Assembly: GCF_014203735.1 (NCBI RefSeq)
Contig: NZ_JACHJQ010000005.1
Coordinates: 248,001 to 312,000, forward strand
DNA from: Actinophytocola algeriensis
Lineage (GTDB): Bacteria > Actinomycetota > Actinomycetes > Mycobacteriales > Pseudonocardiaceae
Length of the DNA stretch: 64,000 nucleotides
Direction of reading: 5' to 3'
The notes under the pieces were generated by a model. That model saw only the letters and a list, made by a program, of their open reading frames with translations. It did not search any database and was not told the DNA's origin. Shown piece by piece: positions 1 through 64,000 of the stretch. Position numbers and translations under genes: made by a program. The number at the start of each line of letters is the position of its first letter. Positions within the stretch are counted from its first letter, which is position 1.

Positions 1-6
1 GGGCCG

Positions 7-357
7 TCAGCGCCGGGCGAGGCGTCGTTCGGCGCCGGTGCCGTAGTCGAGTTCGTAGTGTGCGAAGACGGCGGGCTCGTCGGAGGCGAGGAGTTCGCCG
101 TCGGTGTCGATGGACGGTGCCTCGCGAGCCAGTGCCTTCGCGTAGCGGACCCGGACCGCTTTCGGGGTGACGGTCGCGCCGAAGGCGGGCACGAAGACGA
201 GCCGCTGCCTGCCGATCACACCCACCTTGACCGTCAGGAAGCTGGGTTCGTCGGTGATGGTGTCGACGTAGACGGCCTCGAGAGAACCGATGGACTTGTC
301 CGCCGGGTCGATGACCTTCATGCCCACCCAGTCGCGCAGGCTCTCCGCAGGAAACAT
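7..357 (-). CDS. PRC-barrel domain stress protein
   Basis: Protein of 116 residues with an N-terminal PRC-barrel pattern (a WVGMKVID segment followed by a GSLEAVYVD strand). PRC-barrel proteins of this size are common stress-induced cytoplasmic proteins in actinobacteria; their ligand is unknown. The reading frame extends upstream to a GTG at 381, but a perfect GTTT-N15-GGGTAT promoter (391-367) lies inside that extension. The ATG at 357 is then only 9 nt beyond the -10, so I chose it and expect an almost leaderless mRNA. The gene sits just beyond the terminator of the upstream peptidase gene, so it is probably transcribed alone under a SigB/SigF-type factor. Confidence 0.8.
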   Translation of the reverse strand: MFPAESLRDWVGMKVIDPADKSIGSLEAVYVDTITDEPSFLTVKVGVIGRQRLVFVPAFGATVTPKAVRVRYAKALAREAPSIDTDGELLASDEPAVFAHYELDYGTGAERRLARR

Positions 358-366
358 GACCTGCGA

Positions 367-391
367 ATACCCCGGCCTCACCTGCGCAAAC
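367..391 (-). promoter_or_regulatory. SigB/SigF-type promoter of the PRC-barrel gene
   Basis: On the minus strand GTTT (391-388), a 15-nt spacer and GGGTAT (372-367). This is an exact match to the mycobacterial SigF and streptomycete SigB consensus. The -10 ends 9 nt before the ATG at 357. Confidence 0.75.
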
Positions 392-394
392 GCG

Positions 395-432
395 ACGTGG
401 CCGCCGCGGCTGGGGTGCCGCGGCGGCCACGT
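395..432 (-). terminator. Terminator hairpin after the M23 peptidase gene
   Basis: Perfect 16-bp inverted repeat (395-410 with 417-432) around a 6-nt loop, 16 nt past the stop of the leftward peptidase gene. There is no long T-run, as is usual in high-GC actinobacteria. Confidence 0.7.
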
Positions 433-447
433 GAGCTGGAGTGTTCG

Positions 448-1911
448 TCAGCAGGGCGGGGTGCCGACGGGGCCGAGTCCGATGTAGCCGGTCCACCCGC
501 TGGTGGACGTCCAGAACTTCTGGATCAGGTGGCCGGAGCTGTTCCGGGAGAAGACATCCATCCGCTGGTTGCCCCACGTGACGGCGGTCGGGCTGGTGGT
601 GGTGTAGCCGCCGAAGTCCTGCGGCTCGTAGGTGGTGTAGTCCGCGCCGTCCGGCGTGTGCCACTGGACGAGGCTGTTGTCGTAGTGCCGCACGTAGATG
701 TCCGCGCTCATGCCGCCTCGGGTGGTCGCGGCCGGCCTCCCGATGATGGCGTAGCCACGATCCACCCAGCTGTACCAGTTCGCGGTGTTGAGCCACATCA
801 GCGTCATCAGGCTGCCGTCGGCGGCGCGCGCGTAGACGTTCATCCTGGTGCCGTCGGCACTGGCGACCGCCGCGGGTGCGCTGGTCGAGGTCACGCTCGA
901 CGCGTTCAGGCCGATCTGGGCCCAGTGGTTGACCCAGCCGTCGGCGATGCTGAAGTGCCGGTAGACGATCTTGTTGGCGGTGTTCCGCGCGAAGACGTCG
1001 AAGCCGGTCTTGTACCGCATCGTGACCGCGGGTGAGGACGTGATGGTGTAGTCACCGAGGTCGGCCCACTCGTACCAGCTGTGGTCCGCGGTCCAGACGA
1101 GCTTCTTGAGCCGGTTGTCGATGCCCTGTGCGAACACGTCGATGCGGCTGCCGCCGCCGGACACCACAGCGGCCGGGTCGCCCTTGATCTTGGCGTTGCC
1201 GGCCAGGGTCGCCCAGCAACTCCACGCGCCGCCGGAGAAGTTGCGGTGCTTCAGGCGGCCGTCCGTGGTGGTGGCGAAGACATCGATCGAGCCGGTGGCA
1301 CGAGACACCGACGACAGGCCGGGCATCGTGGTCGGCGCCTGGGCACCACAGTTCTGGCTCACGAACCGCTCTTGGCCCGCCGAATAGTCGAACGCGTCGC
1401 CGTGGAACGACGCGGGCCGGATGTAGTCGGGCCAGCTCTGCCCGCTGCCGCGGTCGCGCAGCTCGAAGTGCAGGTGGGCGGAGATGCCGGATGAGTTGCC
1501 GTCGGTGTTGCCGAGGGTGCCGATCAGTTCGCCCTGCCGCACGGCCTCACCCGTGCTGACGGCCTTGCTGTCGAGGTGGGCGTACAGGGTGGTCCAGCCG
1601 TCGCCGTGGTTGATCTCCACGTAGTTGCCGTAGGCGGAACCCTCGTCGCCCGTCTGTCTGACCGTCCCCGCCGCCGCGGCGACGATGGGTTCCCCCAGGT
1701 CCTCGTTGCCGTCGGTGCCGGTCTTGTTGAAGTCGATCTCGTAGTTCCTGTGCGCGCTGCTCCCACTGGAGTTGCCGTCCCAGGAGGTGCCGCAGACGAA
1801 CGGCAGCTCGAGCGTCGGCGCGGCGGCATACGCCGGTGGCGCCAGCGCGACCGTCGACCCGATCATGGCCAGGCCGATCAGCGGACCGCACAGTTTCCGG
1901 ATTGCTTTCAT
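448..1911 (-). CDS. Secreted M23 peptidase with PLL-type lectin repeats
   Basis: Protein of 487 residues. Residues 1-29 form a Sec signal peptide ending in PPAYA. Residues 30-160 are a LytM/M23 metallopeptidase fold: the zinc motif HxxxxxD is at H54/D60 and HLH at 146-148, followed by FELRD. Members of this family cut peptidoglycan cross-bridges or regulate amidases. From about residue 205 there are six repeats of about 48 residues, each with a core such as IDVFATTTDGRL or FDVFARNTANKI, matching the PLL/DUF346 beta-propeller sugar-binding repeats. The likely role is a cell-wall hydrolase targeted by its lectin domain. The ATG at 1911 was chosen because it directly precedes the signal peptide; its SD is weak. 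A strong hairpin follows the stop. Confidence 0.85.
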   Translation of the reverse strand: MKAIRKLCGPLIGLAMIGSTVALAPPAYAAAPTLELPFVCGTSWDGNSSGSSAHRNYEIDFNKTGTDGNEDLGEPIVAAAAGTVRQTGDEGSAYGNYVEINHGDGWTTLYAHLDSKAVSTGEAVRQGELIGTLGNTDGNSSGISAHLHFELRDRGSGQSWPDYIRPASFHGDAFDYSAGQERFVSQNCGAQAPTTMPGLSSVSRATGSIDVFATTTDGRLKHRNFSGGAWSCWATLAGNAKIKGDPAAVVSGGGSRIDVFAQGIDNRLKKLVWTADHSWYEWADLGDYTITSSPAVTMRYKTGFDVFARNTANKIVYRHFSIADGWVNHWAQIGLNASSVTSTSAPAAVASADGTRMNVYARAADGSLMTLMWLNTANWYSWVDRGYAIIGRPAATTRGGMSADIYVRHYDNSLVQWHTPDGADYTTYEPQDFGGYTTTSPTAVTWGNQRMDVFSRNSSGHLIQKFWTSTSGWTGYIGLGPVGTPPC

Positions 1912-2063
1912 GATCCGATCGCACCACCGGCCCGCCCATAGCCAGCCCAATCCGCGCATACGAGCACAGCGGCGACGTATCGGTCGGTGGTCGACGGCCA
2001 GTACGCCGACCCGGATCCGGCTCCGCAGACGGATCCGTTGCCAGGACTTCGCGTTTGCGCCGG

Positions 2064-2714
2064 TCAGGGGGCCGTCGTCAGCGGCACGTCCAGGCGCGCG
2101 GACAGTTCGCTCATCGTGGTGCCGTAGGTCTCGGTCACCAGTACCCGGTCGCCGTCGAGGTGGAAGACGGCCTGGTCGGTGTAGACGCGGCTCACGCAGC
2201 GCAGCCCGGTGACCGGGTAGGTGCACTCGCGCACCAGCTTCGGGGCGCCGGTCTTGTCGAACAGCGTCATCATCACGAAGACGTCCTTGGCGCCGACGGC
2301 GAGGTCCATGGCGCCGCCGACCGCGGGGATGGCGTCCGGGGCGCCGGTGTGCCAGTTGGCGAGGGTGCCGTCCCCGGCGACCTGGAACGCGCCGAGCACG
2401 CACACGTCGAGGTGGCCGCCGCGCATCATGGCGAACGACTGGGCGTGGTCGAAGTAGGACGCGCCGGGCAGTTCGGTGACCGGGGTCTTCCCCGCGTTCA
2501 GCAGGTCCGGGTCCACGTCGTCGCCGTGGGCGTGCGGGCCCATGCCGAGCATGCCGTTCTCGGTGTGCAGCACGACGCCGTGCGCCGGGTCGAGGTGGTC
2601 GGCGACGGCCGTCGGCTGGCCGATGCCCAGGTTCACGTACGAGTTCGGCGGGATGTCCCTGGCGACGAGGCGGGCGAGCTCGACGCGGGTCAGCGGTGCC
2701 GGGTGCTCGATCAT
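2064..2714 (-). CDS. 3-oxoacid CoA-transferase, subunit B
   Basis: Protein of 216 residues. The catalytic glutamate is E52 in the family motif TENGMLGMGP, which forms the glutamyl-CoA thioester. The length is normal for the beta subunit (PcaJ/ScoB/AtoA type), which moves CoA from succinyl-CoA to 3-oxoadipate or acetoacetate. The start overlaps the stop of subunit A by ATGA, giving translational coupling and equal stoichiometry. Together with the neighbouring thiolase this resembles the last two steps of the beta-ketoadipate pathway; the exact acyl substrate cannot be read from sequence. Confidence 0.88.
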   Translation of the reverse strand: MIEHPAPLTRVELARLVARDIPPNSYVNLGIGQPTAVADHLDPAHGVVLHTENGMLGMGPHAHGDDVDPDLLNAGKTPVTELPGASYFDHAQSFAMMRGGHLDVCVLGAFQVAGDGTLANWHTGAPDAIPAVGGAMDLAVGAKDVFVMMTLFDKTGAPKLVRECTYPVTGLRCVSRVYTDQAVFHLDGDRVLVTETYGTTMSELSARLDVPLTTAP

Positions 2715-3370
2715 GCCGTCACCACCACGCGGTCGACGTAGATCCCCGGTGTGACCACGGTTTCCGGGTCGAGGGTGCCGACCGGGACCACACGTGTCAC
2801 CTCGGCGATGGTGAGGCGGGCGGCGGTCGCCATGATGGGGCCGAAGTTGCGGCCGGTCTTGCGGTACACGAGGTTGCCCGCCTCGTCCGCGGTGTGCGCG
2901 CGGATCAGCGCGACGTCGGCGTGGATCGGGTACTCCAGTACGTGCGCACGGCCGTCGATGACGCGGGCCTCCTTGCCTTCGGCGAGCATCGTGCCGGCGC
3001 CGGTCGGGGTGTAGAACGCGCCGATCCCGGCACCCGCCGCCCGGATCCGTTCCGCGAGGTTGCCCTGTGGCGCCACTTCCAGCTCGATCCGGCCCTCGGC
3101 GTACAGCTCCTCGAACACGTACGAGTCGACCTGCCGCGGGAACGAGCAGATGATCTTGCGGACCTGGCCGGTGGCGAGCAGCGCGGCGAGCCCGGTGCTG
3201 CCGTTGCCCGCGTTGTTGTTCACCACCGTCAGGTCGCCGGTCCCAACGCGCCGCAGCGCGTCGATCAGCGCGTACGGCTGTCCGGCCGGGCCGAAGCCGC
3301 CGATCAGCACGGTCGACCCGGCGGCGATCCCGCGCACCGCCGTGTCCGTGTCGGGGGCGATCTCGACCAT
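2711..3370 (-). CDS. 3-oxoacid CoA-transferase, subunit A
   Basis: Protein of 219 residues and the alpha partner of the preceding gene. The N-terminal glycine-rich CoA-binding loop is VLIGGFGPAGQP, and VVNNNAGNG is also conserved in PcaI/ScoA. The stop codon overlaps the subunit B start, and its own ATG overlaps the thiolase stop by one base (TGATG). The order thiolase, subunit A, subunit B in one leftward operon fits conversion of a 3-oxoacid to its CoA ester and thiolytic cleavage to acetyl-CoA plus a shortened acyl-CoA. Confidence 0.88.
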   Translation of the reverse strand: MVEIAPDTDTAVRGIAAGSTVLIGGFGPAGQPYALIDALRRVGTGDLTVVNNNAGNGSTGLAALLATGQVRKIICSFPRQVDSYVFEELYAEGRIELEVAPQGNLAERIRAAGAGIGAFYTPTGAGTMLAEGKEARVIDGRAHVLEYPIHADVALIRAHTADEAGNLVYRKTGRNFGPIMATAARLTIAEVTRVVPVGTLDPETVVTPGIYVDRVVVTA

Positions 3371-4563
3371 CAGGCCACGTTTTCGAGTACGACCGCGAGG
3401 CCCTGGCCGACGCCGATGCAGATCGCGGCGACGCCCCAGCGCGCACGGCGCTCCCGCAGCACCGCGGCGAGGGTGCCGAGGATTCGCACACCCGACGCGC
3501 CGAGCGGGTGGCCGATCGCGATCGCGCCGCCCCGCGTGTTGACGATCTCCGGATCGATCGGCCACGTGCCGACACAGGCGAGCGACTGCGCCGCGAACGC
3601 CTCGTTCAGCTCGACGGCGCCCACGTCGGACCACGTGATCCCGGCCGAGGCGAGTGCCTTCTCCGCGGCGGCCACGGGTGCGTAGCCGAACTCCTGTGGC
3701 ACCGACCCGACCGTGCCGCGGCCCGCGATCCGCGCCACCGGGTCCGCGCCGATGGCACTCGCGGCGCCCGCCGACCCGATCAGGGCCGCGGCCGCGCCGT
3801 CGGACAGCGGTGACGCGTTGCCCGCGGTGATCCGGCCGTCTGGCCGGAACGCGGGCTTGAGCGAGGTGAGCTTCTCGAGCGTGGACTCGGCCCGGATGCC
3901 CTCGTCCCGCTTCAGGTCCACGCCGGGCACGCCCACGACGAGGTCGTCGTAGAACCCGTCCGACCATGCCTGGTCGGCGAGCCGGTGCGACCGCAGCGCG
4001 AACGCGTCCTGCTGCTCGCGGGTGATCCCGAACCGCTCGGCGAGCCCTTCGTTGGCCTCCCCGTTCGACACCGTCCACTCCGGATTCATGCGCGGGTTCA
4101 CCAGCCGCCAGCCCAGCGCGGTCGACACGAGCGTCGCGTCCCCCGGCGGGAAACCCCTGACCGGTTTGGGCATGACCCACGGTGAGCGGCTCATCGACTC
4201 GACCCCGCCCGCCACCACGATCTCCGCGTCGCCGGTCTCCACCGCCCGGGCTGCGGCCATCGCCGCGTCCAGGCTGGAACCGCACAGCCGGTTCACGGTC
4301 GTGGCGGGCACGGTGACCGGGAGGCCGGCCAGCAGCACCGCCATCCGGCCGACGTTGCGGTTGTCCTCACCGGCCCCGTTGGCGTTGCCGTACACGACGT
4401 CGCCGATCCGCGCCGGGTCCAGGTCCGGTGTCCTGGCGAGGAGTTCGGACAGGACGGTGGCGGCGAGGTCGTCGGTCCGCACCCCGGACAACGCGCCCCC
4501 GTAGCGGCCGAACGGGGTGCGCACCGTGGAGTACACGAAAGAAGATGGCAACGAGGACGACAT
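3370..4563 (-). CDS. Thiolase (acetyl-CoA acyltransferase, PcaF type)
   Basis: Protein of 397 residues, the normal thiolase length. The acyl-accepting cysteine is C94 in NRLCGSSLDA. The C-terminal motifs NEAFAAQ, GHPLGASG and CIGVGQG provide the catalytic histidine and second cysteine. The CIGVGQG variant (Val instead of Gly) is often seen in beta-ketoadipyl-CoA thiolases, so a PcaF-like role is favoured over a biosynthetic acetoacetyl-CoA thiolase. The ATG at 4563 was chosen; a GTG three codons upstream is also possible. The gene overlaps the LLM oxidoreductase stop region only marginally and is followed directly by both CoA-transferase subunits. Confidence 0.88.
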   Translation of the reverse strand: MSSSLPSSFVYSTVRTPFGRYGGALSGVRTDDLAATVLSELLARTPDLDPARIGDVVYGNANGAGEDNRNVGRMAVLLAGLPVTVPATTVNRLCGSSLDAAMAAARAVETGDAEIVVAGGVESMSRSPWVMPKPVRGFPPGDATLVSTALGWRLVNPRMNPEWTVSNGEANEGLAERFGITREQQDAFALRSHRLADQAWSDGFYDDLVVGVPGVDLKRDEGIRAESTLEKLTSLKPAFRPDGRITAGNASPLSDGAAAALIGSAGAASAIGADPVARIAGRGTVGSVPQEFGYAPVAAAEKALASAGITWSDVGAVELNEAFAAQSLACVGTWPIDPEIVNTRGGAIAIGHPLGASGVRILGTLAAVLRERRARWGVAAICIGVGQGLAVVLENVA

Positions 4564-4568
4564 GGCTC

Positions 4569-5447
4569 TCACTTCCAGGGCAGGGCCGCGGCCAGTTCGA
4601 TGGTGCGGCGGGCGATGTCCGGCGGGGTGCCGTGCGGCGCGACGCGCAGGTTGATCGCGGTGACCCCGGCGTCGGCGTAGCGGCGCAGCGCGGTCCCGAC
4701 CTCCGCCGGGGTACCGACGAGTGCGGACACCCCCGGCGCCGGGTCGTCCGGTGTGGACTTCCAGAGCCCTCGGCCGGTGTAGTAGCCGAGGACGGGGGAG
4801 AGGTACCGCTCGGCGAGCGCGCGGGCCGCCGCGCCGTCCGGGTGGATGAGGCAGAGCCGGTTCGCCACCACGTCGCCGGTTCCGCCGCGGTCGCGGTACG
4901 CCGTGGCCTGGTGGGCCAGCAGCCGGTCCGAGTAGTTGGTCGCCGCGTAGTACCCGTCGGCCAGCTCGGCGGCCCGCCGCACCGACGCGGCCGTCCCGCC
5001 GCCCACCAGCAGCCGGGGCCGGCCCGCCGGGCCTGGGACGGCACCGCCGTCCCAGGCCGCTCGCAGCTCACGCAGCGCGGTGTCCATCGTCGTGCCACCG
5101 GCGAACCGCGCCTTCAGCTCGGCGGGCCCGAGTCCGAGGCCGACCGACAGCCGCCCGCCGCTGAGCTGGTCCACCAGCGCGGTCTCGTACCCGAGCCGCA
5201 CCGGGTCGTAGGCACGCAGGAGCAGCACCCCGGTACCGAGCCGGAGCGTGGTGTGCGCCGCCAGGTGGGCGAGCACGATCAGCACGCCGGGCAGGTGGAA
5301 CGGCTGCGGCTCCCGGTGGTAGCTCTCGCCGACCCACACGGTGTCCACACCGGACTCCTCCGCGGTCCGCAGCAGTGGCAGCGCACCGGCGACCTGGTCG
5401 GCGACCGGGGCCGCCGACCCGAGGTCCAGGGCCAGTCCGAGCCTCAC
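4569..5447 (-). CDS. LLM-class flavin-dependent oxidoreductase
   Basis: Protein of 292 residues with the luciferase-like (F420/FMN) TIM-barrel pattern: the VDTVWVGESYH segment, the RLGTGVLLL strand and DQLSGGRLSVGLGLG. Family members are FMN-dependent monooxygenases or F420-dependent dehydrogenases. The GTG start overlaps the stop of the upstream substrate-binding protein (GTGA). Its position between a transport lipoprotein and thiolase/CoA-transferase genes suggests an oxidative step in breakdown of the imported compound. Cofactor choice between FMN and F420 is not decidable from sequence. Confidence 0.82.
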   Translation of the reverse strand: MRLGLALDLGSAAPVADQVAGALPLLRTAEESGVDTVWVGESYHREPQPFHLPGVLIVLAHLAAHTTLRLGTGVLLLRAYDPVRLGYETALVDQLSGGRLSVGLGLGPAELKARFAGGTTMDTALRELRAAWDGGAVPGPAGRPRLLVGGGTAASVRRAAELADGYYAATNYSDRLLAHQATAYRDRGGTGDVVANRLCLIHPDGAAARALAERYLSPVLGYYTGRGLWKSTPDDPAPGVSALVGTPAEVGTALRRYADAGVTAINLRVAPHGTPPDIARRTIELAAALPWK

Positions 5448-6532
5448 TTCTTCGCCGACGCCTGTTTCAGGACTTCCTCGCGCGAGAAGTCGTTGATCTT
5501 CGGGAGCAGGCTGGGGTCGAGGATCTGGTCGACCTCGACCCGTTTGTCGATCAGGCCGGCCTTCTCGGCGAAGTCGATCGAGCGCCGCACCCGGTCGGGG
5601 TCGATGGTGCCCCAGTCCTCCTCGCCCTCCTGCACACCCAGGCCAGCGAGCCGGACCTGCAGCACCTTGACCTGCTGGGCGAGCCCGTCCGCCTCGGACG
5701 TGCCACCGGCGGGACGGGTGTCGGGCTGGGACTGCCACATCGCCTGGATGGCGGCCTCCGGGTTCGCCTGGGCGTACACGACACCCTTGGCGAACGCGCG
5801 GCCGAACTTGGCGAACGCGTCCCGGTCGGCGTCGAGCCTGCTCTTGCGGGCCACGAACCCGCCGCCGAACATCCCGGTCATCTCCTCGACCGGCAGGTCG
5901 GTGATCCTGATCCCGGCGTTCCGCACGATCTGGTACTGCGTGTCCCACAGCGCGAGCGCGTCGACCTGGCCGTCCTTGATGGCACTGACCTGCTGCGCGC
6001 CGACGCCGATCGGCACGAGCGTCGCGTCGTTCTCGCCGAGCCCGGCCAGCTGGAGCGCGACCCGCGCGAACGTGGCGCCGGAGCTGCTCACGTTGGTCAC
6101 GCCGATGCGCTTGCCCTTGAGGTCGGACACGTCGGAGATCCCGGAGCCGTCGACCGCCGCGAGCCCGTAGATCCAGTCGCCGTAGTACGAGGCGAAGTAG
6201 GTGAGGTCGGTGCCCTTGGTCGCACCGATGATCACCGGCTCCGGCGTGACGAGGGCGATGTCGGCGCCGCCCGCGATCACCTGCTGCGCGGCCTGGGTGC
6301 CCGACGGCGGCAGCGTGAACTCGACGTCGATGCCCTCGTCCTCGAAGTAGCCCTCCGCCTGGGAGAGCAGGAACGTGGCGAAGCCCGCGTTCCAGGTCGG
6401 GGTGGTGACGGCGACCTTCAACGTCGACGAGTCACCGCCGCCCGCGGCGCCGCCGCAGGCGGTCAGCGTGGTGACGAGCAGTGTGGTGAGCAGTCCGGTG
6501 AGGACTCTGGTCCGGACTCTGGGTTTGGGCAT
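5444..6532 (-). CDS. ABC transporter substrate-binding lipoprotein (SsuA/NrtA/ThiY type)
   Basis: Protein of 362 residues. A type II signal peptide ends in the lipobox LTAC, with lipidated Cys at about residue 26, followed by a Gly/Ser linker. The mature part has the NMT1/SsuA pattern (an N-terminal GYFEDEGIDVEF motif and the DLKGKRIGV segment). Relatives bind taurine, alkanesulfonates, nitrate, thiamine precursors or aromatic acids. A strong SD (AAGGAGGAA) precedes the ATG at 6532. The matching ATPase and permease are not in this operon but in the divergent operon at 9734-11391. Confidence 0.85.
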   Translation of the reverse strand: MPKPRVRTRVLTGLLTTLLVTTLTACGGAAGGGDSSTLKVAVTTPTWNAGFATFLLSQAEGYFEDEGIDVEFTLPPSGTQAAQQVIAGGADIALVTPEPVIIGATKGTDLTYFASYYGDWIYGLAAVDGSGISDVSDLKGKRIGVTNVSSSGATFARVALQLAGLGENDATLVPIGVGAQQVSAIKDGQVDALALWDTQYQIVRNAGIRITDLPVEEMTGMFGGGFVARKSRLDADRDAFAKFGRAFAKGVVYAQANPEAAIQAMWQSQPDTRPAGGTSEADGLAQQVKVLQVRLAGLGVQEGEEDWGTIDPDRVRRSIDFAEKAGLIDKRVEVDQILDPSLLPKINDFSREEVLKQASAKK

Positions 6533-6558
6533 GTGTTCCTCCTTGAACACCCGGACAC

Positions 6559-7461
6559 TCAGGGCGCGGGGTATTCCCCGGCGTTGAGCACCCAGCCTGG
6601 CTTGGCGGAGAAGTCCGCGCGCGGCGGGCAGAAGATGTCGATGAGCTGGTTGGTCCCCTGACCGGTGGCCTGTGTCGTGTGGACGGTCGGGGGCGGGATC
6701 ACCGCGACCGACGGGCTGCCACACGCGTGGTGCACGTCCTCGCGCCAGTCGTCGAGCCTGGTGGTCCACGGCGTGCGGATGTGGTGGACGAACTCCCCGC
6801 GCACGGCGAGCGAGCACTGCTCGAAGTCGTCGTGGTGGTGCGGCGAGAGCTTCGTGGTGTCCCGGGGCCCTTCGTGGGGGAACAGGAAGTTCACCATGAA
6901 CGTGCTGCACCGGAAGATCCGCCCGAACCGGTCCGGGGACCGCTCGAGGTGCGCCACCGGGTACACGCGGACGCGGAAGCCCTCGACCGGGTCCGGCCAC
7001 GCGGCGAACGGTGCCACGTGCGGGTGGTCCTCCGCGTAGGACGCGGCGTTGCCCGCCCGCTCGGCGAGATCGGCGGACCGGGTGGTGAACAGCCGCACCA
7101 CGTCGCAGCCGGCGGTCGCGGTGACCGTGCTGTCCCCGGGCGGCACGACCACGACCGCCCGGCCGGTGACCGTTTCCTTCTGGTCACCCGCCACGACCTC
7201 GACGCTGGAGTCGTCGTGGGGCAGCACCACCACGTACTCGTCGGGCTGCGCCTCCCGGGTGAACACCTCGCCACTACGGGCCGAGGTGTAGGCGAGCACG
7301 AAGTTCTGCCCTCGTCCCCACCAGGTCCTGCTCCCGGCGGCCGTGGTCTCCTGCGGCTCCTGCTTGTCGAAGTCGAGCAGCTCCGGCGCGGCGACCCGGC
7401 CCTGCGGGGCCGGGCCCGGCGCCGTGGCGAGGCCGGCGCGGGCGTCGCTCTTGTCGTACAT
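6559..7461 (-). CDS. Two-domain cupin protein of unknown substrate
   Basis: Protein of 300 residues. The C-terminal half carries a typical cupin metal-binding pattern: the histidine cluster in SPHHHDDFEQC, a glycine turn and a second histidine in PPTVHTT. The N-terminal half also looks beta-rich and cupin-like, so the protein is probably a bicupin. Possible activities are an isomerase, a dioxygenase or simple ligand binding. It is the most upstream gene of the leftward catabolic operon apart from the DUF6282 gene, from which it is separated by a 390-bp repeat element. No symbol can be assigned. Confidence 0.65.
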   Translation of the reverse strand: MYDKSDARAGLATAPGPAPQGRVAAPELLDFDKQEPQETTAAGSRTWWGRGQNFVLAYTSARSGEVFTREAQPDEYVVVLPHDDSSVEVVAGDQKETVTGRAVVVVPPGDSTVTATAGCDVVRLFTTRSADLAERAGNAASYAEDHPHVAPFAAWPDPVEGFRVRVYPVAHLERSPDRFGRIFRCSTFMVNFLFPHEGPRDTTKLSPHHHDDFEQCSLAVRGEFVHHIRTPWTTRLDDWREDVHHACGSPSVAVIPPPTVHTTQATGQGTNQLIDIFCPPRADFSAKPGWVLNAGEYPAP

Positions 7462-7474
7462 GGGTCCGCCTTTC

Positions 7475-7864
7475 TAGTGCTGTTTCCACTTGCGTTGGCC
7501 GGGGTGGGTTGCCGGATGGGTTTGCCTCCGGCGGCTCCTCGCCGGAGGGGCAGGTCTCCGGGATGGCCTCGGGTTGGCAACGGGGTTCTTTGGCAGGCAG
7601 CCTCGGGTGTGGTGTGGGGCTTGCGTCCCCAGCGCGCTGCACGCCCTCACGACGTCCGTTGTGCCGTGAAAGGCGCTTTCACGGCATTGGCCACGCTGTG
7701 AAAGGCGCTATCAGGGCACCCAACGCCCTCAACGCGCCTTCACAACACCGGCCATGTCCTGAACGCGCCTTTCACGGCACACCAGCCCACCCCGGCACGG
7801 CGATCGCCGTCGGCTTGGCCGGACCCGCCGCAGGACCCGGCAAACGTCGGCGGACACAGCACTA
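7475..7864. mobile_element. MITE-like non-coding element with CTAG-flanked inverted ends
   Basis: A 390-bp stretch without a convincing gene. It begins CTAGTGCTGT and ends with the exact reverse complement ACAGCACTAG. The two ends remain similar for about 31 bp (roughly 24 of 31 positions). Inside are a perfect 9-bp hairpin (7525-7533 with 7540-7548) and several near-copies of GTGAAAGGCGC-type repeats and their complements at about 7660-7780. The right end supplies the TAG stop of the DUF6282 gene. CTAG fits a duplicated YTAR target, as made by IS5-like transposases. No transposase is present, so mobilisation in trans is inferred. Confidence 0.5.
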
Positions 7865-8752
7865 GTCGTCCAGGCCGAGGAGGAACGAGGGGTTGTCGCG
7901 GACCATCCGCTGCAGGTCGCGCTCTGGCAGGCCGAGGTCGAGCAGGGCGGCGGCGACGCGGAGCAGCGCGTCGACCGGTCGCGGCCGCCCGGCCTGGCCG
8001 AGGTCGGAGGCGAGCACCGTGTGTTCCGGGCCGATTCGCTCGATCCAGTCCATGAGCTGCTTGGGGTCCCACTTGCGGTAGCCCTGCGGGTCGTACATGC
8101 CCCACTCGTGCTCCACGTAGGCGCCGAGGCCCACCAGCTCGAGGCACTGCTCTGGGTCGGCGCCGATGACGAAGTTCGGGTGGTTGATCACCATCCGGCG
8201 CACCCCGCGCTCCTTGGCCGCGGTGAACAGCTGCGTGATCAGCTCCGGCGTGTTGTGCCCGCCGGAGAGCAGCGCCCCTGCCTCGATGACGTGGTCGAGG
8301 ACGTCGTAGACCTCGGGGATCAGCTCGCCCGCGTCGTCGGTGAAGTCCACCTGGGCGGACGGCACGGGCACCGCGGCGGTGGGGAAGCCGTCACCTTCCG
8401 GGTGGCAGGCGATGTGCCGCCCGGAGGAGAACGTCGGGAACCACACCGCCCGGCCGCCCATCCGTAGCGCCATCGCGACCGCGTACGGGTTGATGCCGCC
8501 GACCTGGCTGTTGAGCGCGATCCCGCCGAAGGCCCTGGTGCCGACCTTGGCGAGCCCGTCACGCATCGCGAGCAGGTCCATGACCGTGATGTGGTGGTGC
8601 GACTTCACCAGGATCGCCCGCATCTCGAGCCGGTCCCCGTCCTCCGCTGCCTCCACGTGGGTCAGCTCGCGGGGGAAGGGACTGGGGCCGGAGTGGCAGT
8701 GCAGGTCGACCGCGCCGCGGAGGACGCGGACCAGTGCGTCGGGTGGAGTCAT
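7862..8752 (-). CDS. DUF6282 family amidohydrolase-like protein
   Basis: Protein of 296 residues with an amidohydrolase-type metal site: DLHCHSGPSPF near residue 16, VKSHHHIT near residue 50, NHPNF near residue 190 and a late ASDLGQ. These residues match DUF6282, a PHP/amidohydrolase-related group without a proven reaction. It is transcribed away from the IclR gene and is probably the first gene of the leftward catabolic set, so hydrolysis of an amide or lactone intermediate is likely but unproven. The ATG at 8752 follows a purine-rich GAAGGGGG. Its TAG stop is the end of the repeat element that separates it from the cupin gene. Confidence 0.75.
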   Translation of the reverse strand: MTPPDALVRVLRGAVDLHCHSGPSPFPRELTHVEAAEDGDRLEMRAILVKSHHHITVMDLLAMRDGLAKVGTRAFGGIALNSQVGGINPYAVAMALRMGGRAVWFPTFSSGRHIACHPEGDGFPTAAVPVPSAQVDFTDDAGELIPEVYDVLDHVIEAGALLSGGHNTPELITQLFTAAKERGVRRMVINHPNFVIGADPEQCLELVGLGAYVEHEWGMYDPQGYRKWDPKQLMDWIERIGPEHTVLASDLGQAGRPRPVDALLRVAAALLDLGLPERDLQRMVRDNPSFLLGLDD

Positions 8753-8877
8753 GCGGGAGAACCCCCTTCGTTGTGTCCGCTATGCACACTCCATGTTCAC
8801 GATGAGAGATGTCAAGAGCGGGTTTGACCGTGCCTGTTGCTCAAAGCAGGACTGATGGCCTAGGTTCCCGCACATCA

Positions 8878-8894
8878 TGTTCGGCAAACGAACA
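8878..8894. promoter_or_regulatory. Palindromic operator candidate for the IclR regulator
   Basis: TGTTCG-N5-CGAACA, a perfect 6-bp inverted repeat with a 5-nt centre, 32 nt before the IclR start. It lies in the divergent control region of both catabolic operons. IclR proteins bind palindromes of about this size, often overlapping their own promoter. Confidence 0.6.
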
Positions 8895-8925
8895 CTGATC
8901 CCGCCGAACGGACGGTGAAGGTGAG

Positions 8926-9741
8926 ATGACAATGACGTCAGGGGCGTCAGCGACGTCGGGCGCGTCCGACACGGGTGCCGCGTCGAACGGCGATATCCAG
9001 GCCGTTTCCCGGACCGCGCAGATTCTGACCCTGTTCGGCCCCGAGACACCAGAGGTCACCGTCGCCGAGGCGGCCGAGCGGCTCGGCCTCAACCGCACCA
9101 CACTGCACCGGTACTTCGTGTCACTGGAGGCGGCCGGCCTGCTGGAACGCACCGAGGAACGCAACTCCGTGTTCACCCCGGGCAGGCTGCTCCTGCAGCT
9201 GGGCGCGTTCGCGATCGGCCGCAGGAAGGTCATCCAGCTGGCCACGCCGCACATGCGCGACCTGACCAGGACGACAGGTCTCACGGTGGTGCTGAGCCTG
9301 TGGGGTCCGTCGGGTCCCGTGGTGTCGCATGTGGAGGACGACGAGTCGCACGGGACCATAGTGACGGTGCGAGTAGGCTCCCAGCTGCCGCTGAACACCG
9401 CGCAGGCGCTGGTCTACCTGGCGTTCCTGCCCGACCAGCTCACCGCGGACCGGCTGCTCGGGACACTCCCCGCCGACCAGCGGATGCACGTCCGGGAACA
9501 GATCGCCGGGATCCGCGAACGCGGGATGAGCGAACCCATCCTCAACGCGCGGGGGATCAGCGTGATCGCCGCGCCGGTCTTCGACAAGTCGGCGATCTGC
9601 GCCACGCTCGCCTTCGTCGGCACCGCCCACCTGCTGCCCGCCGACGGGAGCACCCGGGAGTCGGCGTTGCTCGCCGAGGCCGCCGCCCGGGTCACCGCGG
9701 AGATGGGTGGCGGGGCCACCGAGGAGGTACACCATGACTGA
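8926..9741 (+). CDS. IclR family transcriptional regulator
   Basis: Protein of 271 residues. After a Ser/Ala/Thr-rich tail of about 20 residues comes a winged helix-turn-helix (VTVAEAAERLGLNRTTLHRYF), then the IclR effector domain from about residue 100 to the end. Such regulators respond to small aromatic or organic acids. It is the first gene of the rightward operon and overlaps the ABC ATPase gene by 8 nt. Its position between divergent transport and catabolic genes, with a palindrome at 8878-8894, makes it the likely local regulator of both directions. Confidence 0.88.
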   Translation: MTMTSGASATSGASDTGAASNGDIQAVSRTAQILTLFGPETPEVTVAEAAERLGLNRTTLHRYFVSLEAAGLLERTEERNSVFTPGRLLLQLGAFAIGRRKVIQLATPHMRDLTRTTGLTVVLSLWGPSGPVVSHVEDDESHGTIVTVRVGSQLPLNTAQALVYLAFLPDQLTADRLLGTLPADQRMHVREQIAGIRERGMSEPILNARGISVIAAPVFDKSAICATLAFVGTAHLLPADGSTRESALLAEAAARVTAEMGGGATEEVHHD

Positions 9742-10531
9742 GACAGTCGGCACGACCGTCGACACCGCCGTCGAGCTGCGGCACGTCTACAAGCGGTACA
9801 CGACGAGGCGGTCGAAGCGCGGTGCGGCGCGGGTGGTCGACGCCCTGCACGACGTCAGCCTGTCGGTCGCGCGCGGCGAGTTCGTCTCGATCGTCGGGCC
9901 GAGCGGGTGCGGCAAGAGCACCCTGCTGAAGGTCCTGCTGGGACTGACGAAGCGCACCGCGGGAGAGGTCGACTTCGGCGGTGGTAGCCGGATGGGCATG
10001 GTCTTCCAGCAGCCGCTGCTGCTGCCGTGGCGCACGGTGACGAAGAACCTGTTGATAGCGCAGGACATCAACCACCGGCTGTCCGACCGGGAGGCGCGCG
10101 AACGGGCCGAGGCGATGCTGTCGATGCTCGGGCTGGAGGAGTTCGCCGACCGGTACCCCGGCGAGCTGTCGGGTGGGATGCAGCAGCGGGTCGGCATCGG
10201 GCGCGCGCTCATGCACGACCCGGAGATCCTGCTCATGGACGAGCCGTTCGGCGCGCTGGACGCCATGACCCGCGACCAGATGGGCATGGACCTGCTGAAC
10301 ATCTGGGAACGGGACCGCAAGACCGTCCTCTTCGTCACCCACAGCATCCCCGAGTCGGTGCTGCTGTCCGACCGCGTCGTCGTCATGACGCCCCGGCCGG
10401 GGCGGATCGCCGAGGTCATCGACGTCGACCTGCCGCGCCCGCGCGGCCTGGAGAACATCAACACACCCGAGTTCGGCGCGATCGTCCGCCGCATCCGGGT
10501 CCTGCTCAACTCCGAGAACAGCGCCCACTAG
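9734..10531 (+). CDS. ABC transporter ATPase (SsuB/TauB/NrtD type)
   Basis: Protein of 265 residues. Walker A is GPSGCGKST, the Q-loop MVFQQPLLLPW, the signature LSGGMQQR, Walker B ILLMDEPFGALD, and the H-loop is in FVTHSIPE. The FGALDAMTRDQ segment and the length match the nitrate/sulfonate/taurine importer ATPases. The ATG at 9734 has a strong GAGGAGG SD and overlaps the IclR stop. It should energise import together with the permease that follows and the lipoprotein at 5444-6532. Confidence 0.9.
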   Translation: MTETVGTTVDTAVELRHVYKRYTTRRSKRGAARVVDALHDVSLSVARGEFVSIVGPSGCGKSTLLKVLLGLTKRTAGEVDFGGGSRMGMVFQQPLLLPWRTVTKNLLIAQDINHRLSDREARERAEAMLSMLGLEEFADRYPGELSGGMQQRVGIGRALMHDPEILLMDEPFGALDAMTRDQMGMDLLNIWERDRKTVLFVTHSIPESVLLSDRVVVMTPRPGRIAEVIDVDLPRPRGLENINTPEFGAIVRRIRVLLNSENSAH

Positions 10532-10554
10532 GCCGCGCTGGTGGGAGGGACCCC

Positions 10555-11391
10555 ATGTCCACCGCTTCCCTTGATGTAGAACACGTCCATGAGCCACCGG
10601 CCGAGCGGCCCCGCCGCGAGGTGCCCGGCTTCGTGCTCAGCGGCGGCGTGCTGGTCGTCGTGCTCGCCGTCTGGCAGTTCGTCGTGCGTGCCTTCGACGT
10701 GCCGATCGTGCTCGTCCCGGCGCCGACCGACGTCTTGTCCTCCCTCGTGGACGGCCTGAGCGACGGCTCGCTGCTCGAGCACGCGTGGGTGACGCTGCAG
10801 GAGATCCTGCTCGGCTTCGGTCTCGCCGTCGCCGCCGCGCTGCTGTGCGCGTTCCTCGTCACCCAGTCCCGCGTCCTCGACAAGGCGCTGTTCCCCCTCG
10901 TCGTGATGACGCAGACGATCCCGAAGGTGGCCATGGCGCCGCTGCTGGTCGTCTGGTTCGGCACCGAGATGACGTCGAAGGTGCTGACCACCGCGCTCAT
11001 CGCGTTCTTCCCGCTGCTGATCAACGCGATCCTCGGGCTGCGCTCCGCCGACCCCGACCAGATCGACATGCTGCGGTCCTTCGGCGCGAGCCGCATGCAC
11101 GTGCTGCGCCACCTGCAGGTCCCGTCCGCGCTGCCGCACATCTTCGCCGGCCTCGACGTCGCGGTCGTACTGTCGGTCACCGGCGCCATCGTGGCCGAGT
11201 TCGTCGGCGCCACCGCCGGGCTCGGGTACGTCATCCAGGCCACCAACTTCACCCTCGACGTGTCGCGCACGTTCGCCGTCCTGGTGATCCTGTCGGCGAT
11301 CGGCCTCGCGCTGCACGCGCTCGTGGTGCTGTGCAACAGGAAGATCGTGTTCTGGTCCGCGGAACACCGACCCGTTACGGAGCAGGCATGA
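10555..11391 (+). CDS. ABC transporter permease (SsuC/TauC type)
   Basis: Protein of 278 residues with about six membrane helices, starting around residue 26. The cytoplasmic EAA loop that contacts the ATPase is at LRSFGASRMHVLRHLQVPSA. SD GGGAGGG precedes the ATG. The length and the AEFVGATAGLGYVIQ segment are typical of the BPD_transp_1 permeases of the sulfonate/nitrate/taurine group. It ends in ATGA shared with the aldolase gene. Confidence 0.9.
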   Translation: MSTASLDVEHVHEPPAERPRREVPGFVLSGGVLVVVLAVWQFVVRAFDVPIVLVPAPTDVLSSLVDGLSDGSLLEHAWVTLQEILLGFGLAVAAALLCAFLVTQSRVLDKALFPLVVMTQTIPKVAMAPLLVVWFGTEMTSKVLTTALIAFFPLLINAILGLRSADPDQIDMLRSFGASRMHVLRHLQVPSALPHIFAGLDVAVVLSVTGAIVAEFVGATAGLGYVIQATNFTLDVSRTFAVLVILSAIGLALHALVVLCNRKIVFWSAEHRPVTEQA

Positions 11392-12140
11392 TGTTCGACA
11401 ACCCCGGCGATCTGCCCCCGATCGGCACGTGGCTCAAGATCCCCGCCCCGGACACCGCCGAGATCGCGGCCGCCGCCGGGTTCGACTTCGTCGTCATCGA
11501 CCTCGAACACACGATGCTCAACCTCGAGACCGCGTACACGCTCATCGCGATCACGTCCGCGCACGGCGTGACACCGATCGTGCGGGTGCCCGACCACCGC
11601 CCGTCCACGATCCAGCGGGTGCTCGACGCGGGCGCCGGGGGTGTGCTGGTGCCCCATGTGGACACCCCGGAACAGGCGGCGGCGGTCGCCCGCGCGACCC
11701 GGTTCCCGCCGAGGGGCACGCGTGGTTCCGGCGCCACCAGCCGGGCGGGCCGGTGGGGACGGCTGCCGCGCGCGGAGTACCTCGACTTCGGCAACGCGCA
11801 CGCGCTCTGCCTGCCACAGCTGGAAAGCGAGTCGGCCATGCGCGACGCCGAGCACATCCTCGCCGTGGACGGTGTCGACGGAGTGCTCATCGGCGCCGCC
11901 GACCTGTCGATGGAGATGGGCCGCGCCGCGACCGATCCACAGGTGACCGACCTGATCGACGCGGTCCTCGCCACCGCGGCCGAGGCGGGCAAACCGTGCG
12001 GGTTCGCACTCGGCGCCGACCCGGCCCGCGCCCGCGAACTGGCCGCGCGGGGGTTCGGTTTCCTGGTTCTCGGCAACGACTCCTCGATGCTGGCGACGGC
12101 CGCGGCCACGTTGGTCGCGGGCACCAGGGGGCCGGAGTAG
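11388..12140 (+). CDS. HpcH/HpaI family aldolase
   Basis: Protein of 250 residues of the class II pyruvate aldolase family, related to 2,4-dihydroxyhept-2-ene-1,7-dioate aldolase. Visible motifs are FDFVVIDLEH, VLVPHVDTPEQA and IGAADLSMEMG, which hold the acidic metal ligands and substrate arginines. It is translationally coupled to the permease and is the last gene of the rightward operon. A retro-aldol step yielding pyruvate or glyoxylate would join the CoA-transferase/thiolase steps of the leftward operon, but the substrate is unknown. Confidence 0.87.
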   Translation: MMFDNPGDLPPIGTWLKIPAPDTAEIAAAAGFDFVVIDLEHTMLNLETAYTLIAITSAHGVTPIVRVPDHRPSTIQRVLDAGAGGVLVPHVDTPEQAAAVARATRFPPRGTRGSGATSRAGRWGRLPRAEYLDFGNAHALCLPQLESESAMRDAEHILAVDGVDGVLIGAADLSMEMGRAATDPQVTDLIDAVLATAAEAGKPCGFALGADPARARELAARGFGFLVLGNDSSMLATAAATLVAGTRGPE

Positions 12141-12185
12141 CAGGGACGGGCTGTCACCCGATCGGGGACGGTTCGGCGCCAGCCG

Positions 12186-12210
12186 GTGTCATGGTCAGCG
12201 GCGCGGGTAT
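12186..12210 (+). promoter_or_regulatory. SigB/SigF-type promoter of the small secreted protein gene
   Basis: GTGT (12186-12189), 15-nt spacer, GGGTAT (12205-12210). It ends 9 nt before the ATG at 12220, so the mRNA should be almost leaderless. Confidence 0.7.
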
Positions 12211-12219
12211 GTGCCGGAC

Positions 12220-12579
12220 ATGATCATCACACCACGCAAGGCAGTAGTGCTCGCCACCGTGGCCACCGTCGCGTTCTCGGGTGGCGGCGTTGCCACCGCC
12301 GACGAACCGGCGGAGGTCACCGCCTATTCCTGCGACGCGCTCACGAGCGCGGACGTGCCTGCCGTACGGAAGCGGTTGGCCGACCAGGGGATCGACGTCT
12401 CGACCGTGACCGGGCCGATCGGGCTCTCCTGCCGGAAGACCGGCCACGGGTCCGAGGTGGAGGTTTCCGTAACCGGCGTGGACGGTGTGGCCTACCGCTG
12501 TGCGTCGGCGGAGGACAAGAACGGCACGAAGGTGGTCTTCTTCGCCGACTGCGGTCAGTCGACGTCGGTCACCGCGTAG
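12220..12579 (+). CDS. Small secreted protein of unknown function
   Basis: Protein of 119 residues. The N-terminus MIITPRKAVVLATVATVAF is a signal peptide, probably cut after VATA. The mature protein of about 90 residues has four cysteines (near YSCD, LSCRK, YRCAS and ADCGQ), likely two disulfides. I preferred the ATG at 12220 to the GTG at 12211, because the GGGTAT element ends just before the GTG and the signal peptide then starts correctly. Homology was not recognised. The promoter suggests a stress-induced exported protein. Confidence 0.65.
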   Translation: MIITPRKAVVLATVATVAFSGGGVATADEPAEVTAYSCDALTSADVPAVRKRLADQGIDVSTVTGPIGLSCRKTGHGSEVEVSVTGVDGVAYRCASAEDKNGTKVVFFADCGQSTSVTA

Positions 12580-12623
12580 CGCACCGCGCCGGGACAGCCC
12601 GGGTCGGTGGTCGACGGGACGGA

Positions 12624-12652
12624 CCGGGGCGACCCGGGTGCCGTCGCCCCGG
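12624..12652. terminator. Bidirectional terminator hairpin
   Basis: CCGGGGCGAC (12624-12633) pairs with GTCGCCCCGG (12643-12652) across a 9-nt loop, between two convergent genes. Confidence 0.55.
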
Positions 12653-12699
12653 CAACTCGACACCGCGGGTCGGTAGGACCGGTGCGACACGTCCGGCGG

Positions 12700-13728
12700 T
12701 CAGTACGTGGCCGTCCGGCTGGCGAACCGCGCGGCGGCTGTCTGCTGCGACGTCGCCGGGAACGAGATGCGGTCCGGGTCGCCGTCCGAGGTGTACCGCT
12801 GCGACGGTGCCGCCGCGAGGCTGTCCAGCCACACGGTCGAGCAGTACTTGGCGTCCGCGCCGGTGGCGTCCTGCGAGCGGATGCGGGGGATGGCCGCCGG
12901 GTCGAAGTCCGCCGCGTACGGGGACGGCGCCGGGTTGGCGCCCACCAGGAAGGCTCCCCGGTGCCGGTACTCGGCCGGGCCGACCACGCCGTGCAGCGCG
13001 AGGCCGGGCTCGTCCGGTACCGCCCCGAACGGGAACGCGAGCGTCGCGGGGGAGTAGCCGGGGACGGCGGCACGGATCGCCTGGTCCTGCGTGAGGATGT
13101 CCTGCCGCACCTGGTCCGATGTGGACTGGGCGAGGTTGGTGTGGTTCGCGGTGTGGTTGCCGACCTCCATGCCGTGCGCGACCAGCCACGGCAGCGTACG
13201 CCGCCCGCCAGGGTCCCCGAAGGGATCGGTGTTGACGAAGAACGTCGCCGCGGTCCCGAAACCGGGGTACTCCTCGGCCACCTCGCGCATGATCGACACC
13301 GCGGTGCCGTCGGCGGGCAGGCCGGCCGGGTCGAGCGAGAACTGGGTGGGATCCCCGTCGTCGAACGTCAGCACCACCGGGTGCGTGCCCGCGGGGACGT
13401 CGAAGTCGCCGTCGGCGTAGCTCGCCGCCGTGACCGGCACGTAGTCCTCCTTGGCCAGCCGGACGAGTTCCGCGCGGAACGCCTCGGGCGTCCGGTCGTA
13501 CACGGTCTCCGGCTCGGCGACGATCCGGTGGTACATGAGCACCGGCACCACGCCGAGCTCGTTCGCGCCGACCGCGGCCGGGTCGGGCACGCTCGGCGGG
13601 GACGTGCTCGGCTCCGCGGCCCGGACCTGCTGCCGGGACGGCACGTGCCGAGCCGCATCGATGGTGCACCCGGTTGCCGCCGTGAGTGCCGCGACGAGTG
13701 CGATCGCGACCATGCGCGTTGTGGACAC
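12700..13728 (-). CDS. Secreted polysaccharide deacetylase (CE4, NodB fold)
   Basis: Protein of 342 residues. The N-terminus is lipoprotein-like, a hydrophobic run ending in AATGC around residue 21. The NodB core has motif 1 as TFDDGDPT (catalytic Asp and metal Asp) and motif 2 as HTANHTNL (the H-x3-H metal ligands); MYHRI upstream is typical of PgaB-like deacetylases. It would deacetylate N-acetylglucosamine units of a cell-surface polymer. The GTG at 13728 was chosen because it adds an arginine to the signal peptide; ATG 13713 is the alternative. It is divergent from a DUF4015 glycosidase gene, a combination that in PgaB is fused in one chain. Confidence 0.82.
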   Translation of the reverse strand: MSTTRMVAIALVAALTAATGCTIDAARHVPSRQQVRAAEPSTSPPSVPDPAAVGANELGVVPVLMYHRIVAEPETVYDRTPEAFRAELVRLAKEDYVPVTAASYADGDFDVPAGTHPVVLTFDDGDPTQFSLDPAGLPADGTAVSIMREVAEEYPGFGTAATFFVNTDPFGDPGGRRTLPWLVAHGMEVGNHTANHTNLAQSTSDQVRQDILTQDQAIRAAVPGYSPATLAFPFGAVPDEPGLALHGVVGPAEYRHRGAFLVGANPAPSPYAADFDPAAIPRIRSQDATGADAKYCSTVWLDSLAAAPSQRYTSDGDPDRISFPATSQQTAAARFASRTATY

Positions 13729-13857
13729 AGCGACACAATGCGGCCGTTTCGTTTGCGCCGCAACGAGGTCGACACCATCAGGTGATTTCAGGTTAGTCCT
13801 GCACCGCGCGGGCATGACCAGCACGTGAGTCGTGTCTGCGAGAGTGAGGAGCGGGGA

Positions 13858-15429
13858 ATGGTGGATCAGCGGAAGCGGGGACGGACCATCGCGTTGATGT
13901 GTGCCGGTGTGCTCGCGGCGTTGACGGTCCTGGCCGTTCCGGCCATCCGCCACCTGTCGGGCGGTCCGGTCATCACGGGCGTGCCGGAGGGCGCGGTGGT
14001 CACCCCTCAGGGGCTGGGCGAGCTGGGCGTCATGGCACCGTCCGGAGAGGATCTGTCCGGGGTGGACGTGCTCGTGGACGGACAGCCCGCCGCGGTGCGC
14101 CGCACCGGGGATCGCCTGGTGCTCGCGGACACCGACCTCGCCGACGGCGTCCACACCGTGACCGCGCGCCGCGCCGACTGGCTGCTGCCGGACAACGAGG
14201 TCACGCACACCGTCACCGTCGACAGCAAACCGCCGCGCCTGACCGTCGACGAGACACCGGTGACGGACCTCCGCGCGCCGTTCACCTTGCGGGGGCGCGC
14301 GCCGGGCGCCACGGCCGTCACCGTCGACCACCGTCCCGCCCGCCTCGACGACGGCGGCGCGTTCGCCGTCTCCCTGCCCGAGGTGCCGACCAGCGTCCAC
14401 GTCGTCGCACGGGACGCCGCCGGGAACAACACCGCGCAGCGGCACACGGTGGCGGCCAGGCACCCTGGCATGCGCGCGGTGCACATGAGTGCGCTGGGCT
14501 GGACCTCGGCCACCCTGCGGGACCCGGTGCTGGCCATGGCCGCCGAGGGGCGCATCGACACCGTCCAGCTCGACATCAAGGACGAGAACGGCGAGATCGG
14601 GTACCAGTCGCAGGTGCCGCTGGCCCGGCAGATCGGCGCCACCCGCGACCACTACGACGCGAAGGCCGCCGTGGCCGAGCTGCACGAGGCCGGGATCCGC
14701 GTGGTCGGCAGGCTCGTCGCGTTCCGCGATCCCATCCTGGCCCAGGCGTCCTGGCGTGCCGGCCACACCGACCGGGTCCTGCAGACCAGCGGCGGGCAAC
14801 CCTGGTCCGGCACGTACGGCGAGTACGCGTTCACGAACTTCGCCAACCCGGACGTGACCGGGTACAACATCGCGCTCGCCGAGGAAGCCGCGGCACTGGG
14901 CTTCGACGACATCCTCTACGACTACGTGCGCAGGCCGGAGGGCGCGCTGTCCGACATGCGCATCCCCGGTCTGCGGGGCACACCCGAACAAGCGATCGCG
15001 GACTTCCTGGCCGACAGCCGCACCGCGGCACGCGCCCACGGTGCGCTCCTCGGCGCGTCGGTGTTCGGCATCGCCGCGCACCATCCCACCGCTGTCGCCC
15101 AGGACATCCCCGCGATCGCGAAGAACGTCGACTACGTGGCACCGATGGTCTACCCGTCCCACTGGGGCCCCGGCGAGTACGGGGTCGCGCACCCGGAAGC
15201 CCAGCCGTACGACATCACCGCCCGGTCGGTGGCCGCGTTCGTCGAGCAGGTTCGCGGCACCGGCGCGCAGGTGATCCCGTGGCTCCAGGCGTTCAGCCTT
15301 GCCCGCGGTTACGGCCCCGCTGAGGTGCAGGCACAGGTCACCGCCGCTGCCGACGCCGGCGTCCGTTCGTTCCTGCTGTGGGACCCCGCTTGCCGCTACG
15401 ATCCCGCCGCGCTTCCCGCATCCCGCTGA
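13858..15429 (+). CDS. Membrane-anchored DUF4015 putative glycoside hydrolase
   Basis: Protein of 523 residues. There is one N-terminal membrane segment (about residues 10-30), then two beta-sandwich-like regions to about residue 200, then a TIM-barrel of the putative glycosyl hydrolase family PF13200. The barrel begins VHMSALGWTS and contains VQLDIKDENGEIGYQ, FDDILYDYVRRPEG and PMVYPSHW. The acidic residues on these strand ends are the likely catalytic groups. The ATG at 13858 follows GAGGAG. It is probably a cell-surface glycosidase working with the divergent deacetylase. Confidence 0.8.
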   Translation: MVDQRKRGRTIALMCAGVLAALTVLAVPAIRHLSGGPVITGVPEGAVVTPQGLGELGVMAPSGEDLSGVDVLVDGQPAAVRRTGDRLVLADTDLADGVHTVTARRADWLLPDNEVTHTVTVDSKPPRLTVDETPVTDLRAPFTLRGRAPGATAVTVDHRPARLDDGGAFAVSLPEVPTSVHVVARDAAGNNTAQRHTVAARHPGMRAVHMSALGWTSATLRDPVLAMAAEGRIDTVQLDIKDENGEIGYQSQVPLARQIGATRDHYDAKAAVAELHEAGIRVVGRLVAFRDPILAQASWRAGHTDRVLQTSGGQPWSGTYGEYAFTNFANPDVTGYNIALAEEAAALGFDDILYDYVRRPEGALSDMRIPGLRGTPEQAIADFLADSRTAARAHGALLGASVFGIAAHHPTAVAQDIPAIAKNVDYVAPMVYPSHWGPGEYGVAHPEAQPYDITARSVAAFVEQVRGTGAQVIPWLQAFSLARGYGPAEVQAQVTAAADAGVRSFLLWDPACRYDPAALPASR

Positions 15430-15600
15430 GCGGGTCCGACCCAGCGGACGGCTGATGGCCTGGAAGGCGGCTGGGTCCGCTCGCCGGACGGGCAGGTCTC
15501 TGGGGTGGAGTGGGTCCTCTGCGGACGTCGTGTGGGGTGTTCGGCTGACTCGGGAGCATGCCGTGGTTTCGAGGGCGGGGGGCGAGGTATTCCCCGCGCC
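15430..15600. repeat. Intergenic repeat-like segment and promoter region
   Basis: No gene. An inverted repeat GACCCAGC/GCTGGGTC (15438-15445 with 15470-15477) may end transcription of the glycosidase gene. The stretch CGCCGGACGGGCAGGTCTC around 15481-15500 is almost identical to a stretch inside the element at 7475-7864, so it probably belongs to a dispersed family. The right end carries the promoter of the next gene. Confidence 0.4.
15566..15590 (+). promoter_or_regulatory. SigB/SigF-like promoter of the methyltransferase gene
   Basis: GTTT (15566-15569), 15-nt spacer, AGGTAT (15585-15590), one mismatch from GGGTAT. The -10 ends 10 nt before the ATG at 15601. Confidence 0.55.
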
Positions 15601-16326
15601 ATGTGGCTCTTGCGACCTCGGGGCGTCTACCGGCCCCAGGCAGATACCTGGCTGCTGGCCGACGTGTTGGACCGGACTGGATTCGCACCGGGTGCGGACG
15701 TTCTCGAGATCTGCTGCGGTACCGGCGCACTGTCCATTGTGGCGGCGCGGACTCGTCCTCGGTCGTTGACCGCGGTGGACTGTTCCCGCCGTGCCGCCCT
15801 GGCGACCCGGTTCAACACGGCGGTGCGAGGTATCCGGGTCCGGGTCGAGCGGGGGGACGCCTTCGCCCGCACCAACGGACGCCGGTTCGACCTCGTGATC
15901 GCCAACCCGCCGTACGTGCCCGGCGAACCGGCGCTCCCGGCTCGCGGGGCCGCGCGAGCGTGGGACGCCGGTGTCGACGGCAGGGCGGTCCTGGACCGGT
16001 TGTGCGCGGCCGCTCCGGCGTTGCTCGCTCCCGGTGGCACGTTGCTCGTCGTCCACTCCGCGCTGTGCCGAGTGTCAACCACACTCCGGCAACTGCGCGA
16101 CGGCGGGCTCACCGCCTCCGTGGTCGCGCGTGCCGAGGAGCCGTTCGGGCCTGTCATGCGCGCCCGCGAGCACCTGCTCCGCGAACGGGGGCTCATCGCC
16201 GAGGGGCAGCGCCACGAGGAGCTGGTCGTCGTCCGCGCCGACCGGGTTCCGGCCCGGGTGCCGCGGCCGAGGGTCTCCGCGACCACCAGCACGGAGCACG
16301 GGCGCGATCCGGTCACCTCGGAGTGA
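15601..16326 (+). CDS. HemK2/MTQ2-type methyltransferase
   Basis: Protein of 241 residues of the class I SAM-dependent fold. The SAM-binding motif I is LEICCGTGAL (about 36-44) and the catalytic NPPYVP motif is at 102-107, as in N5-glutamine and DNA adenine methyltransferases of the HemK/PrmC/MTQ2 group. Actinobacterial relatives are annotated as release-factor-like glutamine methyltransferases, but the target is uncertain. There is no clear SD; the promoter -10 lies 10 nt upstream of the ATG, so translation is likely near-leaderless. Confidence 0.8.
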   Translation: MWLLRPRGVYRPQADTWLLADVLDRTGFAPGADVLEICCGTGALSIVAARTRPRSLTAVDCSRRAALATRFNTAVRGIRVRVERGDAFARTNGRRFDLVIANPPYVPGEPALPARGAARAWDAGVDGRAVLDRLCAAAPALLAPGGTLLVVHSALCRVSTTLRQLRDGGLTASVVARAEEPFGPVMRAREHLLRERGLIAEGQRHEELVVVRADRVPARVPRPRVSATTSTEHGRDPVTSE

Positions 16327-16334
16327 GGATTCGC

Positions 16335-16730
16335 TCAGGGGCCTTGTCGTTCCGTCCCGGATCTCGTCGCTTCGTCCACGGAGTGGTAGAGACTCAGCAT
16401 GTCGTCCAGCCCGGAGACCTGGATGGGCCTGATCACGGGACGGTTGGAGTCCACCACGATCCGCAGCGGCTCCCGGAGCGCCTGGGCGTGCTGGGTGGCC
16501 TCCGCCAGCGTGGCGAGACCGGCCGAGCCGAGGAACGTGACCGCGGTCAGGTCGAGGACGCAGGGTTTGCCCGGTGTCTGGCCGATGCCGAGAATGATCG
16601 CTTCGCGCAGCACCGGCGCGGTTTCCATGTCGATCTCGCCCTTGACCACCACGACGACGACGTTGTCCCCGTCGCGGAGGACGATGTCCAACCCCGCGGG
16701 GGTAACGCCGGTCTCGGGCTGCTCACTCAC
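16335..16730 (-). CDS. STAS-domain anti-sigma factor antagonist (RsbV/SpoIIAA type)
   Basis: Protein of 131 residues, the usual length. The signature LDLTAVTFLGSAGLATL places the phosphorylatable serine at S69. In this family the unphosphorylated form binds a serine-kinase anti-sigma factor (RsbW-like) and frees a SigB/SigF-type sigma factor. It converges on the methyltransferase gene with an 8-nt gap. Its presence among genes with GNNT-N15-GGGTAT promoters fits a local role in that stress circuit, although no anti-sigma or sigma gene lies in this window. The start is GTG at 16730. Confidence 0.85.
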   Translation of the reverse strand: MSEQPETGVTPAGLDIVLRDGDNVVVVVVKGEIDMETAPVLREAIILGIGQTPGKPCVLDLTAVTFLGSAGLATLAEATQHAQALREPLRIVVDSNRPVIRPIQVSGLDDMLSLYHSVDEATRSGTERQGP

Positions 16731-16957
16731 AACGCAGAACGTTACCCGCTTGTCAATGCACCGGCTGACCGTCAGTGACGTCGGACACCGCGGGCACGGT
16801 GTCCCGAGGCCGTGACGCGCGGTGACCACCCGCCAGGCACCGCGTGTCCCCGACCGGAACCCGCCGCGCCGGCAGCGGCACCGTCCGGCTGGTTGTTTGG
16901 CGGTGTCCTGGCCGGGCACACCGTGCCGATGCGTGGTGCCCTTGCCGGTGGACTCAC

Positions 16958-18016
16958 ATGAAGGTGGTCATCACCGGTGCCAGCGGGAACGTCGGGACGG
17001 CGTTGCTGCGGGCCCTCGCGCCCGCGGGCTGGGAACTGGTCGGCGTGGCCAGGCGCAGGCCGGACACCGCGCGGGAACCGTACTCCTCGGCTCGCTGGGC
17101 CGGCGTGGACATCGGCGCGGGCACCGCCGAGGACGAGCTGTGCGCGGTGTTCACCGGTGCGGACGCCGTCGTGCACCTGGCCTGGGCCATCCACCCACGC
17201 ACCGACGAACCGCCGCTGCCGCGCACCAACGCGGTGGGCAGCGCGAACGTGCTGGCCGCCGCGGCGGCGGCCGGGGTGCCGCACCTGGTCTGCGCCTCCT
17301 CGGTGGCCGCCTACACGCCTGCGGGCCGGTGGCGACGGGTCGGTGAGGACTTTCCGTGCGCAGGCGTCCCGGGCAGCGCCTACAGCATGGGCAAGGCGGC
17401 GCTGGAAGCCCAGCTCGACGCCTTCGGCCGCAGGCACCCCGAGACGCGGATGGCCCGGATCCGTCCGTGTGCCGTCGTGCAGCGTGCCGCCGCCGCCCAG
17501 TTGGCGGGCTGGCTGCTCAGCCCGTGGCTGCCCCGCGCGCTGCTCGGCGTCCGTGCCCTGCCCGTTCCACTGTGGACCGGCCTGCGGCTGCAGGTGGTAC
17601 ACGCCGACGACGTGGCACTGGCCATCCGGCTGATCCTGGCCGAGCGCGCGGCAGGCGCGTTCAACCTCGCGGCCGAGTCGGTGCTGCCCGCCCGCGAGGT
17701 GGCGCGCGTGGTCGGGGGAGTCCGGGTGCCGGTGCCCTTGCGACTGCTGACCGGGCCGGCATGGGTGGCCTGGCGGCTGGGTTTGCAGCCACTGCACCCG
17801 GCGTGGCTGCGGCTGGCCGACCAGGCGTCCCTTGTGGACACCACACGCGCTCGTGCCGAACTCGGCTGGGTGCCCCGCCGAGGGGCCGTCGACGCGCTGG
17901 CCGAGCTCGTCACGGCCATGCACGACGACCACCAACACGCGGGCGCCCCACCGCTGCGTCCGCCGCCCCGGCGGCTCCACCTCGGACGTCCCAGCCACCA
18001 GGACCAGTCGGCCTAG
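16958..18016 (+). CDS. NAD-dependent epimerase/dehydratase family protein
   Basis: Protein of 352 residues of the extended SDR type. The nucleotide-binding motif GASGNVG is at about residue 7, HLAWAIH at about 67, and the active-site tyrosine is in YSMGKAALE with the lysine three positions later. The C-terminus of about 45 residues is Pro/His-rich and probably disordered. The substrate is unknown; relatives act on nucleotide sugars or carry out other NAD(P)-linked reductions. The ATG at 16958 is the first methionine that fits the Rossmann fold. The SD is weak (GGTGGA). Confidence 0.75.
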   Translation: MKVVITGASGNVGTALLRALAPAGWELVGVARRRPDTAREPYSSARWAGVDIGAGTAEDELCAVFTGADAVVHLAWAIHPRTDEPPLPRTNAVGSANVLAAAAAAGVPHLVCASSVAAYTPAGRWRRVGEDFPCAGVPGSAYSMGKAALEAQLDAFGRRHPETRMARIRPCAVVQRAAAAQLAGWLLSPWLPRALLGVRALPVPLWTGLRLQVVHADDVALAIRLILAERAAGAFNLAAESVLPAREVARVVGGVRVPVPLRLLTGPAWVAWRLGLQPLHPAWLRLADQASLVDTTRARAELGWVPRRGAVDALAELVTAMHDDHQHAGAPPLRPPPRRLHLGRPSHQDQSA

Positions 18017-18061
18017 GAGGAGCCCGCGACGCGTCCGAGGTCGTCGACGGAGGCCCTCCCG

Positions 18062-18877
18062 CTACCTGGCCGGTGCCAGGGGCAACGTGTCACCACGGTG
18101 CAGCAGCCGCACCTCGGCCGTCGTTCGCCGGTCGCGGACCTCCGTCAGGAAGTTGGACACCGGGGACCTGAACAGGCCGTAGTCGTCGTAGTGGATCGGG
18201 ACCACGCGGTCCGGGCGGAGCAGCTCGACCAGGTCAACGCCTTGCTTGTGGTCCATGGACAGCAACACGCCGAGCACCCTGGTGCCGCCGAGGTGCAGCA
18301 GCGCGAGGTCGAGCGTCGGGAAGCGCAGGCCGATCTCGGCGAGGTCCCCGTGGAGGACGGTGTCGCCGGAGACGTAGACCCGCAGTGGTGTCGCGTCCGC
18401 GGTGCGCCGGTACTCCAGCACGGTGCCCATCACCTCGGGCAACAGGCGGTTCAGCGGGCCCGCGGTGTGCCGGGCCGGTACCGCGGTCACCCGCAGGGTC
18501 GCGTCCCCGGCGGAGAACGTCTCCTCGGCCCAGGTCCGCAGGCCGACGCAGCCGGTGAACCCGCCACGCCCGAGTTTCGCGGCCGCGTGCCCGGTCGTCA
18601 CGATCGGCACGTCCCGGTCCAGCTCACGCCGCGCGACCCGGTCGAAGTGGTCGCCGTGCAGGTGGGACAGCACGACCGCGGTGAGCGGCGGGAGGTCGGC
18701 GGGCTGTGCGGCGGGTTCGGTGCGCCTGCGCGAGAACAGCCCCTGCCCGAAGTACGACCACTGGCCCTGGTGCATGAAGTTCGGATCGGTCAGCACGGTG
18801 AACCCGCCCAGCCGGATCAACGTCGTGGCGGTGCCGATGAACGACACCGAATCGCCCGCGGTCTCCTCGAATGGCAT
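18062..18877 (-). CDS. MBL-fold metallo-hydrolase (UlaG/NAPE-PLD-like)
   Basis: Protein of 271 residues. The metal-binding motif is SHLHGDHFD, with further ligands in the second GHAAAK, VSGDT and PIHYDDY segments. The overall pattern matches the L-ascorbate-6-phosphate lactonase/NAPE-phospholipase D branch of the metallo-beta-lactamase superfamily. The start ATG at 18877 has no SD but lies 9 nt after a GTGT-N15-GGGTAC promoter. Likely a stress-induced hydrolase of unknown substrate. Confidence 0.8.
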   Translation of the reverse strand: MPFEETAGDSVSFIGTATTLIRLGGFTVLTDPNFMHQGQWSYFGQGLFSRRRTEPAAQPADLPPLTAVVLSHLHGDHFDRVARRELDRDVPIVTTGHAAAKLGRGGFTGCVGLRTWAEETFSAGDATLRVTAVPARHTAGPLNRLLPEVMGTVLEYRRTADATPLRVYVSGDTVLHGDLAEIGLRFPTLDLALLHLGGTRVLGVLLSMDHKQGVDLVELLRPDRVVPIHYDDYGLFRSPVSNFLTEVRDRRTTAEVRLLHRGDTLPLAPAR

Positions 18878-18886
18878 GCGGCGGAC

Positions 18887-18911
18887 GTACCCGGTGGCCG
18901 ACCGGCTACAC
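18887..18911 (-). promoter_or_regulatory. SigB/SigF-type promoter of the metallo-hydrolase gene
   Basis: Minus strand GTGT (18911-18908), 15-nt spacer, GGGTAC (18892-18887), ending 9 nt before the ATG at 18877. Confidence 0.7.
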
Positions 18912-18933
18912 GGTCGAAGCGCGGGACAGTTGG

Positions 18934-19185
18934 CTACTCCTCACCCCAGAGCATGAACGGCACCTCGCGAGCCCGCCGTGCGTGTCCTCGGTCGCCCGAT
19001 GTCTCCGCGATCCGCGCCAGCACCAGCCGGAACTCCGTCCGGTCGGCGGGGCTCAGGGCCGCCAGCTCATGACCGATCACCTCGATGCCGCGCACGGCCG
19101 CGTCCGGGTCGACCTCGTCGTCCTCCGCGTGTTCGAGGAACATCAGGGCCTCGACGATCGCCCGGACGAGCAGCGTGTTGTCCAT
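18934..19185 (-). CDS. Small acidic helical protein of unknown function
   Basis: Protein of 83 residues starting MDNTLLVRAIVEALMFLE, rich in Asp/Glu and Ala and predicted mainly helical, without a signal peptide or membrane segment. An alternative GTG start at 19209 would add eight residues. Codon position GC is typical of a real gene. The family was not recognised. It lies alone between the metallo-hydrolase promoter and mntH, all on the minus strand. Confidence 0.5.
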   Translation of the reverse strand: MDNTLLVRAIVEALMFLEHAEDDEVDPDAAVRGIEVIGHELAALSPADRTEFRLVLARIAETSGDRGHARRAREVPFMLWGEE

Positions 19186-19239
19186 GCCGGGATTAAACCT
19201 CGTCTCCACCTCCGGCCGGCCCGCAGCTGGTCGACCCGG

Positions 19240-20472
19240 TCAGGCGAGGAAGGTGCGGACCAGCAGGAACACGTTCAGTGCGGAGATGACCGTGGCGACG
19301 GCGACGCCGCACATCGTGGTCATGGGCCGGTTCGCGAACCGGCCCATGACGTCGCGGCGGCGGGTCAGCCACACGAGCGGCACGAGCGCGAACGGGATCC
19401 CGAACGACAGCACCACCTGGCTGAGCACCAGTGCACGTGTCGGATCCACACCGGCCGCGAGGATCAGCAGGGCGGGTGCCATGGTCACCAGCCTGCGCAG
19501 GGCGAGCGGGATGCGCCTGCGCAGGAAGCCGTCCATGACGATCTGCCCGGAGTAGGTGCCGACGCTGGACGCGGCGAGCCCGGAGGCGAGCAGTGCGAGG
19601 GCGAACGCCAAGGCCGCGCCAGTGCCGAGGGTGGCGCCGAGCCCGCCGTGCATGTCCTCGAGCGAGTCGGACGGCAGGCCGGTGCCGTGCAGCGCGCTCG
19701 CCGCGACGACCAGCATGCTGATGTTGACCAGTCCGGCGAGCCCGAGCGCGACGGAGATGTCGAGTCGTGTGGTGCGCAACGCCCGAGGCACAGCGGACGG
19801 CTCCTGGCGCTTGTTGAGCGCGGAGTGCAGGTAGATCACGTGGGGCATCACGGTGGCGCCGAGCATGCCCGCGGCGAGCAGCACGCTGTCCGTGCCGTCG
19901 AACCCGGGCACGAGGCCCGCGCCGGCACCGGTGAGCGGTCCGAGCCGCAGGACCTGGTACAGGAACCCGATGAGGACGACGGCGAGCAGGCCGATGATCA
20001 CCGACTCGAAGCGTCTGCGGCGGGTCGGCTGCAGCAGGAGGATCGCGAACGACACGAACGCGGAGATGCAGGCGGCCGGCATCAGCGGGATGCCGAAGAG
20101 CAGGTTGAGCGCGACGGCTGCGCCGACGAACTCGGCGAGGTCGGTGGCCATGGTGACCAGTTCGGCCTGCACCCACAGCATTCCGGTCACCGGCCGGGGG
20201 CAGTGCTCGCGGCACTGCGCGGGCAGGCTCCGCCCCGTGACGATCCCGAGTTTGGCGGACAGGTACTGCACGAACATGGCCATCAGGCTGGCGCTGACGA
20301 TCACCCACAGGAGCAGGTAGCCGTAGCCGGCGCCGCCTGCCATGTTGGTGGCGAAGTTGCCGGGATCGACGTACGCGACGGCGACGACGAACGCCGGGCC
20401 GATGAAGGTGGCGACCGAGCGCACCCGGGACGGTGCGGCGGCTTCCGGTGCGCGGGCGACCAGGTCGACCAT
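19240..20472 (-). CDS. mntH: Nramp-family divalent metal transporter (MntH)
   Basis: Protein of 410 residues with about 11 membrane helices. The helix-1 metal-site motif DPGNFATNMAGG and the helix-6 MPHVIYLHS are both present, as in proton-coupled Mn(II)/Fe(II) importers. SD GGAGGAG lies before the ATG at 20472. It follows the manganese catalase gene in the same direction, with a strong hairpin between them. Supplying Mn(II) to that enzyme is the obvious functional link. Confidence 0.9.
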   Translation of the reverse strand: MVDLVARAPEAAAPSRVRSVATFIGPAFVVAVAYVDPGNFATNMAGGAGYGYLLLWVIVSASLMAMFVQYLSAKLGIVTGRSLPAQCREHCPRPVTGMLWVQAELVTMATDLAEFVGAAVALNLLFGIPLMPAACISAFVSFAILLLQPTRRRRFESVIIGLLAVVLIGFLYQVLRLGPLTGAGAGLVPGFDGTDSVLLAAGMLGATVMPHVIYLHSALNKRQEPSAVPRALRTTRLDISVALGLAGLVNISMLVVAASALHGTGLPSDSLEDMHGGLGATLGTGAALAFALALLASGLAASSVGTYSGQIVMDGFLRRRIPLALRRLVTMAPALLILAAGVDPTRALVLSQVVLSFGIPFALVPLVWLTRRRDVMGRFANRPMTTMCGVAVATVISALNVFLLVRTFLA

Positions 20473-20497
20473 GCCAGGACTCCTCCGGGTAGGGCGG

Positions 20498-20542
20498 GTG
20501 CCCGCCCACGGCGCGATGTGGGGCAACACGGTGGGCGGGCAC
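20498..20542 (-). terminator. Hairpin between manganese catalase and mntH
   Basis: GTGCCCGCCCACGG (20498-20511) pairs with 20529-20542 with one mismatch across a 17-nt loop, directly after the catalase stop. A smaller nested palindrome (GGGCGGGTGCCCGCCC, 20492-20507) overlaps it. It may end or attenuate read-through into mntH. Confidence 0.6.
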
Positions 20543-20548
20543 CCTGTC

Positions 20549-21412
20549 TCAGGTGAGCTTCTTGATCGCCTTCTCGATGAGGCCCAGGTTGGCCGGGCTG
20601 GTCGCGTACAGCAGCGGGTCCGGTTTCGGTGCGGATGCCTTGCCGCCCAGCGGTTCCGGGTTCTGCAGGTAGCTGAACTCGTGCATGCCGTCAGGTGCGG
20701 GGCCGGAAGCCCAGCGGCCCTCCGCGCCGTGGGTGCCGTCGGACAGGTGCCAGATGCTGCCCGCGTGCTCGGCGTGCTCCTCGTCGAACAGGGCGCCCGG
20801 CGCGACCGCCGTCTCGAGCCCGTCCTCCTGCAGTTCCTCGATCGCCGCGAGCCACATGTTCTGGTGCACGGTGTCGCGGGCGAGGTTGAACTTCAGCATG
20901 TCCCGCACGCCGACGTCGTCGGTCATGTTGTAGAGCCGTGCGGTCTGGAGCCGCCCCTGTGCCTCGGCGGCGACGTTGGCGTGGAAGTCGGCGAGCAGGT
21001 TGCCGCTCGCGATGATGTAACGGCCGTTCCACGGCACCCCGTTCGAGTCGGACAGGGTCGGCCCGCCGCCGGAGACGATCGCCTGCTGCGGGTCCATGCC
21101 ACCGATCACCGCGGCGACGACCGGGTCCTTGCCGACCATCTCGGCGGTGGTCTGGGCGGGTGCGCCTTCCAGCAGGCGCGCCACCATGGTCGCGAGCATC
21201 TCGACGTGGCCGATCTCCTCGGTCGCCACGTCCATGATCAGGTCCTTGTACTTGCCCTCCATCCGGCAGTTCCAGCCCTGGAACAGGTACTGCATGGTCA
21301 CGGTCATCTCGCCGAACGCCCCACCGATCAGCTCCTGGAGCTTCCTCGCGTAGTGCGCGTCCGGCTTCTCCGGCTTCGCCTCGAACTGAAGTTGGCTCGT
21401 GTGTCTGAACAT
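20549..21412 (-). CDS. Manganese (non-heme) catalase
   Basis: Protein of 287 residues. The dinuclear Mn ligands are readable at the positions known for this family: E35 (GAFGEMTV), E66 and H69 (ATEEIGHVEM), E150 (NVAAEAQGR) and H183 (RDTVHQNMW). The enzyme dismutates hydrogen peroxide in the cytoplasm without heme. The start MFRHTSQLQ is the conserved N-terminus; the frame extends upstream, but those residues are not family-like. It is followed by mntH in the same direction. With katG at 32.4 kb the window encodes two unrelated peroxide-removing enzymes. Confidence 0.9.
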   Translation of the reverse strand: MFRHTSQLQFEAKPEKPDAHYARKLQELIGGAFGEMTVTMQYLFQGWNCRMEGKYKDLIMDVATEEIGHVEMLATMVARLLEGAPAQTTAEMVGKDPVVAAVIGGMDPQQAIVSGGGPTLSDSNGVPWNGRYIIASGNLLADFHANVAAEAQGRLQTARLYNMTDDVGVRDMLKFNLARDTVHQNMWLAAIEELQEDGLETAVAPGALFDEEHAEHAGSIWHLSDGTHGAEGRWASGPAPDGMHEFSYLQNPEPLGGKASAPKPDPLLYATSPANLGLIEKAIKKLT

Positions 21413-21641
21413 GTCCGGCACGCTAGGAACGAGCAGTGACAGGTCCGCCACGACCGGTCCACGGGACCGCCACCGGTGCGTCACCGCGCCGTCGTCAGCG
21501 CAGATCGGAACGGTTCAAAAAAAGTCTCCTGGCCGAGCACTGAAACGGCCGGTTCGGGGAATTCGCTTCGAGCCCATGTTCGAGCCGACACTGGGACTTC
21601 TCATGACGCCGGAACACATGCACAGCACAGAGGACAAGCCG

Positions 21642-22322
21642 ATGATCACCCTGCGGCTTCTCGACGGTTTCGAGCTGCTGCTGGGCGACGACCAGGTGCC
21701 GGTCATCCCGAGCTCGCAACGGATCCTGGCCTACCTCGCCCTGCACGAAGGCTCGGTGCCGAGGCAGACCGTGGCGGCCACGCTCTGGCCGAGGGCGACG
21801 GCGCACCGAGCCGCGGCCTGCCTGCGCTCGGCGTTGTGGCGGCTGGTCAAGCCGCCGTATCCGCTCGTCGAGGGCGGCAGGGAGCGGTTGCGGATCGGCA
21901 CGGCCGTCGACGTCGACGTGGCCAGGATCCGCAGGTTCGTCGCCGAGCGGACGCTGTCCGCGCCGTTCGTGCCGGTGGCCACGCTGGCCGCGGACCTGTT
22001 GCCGGGCTGGACCGACGAGTGGGTGGTCGCGGAGAGGGAGTGGTGCCGCCAGATGTGCTTGCGTGCGCTGGAGATGCTCAGCGAACGGTTCATGGCCCGC
22101 GGCGACCACTTCCGCGCCCACGAGACCGCGGCCGCCGCGGTGCGCGGCGACCCGTTGCGGGAGAGCGCGCACCGGCGTTTGATCGAGCTGCACCTGGCCG
22201 ACGGCAACCCGGCGGCGGTGATGCGGCAGTACGCGGCGTACCAGGAGCTGCTCTGGACCGAGCTGGGGATGGCGCCGTCACCGGAGATCCGCAGGCTCGT
22301 CGCGACGGTGCTTCCCGAGTAG
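21642..22322 (+). CDS. AfsR/SARP-type regulator with BTAD domain
   Basis: Protein of 226 residues beginning MITLRLLDGFELLLGDDQ. Residues 1-95 form the OmpR-like winged helix typical of SARP proteins (QRILAYLALHEGSVPRQTVAATLW then RLRSALWRL-like repeats), and residues 100-226 form the helical bacterial transcriptional activation domain. Methionines at 21576, 21603 and 21618 are in frame and could be the true start. SARPs usually activate secondary-metabolite genes. Here the next gene is cydA 34 nt downstream on the same strand, so control of the cytochrome bd genes is a reasonable guess. Confidence 0.75.
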   Translation: MITLRLLDGFELLLGDDQVPVIPSSQRILAYLALHEGSVPRQTVAATLWPRATAHRAAACLRSALWRLVKPPYPLVEGGRERLRIGTAVDVDVARIRRFVAERTLSAPFVPVATLAADLLPGWTDEWVVAEREWCRQMCLRALEMLSERFMARGDHFRAHETAAAAVRGDPLRESAHRRLIELHLADGNPAAVMRQYAAYQELLWTELGMAPSPEIRRLVATVLPE

Positions 22323-22356
22323 CGGAACGCGGCTGCCGGCACGAGGTGGAGAGCCT

Positions 22357-23712
22357 ATGACCGTGATCGAGTTCCTGGCGGCAGGCGGTGCGGAGAACCT
22401 GTGGTCGGCGCGCACTCAGATGGCCCTGTCGCTGGGGTGGCACATCGTCTTCGCGTGCTTCGGCATCGCGTTCCCCGCGATCGTGGTGTTCACCGAGTGG
22501 CTCGGCCACCGGCGTGGTGACGCGGTGCTGACCGGCCTCGCCCACACCTGGGCCAAGGCGATGGGTGTGCTGTTCGCGGCAGGCGCGGTGTCGGGGACGC
22601 TCCTGTCGTTCGAGATGGGGATCCTGTGGCCCGGACTGATGGACCGGTTCGGCGAGGTGTTCGGGTTTCCGTTCGTGCTCGAGGGTTTCGCCTTCTTCGT
22701 CGAGGCGATCTTCGTCGGCGTCTACCTGTTCGGGTGGGACCGCCTGTCACCGAGGGCGCACATGCTGAGCGCGCTGCCGATGGTCGGCGCGGGAATCGCG
22801 GGTGCGTTCTTCGTGGTGTCGGCCAACGCGTGGATGAACAACCCCACCGGGTTCCGCCTCGACGCGCGCGGGGAGGTGGTCGACGCCCGGCCCTGGGCCG
22901 CCATGTTCGGGCCGTCGACGTGGCCGCAGTTCACCCACATGTGGCTGGCGGCGTTCATGGTCACCGGGTTCCTGGTCGCCTCGGTGTACGCGGTGGGGAT
23001 GCTGCGCGGCCGGCGGGACGGCCACCACCGCGCGGGGCTGCTCATCCCCCTCACGGTGGCCGCGATCGCCACGCCGGTGCAGATCGGCGTCGGGGACTGG
23101 ATCGCGAACACGGTGGCCGACAACCAGCCGGCGAAGCTGGCGGCGATGGAGGGCCAGTACGAGACCACCGCCGGGGCCGGGCTGTCGATCGGCGGGATCT
23201 ACCAGGACAACAAGCTGCGGTACGCGCTGGAGATCCCCTACGGGCTGTCGTTGCTGATCCACCACGACCCGGACGGCGTGGTGCCGGGGCTCGAGGAGGT
23301 GCCTGCCGACGAGCGGCCCCCGGTCAACGTGGTGCACCTCGCCTACAACGTCATGGTCGCCATCGGCCTGGCGTTGCTGGCACTGGCGGCGTGGTTCGGT
23401 CTGGTGTGGTGGCGCAGGCGGCGGCTGCCGAGAACCGCCTGGTTCCTGCGGGCCGCCGCCGTGGCCGGTGTCGCGGCGGTGGTGGCGATGGAGGCGGGCT
23501 GGATCACCACCGAGGTCGGCAGGCAGCCGTGGATCGTCCACGGCCTCATGCGCACCGAGGACGCGGTCAGCCCCGCGGCCGGACTGAGCTGGGGGCTGGT
23601 GGCGGTGATCGCCGTGTACACCGTGCTCACCGTCTTCACCGTCGTGGTGTTGCGCGGGCTCGCGCGAGGTCGCGACACCCTTGCCCCGCAAGAGCAGGAG
23701 GCGGCGCGATGA
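22357..23712 (+). CDS. cydA: Cytochrome bd ubiquinol oxidase subunit I
   Basis: Protein of 451 residues with nine or so membrane helices. The heme b595 ligand histidine is in LGWHIVFACFG (helix 1), the b558 ligands are in FTHMWLAAFM and the Met-containing segment, and GRQPW is near the C-terminus. The Q-loop between helices 6 and 7 is short, as in the CIO-type oxidases. It reduces oxygen to water at the membrane without pumping and is used under low oxygen, nitrosative or peroxide stress. The stop overlaps cydB (ATGA). Confidence 0.92.
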   Translation: MTVIEFLAAGGAENLWSARTQMALSLGWHIVFACFGIAFPAIVVFTEWLGHRRGDAVLTGLAHTWAKAMGVLFAAGAVSGTLLSFEMGILWPGLMDRFGEVFGFPFVLEGFAFFVEAIFVGVYLFGWDRLSPRAHMLSALPMVGAGIAGAFFVVSANAWMNNPTGFRLDARGEVVDARPWAAMFGPSTWPQFTHMWLAAFMVTGFLVASVYAVGMLRGRRDGHHRAGLLIPLTVAAIATPVQIGVGDWIANTVADNQPAKLAAMEGQYETTAGAGLSIGGIYQDNKLRYALEIPYGLSLLIHHDPDGVVPGLEEVPADERPPVNVVHLAYNVMVAIGLALLALAAWFGLVWWRRRRLPRTAWFLRAAAVAGVAAVVAMEAGWITTEVGRQPWIVHGLMRTEDAVSPAAGLSWGLVAVIAVYTVLTVFTVVVLRGLARGRDTLAPQEQEAAR

Positions 23713-24734
23713 CGCTCGCCGAAGCCGTGCTGGGCGCGGCGTTCACCGGTCTGGTCGCCTACGCGTTGTTCGGTGGCGCGGACTTCGGCGGCGGGGTGTG
23801 GGACCTGCTCGCGGGCGGCACGGAACGCGGCCGGCGCACGCGCGAACGGGTCGAGCGCTCGATCGGGCCGGTGTGGGAGGCCAACCACGTCTGGCTGATC
23901 TTCGTGTTGGTGGTGCTGTGGACCGGGTTCTCCGGCGTGTTCGCCGCGGCCGTCACCACGCTCTACCTCCCGCTCACCCTCGCCGCGTTCGGGATCATCG
24001 CGCGCGGCGCGGCGTTCGCCTACCGCAAGAGCGTCGACACGCTCGGCATGCGCCGGTTCTTCGGTGCCGCGTTCGCGGTGTCCTCCCTGCTCACCCCGTT
24101 CTTCTTCGGAGCCGTCGTCGGCGGGGTGGCCGCGGGCCGGGTCCCTCCCGGCATCGCCGCCGGGAACGTGATCGGCAGCTGGGTCAACCCGACCTCGTTC
24201 CTCGGCGGCACCCTCGCGGTCCTGGTGTGCGCCTACCTGGCCGCCGTCTTCCTGTGCGGCGACGCCCGCCGGGACGGCGAGGACGACCTGGCCGAGGTGT
24301 TCCGCCGCCGCGCCCTGGTCACCGCTGTGGTCACCGGCGCGGTCGGCCTGGCGGGCATCGCCGTGCTGCGCACCGACGCACCGCTGCTGTTCGACGGGCT
24401 GACCGGCCGCGGCCTGCCCGTCGTGGCGCTGTCGGTCGTCGCGGGCCTGACCGCGCTCTGGCTGCTCATGACCCGCCGCTACATCGCCGCGCGGCTCGCC
24501 TCCGCGCTCGCCGTGACGGCGATCCTGGTCGGGTGGCCGGTGAGCCAGTACCCGTACCTGCTCCCACCCGCACGGACGGTCGACGAGGCGGCGGCCGGCC
24601 GGCCCACGCTCCTCGCACTGCTCATCGCCCTGTGCGCGGGCGCGGCCATCCTGGTGCCTGCCCTCGTCTACCTGTACGTCCTGTTCCAGCGCACGCCGTC
24701 CGAGCGCCAGGAGGGCGGTCACCCGCCCGGGTGA
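23709..24734 (+). CDS. cydB: Cytochrome bd ubiquinol oxidase subunit II
   Basis: Protein of 341 residues and about nine helices. The family N-terminus LFGGADFGGGVWDLLAGG and VWEANHVWLIFVLVVLWTG are intact. It is translationally coupled to cydA. No cydDC transporter or cydX-like small subunit gene follows. Its last 16 nt overlap the end of the convergent gene at 24719-25204. Confidence 0.92.
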   Translation: MTLAEAVLGAAFTGLVAYALFGGADFGGGVWDLLAGGTERGRRTRERVERSIGPVWEANHVWLIFVLVVLWTGFSGVFAAAVTTLYLPLTLAAFGIIARGAAFAYRKSVDTLGMRRFFGAAFAVSSLLTPFFFGAVVGGVAAGRVPPGIAAGNVIGSWVNPTSFLGGTLAVLVCAYLAAVFLCGDARRDGEDDLAEVFRRRALVTAVVTGAVGLAGIAVLRTDAPLLFDGLTGRGLPVVALSVVAGLTALWLLMTRRYIAARLASALAVTAILVGWPVSQYPYLLPPARTVDEAAAGRPTLLALLIALCAGAAILVPALVYLYVLFQRTPSERQEGGHPPG

Positions 24735-25204
24735 AAGGCCTTGGTGCCTGCCGTCTGGCGGTGCGGTTCCAGTTCGTTCCGCTGCTCCTCCGCACGCGCC
24801 ACGAGCCGGTCGAAGTCGATGTCGGTGAGACGGGCGCCCAGGTCCGCGAGGTCGCGCAGGGTGGCCCACATCTGTTTCTTGCCGTTGATGCCCATGGTCA
24901 GCATCTCCAGCTCCTCGAACCGGCTGAGTGGCGAGTAGGTGCGCAGCCTGCCGTTCCGCTTGAGCCTGCCGACGCGTTCGGCCACCATGACCGCGGTGTT
25001 CTTCACCGGGTTCGGCGTGATCCGCAGCCGGTCCATGATCGTCCGGAACGTGTCGACGTCCTCCGCGATGGCCTTGGCCACGCGGTCGAGCGCCGCACCC
25101 GTCTCGGTGTCCTGGTTGTTGCGTGCCGCCCGTCTGGCCAGTTCACGCCAGCCGATGCCCAATGCCAGCTGATCACACAGGTAAATGCGAAGAAATTGGT
25201 CCAT
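24719..25204 (-). CDS. Helical cytoplasmic protein of unknown function, stress promoter
   Basis: Protein of 161 residues, nearly all predicted helix, starting MDQFLRIYLCDQLALGIGW. Acidic residues spaced along helices give a ferritin-like look, but I cannot place canonical diiron ligands with confidence. There is no signal peptide. The ATG at 25204 lies 10 nt after a GATT-N15-GGGTAC promoter, so translation should be near-leaderless. Convergent with cydB and overlapping it by 16 nt. Homologues occur as unannotated actinobacterial proteins; the function is unknown. Confidence 0.65.
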   Translation of the reverse strand: MDQFLRIYLCDQLALGIGWRELARRAARNNQDTETGAALDRVAKAIAEDVDTFRTIMDRLRITPNPVKNTAVMVAERVGRLKRNGRLRTYSPLSRFEELEMLTMGINGKKQMWATLRDLADLGARLTDIDFDRLVARAEEQRNELEPHRQTAGTKAFHPGG

Positions 25205-25214
25205 AGTGTGGTTC

Positions 25215-25239
25215 GTACCCGGATTATCTCGCCGGAATC
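25215..25239 (-). promoter_or_regulatory. SigB/SigF-type promoter
   Basis: Minus strand GATT (25239-25236), 15-nt spacer, GGGTAC (25220-25215), ending 10 nt before the ATG at 25204. Confidence 0.65.
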
Positions 25240-25338
25240 CGGATAGCCGGCGCGAACATTCGCACCCGCTGCCTCGCGTGTACCCCGGCGAGAAGTGAGG
25301 TATCCCCGGAACCGGGGCGATCGTTGTGGAGATGGGCT

Positions 25339-25692
25339 GTGGCGCCGATTTCTATGCCTGACCTGCCGGAAGGTCCGCGCCGGAGGATGGTCGGGGTGTT
25401 GTTCTCCTGTTATGAGCAGGCTGGCAGGCCGTCGCTGGCGGCCATCGAGGAGTGGATCGGTGCTCATCCCGGCCTGCCCGGGACGGCCAGCAAGGAGACC
25501 ATCCGCCGGATGCTGCTGGGGCTCGCGGTCCCGCTCACCTGGGACATGGCGGACACCGTGTACCTCGCGTTGTGCGGGATGGCGGGCCGGGACCCGGACG
25601 AACCGGTCGATGACCGGCGGGACGGTCCGGCGGGGCTGTCGAGGCAGGAGGCGTTCCACCGGTACTGGCAGGCCGCCGTGGCGGTGTCATGA
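25339..25692 (+). CDS. Small protein with possible HTH-like fold, unknown function
   Basis: Protein of 117 residues. The segment ASKETIRRMLLGLAVPLTWDMADTVYLALCGMAG resembles the helix-turn-helix lead-in found ahead of ATPase modules in many actinobacterial regulators, but here it stands alone. I chose the GTG at 25339, which has a GGAG 7 nt upstream; TTG 25324 and ATG 25354 are alternatives. It converges on the DUF7662 gene with a 6-nt overlap. Confidence 0.5.
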   Translation: MAPISMPDLPEGPRRRMVGVLFSCYEQAGRPSLAAIEEWIGAHPGLPGTASKETIRRMLLGLAVPLTWDMADTVYLALCGMAGRDPDEPVDDRRDGPAGLSRQEAFHRYWQAAVAVS

Positions 25693-25947
25693 TCGAGGGT
25701 TCTCGCGGGTGAACGAGACCGATTCGCCGGGCAGGTCGACGGCCTGGACCCGCCACCCGGCGTCGCCCCATGACTTGCCCTGCACGAGATACCCGTTCCC
25801 CCACCACGTTCGCCGGTGGTACGCGGACCTCGGCAGTCCGCCGACCAAGGCCGACAGCTCCGCGAAGCTCAACCGCACCACCGACTCGCCCCGGCGCGCT
25901 GCCGCCATGAGCAACTCGGTCAGGGGGAGGTACTTGCCACCTGCCAT
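25687..25947 (-). CDS. DUF7662-like protein
   Basis: Protein of 86 residues starting MAGGKYLPLTELLMAAARRG. The pattern of an LTFAEL-type segment, a PRSAYHRRTWWGN core and a C-terminal GWRVQAVDLPGESVSFTR resembles DUF7662, a short domain found alone or with restriction and transport genes. The frame is open further upstream to 26022, but that part is unlike the family. SD GGGGGCAG precedes the ATG at 25947. The role is unknown. Confidence 0.6.
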   Translation of the reverse strand: MAGGKYLPLTELLMAAARRGESVVRLSFAELSALVGGLPRSAYHRRTWWGNGYLVQGKSWGDAGWRVQAVDLPGESVSFTRENPRS

Positions 25948-26027
25948 GTTCTGCCCCCGGGGTCCGCTCGTAGCGCTCGATCCCGTCGGCGTACCCCCGG
26001 ACCCAGCGCGTAACCGGAGCACCGCAC

Positions 26028-26067
26028 CGGCGGGGCCGAAGGACCCGGCAAACGTTGGTGGACAGCT
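26028..26067. repeat. Partial copy of the CTAG-ended repeat
   Basis: The stretch GGACCCGGCAAACGTTGGTGG (26041 onward) ending in ACAGCTAG is nearly the same as the right end of the 7475-7864 element. As there, the terminal CTAG carries the TAG stop of the adjacent leftward gene. Only one end was found here. Confidence 0.5.
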
Positions 26068-26320
26068 AGGGCGTGTCGAGTGTTCTTTCGTTGTCCGGCG
26101 GCTGGACTTCGATGATCGACCCGGTGGCGATGAAGTCGACCGGGCCCGCGTCCTCGTGCTGGGGCAGCCGGACCCCGACCCACAGTTGCCCCGAGACCGG
26201 TTCCGCGAGAACGGGACCGACCACCACGGCCATGCGGCGCCGCTCCGGGTCGCGGTCGCTCGCCGCGACCCGGTAGACCACCATCGACCCGTGTTCGGGT
26301 TCGTGCGCCGCCGGAATCAT
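26066..26320 (-). CDS. Small hypothetical protein, stress promoter
   Basis: Protein of 84 residues beginning MIPAAHEPEHGSMVVYRV, predicted as a small beta-rich domain with no signal peptide. A textbook SD (GAGGAGGAAAG) lies before the ATG at 26320, and a GTGT-N15-GGGTAT promoter is at 26383-26359. The stop codon is the TAG of a dispersed repeat end, so the original C-terminus may have been altered by insertion. The family was not recognised. Confidence 0.6.
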   Translation of the reverse strand: MIPAAHEPEHGSMVVYRVAASDRDPERRRMAVVVGPVLAEPVSGQLWVGVRLPQHEDAGPVDFIATGSIIEVQPPDNERTLDTP

Positions 26321-26358
26321 GGAGCTTTCCTCCTCATCGTGAATTCCCGTTCACGGGC

Positions 26359-26383
26359 ATACCCGTGACGCGGGTACTGACAC
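26359..26383 (-). promoter_or_regulatory. SigB/SigF-type promoter of the 84-residue protein gene
   Basis: Minus strand GTGT (26383-26380), 15-nt spacer, GGGTAT (26364-26359), with a leader of about 30 nt that contains a strong SD. Confidence 0.7.
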
Positions 26384-26521
26384 GTGGCCGGCACGAGCTG
26401 TAACCGGATTTCGCGGGCACCCGTCGGGCGCCCGCCCCGGGCGTCACGGAGACACACACGGCGACGGTCGGCGACCGTGTCCATAATGTTTGTTTGTGAA
26501 ACGTATGGGGGTGAGATCGTC

Positions 26522-27637
26522 ATGACGACGGGACTGGGCATCGCCGCGCGCCCGGCTGGTCGCGGCCTGGTTGTTCAGGTGACCGGGATTCTCGGTGATG
26601 GCGAGGGCGACCACGCGTCGTTGCGGGGTGTGGTATCGGCACTGCCACCACCGGAAGTGGCCGTGTTCGACCTGCGCGAGGTCCAGCTGCTGACGGTCGC
26701 CGGGGTACGTGAGTTGTTGACCGTGGCGCGGACCCTCGGCGCGCGCGGAGTGCGCTGCGGCGTCGTGGTCGACGCGGGCGGCGCCGTCGGCTCGGTGCTG
26801 CGGGCGGCGGCGCTGCCGTCGGAACTCGACGTGTTCGACGCCGTGGACGAAGCGCTGACCGGCGTGCCGCGGCAACCCGAGGTGGACTCGCCCTCCGGAT
26901 CTGACCTGGACGAGCTCGCGGTGCGGTTCACGTCGTTGACGCAGATGCTGATAAAGGACACCACGGTCGACGCGACACTGCGCAGGGTCGTGGGCGCGGC
27001 CCGGTCCATCGTGCCAGGAGCAGACCTGGTGAGCGTCACTCTGCGCGATCCGGCGGGAGTGTTCTTCACCCCGGTGGAGACCAGCGCGGTGGCCGGCACG
27101 CTGGACCGGGTCCAGTACCGGACCGGGCAGGGCCCGTGCCTCGACGCCGCCCGCCCCGACGGTCCCGCGTACGCGGCCAGTGACGACCTGGCCACCGAGG
27201 TCCGCTGGCCCCACTTCGTCAAGGCGGCCGCCGAGCACGAGGTGACCGCGGTGCTCTCCACCGACCTGCACACCCACGGACCCGTCGCCGTTGGCGGCGC
27301 GCTCAACATCTACTCCACGAAGGCCCGCGGCCTTGACGACCACGACCGGCACGCCGCGCTGTTGCTGGCCACCCACGCCGCACTGGCCCTGGCCCACACC
27401 GTCGCCACCGAACAAGCCATGCTGCACAACCAGAACCTGCACCGCGCGAGCGAAAGCCGTGACGTGATCGGCCAGGCGAAAGGCATCCTCATGGCCCGGC
27501 AGGGGATGACCGCCGACGAAGCGTTCGAGGTGCTGAGCCACACCTCCCAGAACCTCAACATAAAACTCGTCGATCTCGCCCGCACCCTCGCCCACCACCC
27601 CGACAGTCTCGACACACCCGTACGCCCACGGCGGTAA
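26522..27637 (+). CDS. STAS-GAF-ANTAR regulatory protein
   Basis: Protein of 371 residues with three domains. Residues 1-115 are STAS-like, 130-300 form a GAF domain (TSLTQMLIKDTTVDATLRRV through the TGQGPCLDA core), and 310-365 form an ANTAR RNA-binding domain (IGQAKGILMARQGMTADEAFEVL). ANTAR proteins act by anti-termination on paired hairpins. In the STAS part the position of the phosphorylated serine is Val (LLTVAGV compared with FLGSAGL in the 16.3-kb antagonist), so it cannot be switched by the usual kinase. SD GGGGGTGAG lies before the ATG at 26522. GAF-ANTAR proteins in actinobacteria respond to redox or small ligands. Confidence 0.82.
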   Translation: MTTGLGIAARPAGRGLVVQVTGILGDGEGDHASLRGVVSALPPPEVAVFDLREVQLLTVAGVRELLTVARTLGARGVRCGVVVDAGGAVGSVLRAAALPSELDVFDAVDEALTGVPRQPEVDSPSGSDLDELAVRFTSLTQMLIKDTTVDATLRRVVGAARSIVPGADLVSVTLRDPAGVFFTPVETSAVAGTLDRVQYRTGQGPCLDAARPDGPAYAASDDLATEVRWPHFVKAAAEHEVTAVLSTDLHTHGPVAVGGALNIYSTKARGLDDHDRHAALLLATHAALALAHTVATEQAMLHNQNLHRASESRDVIGQAKGILMARQGMTADEAFEVLSHTSQNLNIKLVDLARTLAHHPDSLDTPVRPRR

Positions 27638-27690
27638 TCACCACTTCGAGTGAAACCCTGACGCCGCAGGCGACCGCGGTCCTGAGCCGT

Positions 27691-27715
27691 GGTTCACGGC
27701 TCGTGCCGCGGGTAG
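27691..27715 (+). promoter_or_regulatory. Possible SigB/SigF-like promoter (weak match)
   Basis: GGTT (27691-27694), 15-nt spacer, GGGTAG (27710-27715). The last -10 base deviates. It ends 8 nt before the ATG at 27724, the same near-leaderless geometry as the stronger sites. Confidence 0.4.
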
Positions 27716-27723
27716 CCCGTCGC

Positions 27724-28278
27724 ATGGGACTTCATGAGATCCTGCGGCGTACCGAGTCGGTCACCGCGGTGGACGAACCCGCAGGCGCGCTCGCGCGCAC
27801 CATCGCCAAGATCCTCCCGAGGAAGGCCGCAGAGCTTCTGCGCGGATCCTGGCTCGGGCATCCGGTGCACCCGCTGCTCGTGACGTTGCCGATCGGTGCG
27901 TGGACCAGTTCCGCCGTGCTCGACTGCCTCGGCAGGCGCACCGCGGCACGCCAGCTGATCGGCCTCGGTCTCGCCGCCGTGCCGGTGACGGTGCTGGCAG
28001 GCGCCGCCGACTATCCCGACCTGACCACCGCGCAGCGGCGAACCGGGGTGGCGCACGCCGCGGTGAACTCGGTGGCCACCGCCTTCCTCCTCGCCTCGTA
28101 CGTCTGCCGTACTCGTGGCAAGCACCAGGCGGGCATCGCCCTGAGTGCGGTCGGCCTGGTCACGCTGAGCATCGGTGGTGCACTCGGCGGCCACCTGGCC
28201 TACGCACAAGGCGGCGGGGTCTACCGGTACCAGGAGCCACCGTTCGTCCGGCACACCGAACCTGCGACGGCCTCCTGA
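27724..28278 (+). CDS. DUF2231 membrane protein
   Basis: Protein of 184 residues with four membrane helices. The DUF2231 signature is WLGHPVHPLLVTLPIGAW near residue 40, with its conserved histidines, and further helices follow to about residue 165. The domain occurs beside Rieske ferredoxins and cytochromes and may bind heme, but its function is unproven. GTG 27703 is an alternative start. A strong hairpin follows the stop. Confidence 0.8.
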   Translation: MGLHEILRRTESVTAVDEPAGALARTIAKILPRKAAELLRGSWLGHPVHPLLVTLPIGAWTSSAVLDCLGRRTAARQLIGLGLAAVPVTVLAGAADYPDLTTAQRRTGVAHAAVNSVATAFLLASYVCRTRGKHQAGIALSAVGLVTLSIGGALGGHLAYAQGGGVYRYQEPPFVRHTEPATAS

Positions 28279-28302
28279 CCCACGACAAAGTCGGCAACGG
28301 CT

Positions 28303-28331
28303 GAGCGGCGCCCCTCCGTGGGGCGCCGCTC
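28303..28331. terminator. Bidirectional terminator hairpin
   Basis: GAGCGGCGCCCC (28303-28314) pairs perfectly with 28320-28331 across a 5-nt loop, between convergent DUF2231 and DUF3618 genes. Confidence 0.7.
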
Positions 28332-28345
28332 GGGTGACACAGCCG

Positions 28346-28972
28346 TCAGGAACGGTTGTCCTGCACGGAGTTCCTGGCCTCGCCCGCACGGTCGGTGACG
28401 TCCTCGACGGCCGACCGGGTGTCGTCGCGGACGGTCTGCGTGGCGTCCGCCGCGGTCGACTTCACGGCCTCCGCCGCGTGCTGTGCCGGCTCCCGCAGGT
28501 TCTCCTTGAGGTCCTCGGCGACGTTGCTGACCTGTTCCTTGACCGCGCCGCTGTGGTCACTCGCCCACTTGGTCGCCTGTTCGGCGAGTTCCTGTTCCTG
28601 CTTGCTCGGCGGCGCCAGCGTCGACAGGAGCCAGCCGGCGCCGAACGCGATGAGTCCGGCCGCGATGGGGTTGCCCTCGGTGCCACGGCGGACCGCCTGC
28701 GGGGCTTCCCGCACCGTTTCCTTGGCGCCCTGGGCGGTCTCGCGCATCGACTGTGCGGCGTCGTCGGCCATCGACGATGCCGAGTCCGCGGTGTCGGAGG
28801 CCGAGCCCATCACGCGGTCCCGCATGGTGTACATGGCACCCCTTGCCCGGTTCATCCTCCGCTGCACGACCCGGGACGGCGTGACCTTCTCGGCGAGCAG
28901 GTCGACGTCGGTGCTCAGGTTGTGCTGGGTGCGTTCGATCTGGCTGCGAAGCCGGTCGGGATCGGTGGTCAT
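28346..28972 (-). CDS. DUF3618 membrane-associated stress protein
   Basis: Protein of 208 residues. Residues 1-45 hold the DUF3618 motif (a DPDRLRSQIERTQHNLSTDV-type start, then VTPSRVVQRR). The middle has one hydrophobic helix (GLIAFGAGWLLSTLAPP, about 125-140). The rest is Ala/Glu/Lys/Thr-rich helix resembling LEA or apolipoprotein repeats. It is last in a three-gene operon joined by ATGA overlaps, with the stress promoter upstream at 30.15 kb. Probably it lines the inner face of the membrane during osmotic or desiccation stress. Confidence 0.8.
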   Translation of the reverse strand: MTTDPDRLRSQIERTQHNLSTDVDLLAEKVTPSRVVQRRMNRARGAMYTMRDRVMGSASDTADSASSMADDAAQSMRETAQGAKETVREAPQAVRRGTEGNPIAAGLIAFGAGWLLSTLAPPSKQEQELAEQATKWASDHSGAVKEQVSNVAEDLKENLREPAQHAAEAVKSTAADATQTVRDDTRSAVEDVTDRAGEARNSVQDNRS

Positions 28973-29397
28973 GACATGTTTCCTTTCAGCGCGTCCGGGA
29001 CCTGCTTCATGGTGTCCACGGTGCGTTCGGGCGTCGGGTTCATGGCGCGAAGCGTGCGGCGCCCGGTCGCGAACAGGACGGCGCCCGCGATGGCCCAGAG
29101 CACCGCGACGATGAGTGCGGCGAGGCCCTCGTCCATCACGTTGGCGAGGGCCCCCCACACGGCGATCGACAGGAACAGCACGCAGAGCCAGGCGGCCATG
29201 CCCGCGCCCGCCATCATCCCCGCGCCCTTGCCGGCTTTACCTGCTTCCGCGCGGATCTCTGCCTTGGCCAGCAGGACCTCCTGCCGCATCAGCGTGGAAA
29301 GGTCCCTGGACACGCTGCCGAGCAGGTCGCCGACCGACATGTCCTCGACGTCCGGCCGTTCTCTCGCGCTGCCGGGACTTCCGGTGGGGGTGTTCAT
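28969..29397 (-). CDS. Phage holin family (PF07332) membrane protein
   Basis: Protein of 142 residues. An amphipathic N-terminal helix (SVGDLLGSVSRDLSTLMRQE, about 21-40) is followed by two membrane helices (about 60-115). This is the standard PF07332 layout. Despite the domain name these are host envelope proteins, not phage lysis proteins. Both ends overlap neighbours by ATGA, so synthesis of the three proteins is coupled. Confidence 0.82.
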   Translation of the reverse strand: MNTPTGSPGSARERPDVEDMSVGDLLGSVSRDLSTLMRQEVLLAKAEIRAEAGKAGKGAGMMAGAGMAAWLCVLFLSIAVWGALANVMDEGLAALIVAVLWAIAGAVLFATGRRTLRAMNPTPERTVDTMKQVPDALKGNMS

Positions 29398-30092
29398 CGG
29401 TTCACCGGCCCCCTCTGCGGGTCCCACGTCTGCACGGCGGGCGGCACCGGCGATGGCGGATAGGCGGGCACCTCCGGACTGTCGTAGGGCGGGGTCGCCG
29501 CGTGCCGCGGCGGGGTGGGTTCGGACGGCCACGACGGCGACCGCCGTTCGGCGCCGTCGCGCCCGTCGCCGGTACCGGAGTCGTCGCTCCGCGCGGCGAT
29601 CGCGCCGCGGGTCAGGCGCCCGACAGCCACACCGGCGAGTGCCGCCCCGAGGAGGAACACGCCGGGCTTGCGGCGGGCGAACCGTCGTACCTCGTCGAGG
29701 AGGTCGCCGGGTTCGCGGTGCTCGAGCCACGACGCCGCGCTCTGGGTGCGGTCCGCGACCTGCCGCGCGACCTCTGACGCGACTCCTTGCTCCTCGGTCT
29801 TCTCCGACATCTGCCGCAGCTGCGTGGCGAGGGTGTGCAGCCCGTCGGCCGCCCGCTGCTGGCCCTGTCTGGCCTGACCGGTCAGCTGTTCCCTGCTTTC
29901 ACGCAGGAGATCGCGGGCTTGCTGTTTGGTCTCCTCGGCGACCCGGCTCGCCTGCTCCCCGACGGTGCCTGCGACCTCGCCGCCCTTGTCCGTCGCGGTC
30001 CTGGCGACATCGGCCGCCTCGTCCCGCGCGACCTCGGGTGTCGAACGTTGTTGCGATTCCGGTGATGTGGGACCACCGTACTGCTGTGTCAT
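29394..30092 (-). CDS. Helical membrane-associated protein, first gene of stress operon
   Basis: Protein of 232 residues. Residues 15-135 form a long Ala/Gln/Glu-rich amphipathic helix region with apolipoprotein-like spacing. One membrane helix (FLLGAALAGVAVGRLTRGAIA) lies near residue 160, and a Pro-rich tail follows. The ATG at 30092 has SD GGAGG 7 nt upstream; a TTG at 30110 is less likely. The promoter GAAT-N15-GGGTAT at 30157-30133 should drive this and the next two genes. Confidence 0.75.
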   Translation of the reverse strand: MTQQYGGPTSPESQQRSTPEVARDEAADVARTATDKGGEVAGTVGEQASRVAEETKQQARDLLRESREQLTGQARQGQQRAADGLHTLATQLRQMSEKTEEQGVASEVARQVADRTQSAASWLEHREPGDLLDEVRRFARRKPGVFLLGAALAGVAVGRLTRGAIAARSDDSGTGDGRDGAERRSPSWPSEPTPPRHAATPPYDSPEVPAYPPSPVPPAVQTWDPQRGPVNR

Positions 30093-30132
30093 CGTGCGCC
30101 TCCACGTCAAGTCGGTTCGTGGTGGCGCAAGG

Positions 30133-30157
30133 CATACCCTGGCCGGGAAGTCATATT
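30133..30157 (-). promoter_or_regulatory. SigB/SigF-type promoter of the DUF3618/holin operon
   Basis: Minus strand GAAT (30157-30154), 15-nt spacer, GGGTAT (30138-30133). The predicted leader of about 34 nt carries the SD. Confidence 0.65.
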
Positions 30158-30475
30158 CCGTCGTCGCGGGATTTCACCGAACTCGGGGTCCGCGCCCTGG
30201 TCCGGGGCCGCGATGCCCGCGTACATCAGTTGCGCCAGGGTGGCGTGGACGGCGATGGCGACACCGAGCAGCACCAGACGTGCGGGCACACCGGGGCGGT
30301 GCGGAGCGGGATCCGGGCCCGCGATGAGCCACGCGAACAGGTAGCCGGCGACGAGGAAGTGCAGGTGCACTAGGTGATGGCGGTCTCGTTGTGGGTGGTG
30401 ACCTGGTAGAGCGGCGTGGTGTAGAGCGCGACGAGGCCACCGAGGTTGAGCAGCAGGACCGCGGCCGGGCAACCC
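30145..30475 (-). pseudogene. ctaG: Remnant of cytochrome c oxidase assembly protein CtaG
   Basis: Two adjacent frames on the minus strand give consecutive parts of a CtaG-type membrane protein. One reads AAVLLLNLGGLVALYTTPLY up to a stop near 30372. The next reads HHLVHLHFLVAGYLFAW followed by LIAGPDPAPHRPG and QLMYAG. A single missing base near 30380 (GCCC to GCC) accounts for the shift. The N-terminal helices and the usual C-terminal MYYGGD segment are absent. It is therefore a decayed copper-insertion factor gene. Confidence 0.7.
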
Positions 30476-30562
30476 GATCTCGGACACGTCGCCGTGAGTT
30501 CCGGACGAAGCGCGCGCGTTCACCGCCACCGGTTCACCTCTCACCGTGGTCCGATCGAACGC

Positions 30563-30587
30563 ATACCCCGGTGAGGAGTGGCGAAAC
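30563..30587 (-). promoter_or_regulatory. SigB/SigF-type promoter upstream of the ctaG remnant
   Basis: Minus strand GTTT (30587-30584), 15-nt spacer, GGGTAT (30568-30563), an exact consensus match. It now points into the broken ctaG region. A GTG with an upstream GAGAGGTGA at about 30528 could be translated from it. Confidence 0.65.
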
Positions 30588-30642
30588 TGGTCGGACGGGC
30601 GTGTACTCGAAGGTGGATCGGCTGGGACAGGAAGGGCCGACG

Positions 30643-30843
30643 ATGACGTCCGACCGTGTGCTGCGGCTGTCCATCCTGCGTGGGTGCGAGGGCTTCGGCG
30701 CGACCGGGTTCGTCCACACTCGACGAGGTCGAGGTCGAGGTGGTCCGCTATGCCGGGAGTCCCCGGCAGTGAGCGTGCTGGTGTTCCTCGGCGGCGCGGC
30801 GGGAAGGCGCTTCCGCGACACCGTGTTCGACTCAGGACCGTAG
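30643..30843 (+). CDS. Doubtful 66-residue ORF
   Basis: The ATG at 30643 has a good SD (AGGAAGGG) and the start MTSDRVLRLSILRGCEGFGA looks protein-like. The middle (TRRGRGRGG) is low-complexity, and a neighbouring frame there reads TLDEVEVEVVRYAGSP, which looks more natural. This may be a short frameshifted thioredoxin-like gene. It overlaps the end of the convergent lipase gene by 12 nt. Confidence 0.3.
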   Translation: MTSDRVLRLSILRGCEGFGATGFVHTRRGRGRGGPLCRESPAVSVLVFLGGAAGRRFRDTVFDSGP

Positions 30844-31845
30844 CCAGTCGAGCACGGAGTCGTAGACGGTGTCGTGGTTCAGCAGGTCGAAGTGGTGCAG
30901 GCCGCCGAGCCATCGGTGGTCCGCCGTCTGCGTGCGGTCGCCCGCACTGGCCGGGGTCACGAGCAGATCGCCGATCAGCCGCGCCGACAGACTGGTCTGC
31001 GAGCGGGCGAGTGTCACGAACACGAAGCACTGCCGCACGCCGGGAGGCGGGGTCGGCGCCGTCTTCGGGGCGGAACCGGTTGGCTGGCTCCGGTGTACGT
31101 GCCCGAGGGCGAGGTCCTTGATGCCGTCGCTGCGCAGGGCGAGGAGACGGGCCAGCGGCGCGGTGATGATGAACCGGTCCAGCACACTGCCCGCCCATGC
31201 CGCGACGCGTTCGAGGTGCGCCCCTGTGTGCGGGGTGCCGAGGCACACCACTTTGATCACCCGCGAAAGCCACGCGCGGCCCTGTTCGTGCGCCTGCAGC
31301 ACCGCGCTGCGCACCACCAGACCACCCATGGAGTGGCCGACGAGCACGAGATCGGTCACGGGCACGGGCCAGGCGTCGACGAGGTCGGAGAGCAGGCCGA
31401 CGAGCTCGTTCCCGTTGTCGCTCACGCGCCGGCCGGTGTTGTAGCGGAGGTAGACCGGCGTGCTGGGCAGGTCGACGGCGAGACGGCTGCCGAAGTCGGT
31501 GCCGGTGCGGGACTTCTCCGGTGCGGGCTGGTGGAACCAGGAACGTTCGGTTTCGACCAGCCCGTGGACGAACACCACCACCCGTCCGGACGCGCGGGGG
31601 AACTCCGCCGCGATCGCGTCCCCGGTCACCTCGACAGGCCGTCCCTCGACGCGAACGGTCATCGCGGCGGGCAACGTGCCACCGCGGGCGTCCGCGTTCT
31701 CACCGAACACCCCGTTCGCGATGCCGACGGCACGCTGGCCAACGCCGGACTCCGCCACCAGCCGCACTGGCGCGGTCGCGACGTTCACGACCTCGTCGAA
31801 CACCTTGGGAAGATCGGGAAGTAGAACCCACCCTCTGCCGCTCAC
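30832..31845 (-). CDS. Alpha/beta hydrolase, PGAP1-like lipase/esterase
   Basis: Protein of 337 residues. The oxyanion strand VVFVHGLVETERSW is at about 90-103, the nucleophile elbow GHSMGG at about 170-175, and the putative catalytic His is in GLHHFDLLNHDTVY near the C-terminus. There is no clear signal peptide. The start GTG at 31845 has SD GAAGGTGG. A GTGT-N15-GGGTAT promoter at 31921-31897 places it in the stress set. It is divergent from the fur-like gene. Confidence 0.8.
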   Translation of the reverse strand: MSGRGWVLLPDLPKVFDEVVNVATAPVRLVAESGVGQRAVGIANGVFGENADARGGTLPAAMTVRVEGRPVEVTGDAIAAEFPRASGRVVVFVHGLVETERSWFHQPAPEKSRTGTDFGSRLAVDLPSTPVYLRYNTGRRVSDNGNELVGLLSDLVDAWPVPVTDLVLVGHSMGGLVVRSAVLQAHEQGRAWLSRVIKVVCLGTPHTGAHLERVAAWAGSVLDRFIITAPLARLLALRSDGIKDLALGHVHRSQPTGSAPKTAPTPPPGVRQCFVFVTLARSQTSLSARLIGDLLVTPASAGDRTQTADHRWLGGLHHFDLLNHDTVYDSVLDWLRS

Positions 31846-31896
31846 CGTGCCACCTTCGACTCAGGTCGTCGCCAGGTGACGACCGCGAAGCCGTGC

Positions 31897-31921
31897 ATAC
31901 CCGCACCGGCGAAGCTCACAC
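31897..31921 (-). promoter_or_regulatory. SigB/SigF-type promoter of the lipase gene
   Basis: Minus strand GTGT (31921-31918), 15-nt spacer, GGGTAT (31902-31897), about 50 nt before the GTG at 31845. Confidence 0.65.
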
Positions 31922-31934
31922 CTGAGGTGAACGT

Positions 31935-31970
31935 AATTTTGACTTGTTCCAGATAATCGTTCTATGGTCG
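31935..31970 (+). promoter_or_regulatory. AT-rich promoter/operator of fur-katG
   Basis: An AT-rich patch in otherwise GC-rich DNA. TTTTGACTTG gives a -35-like TTGACT, and TATGGT lies 18 nt further on as a -10-like box. The segment GATAATCGTTCTA is the sort of sequence bound by actinobacterial FurA/CatR repressors upstream of their own gene. Confidence 0.5.
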
Positions 31971-31974
31971 TGGC

Positions 31975-32400
31975 GTGACGGTGGACTTCGAGGCACAGCT
32001 GCGGGCGGTCTCGTTGCGCGTGACCCGGCCCCGGCTGGCGGTGCTGGCCGCGCTGCGCGACCATCCGCACGTGGACACGCACACGGTGATCGCGCTGGTG
32101 CGCGACGAGCTGCCCACCGTGTCCCACCAGGCGATTTACGATGTGCTGCAGGCGCTCACCGACGTCGGTCTGGTGCGTCGCATCCAGCCCGCGGGCGCGA
32201 CCGCGCGCTACGAGTCCAGGGTGGGCGACAACCACCACCACGTCGTGTGCCGCTCGTGCGGCGCGATCGCGGACGTCGACTGTGCCGTCGGCCACGCCCC
32301 CTGTCTCACCGCCTCGGACGACCACGGGTTCGTGGTCGACGAGGCGGAGGTCGTCTACTGGGGAACCTGCCCCCGCTGTGCGACCGCACCCACCTCCTAA
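31975..32400 (+). CDS. Fur-family peroxide-responsive repressor (FurA/CatR type)
   Basis: Protein of 141 residues. Residues 1-80 form the winged helix, with the DNA-recognition segment HQAIYDVLQALTDVGLV. The metal site includes NHHHVVC (86-92) and C95, with a second CPRC near the C-terminus for the structural zinc. The gene precedes katG by 26 nt. This is the standard actinobacterial arrangement in which the Fur protein represses itself and katG until peroxide oxidises it. The start is GTG with little leader sequence. Confidence 0.88.
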   Translation: MTVDFEAQLRAVSLRVTRPRLAVLAALRDHPHVDTHTVIALVRDELPTVSHQAIYDVLQALTDVGLVRRIQPAGATARYESRVGDNHHHVVCRSCGAIADVDCAVGHAPCLTASDDHGFVVDEAEVVYWGTCPRCATAPTS

Positions 32401-32426
32401 AGATCCGCCACATCGGAAGGAAGTAG

Positions 32427-34697
<2,271 letters not shown>

Positions 34698-34708
34698 CCC
34701 GCTTCATC

Positions 34709-34748
34709 GATGAGCCCGGCCGATCCGTCAGGATCGACCGGGCTCATC
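34709..34748 (+). terminator. Terminator after katG
   Basis: An 18-bp stem (34709-34726 with 34731-34748, one mismatch) with a 4-nt loop GTCA, starting 12 nt after the katG stop. Confidence 0.8.
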
Positions 34749-34820
34749 TGTGTTTCGGCGCCGCCCCGGCGTTCCGGTGCCACTGGCGGCCGAGCCAGGC
34801 GGACAAATCGGAATTGGGTG

Positions 34821-34847
34821 GCATACCCGGAGGCGCGGTGGGTAGTC
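34821..34847. promoter_or_regulatory. Overlapping SigB/SigF-like elements on both strands
   Basis: Plus strand GCAT (34821-34824), 15 nt, GGGTAG (34840-34845). Minus strand GACT (34847-34844), 15 nt, GGGTAT (34828-34823). The two share the same 27 bp. The plus-strand site could drive the DUF4383 operon; no gene is seen for the minus-strand site. Confidence 0.4.
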
Positions 34848-34926
34848 ACGCGGCGAGGTGGCCCCGGCCGGTGAGTTCTCACGCGGTCGGTGTCACGACT
34901 TTCCTCCGGACGAAGGAGAAATCGTC

Positions 34927-35376
34927 ATGACCGATTCCCGAGCTTCCACCGCGACCCACCCGGTGCGGACGGCCGCCATGGTGGTCGCCGCCGTGTTCCT
35001 GCTCGTCGGGGTGGCGGGGTTCATACCCGGTGTCACGACGGACTACGACGGGATGACCTTCGCGGGGCACGAGTCGACCGCGATGTTGCTGGGCGTCTTC
35101 CACGTCTCGATCCTGCACAACATCGTGCACCTGTTGTTCGGCATCGTGGGTCTCGCGCTGGCGAGGTCGGTGTCCGGTGCGACCGGGTTCCTGATCGGTG
35201 GCGGTGCGGTGTACCTGGTGCTGTGGCTGTACGGAGTCGTGATCGACCACGACAGCCCGGCCAACTTCGTGCCGCTCAACACCGCCGACAACTGGCTGCA
35301 CCTGTTCCTCGGCGTCGGCATGGTCGGTCTGGGCCTGGCGCTGCGCCGCGCCGGCACCAGGGGAGCACGAGCATGA
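34927..35376 (+). CDS. DUF4383 membrane protein
   Basis: Protein of 149 residues with four membrane helices. The conserved segments GVFHVSILHNIVHLLFGIVGL (about 55-75) and TADNWLHLFLGVGMVGLGL (about 118-137) carry the family histidines. Its function is unknown; it is frequent in actinobacterial stress regions. SD GAAGGAG precedes the ATG. It overlaps the next gene by ATGA and begins an operon running to the alcohol dehydrogenase. Confidence 0.82.
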   Translation: MTDSRASTATHPVRTAAMVVAAVFLLVGVAGFIPGVTTDYDGMTFAGHESTAMLLGVFHVSILHNIVHLLFGIVGLALARSVSGATGFLIGGGAVYLVLWLYGVVIDHDSPANFVPLNTADNWLHLFLGVGMVGLGLALRRAGTRGARA

Positions 35377-35819
35377 GATGGCTGCGTGCCGGAGCCGTGC
35401 TCGGGGTGGCGGTGGCCGCCTCGGGCGCGGTCCTCCGCCGGCACACCGACGAGGACGACACCTCGCGATGGCTTGTGGTGACAGTGAACGCCGAACCGGA
35501 CGCGGTGGCCGGGGACCCTCGGTTCACCGAGGCGTTCGCCGCTTTCGGCGATGACGTGGAGACGAGGGTCGCGGCGGCTCCTGGCGAGCGGGGCACCGAG
35601 GTGGCGGCCCGTGTCCGGCAGGCACCGGCCCGGGCGACCGCGAGGATGGCCGGGCACGACCCCCGGCAGGACGTGCGGCGCACGCTGCGGGACGTCAAGT
35701 CGTTGCTGGAAACGGGCGACGTGCTCCGGACGGATCCACCGACCACGGGCAAGCCGACGCCCGGCGGCGCGCTCGTGCGGCTGTTCACGCGCCGGGCGGG
35801 TGGGGAGGGACGGCTGTGA
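35373..35819 (+). CDS. Membrane-anchored protein of unknown function
   Basis: Protein of 148 residues. A short hydrophobic N-terminus (WLRAGAVLGVAVAASGAVL) is followed by a soluble part starting TSRWLVVTVNAEPDAV, with a DPRQDVRRTLRDVKSLLETGDV helix near the end. The soluble part may be a small alpha/beta domain related to SRPBCC-type cyclases, but this is uncertain. It overlaps both neighbours by 4 nt, so it is made together with DUF4383 and the dehydrogenase. Confidence 0.6.
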   Translation: MRWLRAGAVLGVAVAASGAVLRRHTDEDDTSRWLVVTVNAEPDAVAGDPRFTEAFAAFGDDVETRVAAAPGERGTEVAARVRQAPARATARMAGHDPRQDVRRTLRDVKSLLETGDVLRTDPPTTGKPTPGGALVRLFTRRAGGEGRL

Positions 35820-36997
35820 AAGCGGTGTGCTGGCAGGGAGTGAACAAGCTGAGCACGGAGACCGTGCCGGACCCGGAGCTGCGCAACGAACAGGACGTCA
35901 TCGTCAAGGTGCGGTACAGCACGACGTGCGGTTCCGACCTGCACCTCATCGGTGGGTACGTCCCGGCCATGCAGGCAGGCGACGTGCTGGGCCACGAGTT
36001 CCTCGGTGAGGTGGTGGAGACCGGCGCCGCCGTGCGGAAACACAAGGTCGGCGACCGGGTGGTGGTCGCGTCGTTCATCGGGTGCGGCGGGTGCTGGTAC
36101 TGCCGCAACGACCTGTGGTCGCTGTGCGACAACACGAACACCAACCCCGGGATCGCGTCGATGGCCTACGGCTACGAACCGGGCGGCATCTTCGGCTACT
36201 CCCACGCGATGGGCGGCTTCCGCGGCAGCCACGCCGAGTACATCCGGGTGCCCTTCGCCGACCACGGCGCGTTCCCCGTGCCGCCCGAGGTGGACGACCG
36301 GAGCGCCCTGTTCGCGTCCGACTCGGTGCCGACCGGGTGGATGGGCGCGGACCTCGGCGGTGTCGCCGCGGGCGACGTCGTCGCGGTCTGGGGGTGCGGC
36401 GCGGTGGGGCAGATGGCGGCGCGCGCGGCGATGTTGCTCGGCGCGGAGCGGGTGATCGCGATCGACCGGATCCCGGAGCGCCTCGCCATGACCGAGCAGT
36501 ACATCGGCGCGGAGACTATCGACTACTCCACCACCGACGTCGGGGCGGAGCTGCGCGAACGCACCGGGGGGCGTGGCCCGGACGTGTGCGTCGAGGCGGT
36601 CGGCATGGAGGCCCACAGCGCAGGCCCGCACCACGTCTACGACCAGGTGAAGCAACAGCTGCGGCTGCAGTCCGACCGGCCGACGGCGGTCCGCGAGGCC
36701 ATCCACGCCTGCCGCAAGGGCGGTACGGTCTTCGTCCTCGGCGTGTTCGGCGGGCTGGTCGACAAGTTCCCGCTCGGCGCGGTGATCAACAAGGGCCTGA
36801 CCGTCCGCGGCGCGCAGCAGCACGGCCAGCGCTACATCCCGATGCTGCTCGACCGCATCGCCAGGGGCGAGATCAGCACCGCCCACCTCGTCACCCACGA
36901 ACTGTCCCTTGAGGACGGCGCGAAGGGCTACGACCTGTTCAAGCACAAGAAGGACGGCTGCGTCCGGGCGATCTTCGACCCGGCCGCCAGTGCGTGA
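35816..36997 (+). CDS. Zinc-dependent alcohol dehydrogenase (formaldehyde dehydrogenase-like)
   Basis: Protein of 393 residues of the MDR superfamily. The catalytic zinc ligands are in TTCGSDLH (Cys near 38) and GHEFLGEV (His/Glu near 60), and the structural zinc loop is CGGCWYCRNDLWSLC. The NAD-binding motif is GCGAVG near 197. The insertion around 255-280 and the VFGGLVDKFPLG segment match the glutathione-independent formaldehyde dehydrogenase-like group. The start GTG overlaps the upstream stop (GTGA). It may remove aldehydes formed during oxidative stress. Confidence 0.85.
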   Translation: MKAVCWQGVNKLSTETVPDPELRNEQDVIVKVRYSTTCGSDLHLIGGYVPAMQAGDVLGHEFLGEVVETGAAVRKHKVGDRVVVASFIGCGGCWYCRNDLWSLCDNTNTNPGIASMAYGYEPGGIFGYSHAMGGFRGSHAEYIRVPFADHGAFPVPPEVDDRSALFASDSVPTGWMGADLGGVAAGDVVAVWGCGAVGQMAARAAMLLGAERVIAIDRIPERLAMTEQYIGAETIDYSTTDVGAELRERTGGRGPDVCVEAVGMEAHSAGPHHVYDQVKQQLRLQSDRPTAVREAIHACRKGGTVFVLGVFGGLVDKFPLGAVINKGLTVRGAQQHGQRYIPMLLDRIARGEISTAHLVTHELSLEDGAKGYDLFKHKKDGCVRAIFDPAASA

Positions 36998-37078
36998 CCC
37001 CGTGGATCCGGCGTTCGGCAGGCGCGCCGCCGGTGGTCGTCGTGCGAGTTCGGCGGCGCGCGCGAGGGGAGTGCGGAC

Positions 37079-38851
37079 ATGAGCATCACGATCAGACCGA
37101 CAGCGGTCCCGGGATCCCCCGCGCCCCGGGTTTCCCGGGGCGCGGCGTTCCTGCGGGTGTTCCAGACCACCGACCACAAGCAGATCGGTGCTCTCTACCT
37201 GGTCACCTCGTTCGGGTTCTTCCTGGTCGGTGGGGTGATGGCGCTGCTGATGCGGGCGGAGCTGGGTCATCCTGGCCTGCAGTTCCTGTCACCGGAGCAG
37301 TACAACCAGCTCTTCACCATGCACGGCACGATCATGATGTTGCTGTACGCGACACCGACGGTGTTCGGGTTCGCCAACGTGATCCTGCCCCTGCAGATCG
37401 GCGCGCCGGACGTGGCGTTTCCCCGCCTCAACGCGTTGTCGTACTGGCTGTTCCTGTTCGGCGGCCTGGTGACCGTCGGCGGGTTCCTTACCCCGGGCGG
37501 GGCGGCGGACTTCGGCTGGTTCGCCTACACGCCGTTGTCACGCATGGAGTACTCACCGGGACCGGGCGGGAACCTGTGGACGATCGGGCTGATCCTCAGC
37601 GGCCTGGGCACGATCCTGGGCGCGGTGAACATGCTGACGACGGTGATCTGCCTGCGCGCGCCGGGGATGACGATGTGGCGGATGCCGATCTTCACGTGGA
37701 ACATCTTCTTCACCTCCATCCTGGTGCTGATCGCGTTCCCGGTGCTGACCGCGGCGCTGTTCGGGCTGCTCGCCGACCGGTTGCTGGGAGCGCACGTGTT
37801 CGACCCGGCCTCGGGCGGGTCGATCCTGTGGCAGCACCTGTTCTGGTTCTTCGGCCACCCCGAGGTCTACATCGTGGCGCTGCCGTTCTTCGGCATCGTC
37901 AGCGAGATCATCCCGGTGTTCAGCCGAAAACCCCTGTTCGGGTACAAGGGCCTGGTGTTCGCCACCATCGCCATCACGGCGCTGTCGATGACGGTGTGGG
38001 CACACCACATGTTCGCCACCGGCGCGGTGCTGCTGCCGTTCTTCGCGTTCCTGTCGTTCATGATCGCGGTGCCGACCGGGATCAAGTTCTTCAACTGGAT
38101 CGGCACCATGTGGAAGGGGCAGCTGACCTTCGAGTCACCGATGTTGTTCTCGATCGGGTTCATGGTGACGTTCCTGTTCGGCGGGCTGACCGGGGTGCTG
38201 CTCGCCGCGCCGGCCATCGACTTCCACGTCCACGACACCTACTTCGTGGTCGCGCACTTCCACTACGTGCTGTTCGGCACGATCGTGTTCGCCACGTTCG
38301 CGGGAATCTACTTCTGGTTCCCGAAGATGACCGGGCGGATGCTGGACGAGCCGTTGGGCCGCCTGCACTTCTGGACGACCTTCATCGGGTTCCACACCAC
38401 CTTCCTCGTCCACCACTGGCTGGGCGCTCAGGGCATGCCGCGCCGGTACGCCGACTACCTGCACACCGACCAGTTCACCACCCTGCACGCGGTCTCGACG
38501 ATCGGGTCGTTCATCCTCGGCGCGTCGGTGCTGCCGTTCCTGTGGAACGTGTTCCGCAGCTACCGCTTCGGCGAACGGGCCGATGCGGACGATCCGTGGG
38601 GCTTCGGGAACTCCCTCGAATGGGCGACCTCCTGCCCGCCCCCGCGTCACAACTTCACCGAACTGCCGAAGATCCGCTCCGAGCGGCCCGCGTTCGAGCT
38701 CCACTACCCGGACATGGTCGAACGCTTCCGTGAGGAATCCCAAGGGCATCCCAAGGGAGAAGGCGGCCGCCTGCCCGCGCCGTCCGAAGTCGGTGCCGCC
38801 GCGACACAACCGGACGACCAGGACGACAACACCGACCCCCGCGGCAAGTAA
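37079..38851 (+). CDS. ctaD: Cytochrome c oxidase subunit I
   Basis: Protein of 590 residues with 12 membrane helices. Heme and copper ligands are visible in the TMHGTIMM segment (low-spin heme His), in FGHPEVYI with its cross-linked His-Tyr pair and in AHHMFATG (CuB histidines), and in [11 protein letters not shown] (heme a3 and a). The C-terminal tail of about 70 residues is charged and variable. No ctaC, ctaE or ctaF genes are adjacent, so this is a stand-alone copy that must assemble with subunits encoded elsewhere. Confidence 0.92.
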
Positions 38852-38895
38852 CCAACCCCAGGAGAGAACGAAGACCCACTCTCCGCCGACTGCCG

Positions 38896-38920
38896 GGTTG
38901 GCCCGTCGTCAGCGGGGTAC
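38896..38920 (+). promoter_or_regulatory. SigB/SigF-type promoter of the 80-residue protein gene
   Basis: GGTT (38896-38899), 15-nt spacer, GGGTAC (38915-38920), 32 nt before the ATG at 38953, which has its own SD. Confidence 0.65.
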
Positions 38921-38952
38921 CAGGGGAGCGGAGGACGACGAAAGGAGATCTG

Positions 38953-39195
38953 ATGGCCACCGGCGAGACCGGCTTCGACGACGTGACGTTCGACCTCATT
39001 TCCGTGCAGTACCACTCACTCAAGGCCGGGCACGACTACGGCCAGTACGTCCGCGACGCGGAGAACGCGGACCGGAACGACATCGCCGAGTTCTTCCGCA
39101 AGGTCATGGCGGAGGATTCGGCCAGGGCGAAGCAGTGCCACGAGTTCCTCAAGGAGCTTTCCGGCAGTGCGGAGTCCGGCCCCGCGGTCAGCTGA
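38953..39195 (+). CDS. Small helical protein, stress promoter
   Basis: Protein of 80 residues, MATGETGFDDVTFDLISVQ at the N-terminus, then two or three helices with repeated charged residues (GHDYGQYVRDAENADRNDIA and EFFRKVMAEDSARAKQCHEF). This resembles a short ferritin-like or four-helix fragment conserved in actinobacteria. There is no signal peptide. SD AAAGGAG. It has its own GGTT-N15-GGGTAC promoter and terminator, so it is monocistronic. Function unknown. Confidence 0.7.
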   Translation: MATGETGFDDVTFDLISVQYHSLKAGHDYGQYVRDAENADRNDIAEFFRKVMAEDSARAKQCHEFLKELSGSAESGPAVS

Positions 39196-39207
39196 GCCAG
39201 CTCCACC

Positions 39208-39241
39208 GTGGCCTGCCGACGCGACGGTGTCGGCAGGCCAC
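39208..39241 (+). terminator. Terminator hairpin
   Basis: A 13-bp perfect stem (39208-39220 with 39229-39241) with an 8-nt loop, 13 nt after the stop of the 80-residue protein gene. Confidence 0.7.
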
Positions 39242-39300
39242 AGTGGACTCGGCGGCCGCGGCGGCGGGCACCTGACCACCTGCTCGGCCGAGATCGCGGT

Positions 39301-39317
39301 TGCGACACGACTGCGAC
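39301..39317 (+). promoter_or_regulatory. Direct-repeat operator TGCGAC-N5-TGCGAC (copy 1)
   Basis: TGCGACACGACTGCGAC ends 45 nt before the acyltransferase ATG. Exactly the same 17 bp occur at the same distance before the SGNH gene at 43231. Two hexamers with an 11-bp period are the usual binding site of OmpR-type response regulators. Confidence 0.65.
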
Positions 39318-39362
39318 CTGGCGGGGACGGCACGGCCATGGGGCCGCGGCACAGTCGGGGCC

Positions 39363-40556
39363 ATGACAGACCTTCAGCAGGCCGCGGCCCGCCGGGTCGC
39401 GGGCCCGCGCCTGCCCGCCCTGGACGGGTTGCGGGGTGCCGCGATCCTCGCGGTGCTGATGTTCCACAGTGGACACCTGACCGGCGGCTTCCTCGGGGTG
39501 GACCTGTTCTTCGCGCTGTCCGGCTTCCTCATCACCGACCTGCTGCTGCGGGAGGTCGAGACGACCGGCGGCGTGTCGCTGGTTTCGTTCTGGGGCAGGC
39601 GAGTCCGCCGCCTGGTGCCCGCACTCGCGGTCATGCTCGCCGTGGTGGCGGTGCTGGTGTGGCTGGTGGGCCCGCCGGACATGGTGCGCACGACGCTGGC
39701 AGACGGTCCGTGGGTGCAGCTGAACCTGGTCAACTGGCACCTGATCGCGGAGTCGGCGAGCTACTGGGACCGGTTCGGGTCGGTCCGGGTGTTCGAGCAC
39801 CTGTGGAGCATCGCGGTCGAGGAGCAGTTCTACCTGGTGTGGCCGGTGGTCGTGCTGGTCATGGCCAGGGGCAGGCGCTCGGTGGACCGCCGGGTCGCGG
39901 TCGTCGCGGCCGTGGCTTCCGTTGTCTCGCTGGTGGCGATGGTCGCGCTCGTCAGCGCGGCGGACCCCACCCGGGTCTACACCGGCACCGACACCCGGGC
40001 GTTCTCGCTGTTGCTGGGCGCCGTGGTGGCCGTCCGGCCGGTGCGTGCCGCCCTGGTCCGTGCGGTCGGCAGGCGAGCAGGATCGGTGTTGGTGTTGTCC
40101 GCGGCCGGGATCGGCACGATGTGGCTGCTCGTCGACGGGGTCGGCTCGTGGTGGTTGTTCACCGGCGGGCTGTTCGCGCACTCGCTGGCCGCCGCGGTGC
40201 TGATCGGTCTGTGCGCGCAGACACCGGAGGCGCTGGTCGCCAGGGTCCTCGCCTGGCGGCCGTTGCGCCTGCTGGGGCTGATCTCCTACAGCCTCTACCT
40301 CTGGCACTGGCCCGTGTTCGTGCTGTTCTCCGCACAGCGCGGCTGGCCGCAGACAGCCGCGGCGTGCGCCGCGTCGATCGGCCTCGCCACGCTGTCGACC
40401 CACCTCGTCGAGAACCCCATCCGGTTCCGCGCGGGCTGGGCTCGGGGACGGCTCGGTCTCGTCGCGTTCGCGGCCCTCATGGCCGCGCTGGCCGCGCTGT
40501 GGCTGGCGCTGCCCGCCCCCGCGCCGCCTGCCATCGACATCGACGGGCTGGGCTGA
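39363..40556 (+). CDS. Acyltransferase 3 family membrane protein
   Basis: Protein of 397 residues with about ten membrane helices. The family start RLPALDGLRGAAILAVLMFHSGHL carries the catalytic histidine near residue 38, followed by GFLGVDLFFALSGFLIT. The SIAVEEQFYLVWP segment and the C-terminal YSLYLWHWPVFV are also intact. OafA-like enzymes move acetyl or other acyl groups to surface sugars. It lacks the C-terminal SGNH domain common in this family; a separate, frameshifted SGNH gene with the same promoter lies at 43231. Confidence 0.87.
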   Translation: MTDLQQAAARRVAGPRLPALDGLRGAAILAVLMFHSGHLTGGFLGVDLFFALSGFLITDLLLREVETTGGVSLVSFWGRRVRRLVPALAVMLAVVAVLVWLVGPPDMVRTTLADGPWVQLNLVNWHLIAESASYWDRFGSVRVFEHLWSIAVEEQFYLVWPVVVLVMARGRRSVDRRVAVVAAVASVVSLVAMVALVSAADPTRVYTGTDTRAFSLLLGAVVAVRPVRAALVRAVGRRAGSVLVLSAAGIGTMWLLVDGVGSWWLFTGGLFAHSLAAAVLIGLCAQTPEALVARVLAWRPLRLLGLISYSLYLWHWPVFVLFSAQRGWPQTAAACAASIGLATLSTHLVENPIRFRAGWARGRLGLVAFAALMAALAALWLALPAPAPPAIDIDGLG

Positions 40557-41030
40557 TCACCCGGTCAGCGGGCAGGTCCGGCGCTTGTCCGACTCCTCGG
40601 TCGGCTGGATGAACCGCACCTGCACCTCCGTGTCGCGTGACCCGCCCGACTGCACGTGGACACCGAGCGCCGTGCACACGATCTGGTCGATGCCGAGCGG
40701 AGTCACGTCGTCGATCGTCACCGGCACCATGAGCTGGACCAGGCCGGGTGCGCTGGTCACCACGACGTGCGTGGTCCCGGTGGCCGCGATCTCCGTGCGC
40801 AGGTCCGAGTCGCCGACTCCGGTCAGCAGCAACGACATGGCCTCGGCGATGGAGCCGAGACGCCCGGTTTCCCGCAGCTGCGGCCGCAGCCGCTCCTGGC
40901 GGTCGACGAAGTACAACGTCACTCCGGGCGCCACGCCGGTCGGCGCCGCACCGCTGTCGCCCACCCCGGATGACTGGACCCCGCAACCCGCGAGCAGCAG
41001 GACCGCCGCCACCGCACAGACCCACTTCAC
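40557..41030 (-). CDS. GerMN-domain lipoprotein
   Basis: Protein of 157 residues. The signal peptide MKWVCAVAAVLLLAGC ends in a lipobox with Cys16. Residues 35-140 match a GerMN (sporulation/germination) domain, with VTLYFVDRQERLRP and the PLGIDQIVCTALGV strand. The start GTG overlaps the histidine kinase stop (GTGA), so it is translated with the two-component system. Actinobacterial systems such as MtrAB carry GerMN lipoproteins (LpqB) as kinase modulators; the same role is likely here. Confidence 0.82.
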   Translation of the reverse strand: MKWVCAVAAVLLLAGCGVQSSGVGDSGAAPTGVAPGVTLYFVDRQERLRPQLRETGRLGSIAEAMSLLLTGVGDSDLRTEIAATGTTHVVVTSAPGLVQLMVPVTIDDVTPLGIDQIVCTALGVHVQSGGSRDTEVQVRFIQPTEESDKRRTCPLTG

Positions 41031-42436
41031 GATGCGACCTCCGGGTTTCGTGGCAGCCACAGCACGAACCGCGCACCGCCGCCGCTCGCGTTGCCCGCGG
41101 TGAGCTCGCCGCCGTGCAACCGGGCGTTCTCCAGCGCGATGGCCAACCCGAGACCGCTGCCCGGGGTGCGGGTGCGCGCGATGTCGGCCTTGTAGAAGCG
41201 GTCGAACACGTGCGGCAGCACCTGCTCGGACAGGCCGGGCCCGCCGTCGGTGACCTCGAGCCGCACCTGCCCGGGGGACGCCGCGACGCGCACCAGAACC
41301 GGCGGCGCGCCGTGCCGCAGCGCGTTGCCGACCAGGTTGGCCACGATGACGTCGAGCCTGCGCCGGTCCACCCGCAGCCGGACCTCCCCGGGTGCCGCCA
41401 CCTCGACGCGTTCCAGCCAGCCACGGGCGCGCAGGCAGTCTTGCACCGCACCCGCCACGTCGACCTCCTCCACGTGCGACCGGGCGGTGCCCGTGTCGAA
41501 GCGGGACACCTCCATCAGGTCCTCGACGAGCCGGACCAGGCGGTGGGTTTCGGTGATCGCCAGCCGCGCCGACTCACGGGCGTCCGGCGCCATCCCGTCC
41601 GCCGTGGTCGCCAGCACCTCCACCACAGCGGTCAGCGTGCTCAGCGGCGTGCGCAGCTCGTGGGAGACGTCGGCGGCGAACCTCCTGGCGTCGGCCTGCA
41701 TCTGCCGCAGTGCCGCCATCGAGGACTGCAGCGACCCGGCCATCTCGTTGACGGTGACGGTCAGCTCCGCCAGCTCGTCCGCCCCGTGCGGCGCCGACCT
41801 CGCGTCCATGTCCCCGGCCGCCAGCCTGCGCGCGGTGTCGCGGAGCATCCGCACCGGGCGCAGCACGCTTCCCGCGGCCAGCAGCGCGAGCAGCACCGCC
41901 AGCGGCAACGCCAGCGCGGCGGTGACGACCGCGGAACGGGTGAGCCCGTCGATCCGCTGCTCCACGCCGGAGAGGTCGTGCACGGAGTACACCTCGATGC
42001 CGGACGGTGTCTGTGTGCCGTCCGGTGCGGTGACGGTGATCGGTGTGCCGATCAGCAGCCACGGCCTGTCGCGGGCGGTGATCCGCTGCGTGACGAGCCG
42101 CTCGCCGCCGCGCACCGCGGTGCGCAGCGCGGCGGTGACCAGTCCGGTGTCACCACCGGCCCCGGCTCGCAGGTTCTCGTACGTCACCAGCGTGTTCACG
42201 CCGACGGCCGCGCGAAGGCGGTCGAGCGTGGCCTGGTCCGGGGGGTAGGTCAGCTGGGGCGTGACGGCGCGGATCTGGTCGGTCATGGTCTGGGTGATCC
42301 GCTGCTGTGTCGTGACGACCAGCGCGTCGCTCGCCGACCGGGCACTCGACCACGACGCCGCGCCCGCGCCGAGCACGGTCACCAGTACGAAGGCGACCAG
42401 CAGCCGGGCGCGCAGCCCGCGTGGCCACAGCCTCAT
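41027..42436 (-). CDS. Sensor histidine kinase
   Basis: Protein of 469 residues. There are membrane helices at about 10-30 and 170-195 with a 140-residue extracellular sensor between, then HAMP (about 195-245), a HisKA dimerisation domain with the phospho-His in ADVSHELRTPLS (near 270), and the HATPase core (N-box NLVGNALRHG, G-boxes TDGGPGLS and GSGLGLAIA). The ATG at 42436 overlaps the regulator stop. It is the kinase partner of the OmpR-type regulator; the signal is unknown but acts at the cell surface. Confidence 0.9.
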   Translation of the reverse strand: MRLWPRGLRARLLVAFVLVTVLGAGAASWSSARSASDALVVTTQQRITQTMTDQIRAVTPQLTYPPDQATLDRLRAAVGVNTLVTYENLRAGAGGDTGLVTAALRTAVRGGERLVTQRITARDRPWLLIGTPITVTAPDGTQTPSGIEVYSVHDLSGVEQRIDGLTRSAVVTAALALPLAVLLALLAAGSVLRPVRMLRDTARRLAAGDMDARSAPHGADELAELTVTVNEMAGSLQSSMAALRQMQADARRFAADVSHELRTPLSTLTAVVEVLATTADGMAPDARESARLAITETHRLVRLVEDLMEVSRFDTGTARSHVEEVDVAGAVQDCLRARGWLERVEVAAPGEVRLRVDRRRLDVIVANLVGNALRHGAPPVLVRVAASPGQVRLEVTDGGPGLSEQVLPHVFDRFYKADIARTRTPGSGLGLAIALENARLHGGELTAGNASGGGARFVLWLPRNPEVAS

Positions 42437-43107
42437 ACCGGCCCGAACCGGTAGCCGAACCCGCGCACGGTCTGCACGTACACCGGGGCCGCTTGGCTGG
42501 TCTCGATCTTCGCCCGCAGCCGCTGCACGCAGTTGTCGACCAGCCGGGAGTCACCGAGGTAGTCGTGCTCCCACACCACTTCCAGCAGCTGCTGCCTGCT
42601 GAACACCCGGCCGGGCGCCCGGGACAGGGTCAGCAGCAGCCGCAGCTCGGTCGGCGTCAGCGGCACCGGCTCACCTCGCCGCGACACCGTCAGCGAGGTC
42701 GTGTAGATCCGCAGGTCGCGGTGCACCCGCACGCCGTCGGGGCTGCTGTCGCTGCGGCGCAGCACCGCGCGGATCCGCGCGTCGAGCACGCTGGGCTGTG
42801 CCGGTTTGACGACGTAGTCGTCCGCACCCGCCTCCAGACCGCCGACGACGTCGAGGTCGTCGCCCCGCGCGGTCAGCATGATCACGGGCACCTCGCCGGT
42901 CTCCCGGATCTGGCGGCACACCTCGAGTCCGTCGATGCCCGGCAGCATCAGGTCGAGCACCACGAGGTCCGGTGTGGACGAACGGAACTCGCGCAGCCCG
43001 TCCTCGCCCGTGTCCGCGGTGCGGACGTCGTGACCGTGTCTGCGCAGCGCGAGCTGGAGCCCGCGCTGGACCAGGGGGTCGTCCTCGATGAGCAGAATCG
43101 CCGCCAC
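42433..43107 (-). CDS. OmpR-family response regulator
   Basis: Protein of 224 residues. The receiver domain has acidic pocket EDD (8-10), phosphoacceptor D52 in VVLDLMLPG, and the switch Lys in YVVKP. The C-terminal winged helix (about 130-224) includes LTPTELRLLLTL and VQRLRAKIE. The start is GTG at 43107. It is divergent from the SGNH gene; the direct repeat at 43169-43185 lies between them and is its probable target, as is the copy at 39301. Confidence 0.9.
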   Translation of the reverse strand: MAAILLIEDDPLVQRGLQLALRRHGHDVRTADTGEDGLREFRSSTPDLVVLDLMLPGIDGLEVCRQIRETGEVPVIMLTARGDDLDVVGGLEAGADDYVVKPAQPSVLDARIRAVLRRSDSSPDGVRVHRDLRIYTTSLTVSRRGEPVPLTPTELRLLLTLSRAPGRVFSRQQLLEVVWEHDYLGDSRLVDNCVQRLRAKIETSQAAPVYVQTVRGFGYRFGPV

Positions 43108-43168
43108 GCGCCGATTATGGCCGCGCCGAGCCGCGCGCACCGACGGCGACCGGCCCTGCGGCAGGTCC

Positions 43169-43185
43169 TGCGACACGACTGCGAC
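43169..43185 (+). promoter_or_regulatory. Direct-repeat operator TGCGAC-N5-TGCGAC (copy 2)
   Basis: Identical to 39301-39317. It lies 45 nt before the ATG at 43231 and in the divergent region of the response regulator gene. The last 22 nt before and including the start are also very similar in the two promoters. Confidence 0.65.
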
Positions 43186-43230
43186 ACGCGGGCGGACGCG
43201 CCGGGACACGGCGGCGGCACCGTCGGCGCC

Positions 43231-43973
43231 ATGACCCACACACGACGTCTCGCCCTCGCCATGACCGGACTGCTCCTGCTGTCCACCGGCTGTTCCGGCG
43301 AGCCTGCCGCGCCCGGCACGACCGCCGCACCGGGACTGTCCACGGTGCTCTTCCTCGGCGACTCCGTCGCGGCGGGCGAGGCGCTGCCACTCGCCGCGGC
43401 GTTCGAGGCGAGTCGCGTGACCTCGAGTCACAGGCCGCCGACGGCGGCGGGAACGTCGTCGGACCGTTCTCCGAGGAGAACTGGAAGAAGCTGCCGGAGC
43501 AGATCACCTCCGCCGACCCCGACCTGGTCGTCTACCAGCTCACCACCTACGACTGGGGCAGCGAGGAGGAACAGCGGGCCGCCTACGAGAAGCTGCTGAC
43601 CACGGTGACCGGCGCCGGCGCGGACCTGGCCTTCGTCACCATGCCACCCATCAGGCCCGACGACTTCTACCGCCCGCACATGGCCGACCTCGACCGCGCC
43701 CCCGAGGTCGCCCGCGCCGTCGCGGACGAGTCATCGGGCAAGGCCACCGTGCTCGACGCCGGTGCGGTGTGGGGCAGCACGTACCGGCAGGTCGCCGACG
43801 GCAGGACCGACCGGAGCAGCGACGGCATCCACACCTGCCCACAGGGTGCTGCGCGCTTCACCCACTGGCTGCTGGGGGAGCTGGCGAAGAGGTACCCCGG
43901 GTTCACCCCGGCGGCGCCGCGGGACTGGGCCAACACGGGCTGGTCCGCCGACGCCCGTTTCCGGGGGTGCTGA
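43231..43973 (+). pseudogene. SGNH/GDSL hydrolase lipoprotein with frameshift
   Basis: The first frame gives a lipoprotein signal peptide ending STGC, then TVLFLGDSVAAGEALPLAAAF with the block I GDS serine. Near 43410-43425 the frame is lost. The continuation, one base out, reads ESQAADGGGNVVGPFSEENW and runs on through VTMPPIRPDDFY to SSDGIHTCPQGAARFTHWLL, which includes the catalytic DGIH. A single deleted base explains the break. It would hydrolyse acyl esters on surface glycans, opposing or completing the acyltransferase at 39363. Confidence 0.75.
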
Positions 43974-43988
43974 CCACCAAGCCCGGTG

Positions 43989-44558
43989 CTACGCACCTGC
44001 CTGAGCGTCGCGGTACTTCAGGAGTCCTTCGACGCCAAGGAGGAACGTCTCGCGGACGGGGGCCGGATCGGTGAGGCAGCCTGCCACCATCGCGCCGTCC
44101 CGGAGCATGACGAAGTGTCGCGCCGCGGGCTCGGGTGCTGACTCCCCGGTCTGCGCCAGCAGTTCGGTGACGGTGTCGAGGAACCACTGCCGGTGGGCGA
44201 GGACGGCCTGGTGGACGGGGTGTGCTGGATCGGGGTACTCCGCTGCCGCGTTCAGGAAGGCGCACCCCCGGAACCCGGCCGACTGGATGTCGCCCGCGAT
44301 CGACTCGGCGACCGCCCGGACGGTGTCGGCCGCGGCGAGCCCTGCCGCGCGGGCGGTCGCCACCTGGGCGCGGATCGCTTCGTCCGCGTGGGTCAGGTAG
44401 GCGACCACCAGGTCGTCCTTGCTGGGGAAGTGCCGGTACAGCGTCGCGCGGGTGACGGCCGCCTCGGAGACGATCCGGTCGATGCCGACCGAGTGGAGTC
44501 CCTCCAGGTAGAACAGCCTGCTCGCCGTCATGAGCAGGCGAGACCGCGCTTCCGACAC
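43989..44558 (-). CDS. TetR family transcriptional regulator
   Basis: Protein of 189 residues. The N-terminal helix-turn-helix is at about 25-48 (SVGIDRIVSEAAVTRATLYRHF), followed by KDDLV, as in the TetR_N domain. The ligand-binding half (about 70-189) is helical and has FRGCAFLNAAAEYPD, seen in regulators of oxidoreductase genes. SD AGGAGG lies before the GTG at 44558. A palindrome around 44594-44611 is the probable autoregulatory site. The nearest divergent gene is the EEP-fold protein at 44767. Confidence 0.87.
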   Translation of the reverse strand: MSEARSRLLMTASRLFYLEGLHSVGIDRIVSEAAVTRATLYRHFPSKDDLVVAYLTHADEAIRAQVATARAAGLAAADTVRAVAESIAGDIQSAGFRGCAFLNAAAEYPDPAHPVHQAVLAHRQWFLDTVTELLAQTGESAPEPAARHFVMLRDGAMVAGCLTDPAPVRETFLLGVEGLLKYRDAQAGA

Positions 44559-44593
44559 CTGTCGCCTCCTGTTTCGTCACCGCCACTGTAACA

Positions 44594-44611
44594 GATAGAA
44601 CGTTCGGTATC
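44594..44611. promoter_or_regulatory. Palindromic TetR operator candidate
   Basis: An imperfect palindrome centred on AACGTT: GATAGAACG on the left against CGTTCGGTATC on the right, 36 nt upstream of the tetR start. Confidence 0.5.
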
Positions 44612-44766
44612 GTGGGCCTCGCCCGCCGTGCACGATGCGTGTCCATCTGTGCACTTGTGGCCCGCCGGGTCAGTCCGGACGTCGTGGAGCTAGTTCACTG
44701 GATCACGATGGATTCCGGCAACAGGTCACGAACCGGCCGTTCGGGCGGTCGGCGGAGGGAGGCGCG

Positions 44767-45528
44767 GTGAAACGGATCAGGCTGGTCCTCGCGACGGCGG
44801 TCGCGGTGGTGATGGCATCGGCGGGAGTGTCGTGGGCAGACGGTGCGGCGGGACAGGAGCGCGGAGGGGTGTCGGCCGCGGCAGCGGAGATTTCCATCGG
44901 CACGCACAACACGCACCGCGGGGACGCCAGTTTCGAACCGTTCGCGGGGGTGATCGGCTGGCAGGAGGTGGAGAGTCCGGCCGCGATCCAGAAGCTCCGC
45001 AACCGGCTGGGCGCCGAGTACAACCACTACCTCGGCGGCGGCGCCCCCGCGTCGGCCATCCCGATCTCCTGGCGTGCCGCCCGCTTCCAGAAGCTCGGCG
45101 AGGGCAGCGTGCGGACGCACGGCGGCGAGGCCGGCGTGACCCCGGCCCGGTACGTGAACTGGGTCCGGCTGGCGATCCGCGCGAGCGGAACGCAGTTCAT
45201 CGTGGTGAACACGCATTTCATCTCCGGTGCGTGGAGCGGGCACCCGGAGCGGCAGGCCAGGTGGAACACGCACTACCAGGTGCTGCACGACAAGGTGGCC
45301 GGGCTGAAGCAGAACCACCCCGGCGTGCCCATCTTCGTGATCGGTGACTTCAACCGGGCGCGGGCGATGGCCATGCCGAACCCGATCCGGTGGGTGCCGG
45401 TCGCCGGTGTGAGCGGAGTGCCGATCGACCACATGTACGCGCCGTCGACCATCTCGCACACCTCGGTGACGCGCGAGCCGAAGTGGGGTTCGGACCACCA
45501 CGCCTACAAGATGTTCGCGACGATCTGA
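44767..45528 (+). CDS. Secreted endonuclease/exonuclease/phosphatase-fold protein
   Basis: Protein of 253 residues. The signal peptide MKRIRLVLATAVAVVMASAG is cut near SWADG. The mature domain shows EEP family blocks: GTHNTHRG, GWQEVESP (metal-binding Glu), VNTHFISGAW, FVIGDFNRA (metal-binding Asp) and the final GSDHHAYKMF with catalytic His. Family members are extracellular DNases or phosphodiesterases. The start is GTG at 44767. A very strong hairpin follows the stop. Confidence 0.85.
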   Translation: MKRIRLVLATAVAVVMASAGVSWADGAAGQERGGVSAAAAEISIGTHNTHRGDASFEPFAGVIGWQEVESPAAIQKLRNRLGAEYNHYLGGGAPASAIPISWRAARFQKLGEGSVRTHGGEAGVTPARYVNWVRLAIRASGTQFIVVNTHFISGAWSGHPERQARWNTHYQVLHDKVAGLKQNHPGVPIFVIGDFNRARAMAMPNPIRWVPVAGVSGVPIDHMYAPSTISHTSVTREPKWGSDHHAYKMFATI

Positions 45529-45538
45529 GCCCACGCGA

Positions 45539-45578
45539 CTCAGGCGGCGGGGGTGGCTCGCCACCCCCGCCGCCTGAG
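45539..45578 (+). terminator. Terminator after the EEP-fold protein gene
   Basis: A perfect 19-bp stem (45539-45557 with 45560-45578) separated by only two bases, so the outer part must form the functional hairpin. It lies between convergent genes and probably works in both directions. Confidence 0.8.
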
Positions 45579-45630
45579 GCCTGCGCGTCGTGGGCGTTCC
45601 GCCCGGCCGTGTCGGTGTGTCACCGCACGG

Positions 45631-46455
45631 TCAGGGTGCGCCCATCACCAGCCCTTCGATCGTGTGCTGCTGTTCGATGGGCTCGAGCCGGTCGACGACG
45701 CGGCACGGGAAGTGCGCCAGCAGGGTCTCGGGCAGTTCGCGGTGGTAGTCGCGGGTGACCATCAGGTCGTGGCGTTCGTCGTTGCCCGCGCCGGGGGCGT
45801 CGACGCCGAGCACGAGTGTGGGGCGTGGGGTGTCCGACCGGTTGGCGGTGCCGCGGTGGATGGTGAGTGCGCTGCGGGCGGAGATGTCGCCGCGGCGGGT
45901 GAGCCTGCTGCGGCCGAGCGCCTCGTACCGCGGCCAGTGGCTCCGTGGCGGGAACATGCCGTGCTCGAATTCGGGGCTGTCGTCCCACTGCGTGCCCGGT
46001 GCGATCTCGAACGGACCCATCTCGGGGGTGACGTCGACCGTCGTGAGGTTGAACGCGAGCGAGGTGAGCTTGTGGTCGCGGACCGTCTCGGGCGGTGACG
46101 GGAAGTCGCGGTGCCACGGCTGGTTCTCCGCGCCCGGCAGCGGAACGTCGAAGCCGACCTCGACGAACTGGTACTCGGCGCCGAGCACCTTCTCGCAGAT
46201 CCCCGTGACCCACGGGTGCGTGACCAGCTCCAGGAAGCCGCGGAGCCGCTCGGGGTGGATCTCGACGTAGTACCGGTTCGGTCCGCGCCCGACGGCCGCC
46301 CCCGGCAGCTCGAGAGACTCCTGGAAGATCGTCATGATGTCCTCGCCGAGCCGGTCGGCCCATTCCGGCGAGAACGCCGACCGCCTGCCGACGATGCCGT
46401 CGGTGTGAAGCTGCTCGATCTCCTGCGCACTGGGCCCGGCCACGTCGCCTGCCAT
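45631..46455 (-). CDS. Phytanoyl-CoA dioxygenase family (PhyH-like) enzyme
   Basis: Protein of 274 residues of the Fe(II)/2-oxoglutarate oxygenases. The metal facial triad is readable as WHRDF (His and Asp, near 115) and TIHRGTANRS (His near 200), where the following Arg binds 2-oxoglutarate. SD GGGAGGA lies before the ATG at 46455. No biosynthetic genes surround it, so the substrate (lipid, secondary metabolite or amino acid) is open. Confidence 0.82.
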   Translation of the reverse strand: MAGDVAGPSAQEIEQLHTDGIVGRRSAFSPEWADRLGEDIMTIFQESLELPGAAVGRGPNRYYVEIHPERLRGFLELVTHPWVTGICEKVLGAEYQFVEVGFDVPLPGAENQPWHRDFPSPPETVRDHKLTSLAFNLTTVDVTPEMGPFEIAPGTQWDDSPEFEHGMFPPRSHWPRYEALGRSRLTRRGDISARSALTIHRGTANRSDTPRPTLVLGVDAPGAGNDERHDLMVTRDYHRELPETLLAHFPCRVVDRLEPIEQQHTIEGLVMGAP

Positions 46456-46830
46456 CGGTCCTCCCCGCGGATCGTGACGTCGCTGTCCCGGCCCACGATA
46501 GTCACGCCGCCTTCTCGCCCGCCGCGCGTCACCGCGCCCGCGGCTCGTGCGCGGCCCGGGAGGTACGGGTGCGGTACGGGCAGCGCGTGGCCAGTGGCGG
46601 CCCCTAGCGTGTCGGGAACCCGTCTGCTCTCTTCGCGGAGCCGGCCGGGGGCAGACCGCCGCGAACCTCGCGACGACCGCACTCGGCTGGGGCTCCGACG
46701 AGGCCGGACGCCACTGCGGGTTCAATCAGTACACAACTCCGGCATCATCCACGTGGCGCTGGACCGGGCCGGTTACCTCGTCGCGACGGTGTAGCCGCTC
46801 ACCTGTCGGCACTCGGCAAGCAGAGGAACC
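46456..46830. other. Gene-free stretch with a possible degraded coding remnant
   Basis: No complete gene is seen in these 375 bp. From about 46650 two frames give short protein-like pieces in succession, NLATTALGWGSDEAGRHCGF and then HNSGIIHVALDRAGYLVATV ending at a TAG near 46795. They could be parts of one decayed or frameshifted small gene on the plus strand. The family was not recognised. Confidence 0.25.
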
Positions 46831-47403
46831 ATGACAACGCGATCAGCAGGTCGGCCGCTGACCCCGATGGACATCGCCAAGCAGCACATCGAAGGTGCGG
46901 TCGGTCCCGGGATCGCGAAACGACTCGACACGTTCGAGGACGGGACCTTCTACATCAGAGCCGGCGCGTGGGCGGGGCTGTTCTCGTGGCTCGCCGACTT
47001 CATGGTGTACGCGCTCTGCGCGGTCGCTGGGTTCGTCGCGCTCGTCGTCGCCTACCCCGAGGTCTCCGACGGTGTGGCGGCGCTGACCATGATCGGTCTG
47101 CTGATCGGGGTGCCGATCCTGTACGGCCTGTTCCTCCGCAACGGCCGCGCGCTCGGCGGGACGCTCACCGGAACCCGGCTCGTCCGTGTCAAGAACGGCA
47201 CCAGGGTCGGCGCCGCGGCCTGCTGGGCCATGCTCGTACGCACCCTGCTGTTCCCGCTGTTCCTCGCCGCCGTGGTCGCGAGCGGGGGGATTTCCCCTGG
47301 CTCGCTCAGGAGGATCAGCATCGACGAAGCCGCCACCCGGCGACTGCACACCGCCGGCTTCCTGCGTCTCGACACGCCGGGCGCTGCCGGCCCGCACCGG
47401 TAG
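46831..47403 (+). CDS. RDD family membrane protein
   Basis: Protein of 190 residues. RAGAWAGLFSWLADFMVY holds a degenerate form of the family Arg-Asp-Asp motif at the first helix. Four membrane segments lie at about 50-75, 80-100 and 125-150. The family is linked with transport of ions or osmoprotectants, but is mostly uncharacterised. SD GCAGAGGA precedes the ATG. It is not obviously in an operon. Confidence 0.72.
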   Translation: MTTRSAGRPLTPMDIAKQHIEGAVGPGIAKRLDTFEDGTFYIRAGAWAGLFSWLADFMVYALCAVAGFVALVVAYPEVSDGVAALTMIGLLIGVPILYGLFLRNGRALGGTLTGTRLVRVKNGTRVGAAACWAMLVRTLLFPLFLAAVVASGGISPGSLRRISIDEAATRRLHTAGFLRLDTPGAAGPHR

Positions 47404-47492
47404 TCCTGCCCGCCCGCGCGCCACTCCTCGGCTCGTCCGGGGCCGGCGCGCGCGTGCTCGCGGGCCCGGCAGAAAATCTGTGGTGGCTGGAG

Positions 47493-47522
47493 TAGACATT
47501 GTCTGATCGGTGTGGGTAGCAT
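47493..47522 (+). promoter_or_regulatory. Housekeeping-type promoter before the structured region
   Basis: TAGACA (47493-47498, 5 of 6 to TTGACA), 18-nt spacer, TAGCAT (47517-47522, fits the actinobacterial TANNNT -10). A small palindrome AGACATTGTCT covers the -35. Transcription would start near 47529. Confidence 0.45.
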
Positions 47523-47528
47523 TGTCGT

Positions 47529-48070
47529 CGTAGGCAATGAGACAACGTCGATCCGGCGCGGGAGATGACGGAACTACCCGCGAAGTGAGACAAGGCCGGG
47601 ACCGGTGGTCGAAAGAGTGCTAGAGGTAGTACCCGGTCCCGAGGATGTACCCAGCAGGACGTGGGCGGAGTAGTTGCGCTCACGCGGTAGGTGAGTGAGT
47701 AGAACGGCTGGTCGGGGTCGGAACCCGTCACGAGAAGTGGTTCCGACCCCGACTGCCAGCGAGGTGTCATGCGTGCTGGGGCCGGTCTGAGTAAGGGGTT
47801 CCGGCAGGTGACACCCGCAGTGGTACGAGATGAGTGGATGACGCACGAGAAAGGGGATGGGTCGCTTCATTGGATCGGCCGCCCTGGCCACGTTCGGCCG
47901 GGCGGGTACCTCAGTCCCATCAGATTGGTAGGTGGTGCTCGGTTAGGTACAAGCGATCCCCGCGATGCCTGCCCATCGGGCGCACGTGGGTACCACAACC
48001 CGGTCTCACGATCGGGACATGATGAAAACCCAAACCCAGGGGCCCCGGTGCTGCAGCACCGGGGCCCCCT
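47529..48070 (+). ncRNA. Candidate long structured non-coding RNA or leader
   Basis: About 540 nt with no credible ORF and lower GC than its surroundings. Stems found by eye: 47597-47605 with 47633-47641 (9 bp) enclosing 47618-47623/47628-47633; 47679-47683 with 47691-47695; 47711-47725 with 47739-47753 (15 bp, perfect); 47763-47769 with 47809-47815 enclosing 47781-47785/47801-47805; 47879-47889 with 47896-47905 (10 bp, one bulge). It ends in a 30-bp perfect palindrome. It does not show the conserved sequences of RNase P RNA, tmRNA or SRP RNA. It may be a free RNA or the 5' leader of the MerR-like gene that starts 12 nt later. Confidence 0.5.
48039..48068 (+). terminator. Perfect 30-bp palindromic terminator-like hairpin
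   Basis: GGGGCCCCGGTGCTG (48039-48053) is followed directly by its full reverse complement (48054-48068). An A-rich stretch lies just upstream. It marks the probable 3' end of the structured region. Confidence 0.65.
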
Positions 48071-48081
48071 GTGACGGTGAG

Positions 48082-48420
48082 GTGACTTTGATCCCTGATT
48101 CCCGCGACTCGGCCGCCCCGGGCGCGGCCGACAAGTTCGACGACGAGCACTACCCCGCCTACACGATGGGCCGGGCCGCGGAGATGCTCGACACCACGGC
48201 AGGTTTCCTGCGCAGCCTCGACGAAGCGAAACTGATCGAGCCGCAACGCTCCTCCGGCGGTCACCGCCGCTACTCCCGCCACCAGCTGCGCATCGCCGCC
48301 CGGGTGCGCGAACTCGTCGACCAGGGCACCGGCCTGGACGCCGCGTGCCGCATCGTCAACCTCGAAGACCAGCTCCACGAGGCGCAACGGCTCAACGCCG
48401 AACTGCGCCAATCCGACTGA
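48082..48420 (+). CDS. MerR-like helix-turn-helix regulator
   Basis: Protein of 112 residues. The N-terminal winged helix reads YTMGRAAEMLDTTAGFLRSL, then GGHRRYSRHQLRIAARVREL, as in MerR proteins. The C-terminal dimerisation helix (LEDQLHEAQRLNAELRQ) is short and there is no effector domain or cysteine pair. The start is GTG at 48082 (GGTGAG upstream) or TTG at 48088. It lies 12 nt after a strong hairpin that closes the structured region, so expression may depend on read-through. Related short MerR proteins are widespread in actinobacteria. Confidence 0.78.
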   Translation: MTLIPDSRDSAAPGAADKFDDEHYPAYTMGRAAEMLDTTAGFLRSLDEAKLIEPQRSSGGHRRYSRHQLRIAARVRELVDQGTGLDAACRIVNLEDQLHEAQRLNAELRQSD

Positions 48421-48424
48421 CACC

Positions 48425-48450
48425 CCGCGCGGCCCGTGAGGACCGCGCGG
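48425..48450. terminator. Bidirectional terminator hairpin
   Basis: CCGCGCGG (48425-48432) pairs with the same palindromic octamer at 48443-48450 across a 10-nt loop, between the convergent MerR-like and oxidoreductase genes. Confidence 0.5.
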
Positions 48451-48455
48451 CCTGG

Positions 48456-49472
48456 TCACGCCAGGAGGATCTGCTCGATCAGTTCGATGACCCGCACTGA
48501 GTCGGCCGGGTCGACGGGCATCGGTGTGCTGTCGCGCAATGCCGTCGCCAGCAGTGCGTAGAACTCCGCGTACCGACCCGGTTCGGTCGGCACCGCCTCG
48601 GTCGCGCCGTCGAGTCCCAGCGTGCCCCATGCGGGTTCCGGCTCGTGCCCGAAGCCCTCGTCGGTGGGTCGGGCGTTGTCCCGGAGCGCGGCTTCCTGCG
48701 GGTCCAGGCCGTGCTTGGTGAACCCGGCCCGCGAACCGAGCACCCGGAACCGGGGCCCGGTCCGCGCGGCCAGGCCGTTCATCCACAGGTGCGAGACGAC
48801 GCCGGTGTCGTGTTCCAGGACAACGAAGGCGTCGTCGGGGGCCGCGCCGCCCCGGCCGCGGGTGAACAGTTCGTGGTACGCCGGGACCGCGTCGCCGAAC
48901 AGGCGGAGTGCCTGGTCGATGACGTGGGTGCCGAGGTCGTACAGGATGCCGCCGCCCTCGGCCGCGGGGGTCCCGGTCTTCCACGACGAACCGCGGTCCG
49001 GTTTCCACCACTCGAACCTGGACTCGAAGCGCCACACCGTGCCCAGCGCGCCGTCGGCCAGCAACCGCCGCACCGTGCGGAAGTCCCCGTCCCACCGGCG
49101 GTTCTGGAACACCGTCAACGGCACGCCGAGGCGGCCGGCCTTCTCGACGAGCTCGCGCCCCTGTGCCGAGGTGACGGTGAACGGCTTGTCGACCACGACC
49201 GCGACACCCGCGTCGAGGAACGTGTGCGCCAGCTCCGCATGGGACTCCGGCGGCGACCCGATGACCACGAGGTCCAGCTCGCGGTCGAGCAGCGCGTCCA
49301 CACCGGCCACGACCTCCGTGCCGGGATACCTCGTGCGCACCTCGGCGCGGCGGTGCTCGTTGCCCGTCATGACCGCGGCCAGTTCGTAGTCCGGGCTGGC
49401 GTCGACGAAGGGGGCGTGGAACACCCGCCCGGCGGTGCCGAAACCGATGACGGCGGTTCGCAGTGGTCGCAT
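48456..49472 (-). CDS. Gfo/Idh/MocA family oxidoreductase
   Basis: Protein of 338 residues. The N-terminal Rossmann fold has VIGFGTAGRVFHAPF, and the family EKP-like site is VVVDKPFT near residue 95, with the catalytic Lys. The C-terminal domain has GGGILYDLGTHVIDQALRLFG with Asp and His near 180. It oxidises or reduces a sugar or inositol derivative with NAD(P). The ATG at 49472 was chosen. Monocistronic. Confidence 0.87.
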   Translation of the reverse strand: MRPLRTAVIGFGTAGRVFHAPFVDASPDYELAAVMTGNEHRRAEVRTRYPGTEVVAGVDALLDRELDLVVIGSPPESHAELAHTFLDAGVAVVVDKPFTVTSAQGRELVEKAGRLGVPLTVFQNRRWDGDFRTVRRLLADGALGTVWRFESRFEWWKPDRGSSWKTGTPAAEGGGILYDLGTHVIDQALRLFGDAVPAYHELFTRGRGGAAPDDAFVVLEHDTGVVSHLWMNGLAARTGPRFRVLGSRAGFTKHGLDPQEAALRDNARPTDEGFGHEPEPAWGTLGLDGATEAVPTEPGRYAEFYALLATALRDSTPMPVDPADSVRVIELIEQILLA

Positions 49473-49619
49473 GTGAGGAACCTGTCAGGCCCGGGGGGCG
49501 CGGGCAAGTCGGTTCCTGTCGGGTGATGGTGGACCTCTCAGGACAGTGCTCCGCGGTGGTGCGGACGTCGCGGGCGGCACAGTCCACAAAGGATGGTTGC
49601 CTGGTGTGGCCGCGCGGGC

Positions 49620-50366
49620 TCAGCTGCCGCGGAGCAGCTCCGTGAGCCGGTTCGCCGCCGCGACCGCCAGCGGGCCGCACCGGTCGCGGGCCGCGTCGTC
49701 GAGGCGGTCCCTCGGCCCGCACACGCTGAAGCAGGCGAACGCCCTGGTGCTGCGGCCGACGATGGGGGCCGCGACGGCGGCGGCGTACGGGTCACGCTCG
49801 CCGGAGCTGTCGGTGTAGCCACGCAGCCGGTCGGCGGTGAGCACCTCCTCCAGCGACGCCCGGTCGTGCAGGGTCCTGTCGGTCAGCGGGGTGAGCGCGA
49901 CGGCCGACAGGTAGTGGTCGAGCTCGGCGTCGGCGAACGTCATGAGGATCGCGCGCCCCGACGCGCCGGCGTAGAGCGGCGCGCGGCGGCCGACCTCGAC
50001 GGTCATCCGCACGTCCTGCCTGCTCTCGACCTGTGCGACGTAGATGCGCTGGTTGCCGATCACGAAGCTCAGCGTCACGGTCTCGCCGGTGGTGTCGCGC
50101 AGTTCCTCCATGACCGGCAGCGCAAGGGATCGGACGTCGACGGTGCCGAGCGCGGCCAGGCTCAGCTCGGTGGCGCGCGGCCCGAGGCGGTACTTGCCGC
50201 GCTCGTGCTCACGGGCCGTCATCCCCGACCTGGTCAGCGCCTCCAGCAGCCGGTGCACCGCGCTCTTGGGCAGTTCCAGGCGTTGCGCGATGTCGGTGAC
50301 CCCCAGCTCCGGTTCCCCGTCCGTGAAGCACATCAGCACCGCGGTGACCCGGTCAACCGACTGCAT
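49620..50366 (-). CDS. IclR family transcriptional regulator
   Basis: Protein of 248 residues. The winged helix is LGVTDIAQRLELPKSAVHRLL (about 22-42), and the effector domain covers about 75-245. SD AAGGTGA lies before the ATG at 50366. It lies 44 nt downstream of the flavoprotein gene on the same strand, at the edge of the second catabolic cluster, and is its likely regulator. Confidence 0.87.
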   Translation of the reverse strand: MQSVDRVTAVLMCFTDGEPELGVTDIAQRLELPKSAVHRLLEALTRSGMTAREHERGKYRLGPRATELSLAALGTVDVRSLALPVMEELRDTTGETVTLSFVIGNQRIYVAQVESRQDVRMTVEVGRRAPLYAGASGRAILMTFADAELDHYLSAVALTPLTDRTLHDRASLEEVLTADRLRGYTDSSGERDPYAAAVAAPIVGRSTRAFACFSVCGPRDRLDDAARDRCGPLAVAAANRLTELLRGS

Positions 50367-50410
50367 GCCCGTCACCTTACGACTCGTACCGCTCGAAGCG
50401 CTCACAGGGC

Positions 50411-52393
50411 TCACAACCGCCCCCGCAGCGCTGTTTGCGCCGCACGCACCTCGGCTGTCCGCGCCGCGGCCAGGCCGGCGAGGCGGCCTTCGAACGCGGC
50501 CTCCAGCGCGGTGCGGGGAGCGTAGGCATCGCCGACGACCGTGTCGCAGTCCGCATGGACGGCCGCGGCCGCCGGTGTGCGGACGAAGACGACCGTGGTG
50601 ACGTCCGCGATCCGTTGCTCCTGCCGGGAGAGCGGGTCGGCGCAGACGAAGGCGCCATCGGACATCCGCACCGGCGTGCGCATCAGCACCGCGCCGAAAC
50701 CCCTGTCCCGCAACCGGTCCAGCAGCGCGGGGCGGGAGTAGACCGGTACCCGCCACGACAGCGCCGCGCGGTCGGTGACGAGCGTGACCCTGCGTCCCAG
50801 CGACAGCAGCAGGTCGGCGAGCGCGAGCGCGGTGGTGGTGCCGTCCTCGTCGACGAGCACCACGTGTGCCCCGGTCGACTCCGGCGCGGCGACGGCCTGC
50901 CGCAACGGGATCGCGGGGAACGCGGAGTCGGCGGGTGCGGCCGTGTCGCGGGCGCCGGTGGCGACGACGACGTGGTCCCAGCCGCCCGCGAGGAGCGCGG
51001 CGTCGGCGCGGGTGCCGAGCCGGATCTCCACCCCCGCGTGCCGCACCGACACGGCGAGCTGGTCGACGTACTGCCCGAACCGGGCCCGCATCGGCAGCCG
51101 GGCCGCGAACCGCAGCGCCCCACCGAGTTCCCGCTCCGCCTCCACGAGCGTGACCCGGTGCCCGGCCGACGCGGCGGACAGCGCGGCCTCCATCCCGGCC
51201 GGGCCACCGCCGACGACGAGTACGCGCAGGTCCGGTCCCGCCTGTGCCGCGGTGCGCAGCGCGGCCCACTCGCGTTCGAGCCCGGCTTCCGGGTTGACGA
51301 CGCAGCTGATCGGCAGCCCGAGCTCCAACCTCCCGGCACAGCCCTGGTTGCAGGCGATGCACTCGCGCACGGGGGTGGTGTCGCCGTCGCGGTCGCGGGC
51401 CACGAGGTCCGGCACGGCGATGTGCGGCCGGGCCAGCGCGACCAGGTCCGCGTCGCCGTCGGCGACGAGCGCGCGGGCGTTGTCGAGGTCGTCGACCCGG
51501 CCGACCGCGAGCACGGCGAGGCCGGGGAACTCCTTCTTGAACGCCTTCGGCAGGTGCCGGAACGGCAGCGGCGGGAAGCTCATGTCCGCCATCTGCGTCG
51601 CGACGCTCGCCGTGGCGACGTAGGCGGAGTGGCTGACGTGCAACAGGTCCACGGCGTGGTCGGCGAGGAGCACGCGCATCGCCTCGAGCATCTGGCCGAG
51701 GTCGAGCCCGCCGGGCAGGAACTCGTCCCCGCTGATCCGCAGGATCACCGGCAGGTCGGGCGCCGCGGTGGTCACCGCGTCGAGCGCCTCGCGCGCGAAC
51801 CGCAGGCGGTTCGGCAGCGTTCCGCCGTAGTCGTCGGTGCGGTGGTTGCTGGCGGGGGACAGGAACTGCTGCAACAGGTGGCCGTGTCCGAGGTGGACCT
51901 CGACCGCGTCGACCCCGGCGGCGGCGACCCGGGTGGCCGCCGCACCGAACGCGGCGACGACCGTCGCGATCTCCTCGGTGGTCATCTGGTGCGGCACGGC
52001 GGCGGTCGGCGACCACGGGATCGGCGAGGCGCCCCACGGCGCGGTGAGCACGAGGTGGCTGCCCGCCTGCCTGCCGACGTGCAGCAGTTGCGCGGCGAGC
52101 TTCGCGCCTTCGCCGTGCACGGTCTCGACGAGCTGCCCCAGCGACGCGGCGATGCCGTCCTCTGCCGCCGACACCGTGTTGGTACGGCCGAGGCTCGTCG
52201 CGTGCACCCGCATACCCTCGGTGATGATCAGCCCGGCGCCGCCGGCCGCCCGTGCGCGGTGGTAGGCGCGGTGCCGCGCCGAAAAACCGCCGTCCACCGC
52301 GAAGTTCGTCGTGTGTGCCGGCATGACGATCCGGTTGCGCAGCTCGAGCCTGCCCGCGCGCACCGGCTCGTGCAGATCACCTGGCGTAGCCAT
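50411..52393 (-). CDS. Old-Yellow-Enzyme/2,4-dienoyl-CoA reductase-type flavoprotein
   Basis: Protein of 660 residues. Residues 1-370 are the FMN-binding OYE barrel (PAHTTNFAVDGGF, then EVHLGHGHLLQQFLSPASNHR). The 4Fe-4S motif CIACNQGC plus a Cys in PISCVVNPEAG is complete near 340-365. The C-terminal half has the FAD-binding VLVVGGGPAGMEAALSA and a second nucleotide-binding region. Members reduce alpha,beta-unsaturated acids or demethylate tertiary amines. SD GAGGGAG precedes the ATG at 52393. It is divergent from the ABC/enzyme operon at 52542, with IclR downstream. Confidence 0.85.
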   Translation of the reverse strand: MATPGDLHEPVRAGRLELRNRIVMPAHTTNFAVDGGFSARHRAYHRARAAGGAGLIITEGMRVHATSLGRTNTVSAAEDGIAASLGQLVETVHGEGAKLAAQLLHVGRQAGSHLVLTAPWGASPIPWSPTAAVPHQMTTEEIATVVAAFGAAATRVAAAGVDAVEVHLGHGHLLQQFLSPASNHRTDDYGGTLPNRLRFAREALDAVTTAAPDLPVILRISGDEFLPGGLDLGQMLEAMRVLLADHAVDLLHVSHSAYVATASVATQMADMSFPPLPFRHLPKAFKKEFPGLAVLAVGRVDDLDNARALVADGDADLVALARPHIAVPDLVARDRDGDTTPVRECIACNQGCAGRLELGLPISCVVNPEAGLEREWAALRTAAQAGPDLRVLVVGGGPAGMEAALSAASAGHRVTLVEAERELGGALRFAARLPMRARFGQYVDQLAVSVRHAGVEIRLGTRADAALLAGGWDHVVVATGARDTAAPADSAFPAIPLRQAVAAPESTGAHVVLVDEDGTTTALALADLLLSLGRRVTLVTDRAALSWRVPVYSRPALLDRLRDRGFGAVLMRTPVRMSDGAFVCADPLSRQEQRIADVTTVVFVRTPAAAAVHADCDTVVGDAYAPRTALEAAFEGRLAGLAAARTAEVRAAQTALRGRL

Positions 52394-52456
52394 CGCCACT
52401 CCCTCATCGTTCGGGGCCGACGCGCGTCACGGGCGTGTTTCTTTCGGTCACGGGGG

Positions 52457-52485
52457 TTGACAGGGCATCCGAAGGCGCGTCAAAT
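52457..52485 (+). promoter_or_regulatory. Promoter of the second catabolic operon
   Basis: TTGACA (52457-52462), 17-nt spacer, TCAAAT (52480-52485), about 57 nt before the lipoprotein start, in an unusually AT-rich patch. This is a housekeeping-type promoter in the divergent region, a natural place for IclR control. Confidence 0.6.
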
Positions 52486-52541
52486 CTGGAACAACTTAAT
52501 CACCGTTTCCCGCTGAACGGAACACCCCCTGAGGATGCGTG

Positions 52542-54203
52542 ATGATGACATCTCGTTTGGGCAGGACTACCGGAGCACCACGCAGGGCCGTACGGGGGAC
52601 ACGGCTCGCCGCCGTGACGTTCGCCGTGGCGCTGGGCGTCACGGCGTGCGGTGGCGGGTCGGGTGGTGACGGAGCGGCCGGGGGGTCCGCGACCTTCACC
52701 TACGCGCTGACCGGTCTGCCGACGAGCCTGGACCCGGCCGACTACCAAGGGGATCCGTCCCGCAACATCGGCTTCGAGCTCGCGAGCTCACTGTTCCGCT
52801 GGGACACCGAGGGACTGCCCAACCAGGGCTGCGACACCCTCGCCAACGTCGACCAGCTGACCGGTCAGCTCGCCGAGTCCCACGAGACCAGCGAGGACGG
52901 CAAGGTCATCACGGTCAAGCTCCGCGACGCGACGAGCGCCGCGGGCAACACGCTCACCTCGAACGACGTGAAGTGGACCTTCGACCGGCTGATCGCGCTC
53001 GAGGTCGGCACGCCGAACACGCTGATGCAGGACGTCGCCGACTACACCGCCGACCCCATCAAGGTCGTGGACGACAAGACCTTCGAGATCCACCTCGACA
53101 ACCCGGGCGCGATGAGCCTCGCGATCCTCACGTGGGCGCAGTTCCGCATCCTCGACAGCACCGACGTGAAGAAGCACGTCACCGACGCCGACCCGTGGGG
53201 CAAGGAGTACCTGCTCAACCACTCGGCCACGTTCGGCCCGTGGACGCAGGAGCCGGGTGACTTCGTGGCGGGCGACCGGCTGACGCTGAAGGCCAACCCG
53301 AACTACAAGGGCGAGCGCGGCGACGTCACCAAGCTGGTCTTCCTGTCCGTGCCGGACGCGTCGAGCCGCGCGCAGCTGGTCTCCACCGGCAACGCCAGCT
53401 ACGGCACCGGCCTGCAGTACGAGCAGTACGCGCAGCTGAAGGACACCCCGGGCGTCGACGTGCAGACCTGCGCGTCCGCCGACCGGATCCCGCTGGTGCT
53501 CAACGCGACCGACCCGAACCTCGGCAAGCCCGAGGTGCGCAGGGCGATCTCGCTCGCCGTCGACCGCCAGTCCATCGTGGACGCGGTGTACCGCGGCTTC
53601 AACAAGCCGTCGACGGGTGGCCTGAGCCAGGCGTACGGCATCGAGAACACGGAGAACGGCACCTACAAGCACGACGTGGCGCAAGCCAAGCAGCTGATGG
53701 CGCAGGCCGGTGTCGGGAACTTCCCGATCACGCTGCACATCAGCCCGAGCAGGCCGGGGCCGGAGGCCGAACAGATCGCGATCCTGCTGCAGAGCCAGCT
53801 CAAGGAGATCGGCATCGACGTCAAGATCCAGACGGTCGCGAGCGCCACCGAGATCAACACGATCTTCCACGACGGCACCTTCCAGGCGCTGCTGTACCTG
53901 GAGCCGCCCGCGGTCGCCGACCCGTACTACTCGATCTTCCTCTACAACTCGTCGTTCTCGAAGCTCAACACCTACGGCTACCGCAACCCCGAGCTCGACG
54001 ACCTCGCCAGGCAGGTCGGCTCGATGTCGCCGGGCGAGGACCGCGACCGGCTCGTGACCGAGGCGAGTGAGCAGATGGTGGAGAACCCGCCGTTCATCTA
54101 CCTGGTGGACCGGGACTTCGTACACGCCGTCCGCGAGGGCTTCACCAACTACCAGCACGCCCCCAACGGGGAGATGTTCGTCTACACGCTCGAGCAGGGA
54201 TGA
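52542..54203 (+). CDS. Peptide/opine-type ABC transporter substrate-binding lipoprotein
   Basis: Protein of 553 residues, SBP_bac_5 family. The twin-arginine-containing signal peptide ends in the lipobox GVTAC (Cys near 35), followed by a Gly/Ser linker. The mature part shows LDPADYQGDPSRNIGFELAS, a DVKWTFDRL segment and PEVRRAISLAVDRQSIVDAV, all typical of DppA/OppA-like binding proteins. It supplies the permease and ATPase genes at 58874-62615. GTG 52539 is an alternative start; the stop overlaps the next ATG. Confidence 0.87.
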   Translation: MMTSRLGRTTGAPRRAVRGTRLAAVTFAVALGVTACGGGSGGDGAAGGSATFTYALTGLPTSLDPADYQGDPSRNIGFELASSLFRWDTEGLPNQGCDTLANVDQLTGQLAESHETSEDGKVITVKLRDATSAAGNTLTSNDVKWTFDRLIALEVGTPNTLMQDVADYTADPIKVVDDKTFEIHLDNPGAMSLAILTWAQFRILDSTDVKKHVTDADPWGKEYLLNHSATFGPWTQEPGDFVAGDRLTLKANPNYKGERGDVTKLVFLSVPDASSRAQLVSTGNASYGTGLQYEQYAQLKDTPGVDVQTCASADRIPLVLNATDPNLGKPEVRRAISLAVDRQSIVDAVYRGFNKPSTGGLSQAYGIENTENGTYKHDVAQAKQLMAQAGVGNFPITLHISPSRPGPEAEQIAILLQSQLKEIGIDVKIQTVASATEINTIFHDGTFQALLYLEPPAVADPYYSIFLYNSSFSKLNTYGYRNPELDDLARQVGSMSPGEDRDRLVTEASEQMVENPPFIYLVDRDFVHAVREGFTNYQHAPNGEMFVYTLEQG

Positions 54204-56203
54204 CGGAGACCGTGACCGAGTACCCGAACCTGTTCTCACCACAGAAGATCGGCCCCAGGACCGCCAAGAACCGGGTCTGGATGACCGCGCACAGCACGCA
54301 GCTCGTGAAGGACCACAACTTCACCGAGCAGCACGTGCACTACTACGCCGAGCGCGCCCGCGGCGGCGTCGGGGTCATCACCATGGAGGCGATGGCCGTC
54401 CACCCGACGACCCAGCCGTACAAGGGGAAGATCTTCGCCTTCGACCCCGCCGTGGTGCCCAACTACAAGAAGCTGGCGGCCGCCGTGCACGAGCACGGGA
54501 CGCTGCTGCTCGCCCAGCCGTGGCACCGCGGCCGGGAGACCAGCGGCACGGTCAACCGGCTGCCCGTGTGGGCGCCGTCGTCGGTGCCGTGCACGGTGTA
54601 CCGGGAGATGCCGCACGTCCTCACGCACTCCGAGATCGACGAGCTGGTCCAGGGGTACGTCCTCGCCGCCCGGTACGCGGTGGAGGGCGACCTGGACGGT
54701 GTCGAGGTGCACGGTCTCGCGCACGGCTACCTGCTCGGCCAGTTCCTCTCGCCCGCCACCAACCACCGCACCGACGAGTTCGGCGGCAGCTTCGAGAACC
54801 GGCTGCGGCTGGTACTGGACATCATCGAGCGCACCCGCGCCGAGACCGGGCGGGACCGCATCGTCGGTGTCCGGATCAACGGCAGCGACGGTGACGTCCC
54901 CGGTGGACTGTCCAACGCGGACTGGACGGCGATCGCCCGTGCCATCGCCGACACCGGGCTGGTCGACTACATCTCGGTCACGCAGGGCACCTACATCGAG
55001 CGGATGAACATCTACGGCGCGACACCGAAGCAGGCCGGGTTCCAGGTCGAGGACACCGCCCGGATCAAGGCCGCGGTGCCCGAGCTGCCGGTCGTGGTGG
55101 CCGGCCGGATGAACACCCCGGAGCTCGCCGAGTCCGTGCTCGCCGCGGGCAAGGCCGACATGGTGGGCATGGCGCGCACGCTGATCGCCGACCCGGAGTG
55201 GGCCAACAAGGCGCGCGACGGCAAGGCGAACGCGATCCGGCCGTGCGTCGGCGCCAACTGGTGCATGGCCTCGATCGTCAACTCGCCGCTGGCCTGCGTG
55301 CACAACCCGGCGGTCGGCCGCGAGGCAGAACTGGGTGTCGGCACGCTCACCGAGGCGCAGCGGCACAAGCGGGTCGCGGTCGTCGGGGGTGGGCCGGGCG
55401 GCATGCGGGCGGCCCTGACCGCGGCGCAGCGCGGGCACCACGTCACGCTGTTCGAGCAGGAGGCCGAGCTGGGCGGTCAGGTGAAGCTGATCGGCCGCTC
55501 GGAGACCTACGCCGAGTGGCAGGGCATCACCGACTGGCTGATCTCGCAGCTCGGCGAGTCCACCGTGGATGTCAAGCTGACGCACCGGGTCGAGGCGGGT
55601 GAGCTGGACTCCGGCTACGACGAGGTGATCGTCGCGACCGGCTCCACACCGCTGAAGCACGGCTGGAGCAGCCTGCACCCGGCGTCGTGGGGTGACGGGT
55701 CGATCGTGCCGGGCGCCGACCAGTGGAACGTGTACTCGGTCAACGAGGTGCTGTCCGGCAAAGCCGAGATCGGGCCGCGCGTGATGATCTTCGACGACAC
55801 CGGTGCCCGGCAGCCGCTCGTGGCCGCCGAGTACCTCGCCGACCGCAGGCACGAGGTCACGGTCGTCACGCGGCTGCCCCAGGTCTCGCCGGACCTCGAG
55901 GCGAGCCGTGACCTGCAGGCCACCTACCGCCGGGTGCGGGGCAAGGGCATCAGGTTCGTCACCGACGCGGAGATCGCGGAGATCGTCGAGGACTCGGTGG
56001 TGCTGCGCGATGTGTGGACGGGGGAGACCACCACGCACGAGTCGGTCGACGCGGTCGTGCTCAGCACGGGCAACGCGGCGCAGGACGCGCTGTTCCACGA
56101 GCTGAAGGGGAAGACGTCGGTGCGGGCGATCGGCGACTGCGTGTCGCCGCGCCGCATCTTCAACGCCATCTGGGAAGGCGAACTCGCCGGACGGGAGATC
56201 TGA
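54200..56203 (+). CDS. Second Old-Yellow-Enzyme-type flavoprotein with variant Fe-S motif
   Basis: Protein of 667 residues with the same layout as the gene at 50411: FMN barrel (about 1-380) with GVEVHGLAHGYLLGQFLSPA, then FAD/NAD domains with VAVVGGGPGGMRAALTA near 395. The cluster motif reads CVGANWC with a distal Cys in LACVHNP, so the second Cys of the usual CxxCxxxC is Ala. From memory this form is like that of N-methylproline (stachydrine) demethylases. Oxidative demethylation or enoate reduction of the imported substrate is therefore likely. It overlaps both the upstream and downstream regions tightly. Confidence 0.83.
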   Translation: MTETVTEYPNLFSPQKIGPRTAKNRVWMTAHSTQLVKDHNFTEQHVHYYAERARGGVGVITMEAMAVHPTTQPYKGKIFAFDPAVVPNYKKLAAAVHEHGTLLLAQPWHRGRETSGTVNRLPVWAPSSVPCTVYREMPHVLTHSEIDELVQGYVLAARYAVEGDLDGVEVHGLAHGYLLGQFLSPATNHRTDEFGGSFENRLRLVLDIIERTRAETGRDRIVGVRINGSDGDVPGGLSNADWTAIARAIADTGLVDYISVTQGTYIERMNIYGATPKQAGFQVEDTARIKAAVPELPVVVAGRMNTPELAESVLAAGKADMVGMARTLIADPEWANKARDGKANAIRPCVGANWCMASIVNSPLACVHNPAVGREAELGVGTLTEAQRHKRVAVVGGGPGGMRAALTAAQRGHHVTLFEQEAELGGQVKLIGRSETYAEWQGITDWLISQLGESTVDVKLTHRVEAGELDSGYDEVIVATGSTPLKHGWSSLHPASWGDGSIVPGADQWNVYSVNEVLSGKAEIGPRVMIFDDTGARQPLVAAEYLADRRHEVTVVTRLPQVSPDLEASRDLQATYRRVRGKGIRFVTDAEIAEIVEDSVVLRDVWTGETTTHESVDAVVLSTGNAAQDALFHELKGKTSVRAIGDCVSPRRIFNAIWEGELAGREI

Positions 56204-56205
56204 GA

Positions 56206-56589
56206 GTGACCGACACACAACTGAGTGGCGAGGAGATCGTCGAGCGCGCCAAGGCCCGCCGGGGCGGGAAGCTGCTCCCGGTGCACGAGCTGATGGCCGA
56301 GGTCGACCCGCAGATCCTGCACCGCTACGACCAGCTCACCGCGGAACTGCTGTTCCCCGAGGAGCCCAAGGCGCTCGACCTCAAGACGCACTACCTCGTG
56401 CTCGTGGGCGTCACCACCGCGGTCAAGGGCGACCCCGACGGGGTCATCTGGTCGGCGAGGCGCGCCATGCAGCACGGCGCCAGCCGTCGCGAGGTGCTCG
56501 AGGCGGTCCTGCTCTCCGGGCTGCCCGGTGGCATGCCCACGATCGAGGAGGCCACGCACGCGCTCAAGAAGGTCTTCGACGAGTCGTGA
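56206..56589 (+). CDS. Carboxymuconolactone decarboxylase family protein
   Basis: Protein of 127 residues, all-helical CMD/AhpD fold. LDLKTHYLVLVGVTTAVKGD and then WSARRAMQHGASRREVLEAVL correspond to the family core. The redox CxxC of AhpD is absent, so it is more like the decarboxylase or ligand-binding branch. GTG start 2 nt after the flavoprotein stop; overlaps DUF2848 by GTGA. Confidence 0.8.
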   Translation: MTDTQLSGEEIVERAKARRGGKLLPVHELMAEVDPQILHRYDQLTAELLFPEEPKALDLKTHYLVLVGVTTAVKGDPDGVIWSARRAMQHGASRREVLEAVLLSGLPGGMPTIEEATHALKKVFDES

Positions 56590-57326
56590 CCACCTTCGCG
56601 CTGCACGTCGCCGACCCGTCCGGTGTGGACACACCGCTGACGGTCACCCCGGCACGGCTCTACAACCTGGGCTCGGCCACCGTCGACGCGTCGTCGGCGG
56701 TCGCCCACCAGGAGGAGGTCGCCGACGTCGGGGTGCGGATCGCCTTCGACATCCCCGCGCCGCGGATCTACCCGATGGCGGTCGGCTCGGTCACCACCGA
56801 CGAGGTGGTCGGCGTGCACAGCGGTGCCACCTCGGGTGAGGCCGAGCTGGTCATCGTCGTGGCCGATGGCGAGGTGTACGTCGGTGTCGGCTCCGACCAC
56901 ACCGACCGCGAGCTGGAGCGGGCGAGCATCATCTGGTCCAAGCAGTACAGCCCGAGCGTGCTCGGGCGCCGCGTGTGGCGGTGGGCCGACGTCGAGGCCC
57001 GCTGGTCCACGTTGGTCCTGGAGTCCACAGTGGATGGCGAGTTGTACCAGAGCTCGCTCGCGTCGGTGTTCCTGGCGCCGCCGGAGATCCTGGAAATCCT
57101 CGCCGAACGGGTGACGTCGCTGCCGGAGTCCTACCTCGTGTACTGCGGCACCTACACCAGCATCGACAAGAAGATCCGGTTCGGCACGACGTGGACCGCG
57201 ACGTTGCGGGACGCCGACGGCGGTGACAACGGCGGTGACCGGCTCGAGCTGTCCTACGACGTCGTCGACCTGCTCCTGGAGATCGAGCCGGAGTTCCGGG
57301 TTCCGTTGCGGCCGAAGGAGTCCTGA
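56586..57326 (+). CDS. DUF2848 family protein
   Basis: Protein of 246 residues. DHTDRELERASIIWSKQYSPSVLG near the middle is the family's most conserved part, and the fold resembles fumarylacetoacetate hydrolases in strand order (E, E and D residues around 100-120 could bind a metal). No reaction is established. It is coupled to its neighbours by GTGA and TGATG overlaps, so it belongs to the pathway. Confidence 0.78.
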   Translation: MTTFALHVADPSGVDTPLTVTPARLYNLGSATVDASSAVAHQEEVADVGVRIAFDIPAPRIYPMAVGSVTTDEVVGVHSGATSGEAELVIVVADGEVYVGVGSDHTDRELERASIIWSKQYSPSVLGRRVWRWADVEARWSTLVLESTVDGELYQSSLASVFLAPPEILEILAERVTSLPESYLVYCGTYTSIDKKIRFGTTWTATLRDADGGDNGGDRLELSYDVVDLLLEIEPEFRVPLRPKES

Positions 57327-58126
57327 TGTACGGGAGAAGGGCCCGGCTCGGCGTGATCGTCCCGTCCACCAACACCACGGTCGAGCCCGAGTTCGCCGCG
57401 CACGTGCCGCGCGACGTCGCGGTCTTCGCCACCAGGGTGTACGTCGCCGAGGTCGCCACCGAGGCGGAGAAGGCGGCGAGCCTGCTCGCCATGCACGAGC
57501 AGCTGGACCGCGCGGTGACCGAACTGGCGAGCGCGGGCGTGGCCGCCATCGCCTACGCCTGCACGTCCGGCAGCTTCCTCGCGGGCCGCGACTCCGACCA
57601 GGTGATGTGCGCGGACCTCACCCGCCGCACCGGTGTCCCGATCGTCACCACCAGCAGCGCGCTGGTCGCGGCGCTGCGGGCACTGCGCGCGGAGACCCTC
57701 GCCGTCGCCACCCCGTACGTCGCGCCGGTCGCCGACGGTGCCACCGCCTACCTGTCGGAGACCGGGTTCCGCGTCGTGGCCCGCAACGACCTGCACATCC
57801 TGTCCAACCTGGACAAGGGACGGCTGGAGCCGACCGCGGCGTTCGCCGCCGCGACCGGCATGGACGCGAGTGGCGCGGACGCGGTCGTCATCAGCTGCAC
57901 GAACTGGCGCACGCTCGACGCGCTCACCGCGATCGAGGCCGAGACCGGGAAGCCCGCGGTCAGCAGCAACCTCGCGACCCTGTGGGCGCTGCTGCGGCTC
58001 GCCGGGATCGACGACCACCACAGCCCGGCCACCGCGCTGACGTCCAGGGCGCTGCCCGGGATCGCCCGTGCCGAGTGGACGGCGGCCACCTCGGTGCCCG
58101 CGCCGGAGGGAACACACCATGGCTGA
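57326..58126 (+). CDS. Maleate isomerase/arylmalonate decarboxylase family protein
   Basis: Protein of 266 residues of the Asp/Glu racemase superfamily. The N-terminal VIVPSTNTTVEPEF is the hallmark of maleate cis-trans isomerase (NicE/MaiA) relatives. The two catalytic Cys are in ACTSGSFL (near 76) and SCTNWRTL (near 191). Maleate to fumarate is the best guess, which would feed the TCA cycle. SD GAAGGAG. Confidence 0.83.
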   Translation: MYGRRARLGVIVPSTNTTVEPEFAAHVPRDVAVFATRVYVAEVATEAEKAASLLAMHEQLDRAVTELASAGVAAIAYACTSGSFLAGRDSDQVMCADLTRRTGVPIVTTSSALVAALRALRAETLAVATPYVAPVADGATAYLSETGFRVVARNDLHILSNLDKGRLEPTAAFAAATGMDASGADAVVISCTNWRTLDALTAIEAETGKPAVSSNLATLWALLRLAGIDDHHSPATALTSRALPGIARAEWTAATSVPAPEGTHHG

Positions 58127-58877
58127 AGCAGCACCTGAACGTGACGGGCCGCCGGTCGCGCTGGTCACCGGCGCCACCGGCGGGATCGGCGCGGTCCTCT
58201 GCGCCGACCTCGCCGAGGCGGGCTACGCGGTCGTCGCGGCCGACCTGACCGGTGCACCCGCCCCGGGCGCCACGCACGAGGTCGAGCTGGACCTGCGCGA
58301 CGGCGAGGCGTGCCGCGCCGCCGTGCGGTCCACAGTGGACCGTTTCGGGCGGCTCGACCTGCTCGTCAACAACGCGGGCATCAACGCGCGCGGCACCTTC
58401 GACGAGATGCCCGAGGAGGTGTGGGGCGAGGTCGTGGACGTCAACCTCAACGGCACGTTGCGGATGTGCCAGGCCGCCCACCCCGCACTCGCCGCGGGGA
58501 GAGACACGGGCAGAGACACAAGCGGTGGCGCGATCGTGAACCTCGCGTCGACCGGCGGGCTCGTCGCCATCGCGGGCTCGGCGGTGTACGGCATCACCAA
58601 GGCCGCGATCATCCACCTCACCAAGGTCCTCGCGCTGGAGTGGGCGGGCGCGGGCATCCGCGTCAACGCGGTCGCCCCGACGATCGTGCCCTCGCCGATG
58701 ACCGCGGACGTGCTCGGCAACGACGACTACATGACCGCGAAGCTCGCGACCATCCCGTTGGGACGCATCGTCGAACCGCAGGAGGTGGCCGACGCGGTGC
58801 GCTGGCTCGCCTCGGCCGGGTCGGGGATGGTCACCGGGCAGACGATCGCGGTGGACGGCGGGGTGAGCGTCCTGTGA
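58119..58877 (+). CDS. Short-chain dehydrogenase/reductase
   Basis: Protein of 252 residues, classical SDR. Cofactor motif TGATGGIG (17-24), NNAG near 85, catalytic Ser in NLASTGG (near 143) and Tyr/Lys in YGITK (near 156-160). The DLTG segment after the second strand with Asp suggests NAD(H) preference. It overlaps the isomerase gene by 8 nt and ends in GTGA with the permease. Confidence 0.86.
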   Translation: MAEAAPERDGPPVALVTGATGGIGAVLCADLAEAGYAVVAADLTGAPAPGATHEVELDLRDGEACRAAVRSTVDRFGRLDLLVNNAGINARGTFDEMPEEVWGEVVDVNLNGTLRMCQAAHPALAAGRDTGRDTSGGAIVNLASTGGLVAIAGSAVYGITKAAIIHLTKVLALEWAGAGIRVNAVAPTIVPSPMTADVLGNDDYMTAKLATIPLGRIVEPQEVADAVRWLASAGSGMVTGQTIAVDGGVSVL

Positions 58878-59956
58878 CCACGGTGGAAACGCCGCGCCAG
58901 GAGAAGCCGCCCGGCGCCCGCGAACCGCGCCGGTCCTGGTCGGCACGGCACCCGGCGCTGCGCTACGCGCTGGTCCGCATCGCGATCGTGCCGATCTCGC
59001 TGTTCGTGCTCGGCAGCGTCTCGTTCGTCCTCGTCTTCTTCATCCCGGGCAACCCGGCCGTCACCATCCTCGGCGACTTCGCCACACCGGAGCAGGTCGC
59101 GCGGGTCAACGCACAGCTGGGCATCGACCAGCCGCTCTGGGACCGGTACCTGTCCTACTGGGGCAACCTGCTGCAGGGCGACCTCGGCAACTCGTTCTTC
59201 ACGAACGAGCCGGTCCTCTCCGACATCGGCAAGTTCCTGCCCAACACCATCGAGCTGGTCGCGCTGGCCCTGCTCGTCGCGGTCTCGCTGGGAATGCTGA
59301 TCGGCGTCACCGGCGCGTACTTCGCGCGCCGCTGGCCCGACCGGGTGCTCTCCGGGATCACCTCGGCACTGCAGTCGGTGCCGGACTTCTTCCTGGCACT
59401 GGTCGGCATCTACATCTTCTTCTTCCTGCTGGGCTGGGCACCCGCCCCCATCGGCAGGCTGTCGATCGAGGCGGGCACCGACCACCCGCCGTTCCTGATC
59501 TTCGGCAGCCTGTTCCGCGGCGACTTCGCGACGTTCGGTTCCGCGGTGGGGCACGCGGCGCTGCCCGTGCTCGCGCTCGGGCTCGTCTACTCCGCCTACT
59601 TCGCGAAGACCGCCCGCGGCAGCATGGGCACCGCGCTCACCACGCCACAGGTGGAGTTCGCGCGGGCGTGCGGGCTGCGGGAGCGGACCGTCGTGCGGTA
59701 CGCGTTCCTCGCCTCCCGCACCACCGTCATCACCTACATCGCGATCCTGTTCGGGTCGCTGCTCGGCGGCGCCGCCATCGTGGAACGCGTGTTCAACTGG
59801 CGCGGCATGGGCCAGTGGGCACTCGAAGGCGTGCTCAAGGTGGACGTGCCGGTCATCCAGGGCTTCGTGATCACCGCGGGCCTGATGACCCTGTTCCTGT
59901 TCCTGTTGCTGGACCTGGTGGTCCTGGCCCTGGACCCGAGGGTGAGCTATGAGTGA
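58874..59956 (+). CDS. Dipeptide/opine-type ABC permease (DppB-like)
   Basis: Protein of 360 residues. Six membrane helices follow a cytoplasmic N-terminus of about 35 residues. LGIDQPLWDRYLSYWGNLLQGDLGNSF is the DppB-type periplasmic loop, and the EAA loop is ARACGLRERTVVRYAFL. It pairs with the next permease. GTG start coupled to the SDR gene. Confidence 0.88.
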   Translation: MTTVETPRQEKPPGAREPRRSWSARHPALRYALVRIAIVPISLFVLGSVSFVLVFFIPGNPAVTILGDFATPEQVARVNAQLGIDQPLWDRYLSYWGNLLQGDLGNSFFTNEPVLSDIGKFLPNTIELVALALLVAVSLGMLIGVTGAYFARRWPDRVLSGITSALQSVPDFFLALVGIYIFFFLLGWAPAPIGRLSIEAGTDHPPFLIFGSLFRGDFATFGSAVGHAALPVLALGLVYSAYFAKTARGSMGTALTTPQVEFARACGLRERTVVRYAFLASRTTVITYIAILFGSLLGGAAIVERVFNWRGMGQWALEGVLKVDVPVIQGFVITAGLMTLFLFLLLDLVVLALDPRVSYE

Positions 59957-60803
59957 GCGGACCCAGGTGCCCGCACCGCGCACGGCACGCAACGGGTTCC
60001 TGCTGTTCGTGCGCGCCAACCCCGGCATCGCGGTCGGCGGCGGCGTACTGGCACTGCTGCTGCTGGCGTCGTTCTTCGCGCCGCTGCCGTACGGGCCCAC
60101 GACTCCGGACCCGACGAACGTGCTGCAGGAGCCGTCTGCCGCGCACATCTTCGGCACCGATGCCAACGGCTTCGACGTGTTCTCACGGGTCGTCGCGGCC
60201 GGTCAGCGGGACCTGCCGCTGGCACTGATCGGAACGCTCGCGTCGCTGGTGATCGGCCTGCTGATCGGGTTGCCGCTGTCGTCGAAGAGCCGGTGGAGCG
60301 AGCGGTTGATGCGGGCGCTCGACGCGTTCCAGTCGTTCCCGCTGATCGTGCTCTCGGTGACGATCGTGTCGCTGACCGGCAACAACATCCAGAACATCGT
60401 CTACGCCATCGTGATCATCAACGGGCCGCGGTTCATCCGGCTCATCCGCGGTGAGGCGCTGTCCATCCGGGACGGCCGGTTCATCGAGGCCGCGGTGGCG
60501 ACGGGCGCCCGGCCGCGCCGGATCGTCTTCCGCCACATCATGCCCAACGTCGTGGACGTGTGCCTGGTGCAGTGCTCGCTCACCGCCGCCAACGCGGTGA
60601 TCGTGATCGCGGCGCTGAACTTCCTCGGTGTCGGTGTCTCCCCGCCGGACCCGACGTGGGGCTCGATGGTCCAGGTCGGCGCGCAGGGCATCTCGACCGG
60701 GCAGTGGTGGGTCGCGATCTGGCCCGGCGTGGCCATCTTCATCGCCATCGCGAGCCTGAACGTGCTCGCCAACGGGATCCAGCGTCGCGTGGAGGGGAGC
60801 TGA
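59949..60803 (+). CDS. Dipeptide/opine-type ABC permease (DppC-like)
   Basis: Protein of 284 residues, six helices. The conserved HIFGTDANGFDVFSRVVAAGQRDL is the DppC N-terminal motif and the EAA loop reads AAVATGARPRRIVFRHIMPN. It overlaps the DppB-like gene by 8 nt and is followed by the first ATPase after 1 nt. Confidence 0.88.
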   Translation: MSERTQVPAPRTARNGFLLFVRANPGIAVGGGVLALLLLASFFAPLPYGPTTPDPTNVLQEPSAAHIFGTDANGFDVFSRVVAAGQRDLPLALIGTLASLVIGLLIGLPLSSKSRWSERLMRALDAFQSFPLIVLSVTIVSLTGNNIQNIVYAIVIINGPRFIRLIRGEALSIRDGRFIEAAVATGARPRRIVFRHIMPNVVDVCLVQCSLTAANAVIVIAALNFLGVGVSPPDPTWGSMVQVGAQGISTGQWWVAIWPGVAIFIAIASLNVLANGIQRRVEGS

Positions 60804-60804
60804 C

Positions 60805-61617
60805 ATGCTGACCGTCTCAGGCCTCACCACCGAGTTCCGCACCCGCGTGAGCGGGGTGCGGGCCATCGAGGACATCTCGTTCGAGGTGCCGCAGGGCGTC
60901 GCGGTCGGGCTCGTCGGCGAGACCGGCTCCGGCAAGTCCGTGACCATTCGCTCGATCCTCGGGCTGCTGCCGGTCAGTGGTCACGTGGTCGGCGGCCGTG
61001 CCGACTTCGACGGCGTCGACCTCCTGCGCGCGAACCGCAAGCAGTTGCGTGACATCCGGGGCAGGCGCATCGGGTTCGTCGCCCAGAACCCGTTCGGCTC
61101 GCTCAACCCGATCCTCTCCATCGAGAAGCAGTTCGCCAACGTCATCCGCGCGCACCGCAAGGCGAGCCGCGCGGAGATCCGGGCGCTGGCGCTGGCCCGG
61201 CTCGAGTCGGTGCAGGTGCGCGGGCCGGAACGGGTGCTGCGCGGGTACGCGCACGAGCTGTCCGGCGGCATGGCACAGCGCGTGGTGATCGCACTGGCGA
61301 TGCTGCACGACCCGCCGCTCGTGATCGCCGACGAACCGACCACGGCGCTGGACGTCACCGTGCAGCGCCAGATCCTCGACCTGATCGACGCGCAGGTGTC
61401 GGAGGGCAACCGGTCGCTGCTGCTCGTCACGCACGACCTCGGGGTGGTCGCCCAGTACTGCAGGCGCGTCGTCGTGATGAAGTCGGGGCACGTCGTGGAG
61501 TCCGGCGCGGTCGCCGACGTCTTCACCTCGCCGGAGCACCCGTACACCAAGCAGCTGCTAGCCGCGGTGCCACCCGCACCGTGGTCGAGCGCCGCGAAGG
61601 AGGTGACCGGCGCGTGA
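60805..61617 (+). CDS. ABC transporter ATPase (DppD-like)
   Basis: Protein of 270 residues. Walker A GETGSGKS, Q-loop FVAQNPFGSLNP, signature LSGGMAQR, Walker B LVIADEPTTALD, H-loop VTHDL. It ends soon after EHPYTKQLLAAVP, so the C-terminal oligopeptide/Fe-S-like extension (OppD_C) is shortened. Overlaps the second ATPase by GTGA. Confidence 0.9.
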   Translation: MLTVSGLTTEFRTRVSGVRAIEDISFEVPQGVAVGLVGETGSGKSVTIRSILGLLPVSGHVVGGRADFDGVDLLRANRKQLRDIRGRRIGFVAQNPFGSLNPILSIEKQFANVIRAHRKASRAEIRALALARLESVQVRGPERVLRGYAHELSGGMAQRVVIALAMLHDPPLVIADEPTTALDVTVQRQILDLIDAQVSEGNRSLLLVTHDLGVVAQYCRRVVVMKSGHVVESGAVADVFTSPEHPYTKQLLAAVPPAPWSSAAKEVTGA

Positions 61618-62615
61618 CCACGAGCGAAGCACCGATGCCGAACCTGATGGAACTGACCGGCATCCGGCAGGTCTTCCGCCGCGGCGGCAAGGAGGTCCAC
61701 GCCGTCAACGGGGTGTCGGTGTCGGTCGCGCCCGGCGAGACGCTCGCGGTGATCGGCGAGAGCGGCTCCGGCAAGTCGACGCTGGGCCGGGTCGCGCTCG
61801 GCCTGATCACCCCGTCGGCAGGCACGGTCACGTTCGACGGCACGGTCCTCGGCGACCTGTCCAAGAAGGACCTGCGCGCGCTGCGGTCGCGGATGCAGGT
61901 GGTGTTCCAGGAGCCCTACGAGTCGCTGAACCCGCGCATCAGGGTCGGTGACATCGTCGAGGAGCCGCTGATCATCCACCGGTCCGGACTGTCGAAGGCG
62001 CAGCGGCGGGAGAAGGTCGTCGCGATGCTGGAGCGCGTCGGCCTCACCGCCGAGCACGCCGAGCGCTACCCACGCAACCTCTCCGGCGGGCAGCAGCAGC
62101 GCATCGGCATCGCGCGGGCGATCATCACCGAGCCCGAGCTGGTGGTGCTCGACGAGCCGACGTCGTCGCTGGACGTCTCGGTGCGGGCACGCGTGCTCGA
62201 CCTGCTGCGGGACCTGCAGCGCGAGCAGGGCATCTCCTACATCTTCATCTCGCACGACCTCGCCACCGTCGGGCTGATCAGCGACCGCGTCGCCGTGATG
62301 TACCTCGGGCAGGTCGTCGAGCAGGGGCCGACCGCCGAGGTGCTCACCAACCCGAAACACCCCTACACCAGGGCGTTGCTGTCGGCGACGCTGTCCACGG
62401 TGGTGGGGGAGAAGCGCGAGCACGTGCCGCTGCGCGGCGAGATCCCCAACCCGTCGGCCGCGCCGACCGTGTGTGTCCTGAGTGGACGATGCCCGATCGA
62501 GATCGACGAGTGCTCTACGGGGCCGGTCGCGCACCGCCGCGTCGGTGACCGGCACGACGTGGCCTGTCTGCGGGTGGACCGCGTCGACCGCCTCCTGCCG
62601 GTGGAGGCCGGGTGA
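61614..62615 (+). CDS. ABC transporter ATPase (DppF-like)
   Basis: Protein of 333 residues. Walker A GESGSGKS, Q-loop VVFQEPYESLNP, signature LSGGQQQR, Walker B LVVLDEPTSSLD, H-loop ISHDL. The C-terminal oligopeptide-transporter domain is present, with Cys residues in VCVLSGRCPIEIDEC and VACLRV that resemble the Fe-S-binding pattern of DppF/OppF. SD GAAGGAGGTGA. It completes an importer with the lipoprotein at 52542. Confidence 0.9.
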   Translation: MTTSEAPMPNLMELTGIRQVFRRGGKEVHAVNGVSVSVAPGETLAVIGESGSGKSTLGRVALGLITPSAGTVTFDGTVLGDLSKKDLRALRSRMQVVFQEPYESLNPRIRVGDIVEEPLIIHRSGLSKAQRREKVVAMLERVGLTAEHAERYPRNLSGGQQQRIGIARAIITEPELVVLDEPTSSLDVSVRARVLDLLRDLQREQGISYIFISHDLATVGLISDRVAVMYLGQVVEQGPTAEVLTNPKHPYTRALLSATLSTVVGEKREHVPLRGEIPNPSAAPTVCVLSGRCPIEIDECSTGPVAHRRVGDRHDVACLRVDRVDRLLPVEAG

Positions 62616-63427
62616 ACGCGGGTTACCTGCGTGCGCCGTGGGGCCTGCTGCACTACCGGACGGCCGGCACCGCGAAGGCGGCGGACCGGCCGCTGCTGGT
62701 GATGATGCACCAGAGCCCGCTGTCGTCGCGGCGGTACCGCGAGGCGCTGCACCTGCTCGCCGGGTTCTGCACCCCCGTCGCCGTGGACACCCCCGGCTAC
62801 GGGCAGTCCGAGGCGGGCGCGGGGGAGTGGACCGTCGACCGGTACGCCGGGGTGGCGTGGTTCGTCGCCGACGCGTTCGGCGCTGAGCGGCCGTGGTTGT
62901 TCGGCCGGGCGACGGGTGCGGTGTTCGCGGTGCACGCCGCCGCGCAGCGCCCGGGTCAGGCGGCCGGCGTGGTCCTGCACGGCGTCCCCGTCTACACCGA
63001 GGAGGAGAAGGCGAGCAGGCTCGCGGAGTTCGCACCGCCGTACGACCTGGCGAACAGCGGGTCGCACCTCGACCGGATCTGGCGGCGCGTCACGGACGAG
63101 TACCCGTGGGCGGGCCCGGCACTGGTCACCGACCTGGTGCTGGACTACCTGCACGCCGGACCGGACTTCGCCTCGTCCTACCGCGCGATCTGGCGCCACG
63201 ACCTGCACGCCTCGGTGCGGGCGGCAGGCCCGGTCGACCTGTTGCTCGCCGGGGACGCCGACCGCATCGGGTACATGCACGAGCGGGCCGTCGGCGGGAT
63301 CGAGCACCGGGCCGCGGTCGTGCTGCCGGACGCCACCGACTTCGTGGCCGAACAGGACCCGGCGGCGTTCTGCCGCGCACTCGCGGGCGTCATCCAGGAC
63401 AAGGGGACAGGGAACCAGAGATGCTGA
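62612..63427 (+). CDS. Alpha/beta hydrolase-fold protein lacking the nucleophile serine
   Basis: Protein of 271 residues. The oxyanion strand LLVMMHQSPLSSR (about 28-40) and DTPGYGQSE (59-67) are clear. At the nucleophile elbow GxSxG the sequence is GRATG, with Ala100 where Ser would be, so a classical esterase mechanism is ruled out. Related proteins with GxHTGA at this position exist and act by other means. A late Asp (AGDADRIG) remains. GTG start overlaps the ATPase stop. Confidence 0.75.
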   Translation: MNAGYLRAPWGLLHYRTAGTAKAADRPLLVMMHQSPLSSRRYREALHLLAGFCTPVAVDTPGYGQSEAGAGEWTVDRYAGVAWFVADAFGAERPWLFGRATGAVFAVHAAAQRPGQAAGVVLHGVPVYTEEEKASRLAEFAPPYDLANSGSHLDRIWRRVTDEYPWAGPALVTDLVLDYLHAGPDFASSYRAIWRHDLHASVRAAGPVDLLLAGDADRIGYMHERAVGGIEHRAAVVLPDATDFVAEQDPAAFCRALAGVIQDKGTGNQRC

Positions 63428-63498
63428 CCACCACACCGGACGAGAAGCCCGGCGACACCGGCCTCGACGCGCCGCGCGACCGGGGCGTGGTCGCGTGA
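63421..63498 (+). CDS. Possible 25-codon coupled ORF
   Basis: The ATG at 63421 overlaps the hydrolase stop, and the TGA overlaps the GTG of the cyclase gene. The peptide starts MLTTTPDEKPGDTGLDAPRD. With overlaps at both ends it may simply carry ribosomes across the 67-nt gap. Real function is doubtful. Confidence 0.3.
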   Translation: MLTTTPDEKPGDTGLDAPRDRGVVA

Positions 63499-64000
63499 GC
63501 ACCGCCGTCGCCGCCGCGGGCTGGGTTGGCACGGTCCTCGGCGCGGGGGTCCGCGTCTTCGACCTCGGCCGCCCGCTCTTCCGCGGCATGCCCCAGTCCC
63601 CGAACCACCCGCCCTACTGGCACACGCTGCCGCGCCGCCACGGTGACGGGGTCCGCGCCGACGGCGGCTCGGCCGCCGCCGACCACATCTCGCTCGGCAC
63701 CCACGTCGGCACGCACATCGACGCGTTCTCCCACGTGTCGCACGATGGTGTGCTGTTCGGTGACATCGACGCCCAGGAGGCGCAGCGCGGCGGCCGGATG
63801 ACCGCGCTCGGCGCCGAGACCATCGAGCCGATGTTCCTGCGCGGCGTGCTGCTCGACGTGCCCGCCGCGCTCGGCCTGCCCGGGTGCGCGCCCGGCTACG
63901 AGATCACCCCGGCCGACCTCGACGCCACCCTCGAACGGCAGGGGAGCAGCCTCGGTGCCGGCGACGTCGCGCTGGTGCGCAGCGGCTGGGGCCCGCGTTT
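63495..64000 (+). CDS. Cyclase family protein (kynurenine formamidase-like), partial
   Basis: The first 168 codons are in the window; the gene runs off the right edge. The metal motif GTHVGTHIDAFSHV (HxGTHxD) near residue 72 is that of the cyclase/formamidase family PF04199, which hydrolyses amides or lactones with Mn or Zn. VFDLGRPLFRGMPQSP at the start is also typical. GTG start. A hydrolytic step in the same pathway is likely. Confidence 0.82.
   Translation, partial: MSTAVAAAGWVGTVLGAGVRVFDLGRPLFRGMPQSPNHPPYWHTLPRRHGDGVRADGGSAAADHISLGTHVGTHIDAFSHVSHDGVLFGDIDAQEAQRGGRMTALGAETIEPMFLRGVLLDVPAALGLPGCAPGYEITPADLDATLERQGSSLGAGDVALVRSGWGPR

Follow-up and report, generated by a model that had tools for sequence, protein, structure and literature searches.

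Organization of the locus

The window analysed in this work is a 64,000-nt stretch of the Actinophytocola algeriensis genome (family Pseudonocardiaceae, class Actinomycetes, phylum Actinomycetota). Between an RDD gene and a gene for a MerR-like protein, it contains an element built in a defined order: a near-unique promoter box, a 5' hairpin, tandem hairpins with GCAGUA-rich linkers, a core of ~155 nt, a strong GC hairpin and the gene for a small HspR-like MerR protein. The number of tandem hairpins in the middle varies between copies. The features of the window copy are as follows (supporting analysis in parentheses):

47474-47500, + strand: conserved box AAATCTGTG-N9-GTAGACATT, an imperfect inverted repeat overlapping the -35 hexamer (box-site searches)
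47493-47522, + strand: promoter TAGACA, 18 bp, TAGCAT (sequence; -35 and -10 conserved in a 26-copy alignment)
47557-47582, + strand: 5' hairpin CGCGGG-AGAUGACGGAACUA-CCCGCG (19-row alignment A5)
47597-47641, + strand: first tandem hairpin of the variable middle (sequence; minimum free energy folding)
47711-47753, + strand: second tandem hairpin, 15 perfect bp with a 13-nt loop (sequence)
47763-47815, + strand: third tandem hairpin, the conserved module C-Y-G-G-R-R-C-C-G-A-U ... G-G-U-U-C-C (31-row alignment A4)
47865-48017, + strand: core domain, comprising the outer helix GGAUCG/CGAUCC, a hairpin, a GUACC/GGUUA helix, the invariant GGUGGU and two 3' hairpins (alignments A1 and A2; covariance model R1)
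48039-48068, + strand: terminal hairpin, a 30-bp GC palindrome (sequence; A1 pairs 258-297 and 261-294 change from GC to AU)
48082-48420, + strand, stop codon included: MerR-like protein of 112 aa (Pfam MerR_1, E 1e-11)

The stems, palindrome and promoter reported in the first-pass annotation of this region were all found in place when the sequence was re-read: the perfect 15-bp stem with its 13-nt loop is exact, the 30-bp palindrome is perfect, the two sets of nested helices (47597-47641 and 47763-47815) are both inverted-repeat hairpins, and the hexamers TAGACA (47493-47498) and TAGCAT (47517-47522) form a predicted promoter by sequence consensus. The edges had been set at 47493 and 48082. 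The right one coincides with the GTG start codon of the MerR gene, whereas the left one had to be moved, as the element starts ~20 bp upstream with the conserved box. The predicted transcript would span ~540 nt, from the promoter to just past the palindrome. The terminal hairpin lies 13 bases from the MerR start codon, directly ahead of the MerR ribosome-binding site, and is a probable terminator with no clear U tract.

Box-to-terminator lengths, estimated for the 149 of 153 units in which the box was found, range from ~220 to 880 with a median of 480; these values are rough, and the two shortest (173 and 174) stop short of the terminal hairpin. Two motifs are strongly overrepresented in the middle part, GCAGTAC (99 observed vs 2.6 expected) and CCGATCA (65 vs 0.6). 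Three Kutzneria copies (L053, L136 and L139) contain about three repeats of both the 5' hairpin and the module, and by a pattern of our own at least one module-like loop is present in 51/149 units.

Coding capacity and folding

The earlier claim that the region lacks a credible open reading frame is borne out by the stop pattern and the length spread of 57 aligned 3' domains: taking the three frames in turn, the first 190 nt are stop-free in 21, 13 and 22 of them, and the domain lengths modulo 3 are distributed 24/19/14. A possible peptide within the 5' hairpin (AUGACG...) was rejected, because several homologues do not retain the AUG (GAGAGGACG, GAGATTACG) and a one-base shift changes the frame. 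A link with the upstream RDD gene was likewise rejected, as this gene is not conserved beside any of 25 other copies.

The + strand folds better than all shuffled sequences (MFE z = -5.4; 0/100 shuffles as good), but the - strand also gives a strong value (z = -4.0), so single-sequence folding is not decisive. That the region stands out from chance follows rather from its conservation (20/100 genomes, own included) and its covariation.

Covariation of the predicted helices

In the alignment of the 57 diverse 3' domains (A1), 23 of the 36 predicted pairs have at least one compensatory change. Alignment A2, which comprises 52 of these domains, five with gaps or insertions being excluded, was assessed against a structure of our own. 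In A2, 94.9% of the cells are paired and 12 of the 26 pairs show double changes (65 cells); all five measures lie above 500/500 shuffles and above every slid version of the structure, the slid structures pairing only 27-40%. For the most part, the outer helix GGAUCG/CGAUCC shows conservation instead of covariation, and it is 90.6% paired. Upstream of the core, 6 of the 14 pairs of the module (A4, 31 rows) are compensatory, one pair being UA in 13 rows, CG in 11 and UG in 5. In the 5' hairpin (A5, 19 rows), where only the inner five pairs are meaningful, one pair is GC in 14 rows and AU in 5, and CG changes to UA in 1/19. The GGUGRU of the core is nearly invariant in the alignments; conservation across the class does not extend to the 5' A of AGGUGGU.

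The class-wide alignment A7 (45 rows) is biased toward the same structure, its members having been found with the covariance model. It is 91.5% paired with a covariation score above all 500 shuffles; however, the number of pairs changed on both sides (4/22) is equalled by 237/500 shuffles, and the structure slid by -2 scores higher on covariation (0.120 vs 0.096). Covariation thus supports the structure strongly inside the family, and counts as no more than partial evidence for the class as a whole. With its compensatory changes, the region looks like a gene for a structured RNA that is kept among relatives; conservation and covariation in relatives, which the first-pass annotation had named as its test, both hold.

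Distribution among genomes and plasmids

Homologues were found by DNA search in 20/100 genomes, the own genome included, and 25 copies with flanks were taken from 19 of the 20, the own genome being left out. For wider searches, covariance model R1 was built from the core domain; the filters of these searches are stricter and miss weak members, and the counts include the own genome. R1 matches 84/249 genomes of the family, in 21/46 genera, and 83/394 genomes of the class; in the phylum it matches 9/296 genomes, all nine inside the class. A positive genome holds one to six copies, at different places. Six RNA copies and five MerR copies are present in one genome (G027; L056, L057, L307 and others), where two near-identical orphan RNAs occur together with one MerR gene that has the box but no RNA.

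Among 72,556 plasmid records, 62 match a Streptomyces copy and 59 of these are from Streptomyces, which is probably also the genus most often positive in the class search; of the 30 matches listed, 28 have no annotated gene beneath them and the other two are in records without annotation. In the four plasmid records inspected, a MerR gene comes next, followed once by a cold-shock gene. At a Streptomyces plasmid locus (L294:2846-5246), ~2.4 kb before MerR are free of listed genes, with the RNA core at the right end. No plasmid was matched with the window copy as query, and the phage search gave no match.

The MerR partner and the genomic context

The MerR-like protein of the window belongs to the MerR superfamily (Pfam MerR_1, 45.2 bits vs a gathering threshold of 21.6), and only MerR families match it in Pfam at E<=0.001, so that no ToxN-type endonuclease stands beside the RNA. 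The best NCBIfam model is HspR (NF047375), whose score of 52.1 bits is below the cut-off of 105 and does not make the protein an HspR. In 143/153 unique copies a co-oriented MerR gene follows within 450 nt, a figure inflated by 80 loci that had been fetched via MerR. In sets chosen otherwise, a MerR-like gene is directly downstream of 23/25 relatives' copies fetched by DNA search and downstream at 30/30 best loci of the class search, which were chosen by the RNA, and at 16/20 further regions picked for genomes with several copies.

Homologues of the protein at E<=1e-10 are present in 52/100 genomes. The closer ones carry the RNA, and most of those below ~65% identity show neither box nor core. 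For the best 80 of 288 MerR relatives the core is upstream in 80/80; being selected by MerR, this set cannot measure linkage. The organisms found in this search include Actinophytocola, Kutzneria, Amycolatopsis, Lentzea, Saccharothrix, Kibdelosporangium and Pseudonocardia; one record each is labelled Rhodococcus, Nocardia and Streptomyces. At one locus (L099, position 6385, - strand), reading by eye located a second MerR paralogue (59% identity) just downstream of a small heat-shock-protein-like gene.

Flanking genes, called with our own gene caller, show no strand bias (same strand for 70/143 upstream and 61/144 downstream), which argues that the RNA-MerR pair is the unit. The first downstream genes were scanned for 133 of 144 cases and fall into the families CSD (10), HATPase_c_2 (6), SpoIIE (4), STAS (4) and others such as methyltransferases. 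These families hint at stress physiology, and at no more than that. A cold-shock protein, suggested as a fixed partner by an initial cluster of 24 loci, was rejected in this role, since csp genes occur in 10/108 RNA loci and in 10/133 first downstream genes. A box at the csp promoter was also rejected: a box-like site is present in 1/10 loci (L225 only). The csp leaders of several Streptomyces loci (L316, L320, L324, L328, L329 and L247, L251, L254, L292) contain GCGATCACC ~55-58 nt before the start codon, a sequence that resembles the 16S rRNA 3' end.

The promoter box

The own genome has a single perfect copy of the box, and the next best site has three mismatches. The pattern AAATCT-N12-GTAGACAT, with at most one mismatch, found 45 sites in 16 genomes, and the reversed control pattern found none. 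By our own tally, 37 of the 45 sites are at model-positive RNA copies and six are ahead of core-less MerR genes (L089, L302, L303, L304 twice, L305); of the remaining two, one has neither RNA nor MerR (L301) and the other resembles chance (L306). The box is practically private to the RNA-MerR unit, which fits a local regulator. It is likely to be the operator of the MerR protein.

Tandem, orphan and core-less units

Ten of the 153 unique units have no MerR gene within 450 nt, and the RNA is thus not confined to positions upstream of, and co-oriented with, a regulated gene as a leader would be. They are the first units of four tandem pairs (L241-L244), both units of L245, and single units at L041, L057, L250 and L258. 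At L241, two complete units that both comprise a box, the RNA and a GC hairpin stand in tandem before one MerR gene; at L245, two such complete units have no MerR at all. Further copies without MerR, additional to these ten, are those of L257 and L307. The scores at L257 and L258 are weak and the two may be decaying copies; the L245 units and other orphans could be decaying duplicates.

The opposite case also occurs. At L089 and L305 the box immediately precedes MerR. Box, hairpin and MerR are kept at L302-L304 with the core missing, and L049 lacks the core while keeping the box, 5' parts, terminal hairpin and MerR; the core is therefore dispensable at these four loci. A diverged subtype upstream of MerR (L099, L124, L126, L090) retains the box and GC hairpin, has no R1 core and contains different hairpins, e.g. 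GCGCCATCANCGATGAATCGGCGC; at the first three of these loci, a cold-shock gene follows ~250 nt after MerR.

Comparison with known RNAs and regulatory systems

The Rfam search proposed in the first-pass annotation returned no match for the whole window at the gathering threshold of Rfam 15; down to E<=10 nothing credible appeared, the best match being mir-583 on the palindrome (23.2 bits vs 80). Twelve homologous loci gave no match on the RNA, the sole match being a group II intron (RF00029) at L226:2226-2303 on the - strand, and ARAGORN found no tRNA or tmRNA genes in the window. Models of OLE, ROOL and GOLLD are included in Rfam; none matched the window or the 12 loci at the gathering threshold.

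OLE, ROOL and GOLLD are likewise several hundred nucleotides long, with many stems, their own promoter and an unknown partner. The present RNA differs from them in having no Rfam match, in being sized by tandem modules, in its coupling to MerR and in having no phage match. HspR and other autorepressed MerR-family operons resemble the unit in that HspR is the best NCBIfam model (52 bits) and the likely operator overlies the -35 region, but the score is below the cut-off of 105, the box is unlike the HAIR sequence, and what is encoded next to MerR is an RNA instead of a chaperone. The protein-sequestering RNAs CsrB and RsmZ share many repeated hairpins, short linker motifs and a variable repeat number, whereas the present RNA has other motifs (GCAGUA, CCGAUCA) and one conserved core.

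In the literature searched, including text from PMC2864571, PMC6637917, PMC11678152 and PMC3765725, no description of the RNA was recognised; it may still stand unnamed in a published sRNA table. With no relative in the library and no description found, what is new is the RNA family; large structured RNAs of unknown function are a known kind.

Proposed function and alternative explanations

The conserved box, covarying helices, lack of coding capacity, variable modules, terminal hairpin, usual linkage to MerR and occasional tandem or orphan copies were computed directly. On balance, we consider it moderately probable that the element is an independent gene whose product is a modular structured non-coding RNA (~540 nt here), and not merely a leader, under the putative control of MerR. 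The dedicated MerR protein would bind the box over the -35 region and repress (or activate) the RNA promoter, and leaky read-through past the terminal hairpin would produce MerR, resulting in autoregulation. Less surely, the RNA might act in trans under stress as a platform that binds a protein or ribonucleoprotein; the core would then be essential, and the tandem hairpins and GCAGUA linkers would be binding sites that can be repeated. The repeatable modules favour such a platform; with module-like loops in only 51/149 units, it does not fit the short Streptomyces forms, which consist of the core only.

The two options of the first-pass annotation, a large ornate RNA and a long leader with a regulatory role, agree with the data. 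The latter would make the RNA the 5' UTR of merR, sensing a ligand, temperature or a protein and switching either read-through at the terminal hairpin or the accessibility of the ribosome-binding site. The presence of MerR within 450 nt in 143/153 unique copies, at 23/25 DNA-fetched copies and at 30/30 top class loci is what a leader would predict, as is a terminal hairpin that ends roughly twelve bases ahead of the start codon. We nevertheless regard a leader as rather unlikely and favour the separate RNA gene, because tandem units each carry their own box and terminator, orphans lack MerR, and some MerR genes have the box but no core.

An antisense-type regulator, in which GGUGRUY of the core would pair with GAUCACC of the 16S rRNA 3' tail or of some cold-shock mRNA leaders, seems improbable to us. 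The near invariance of GGUGRU is in its favour, as is GATCACC in the csp leader of 6/10 RNA-MerR-csp loci; but among 24 csp leaders of four genomes only six have GATCACC, several of them far from any RNA copy, and of the eight Pseudonocardiaceae leaders in this set one has it, at another position. Moreover, the 5' A of AGGUGGU varies in the class, and a 7-mer match is cheap. We give very little credence to a DNA element or mobile-element relic: the one to six copies per genome at different places and the copies on plasmids would suit it, whereas compensatory base changes and a promoter box would not, and no transposase is among the 25 commonest of 109 families in the first downstream genes. 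Exceedingly improbable is a type III toxin-antitoxin-like unit. The order of promoter, repeated RNA, terminator and protein gene is that of ToxIN, but here the protein is a DNA-binding MerR regulator rather than a nuclease, and either part occurs and survives alone.

Extending the stand-alone RNA gene further, we tentatively suggest, as a possibility rather than an expectation, an undescribed modular RNA machine of large-genome actinomycetes, in which a fixed core with add-on hairpins would be expressed from a dedicated box read by a private MerR protein, and tandem and orphan copies, on plasmids as well as chromosomes, would be controlled in trans. If the element is indeed an RNA gene, roughly one in five genomes sampled from the class (83/394) contain, in up to six copies each, a structured RNA gene missed by the RNA-family library. 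Together with its MerR regulator, the RNA would form a defined and testable pair in organisms investigated for their antibiotics, with a possible connection to cold shock and to the control of stress by partner switching.
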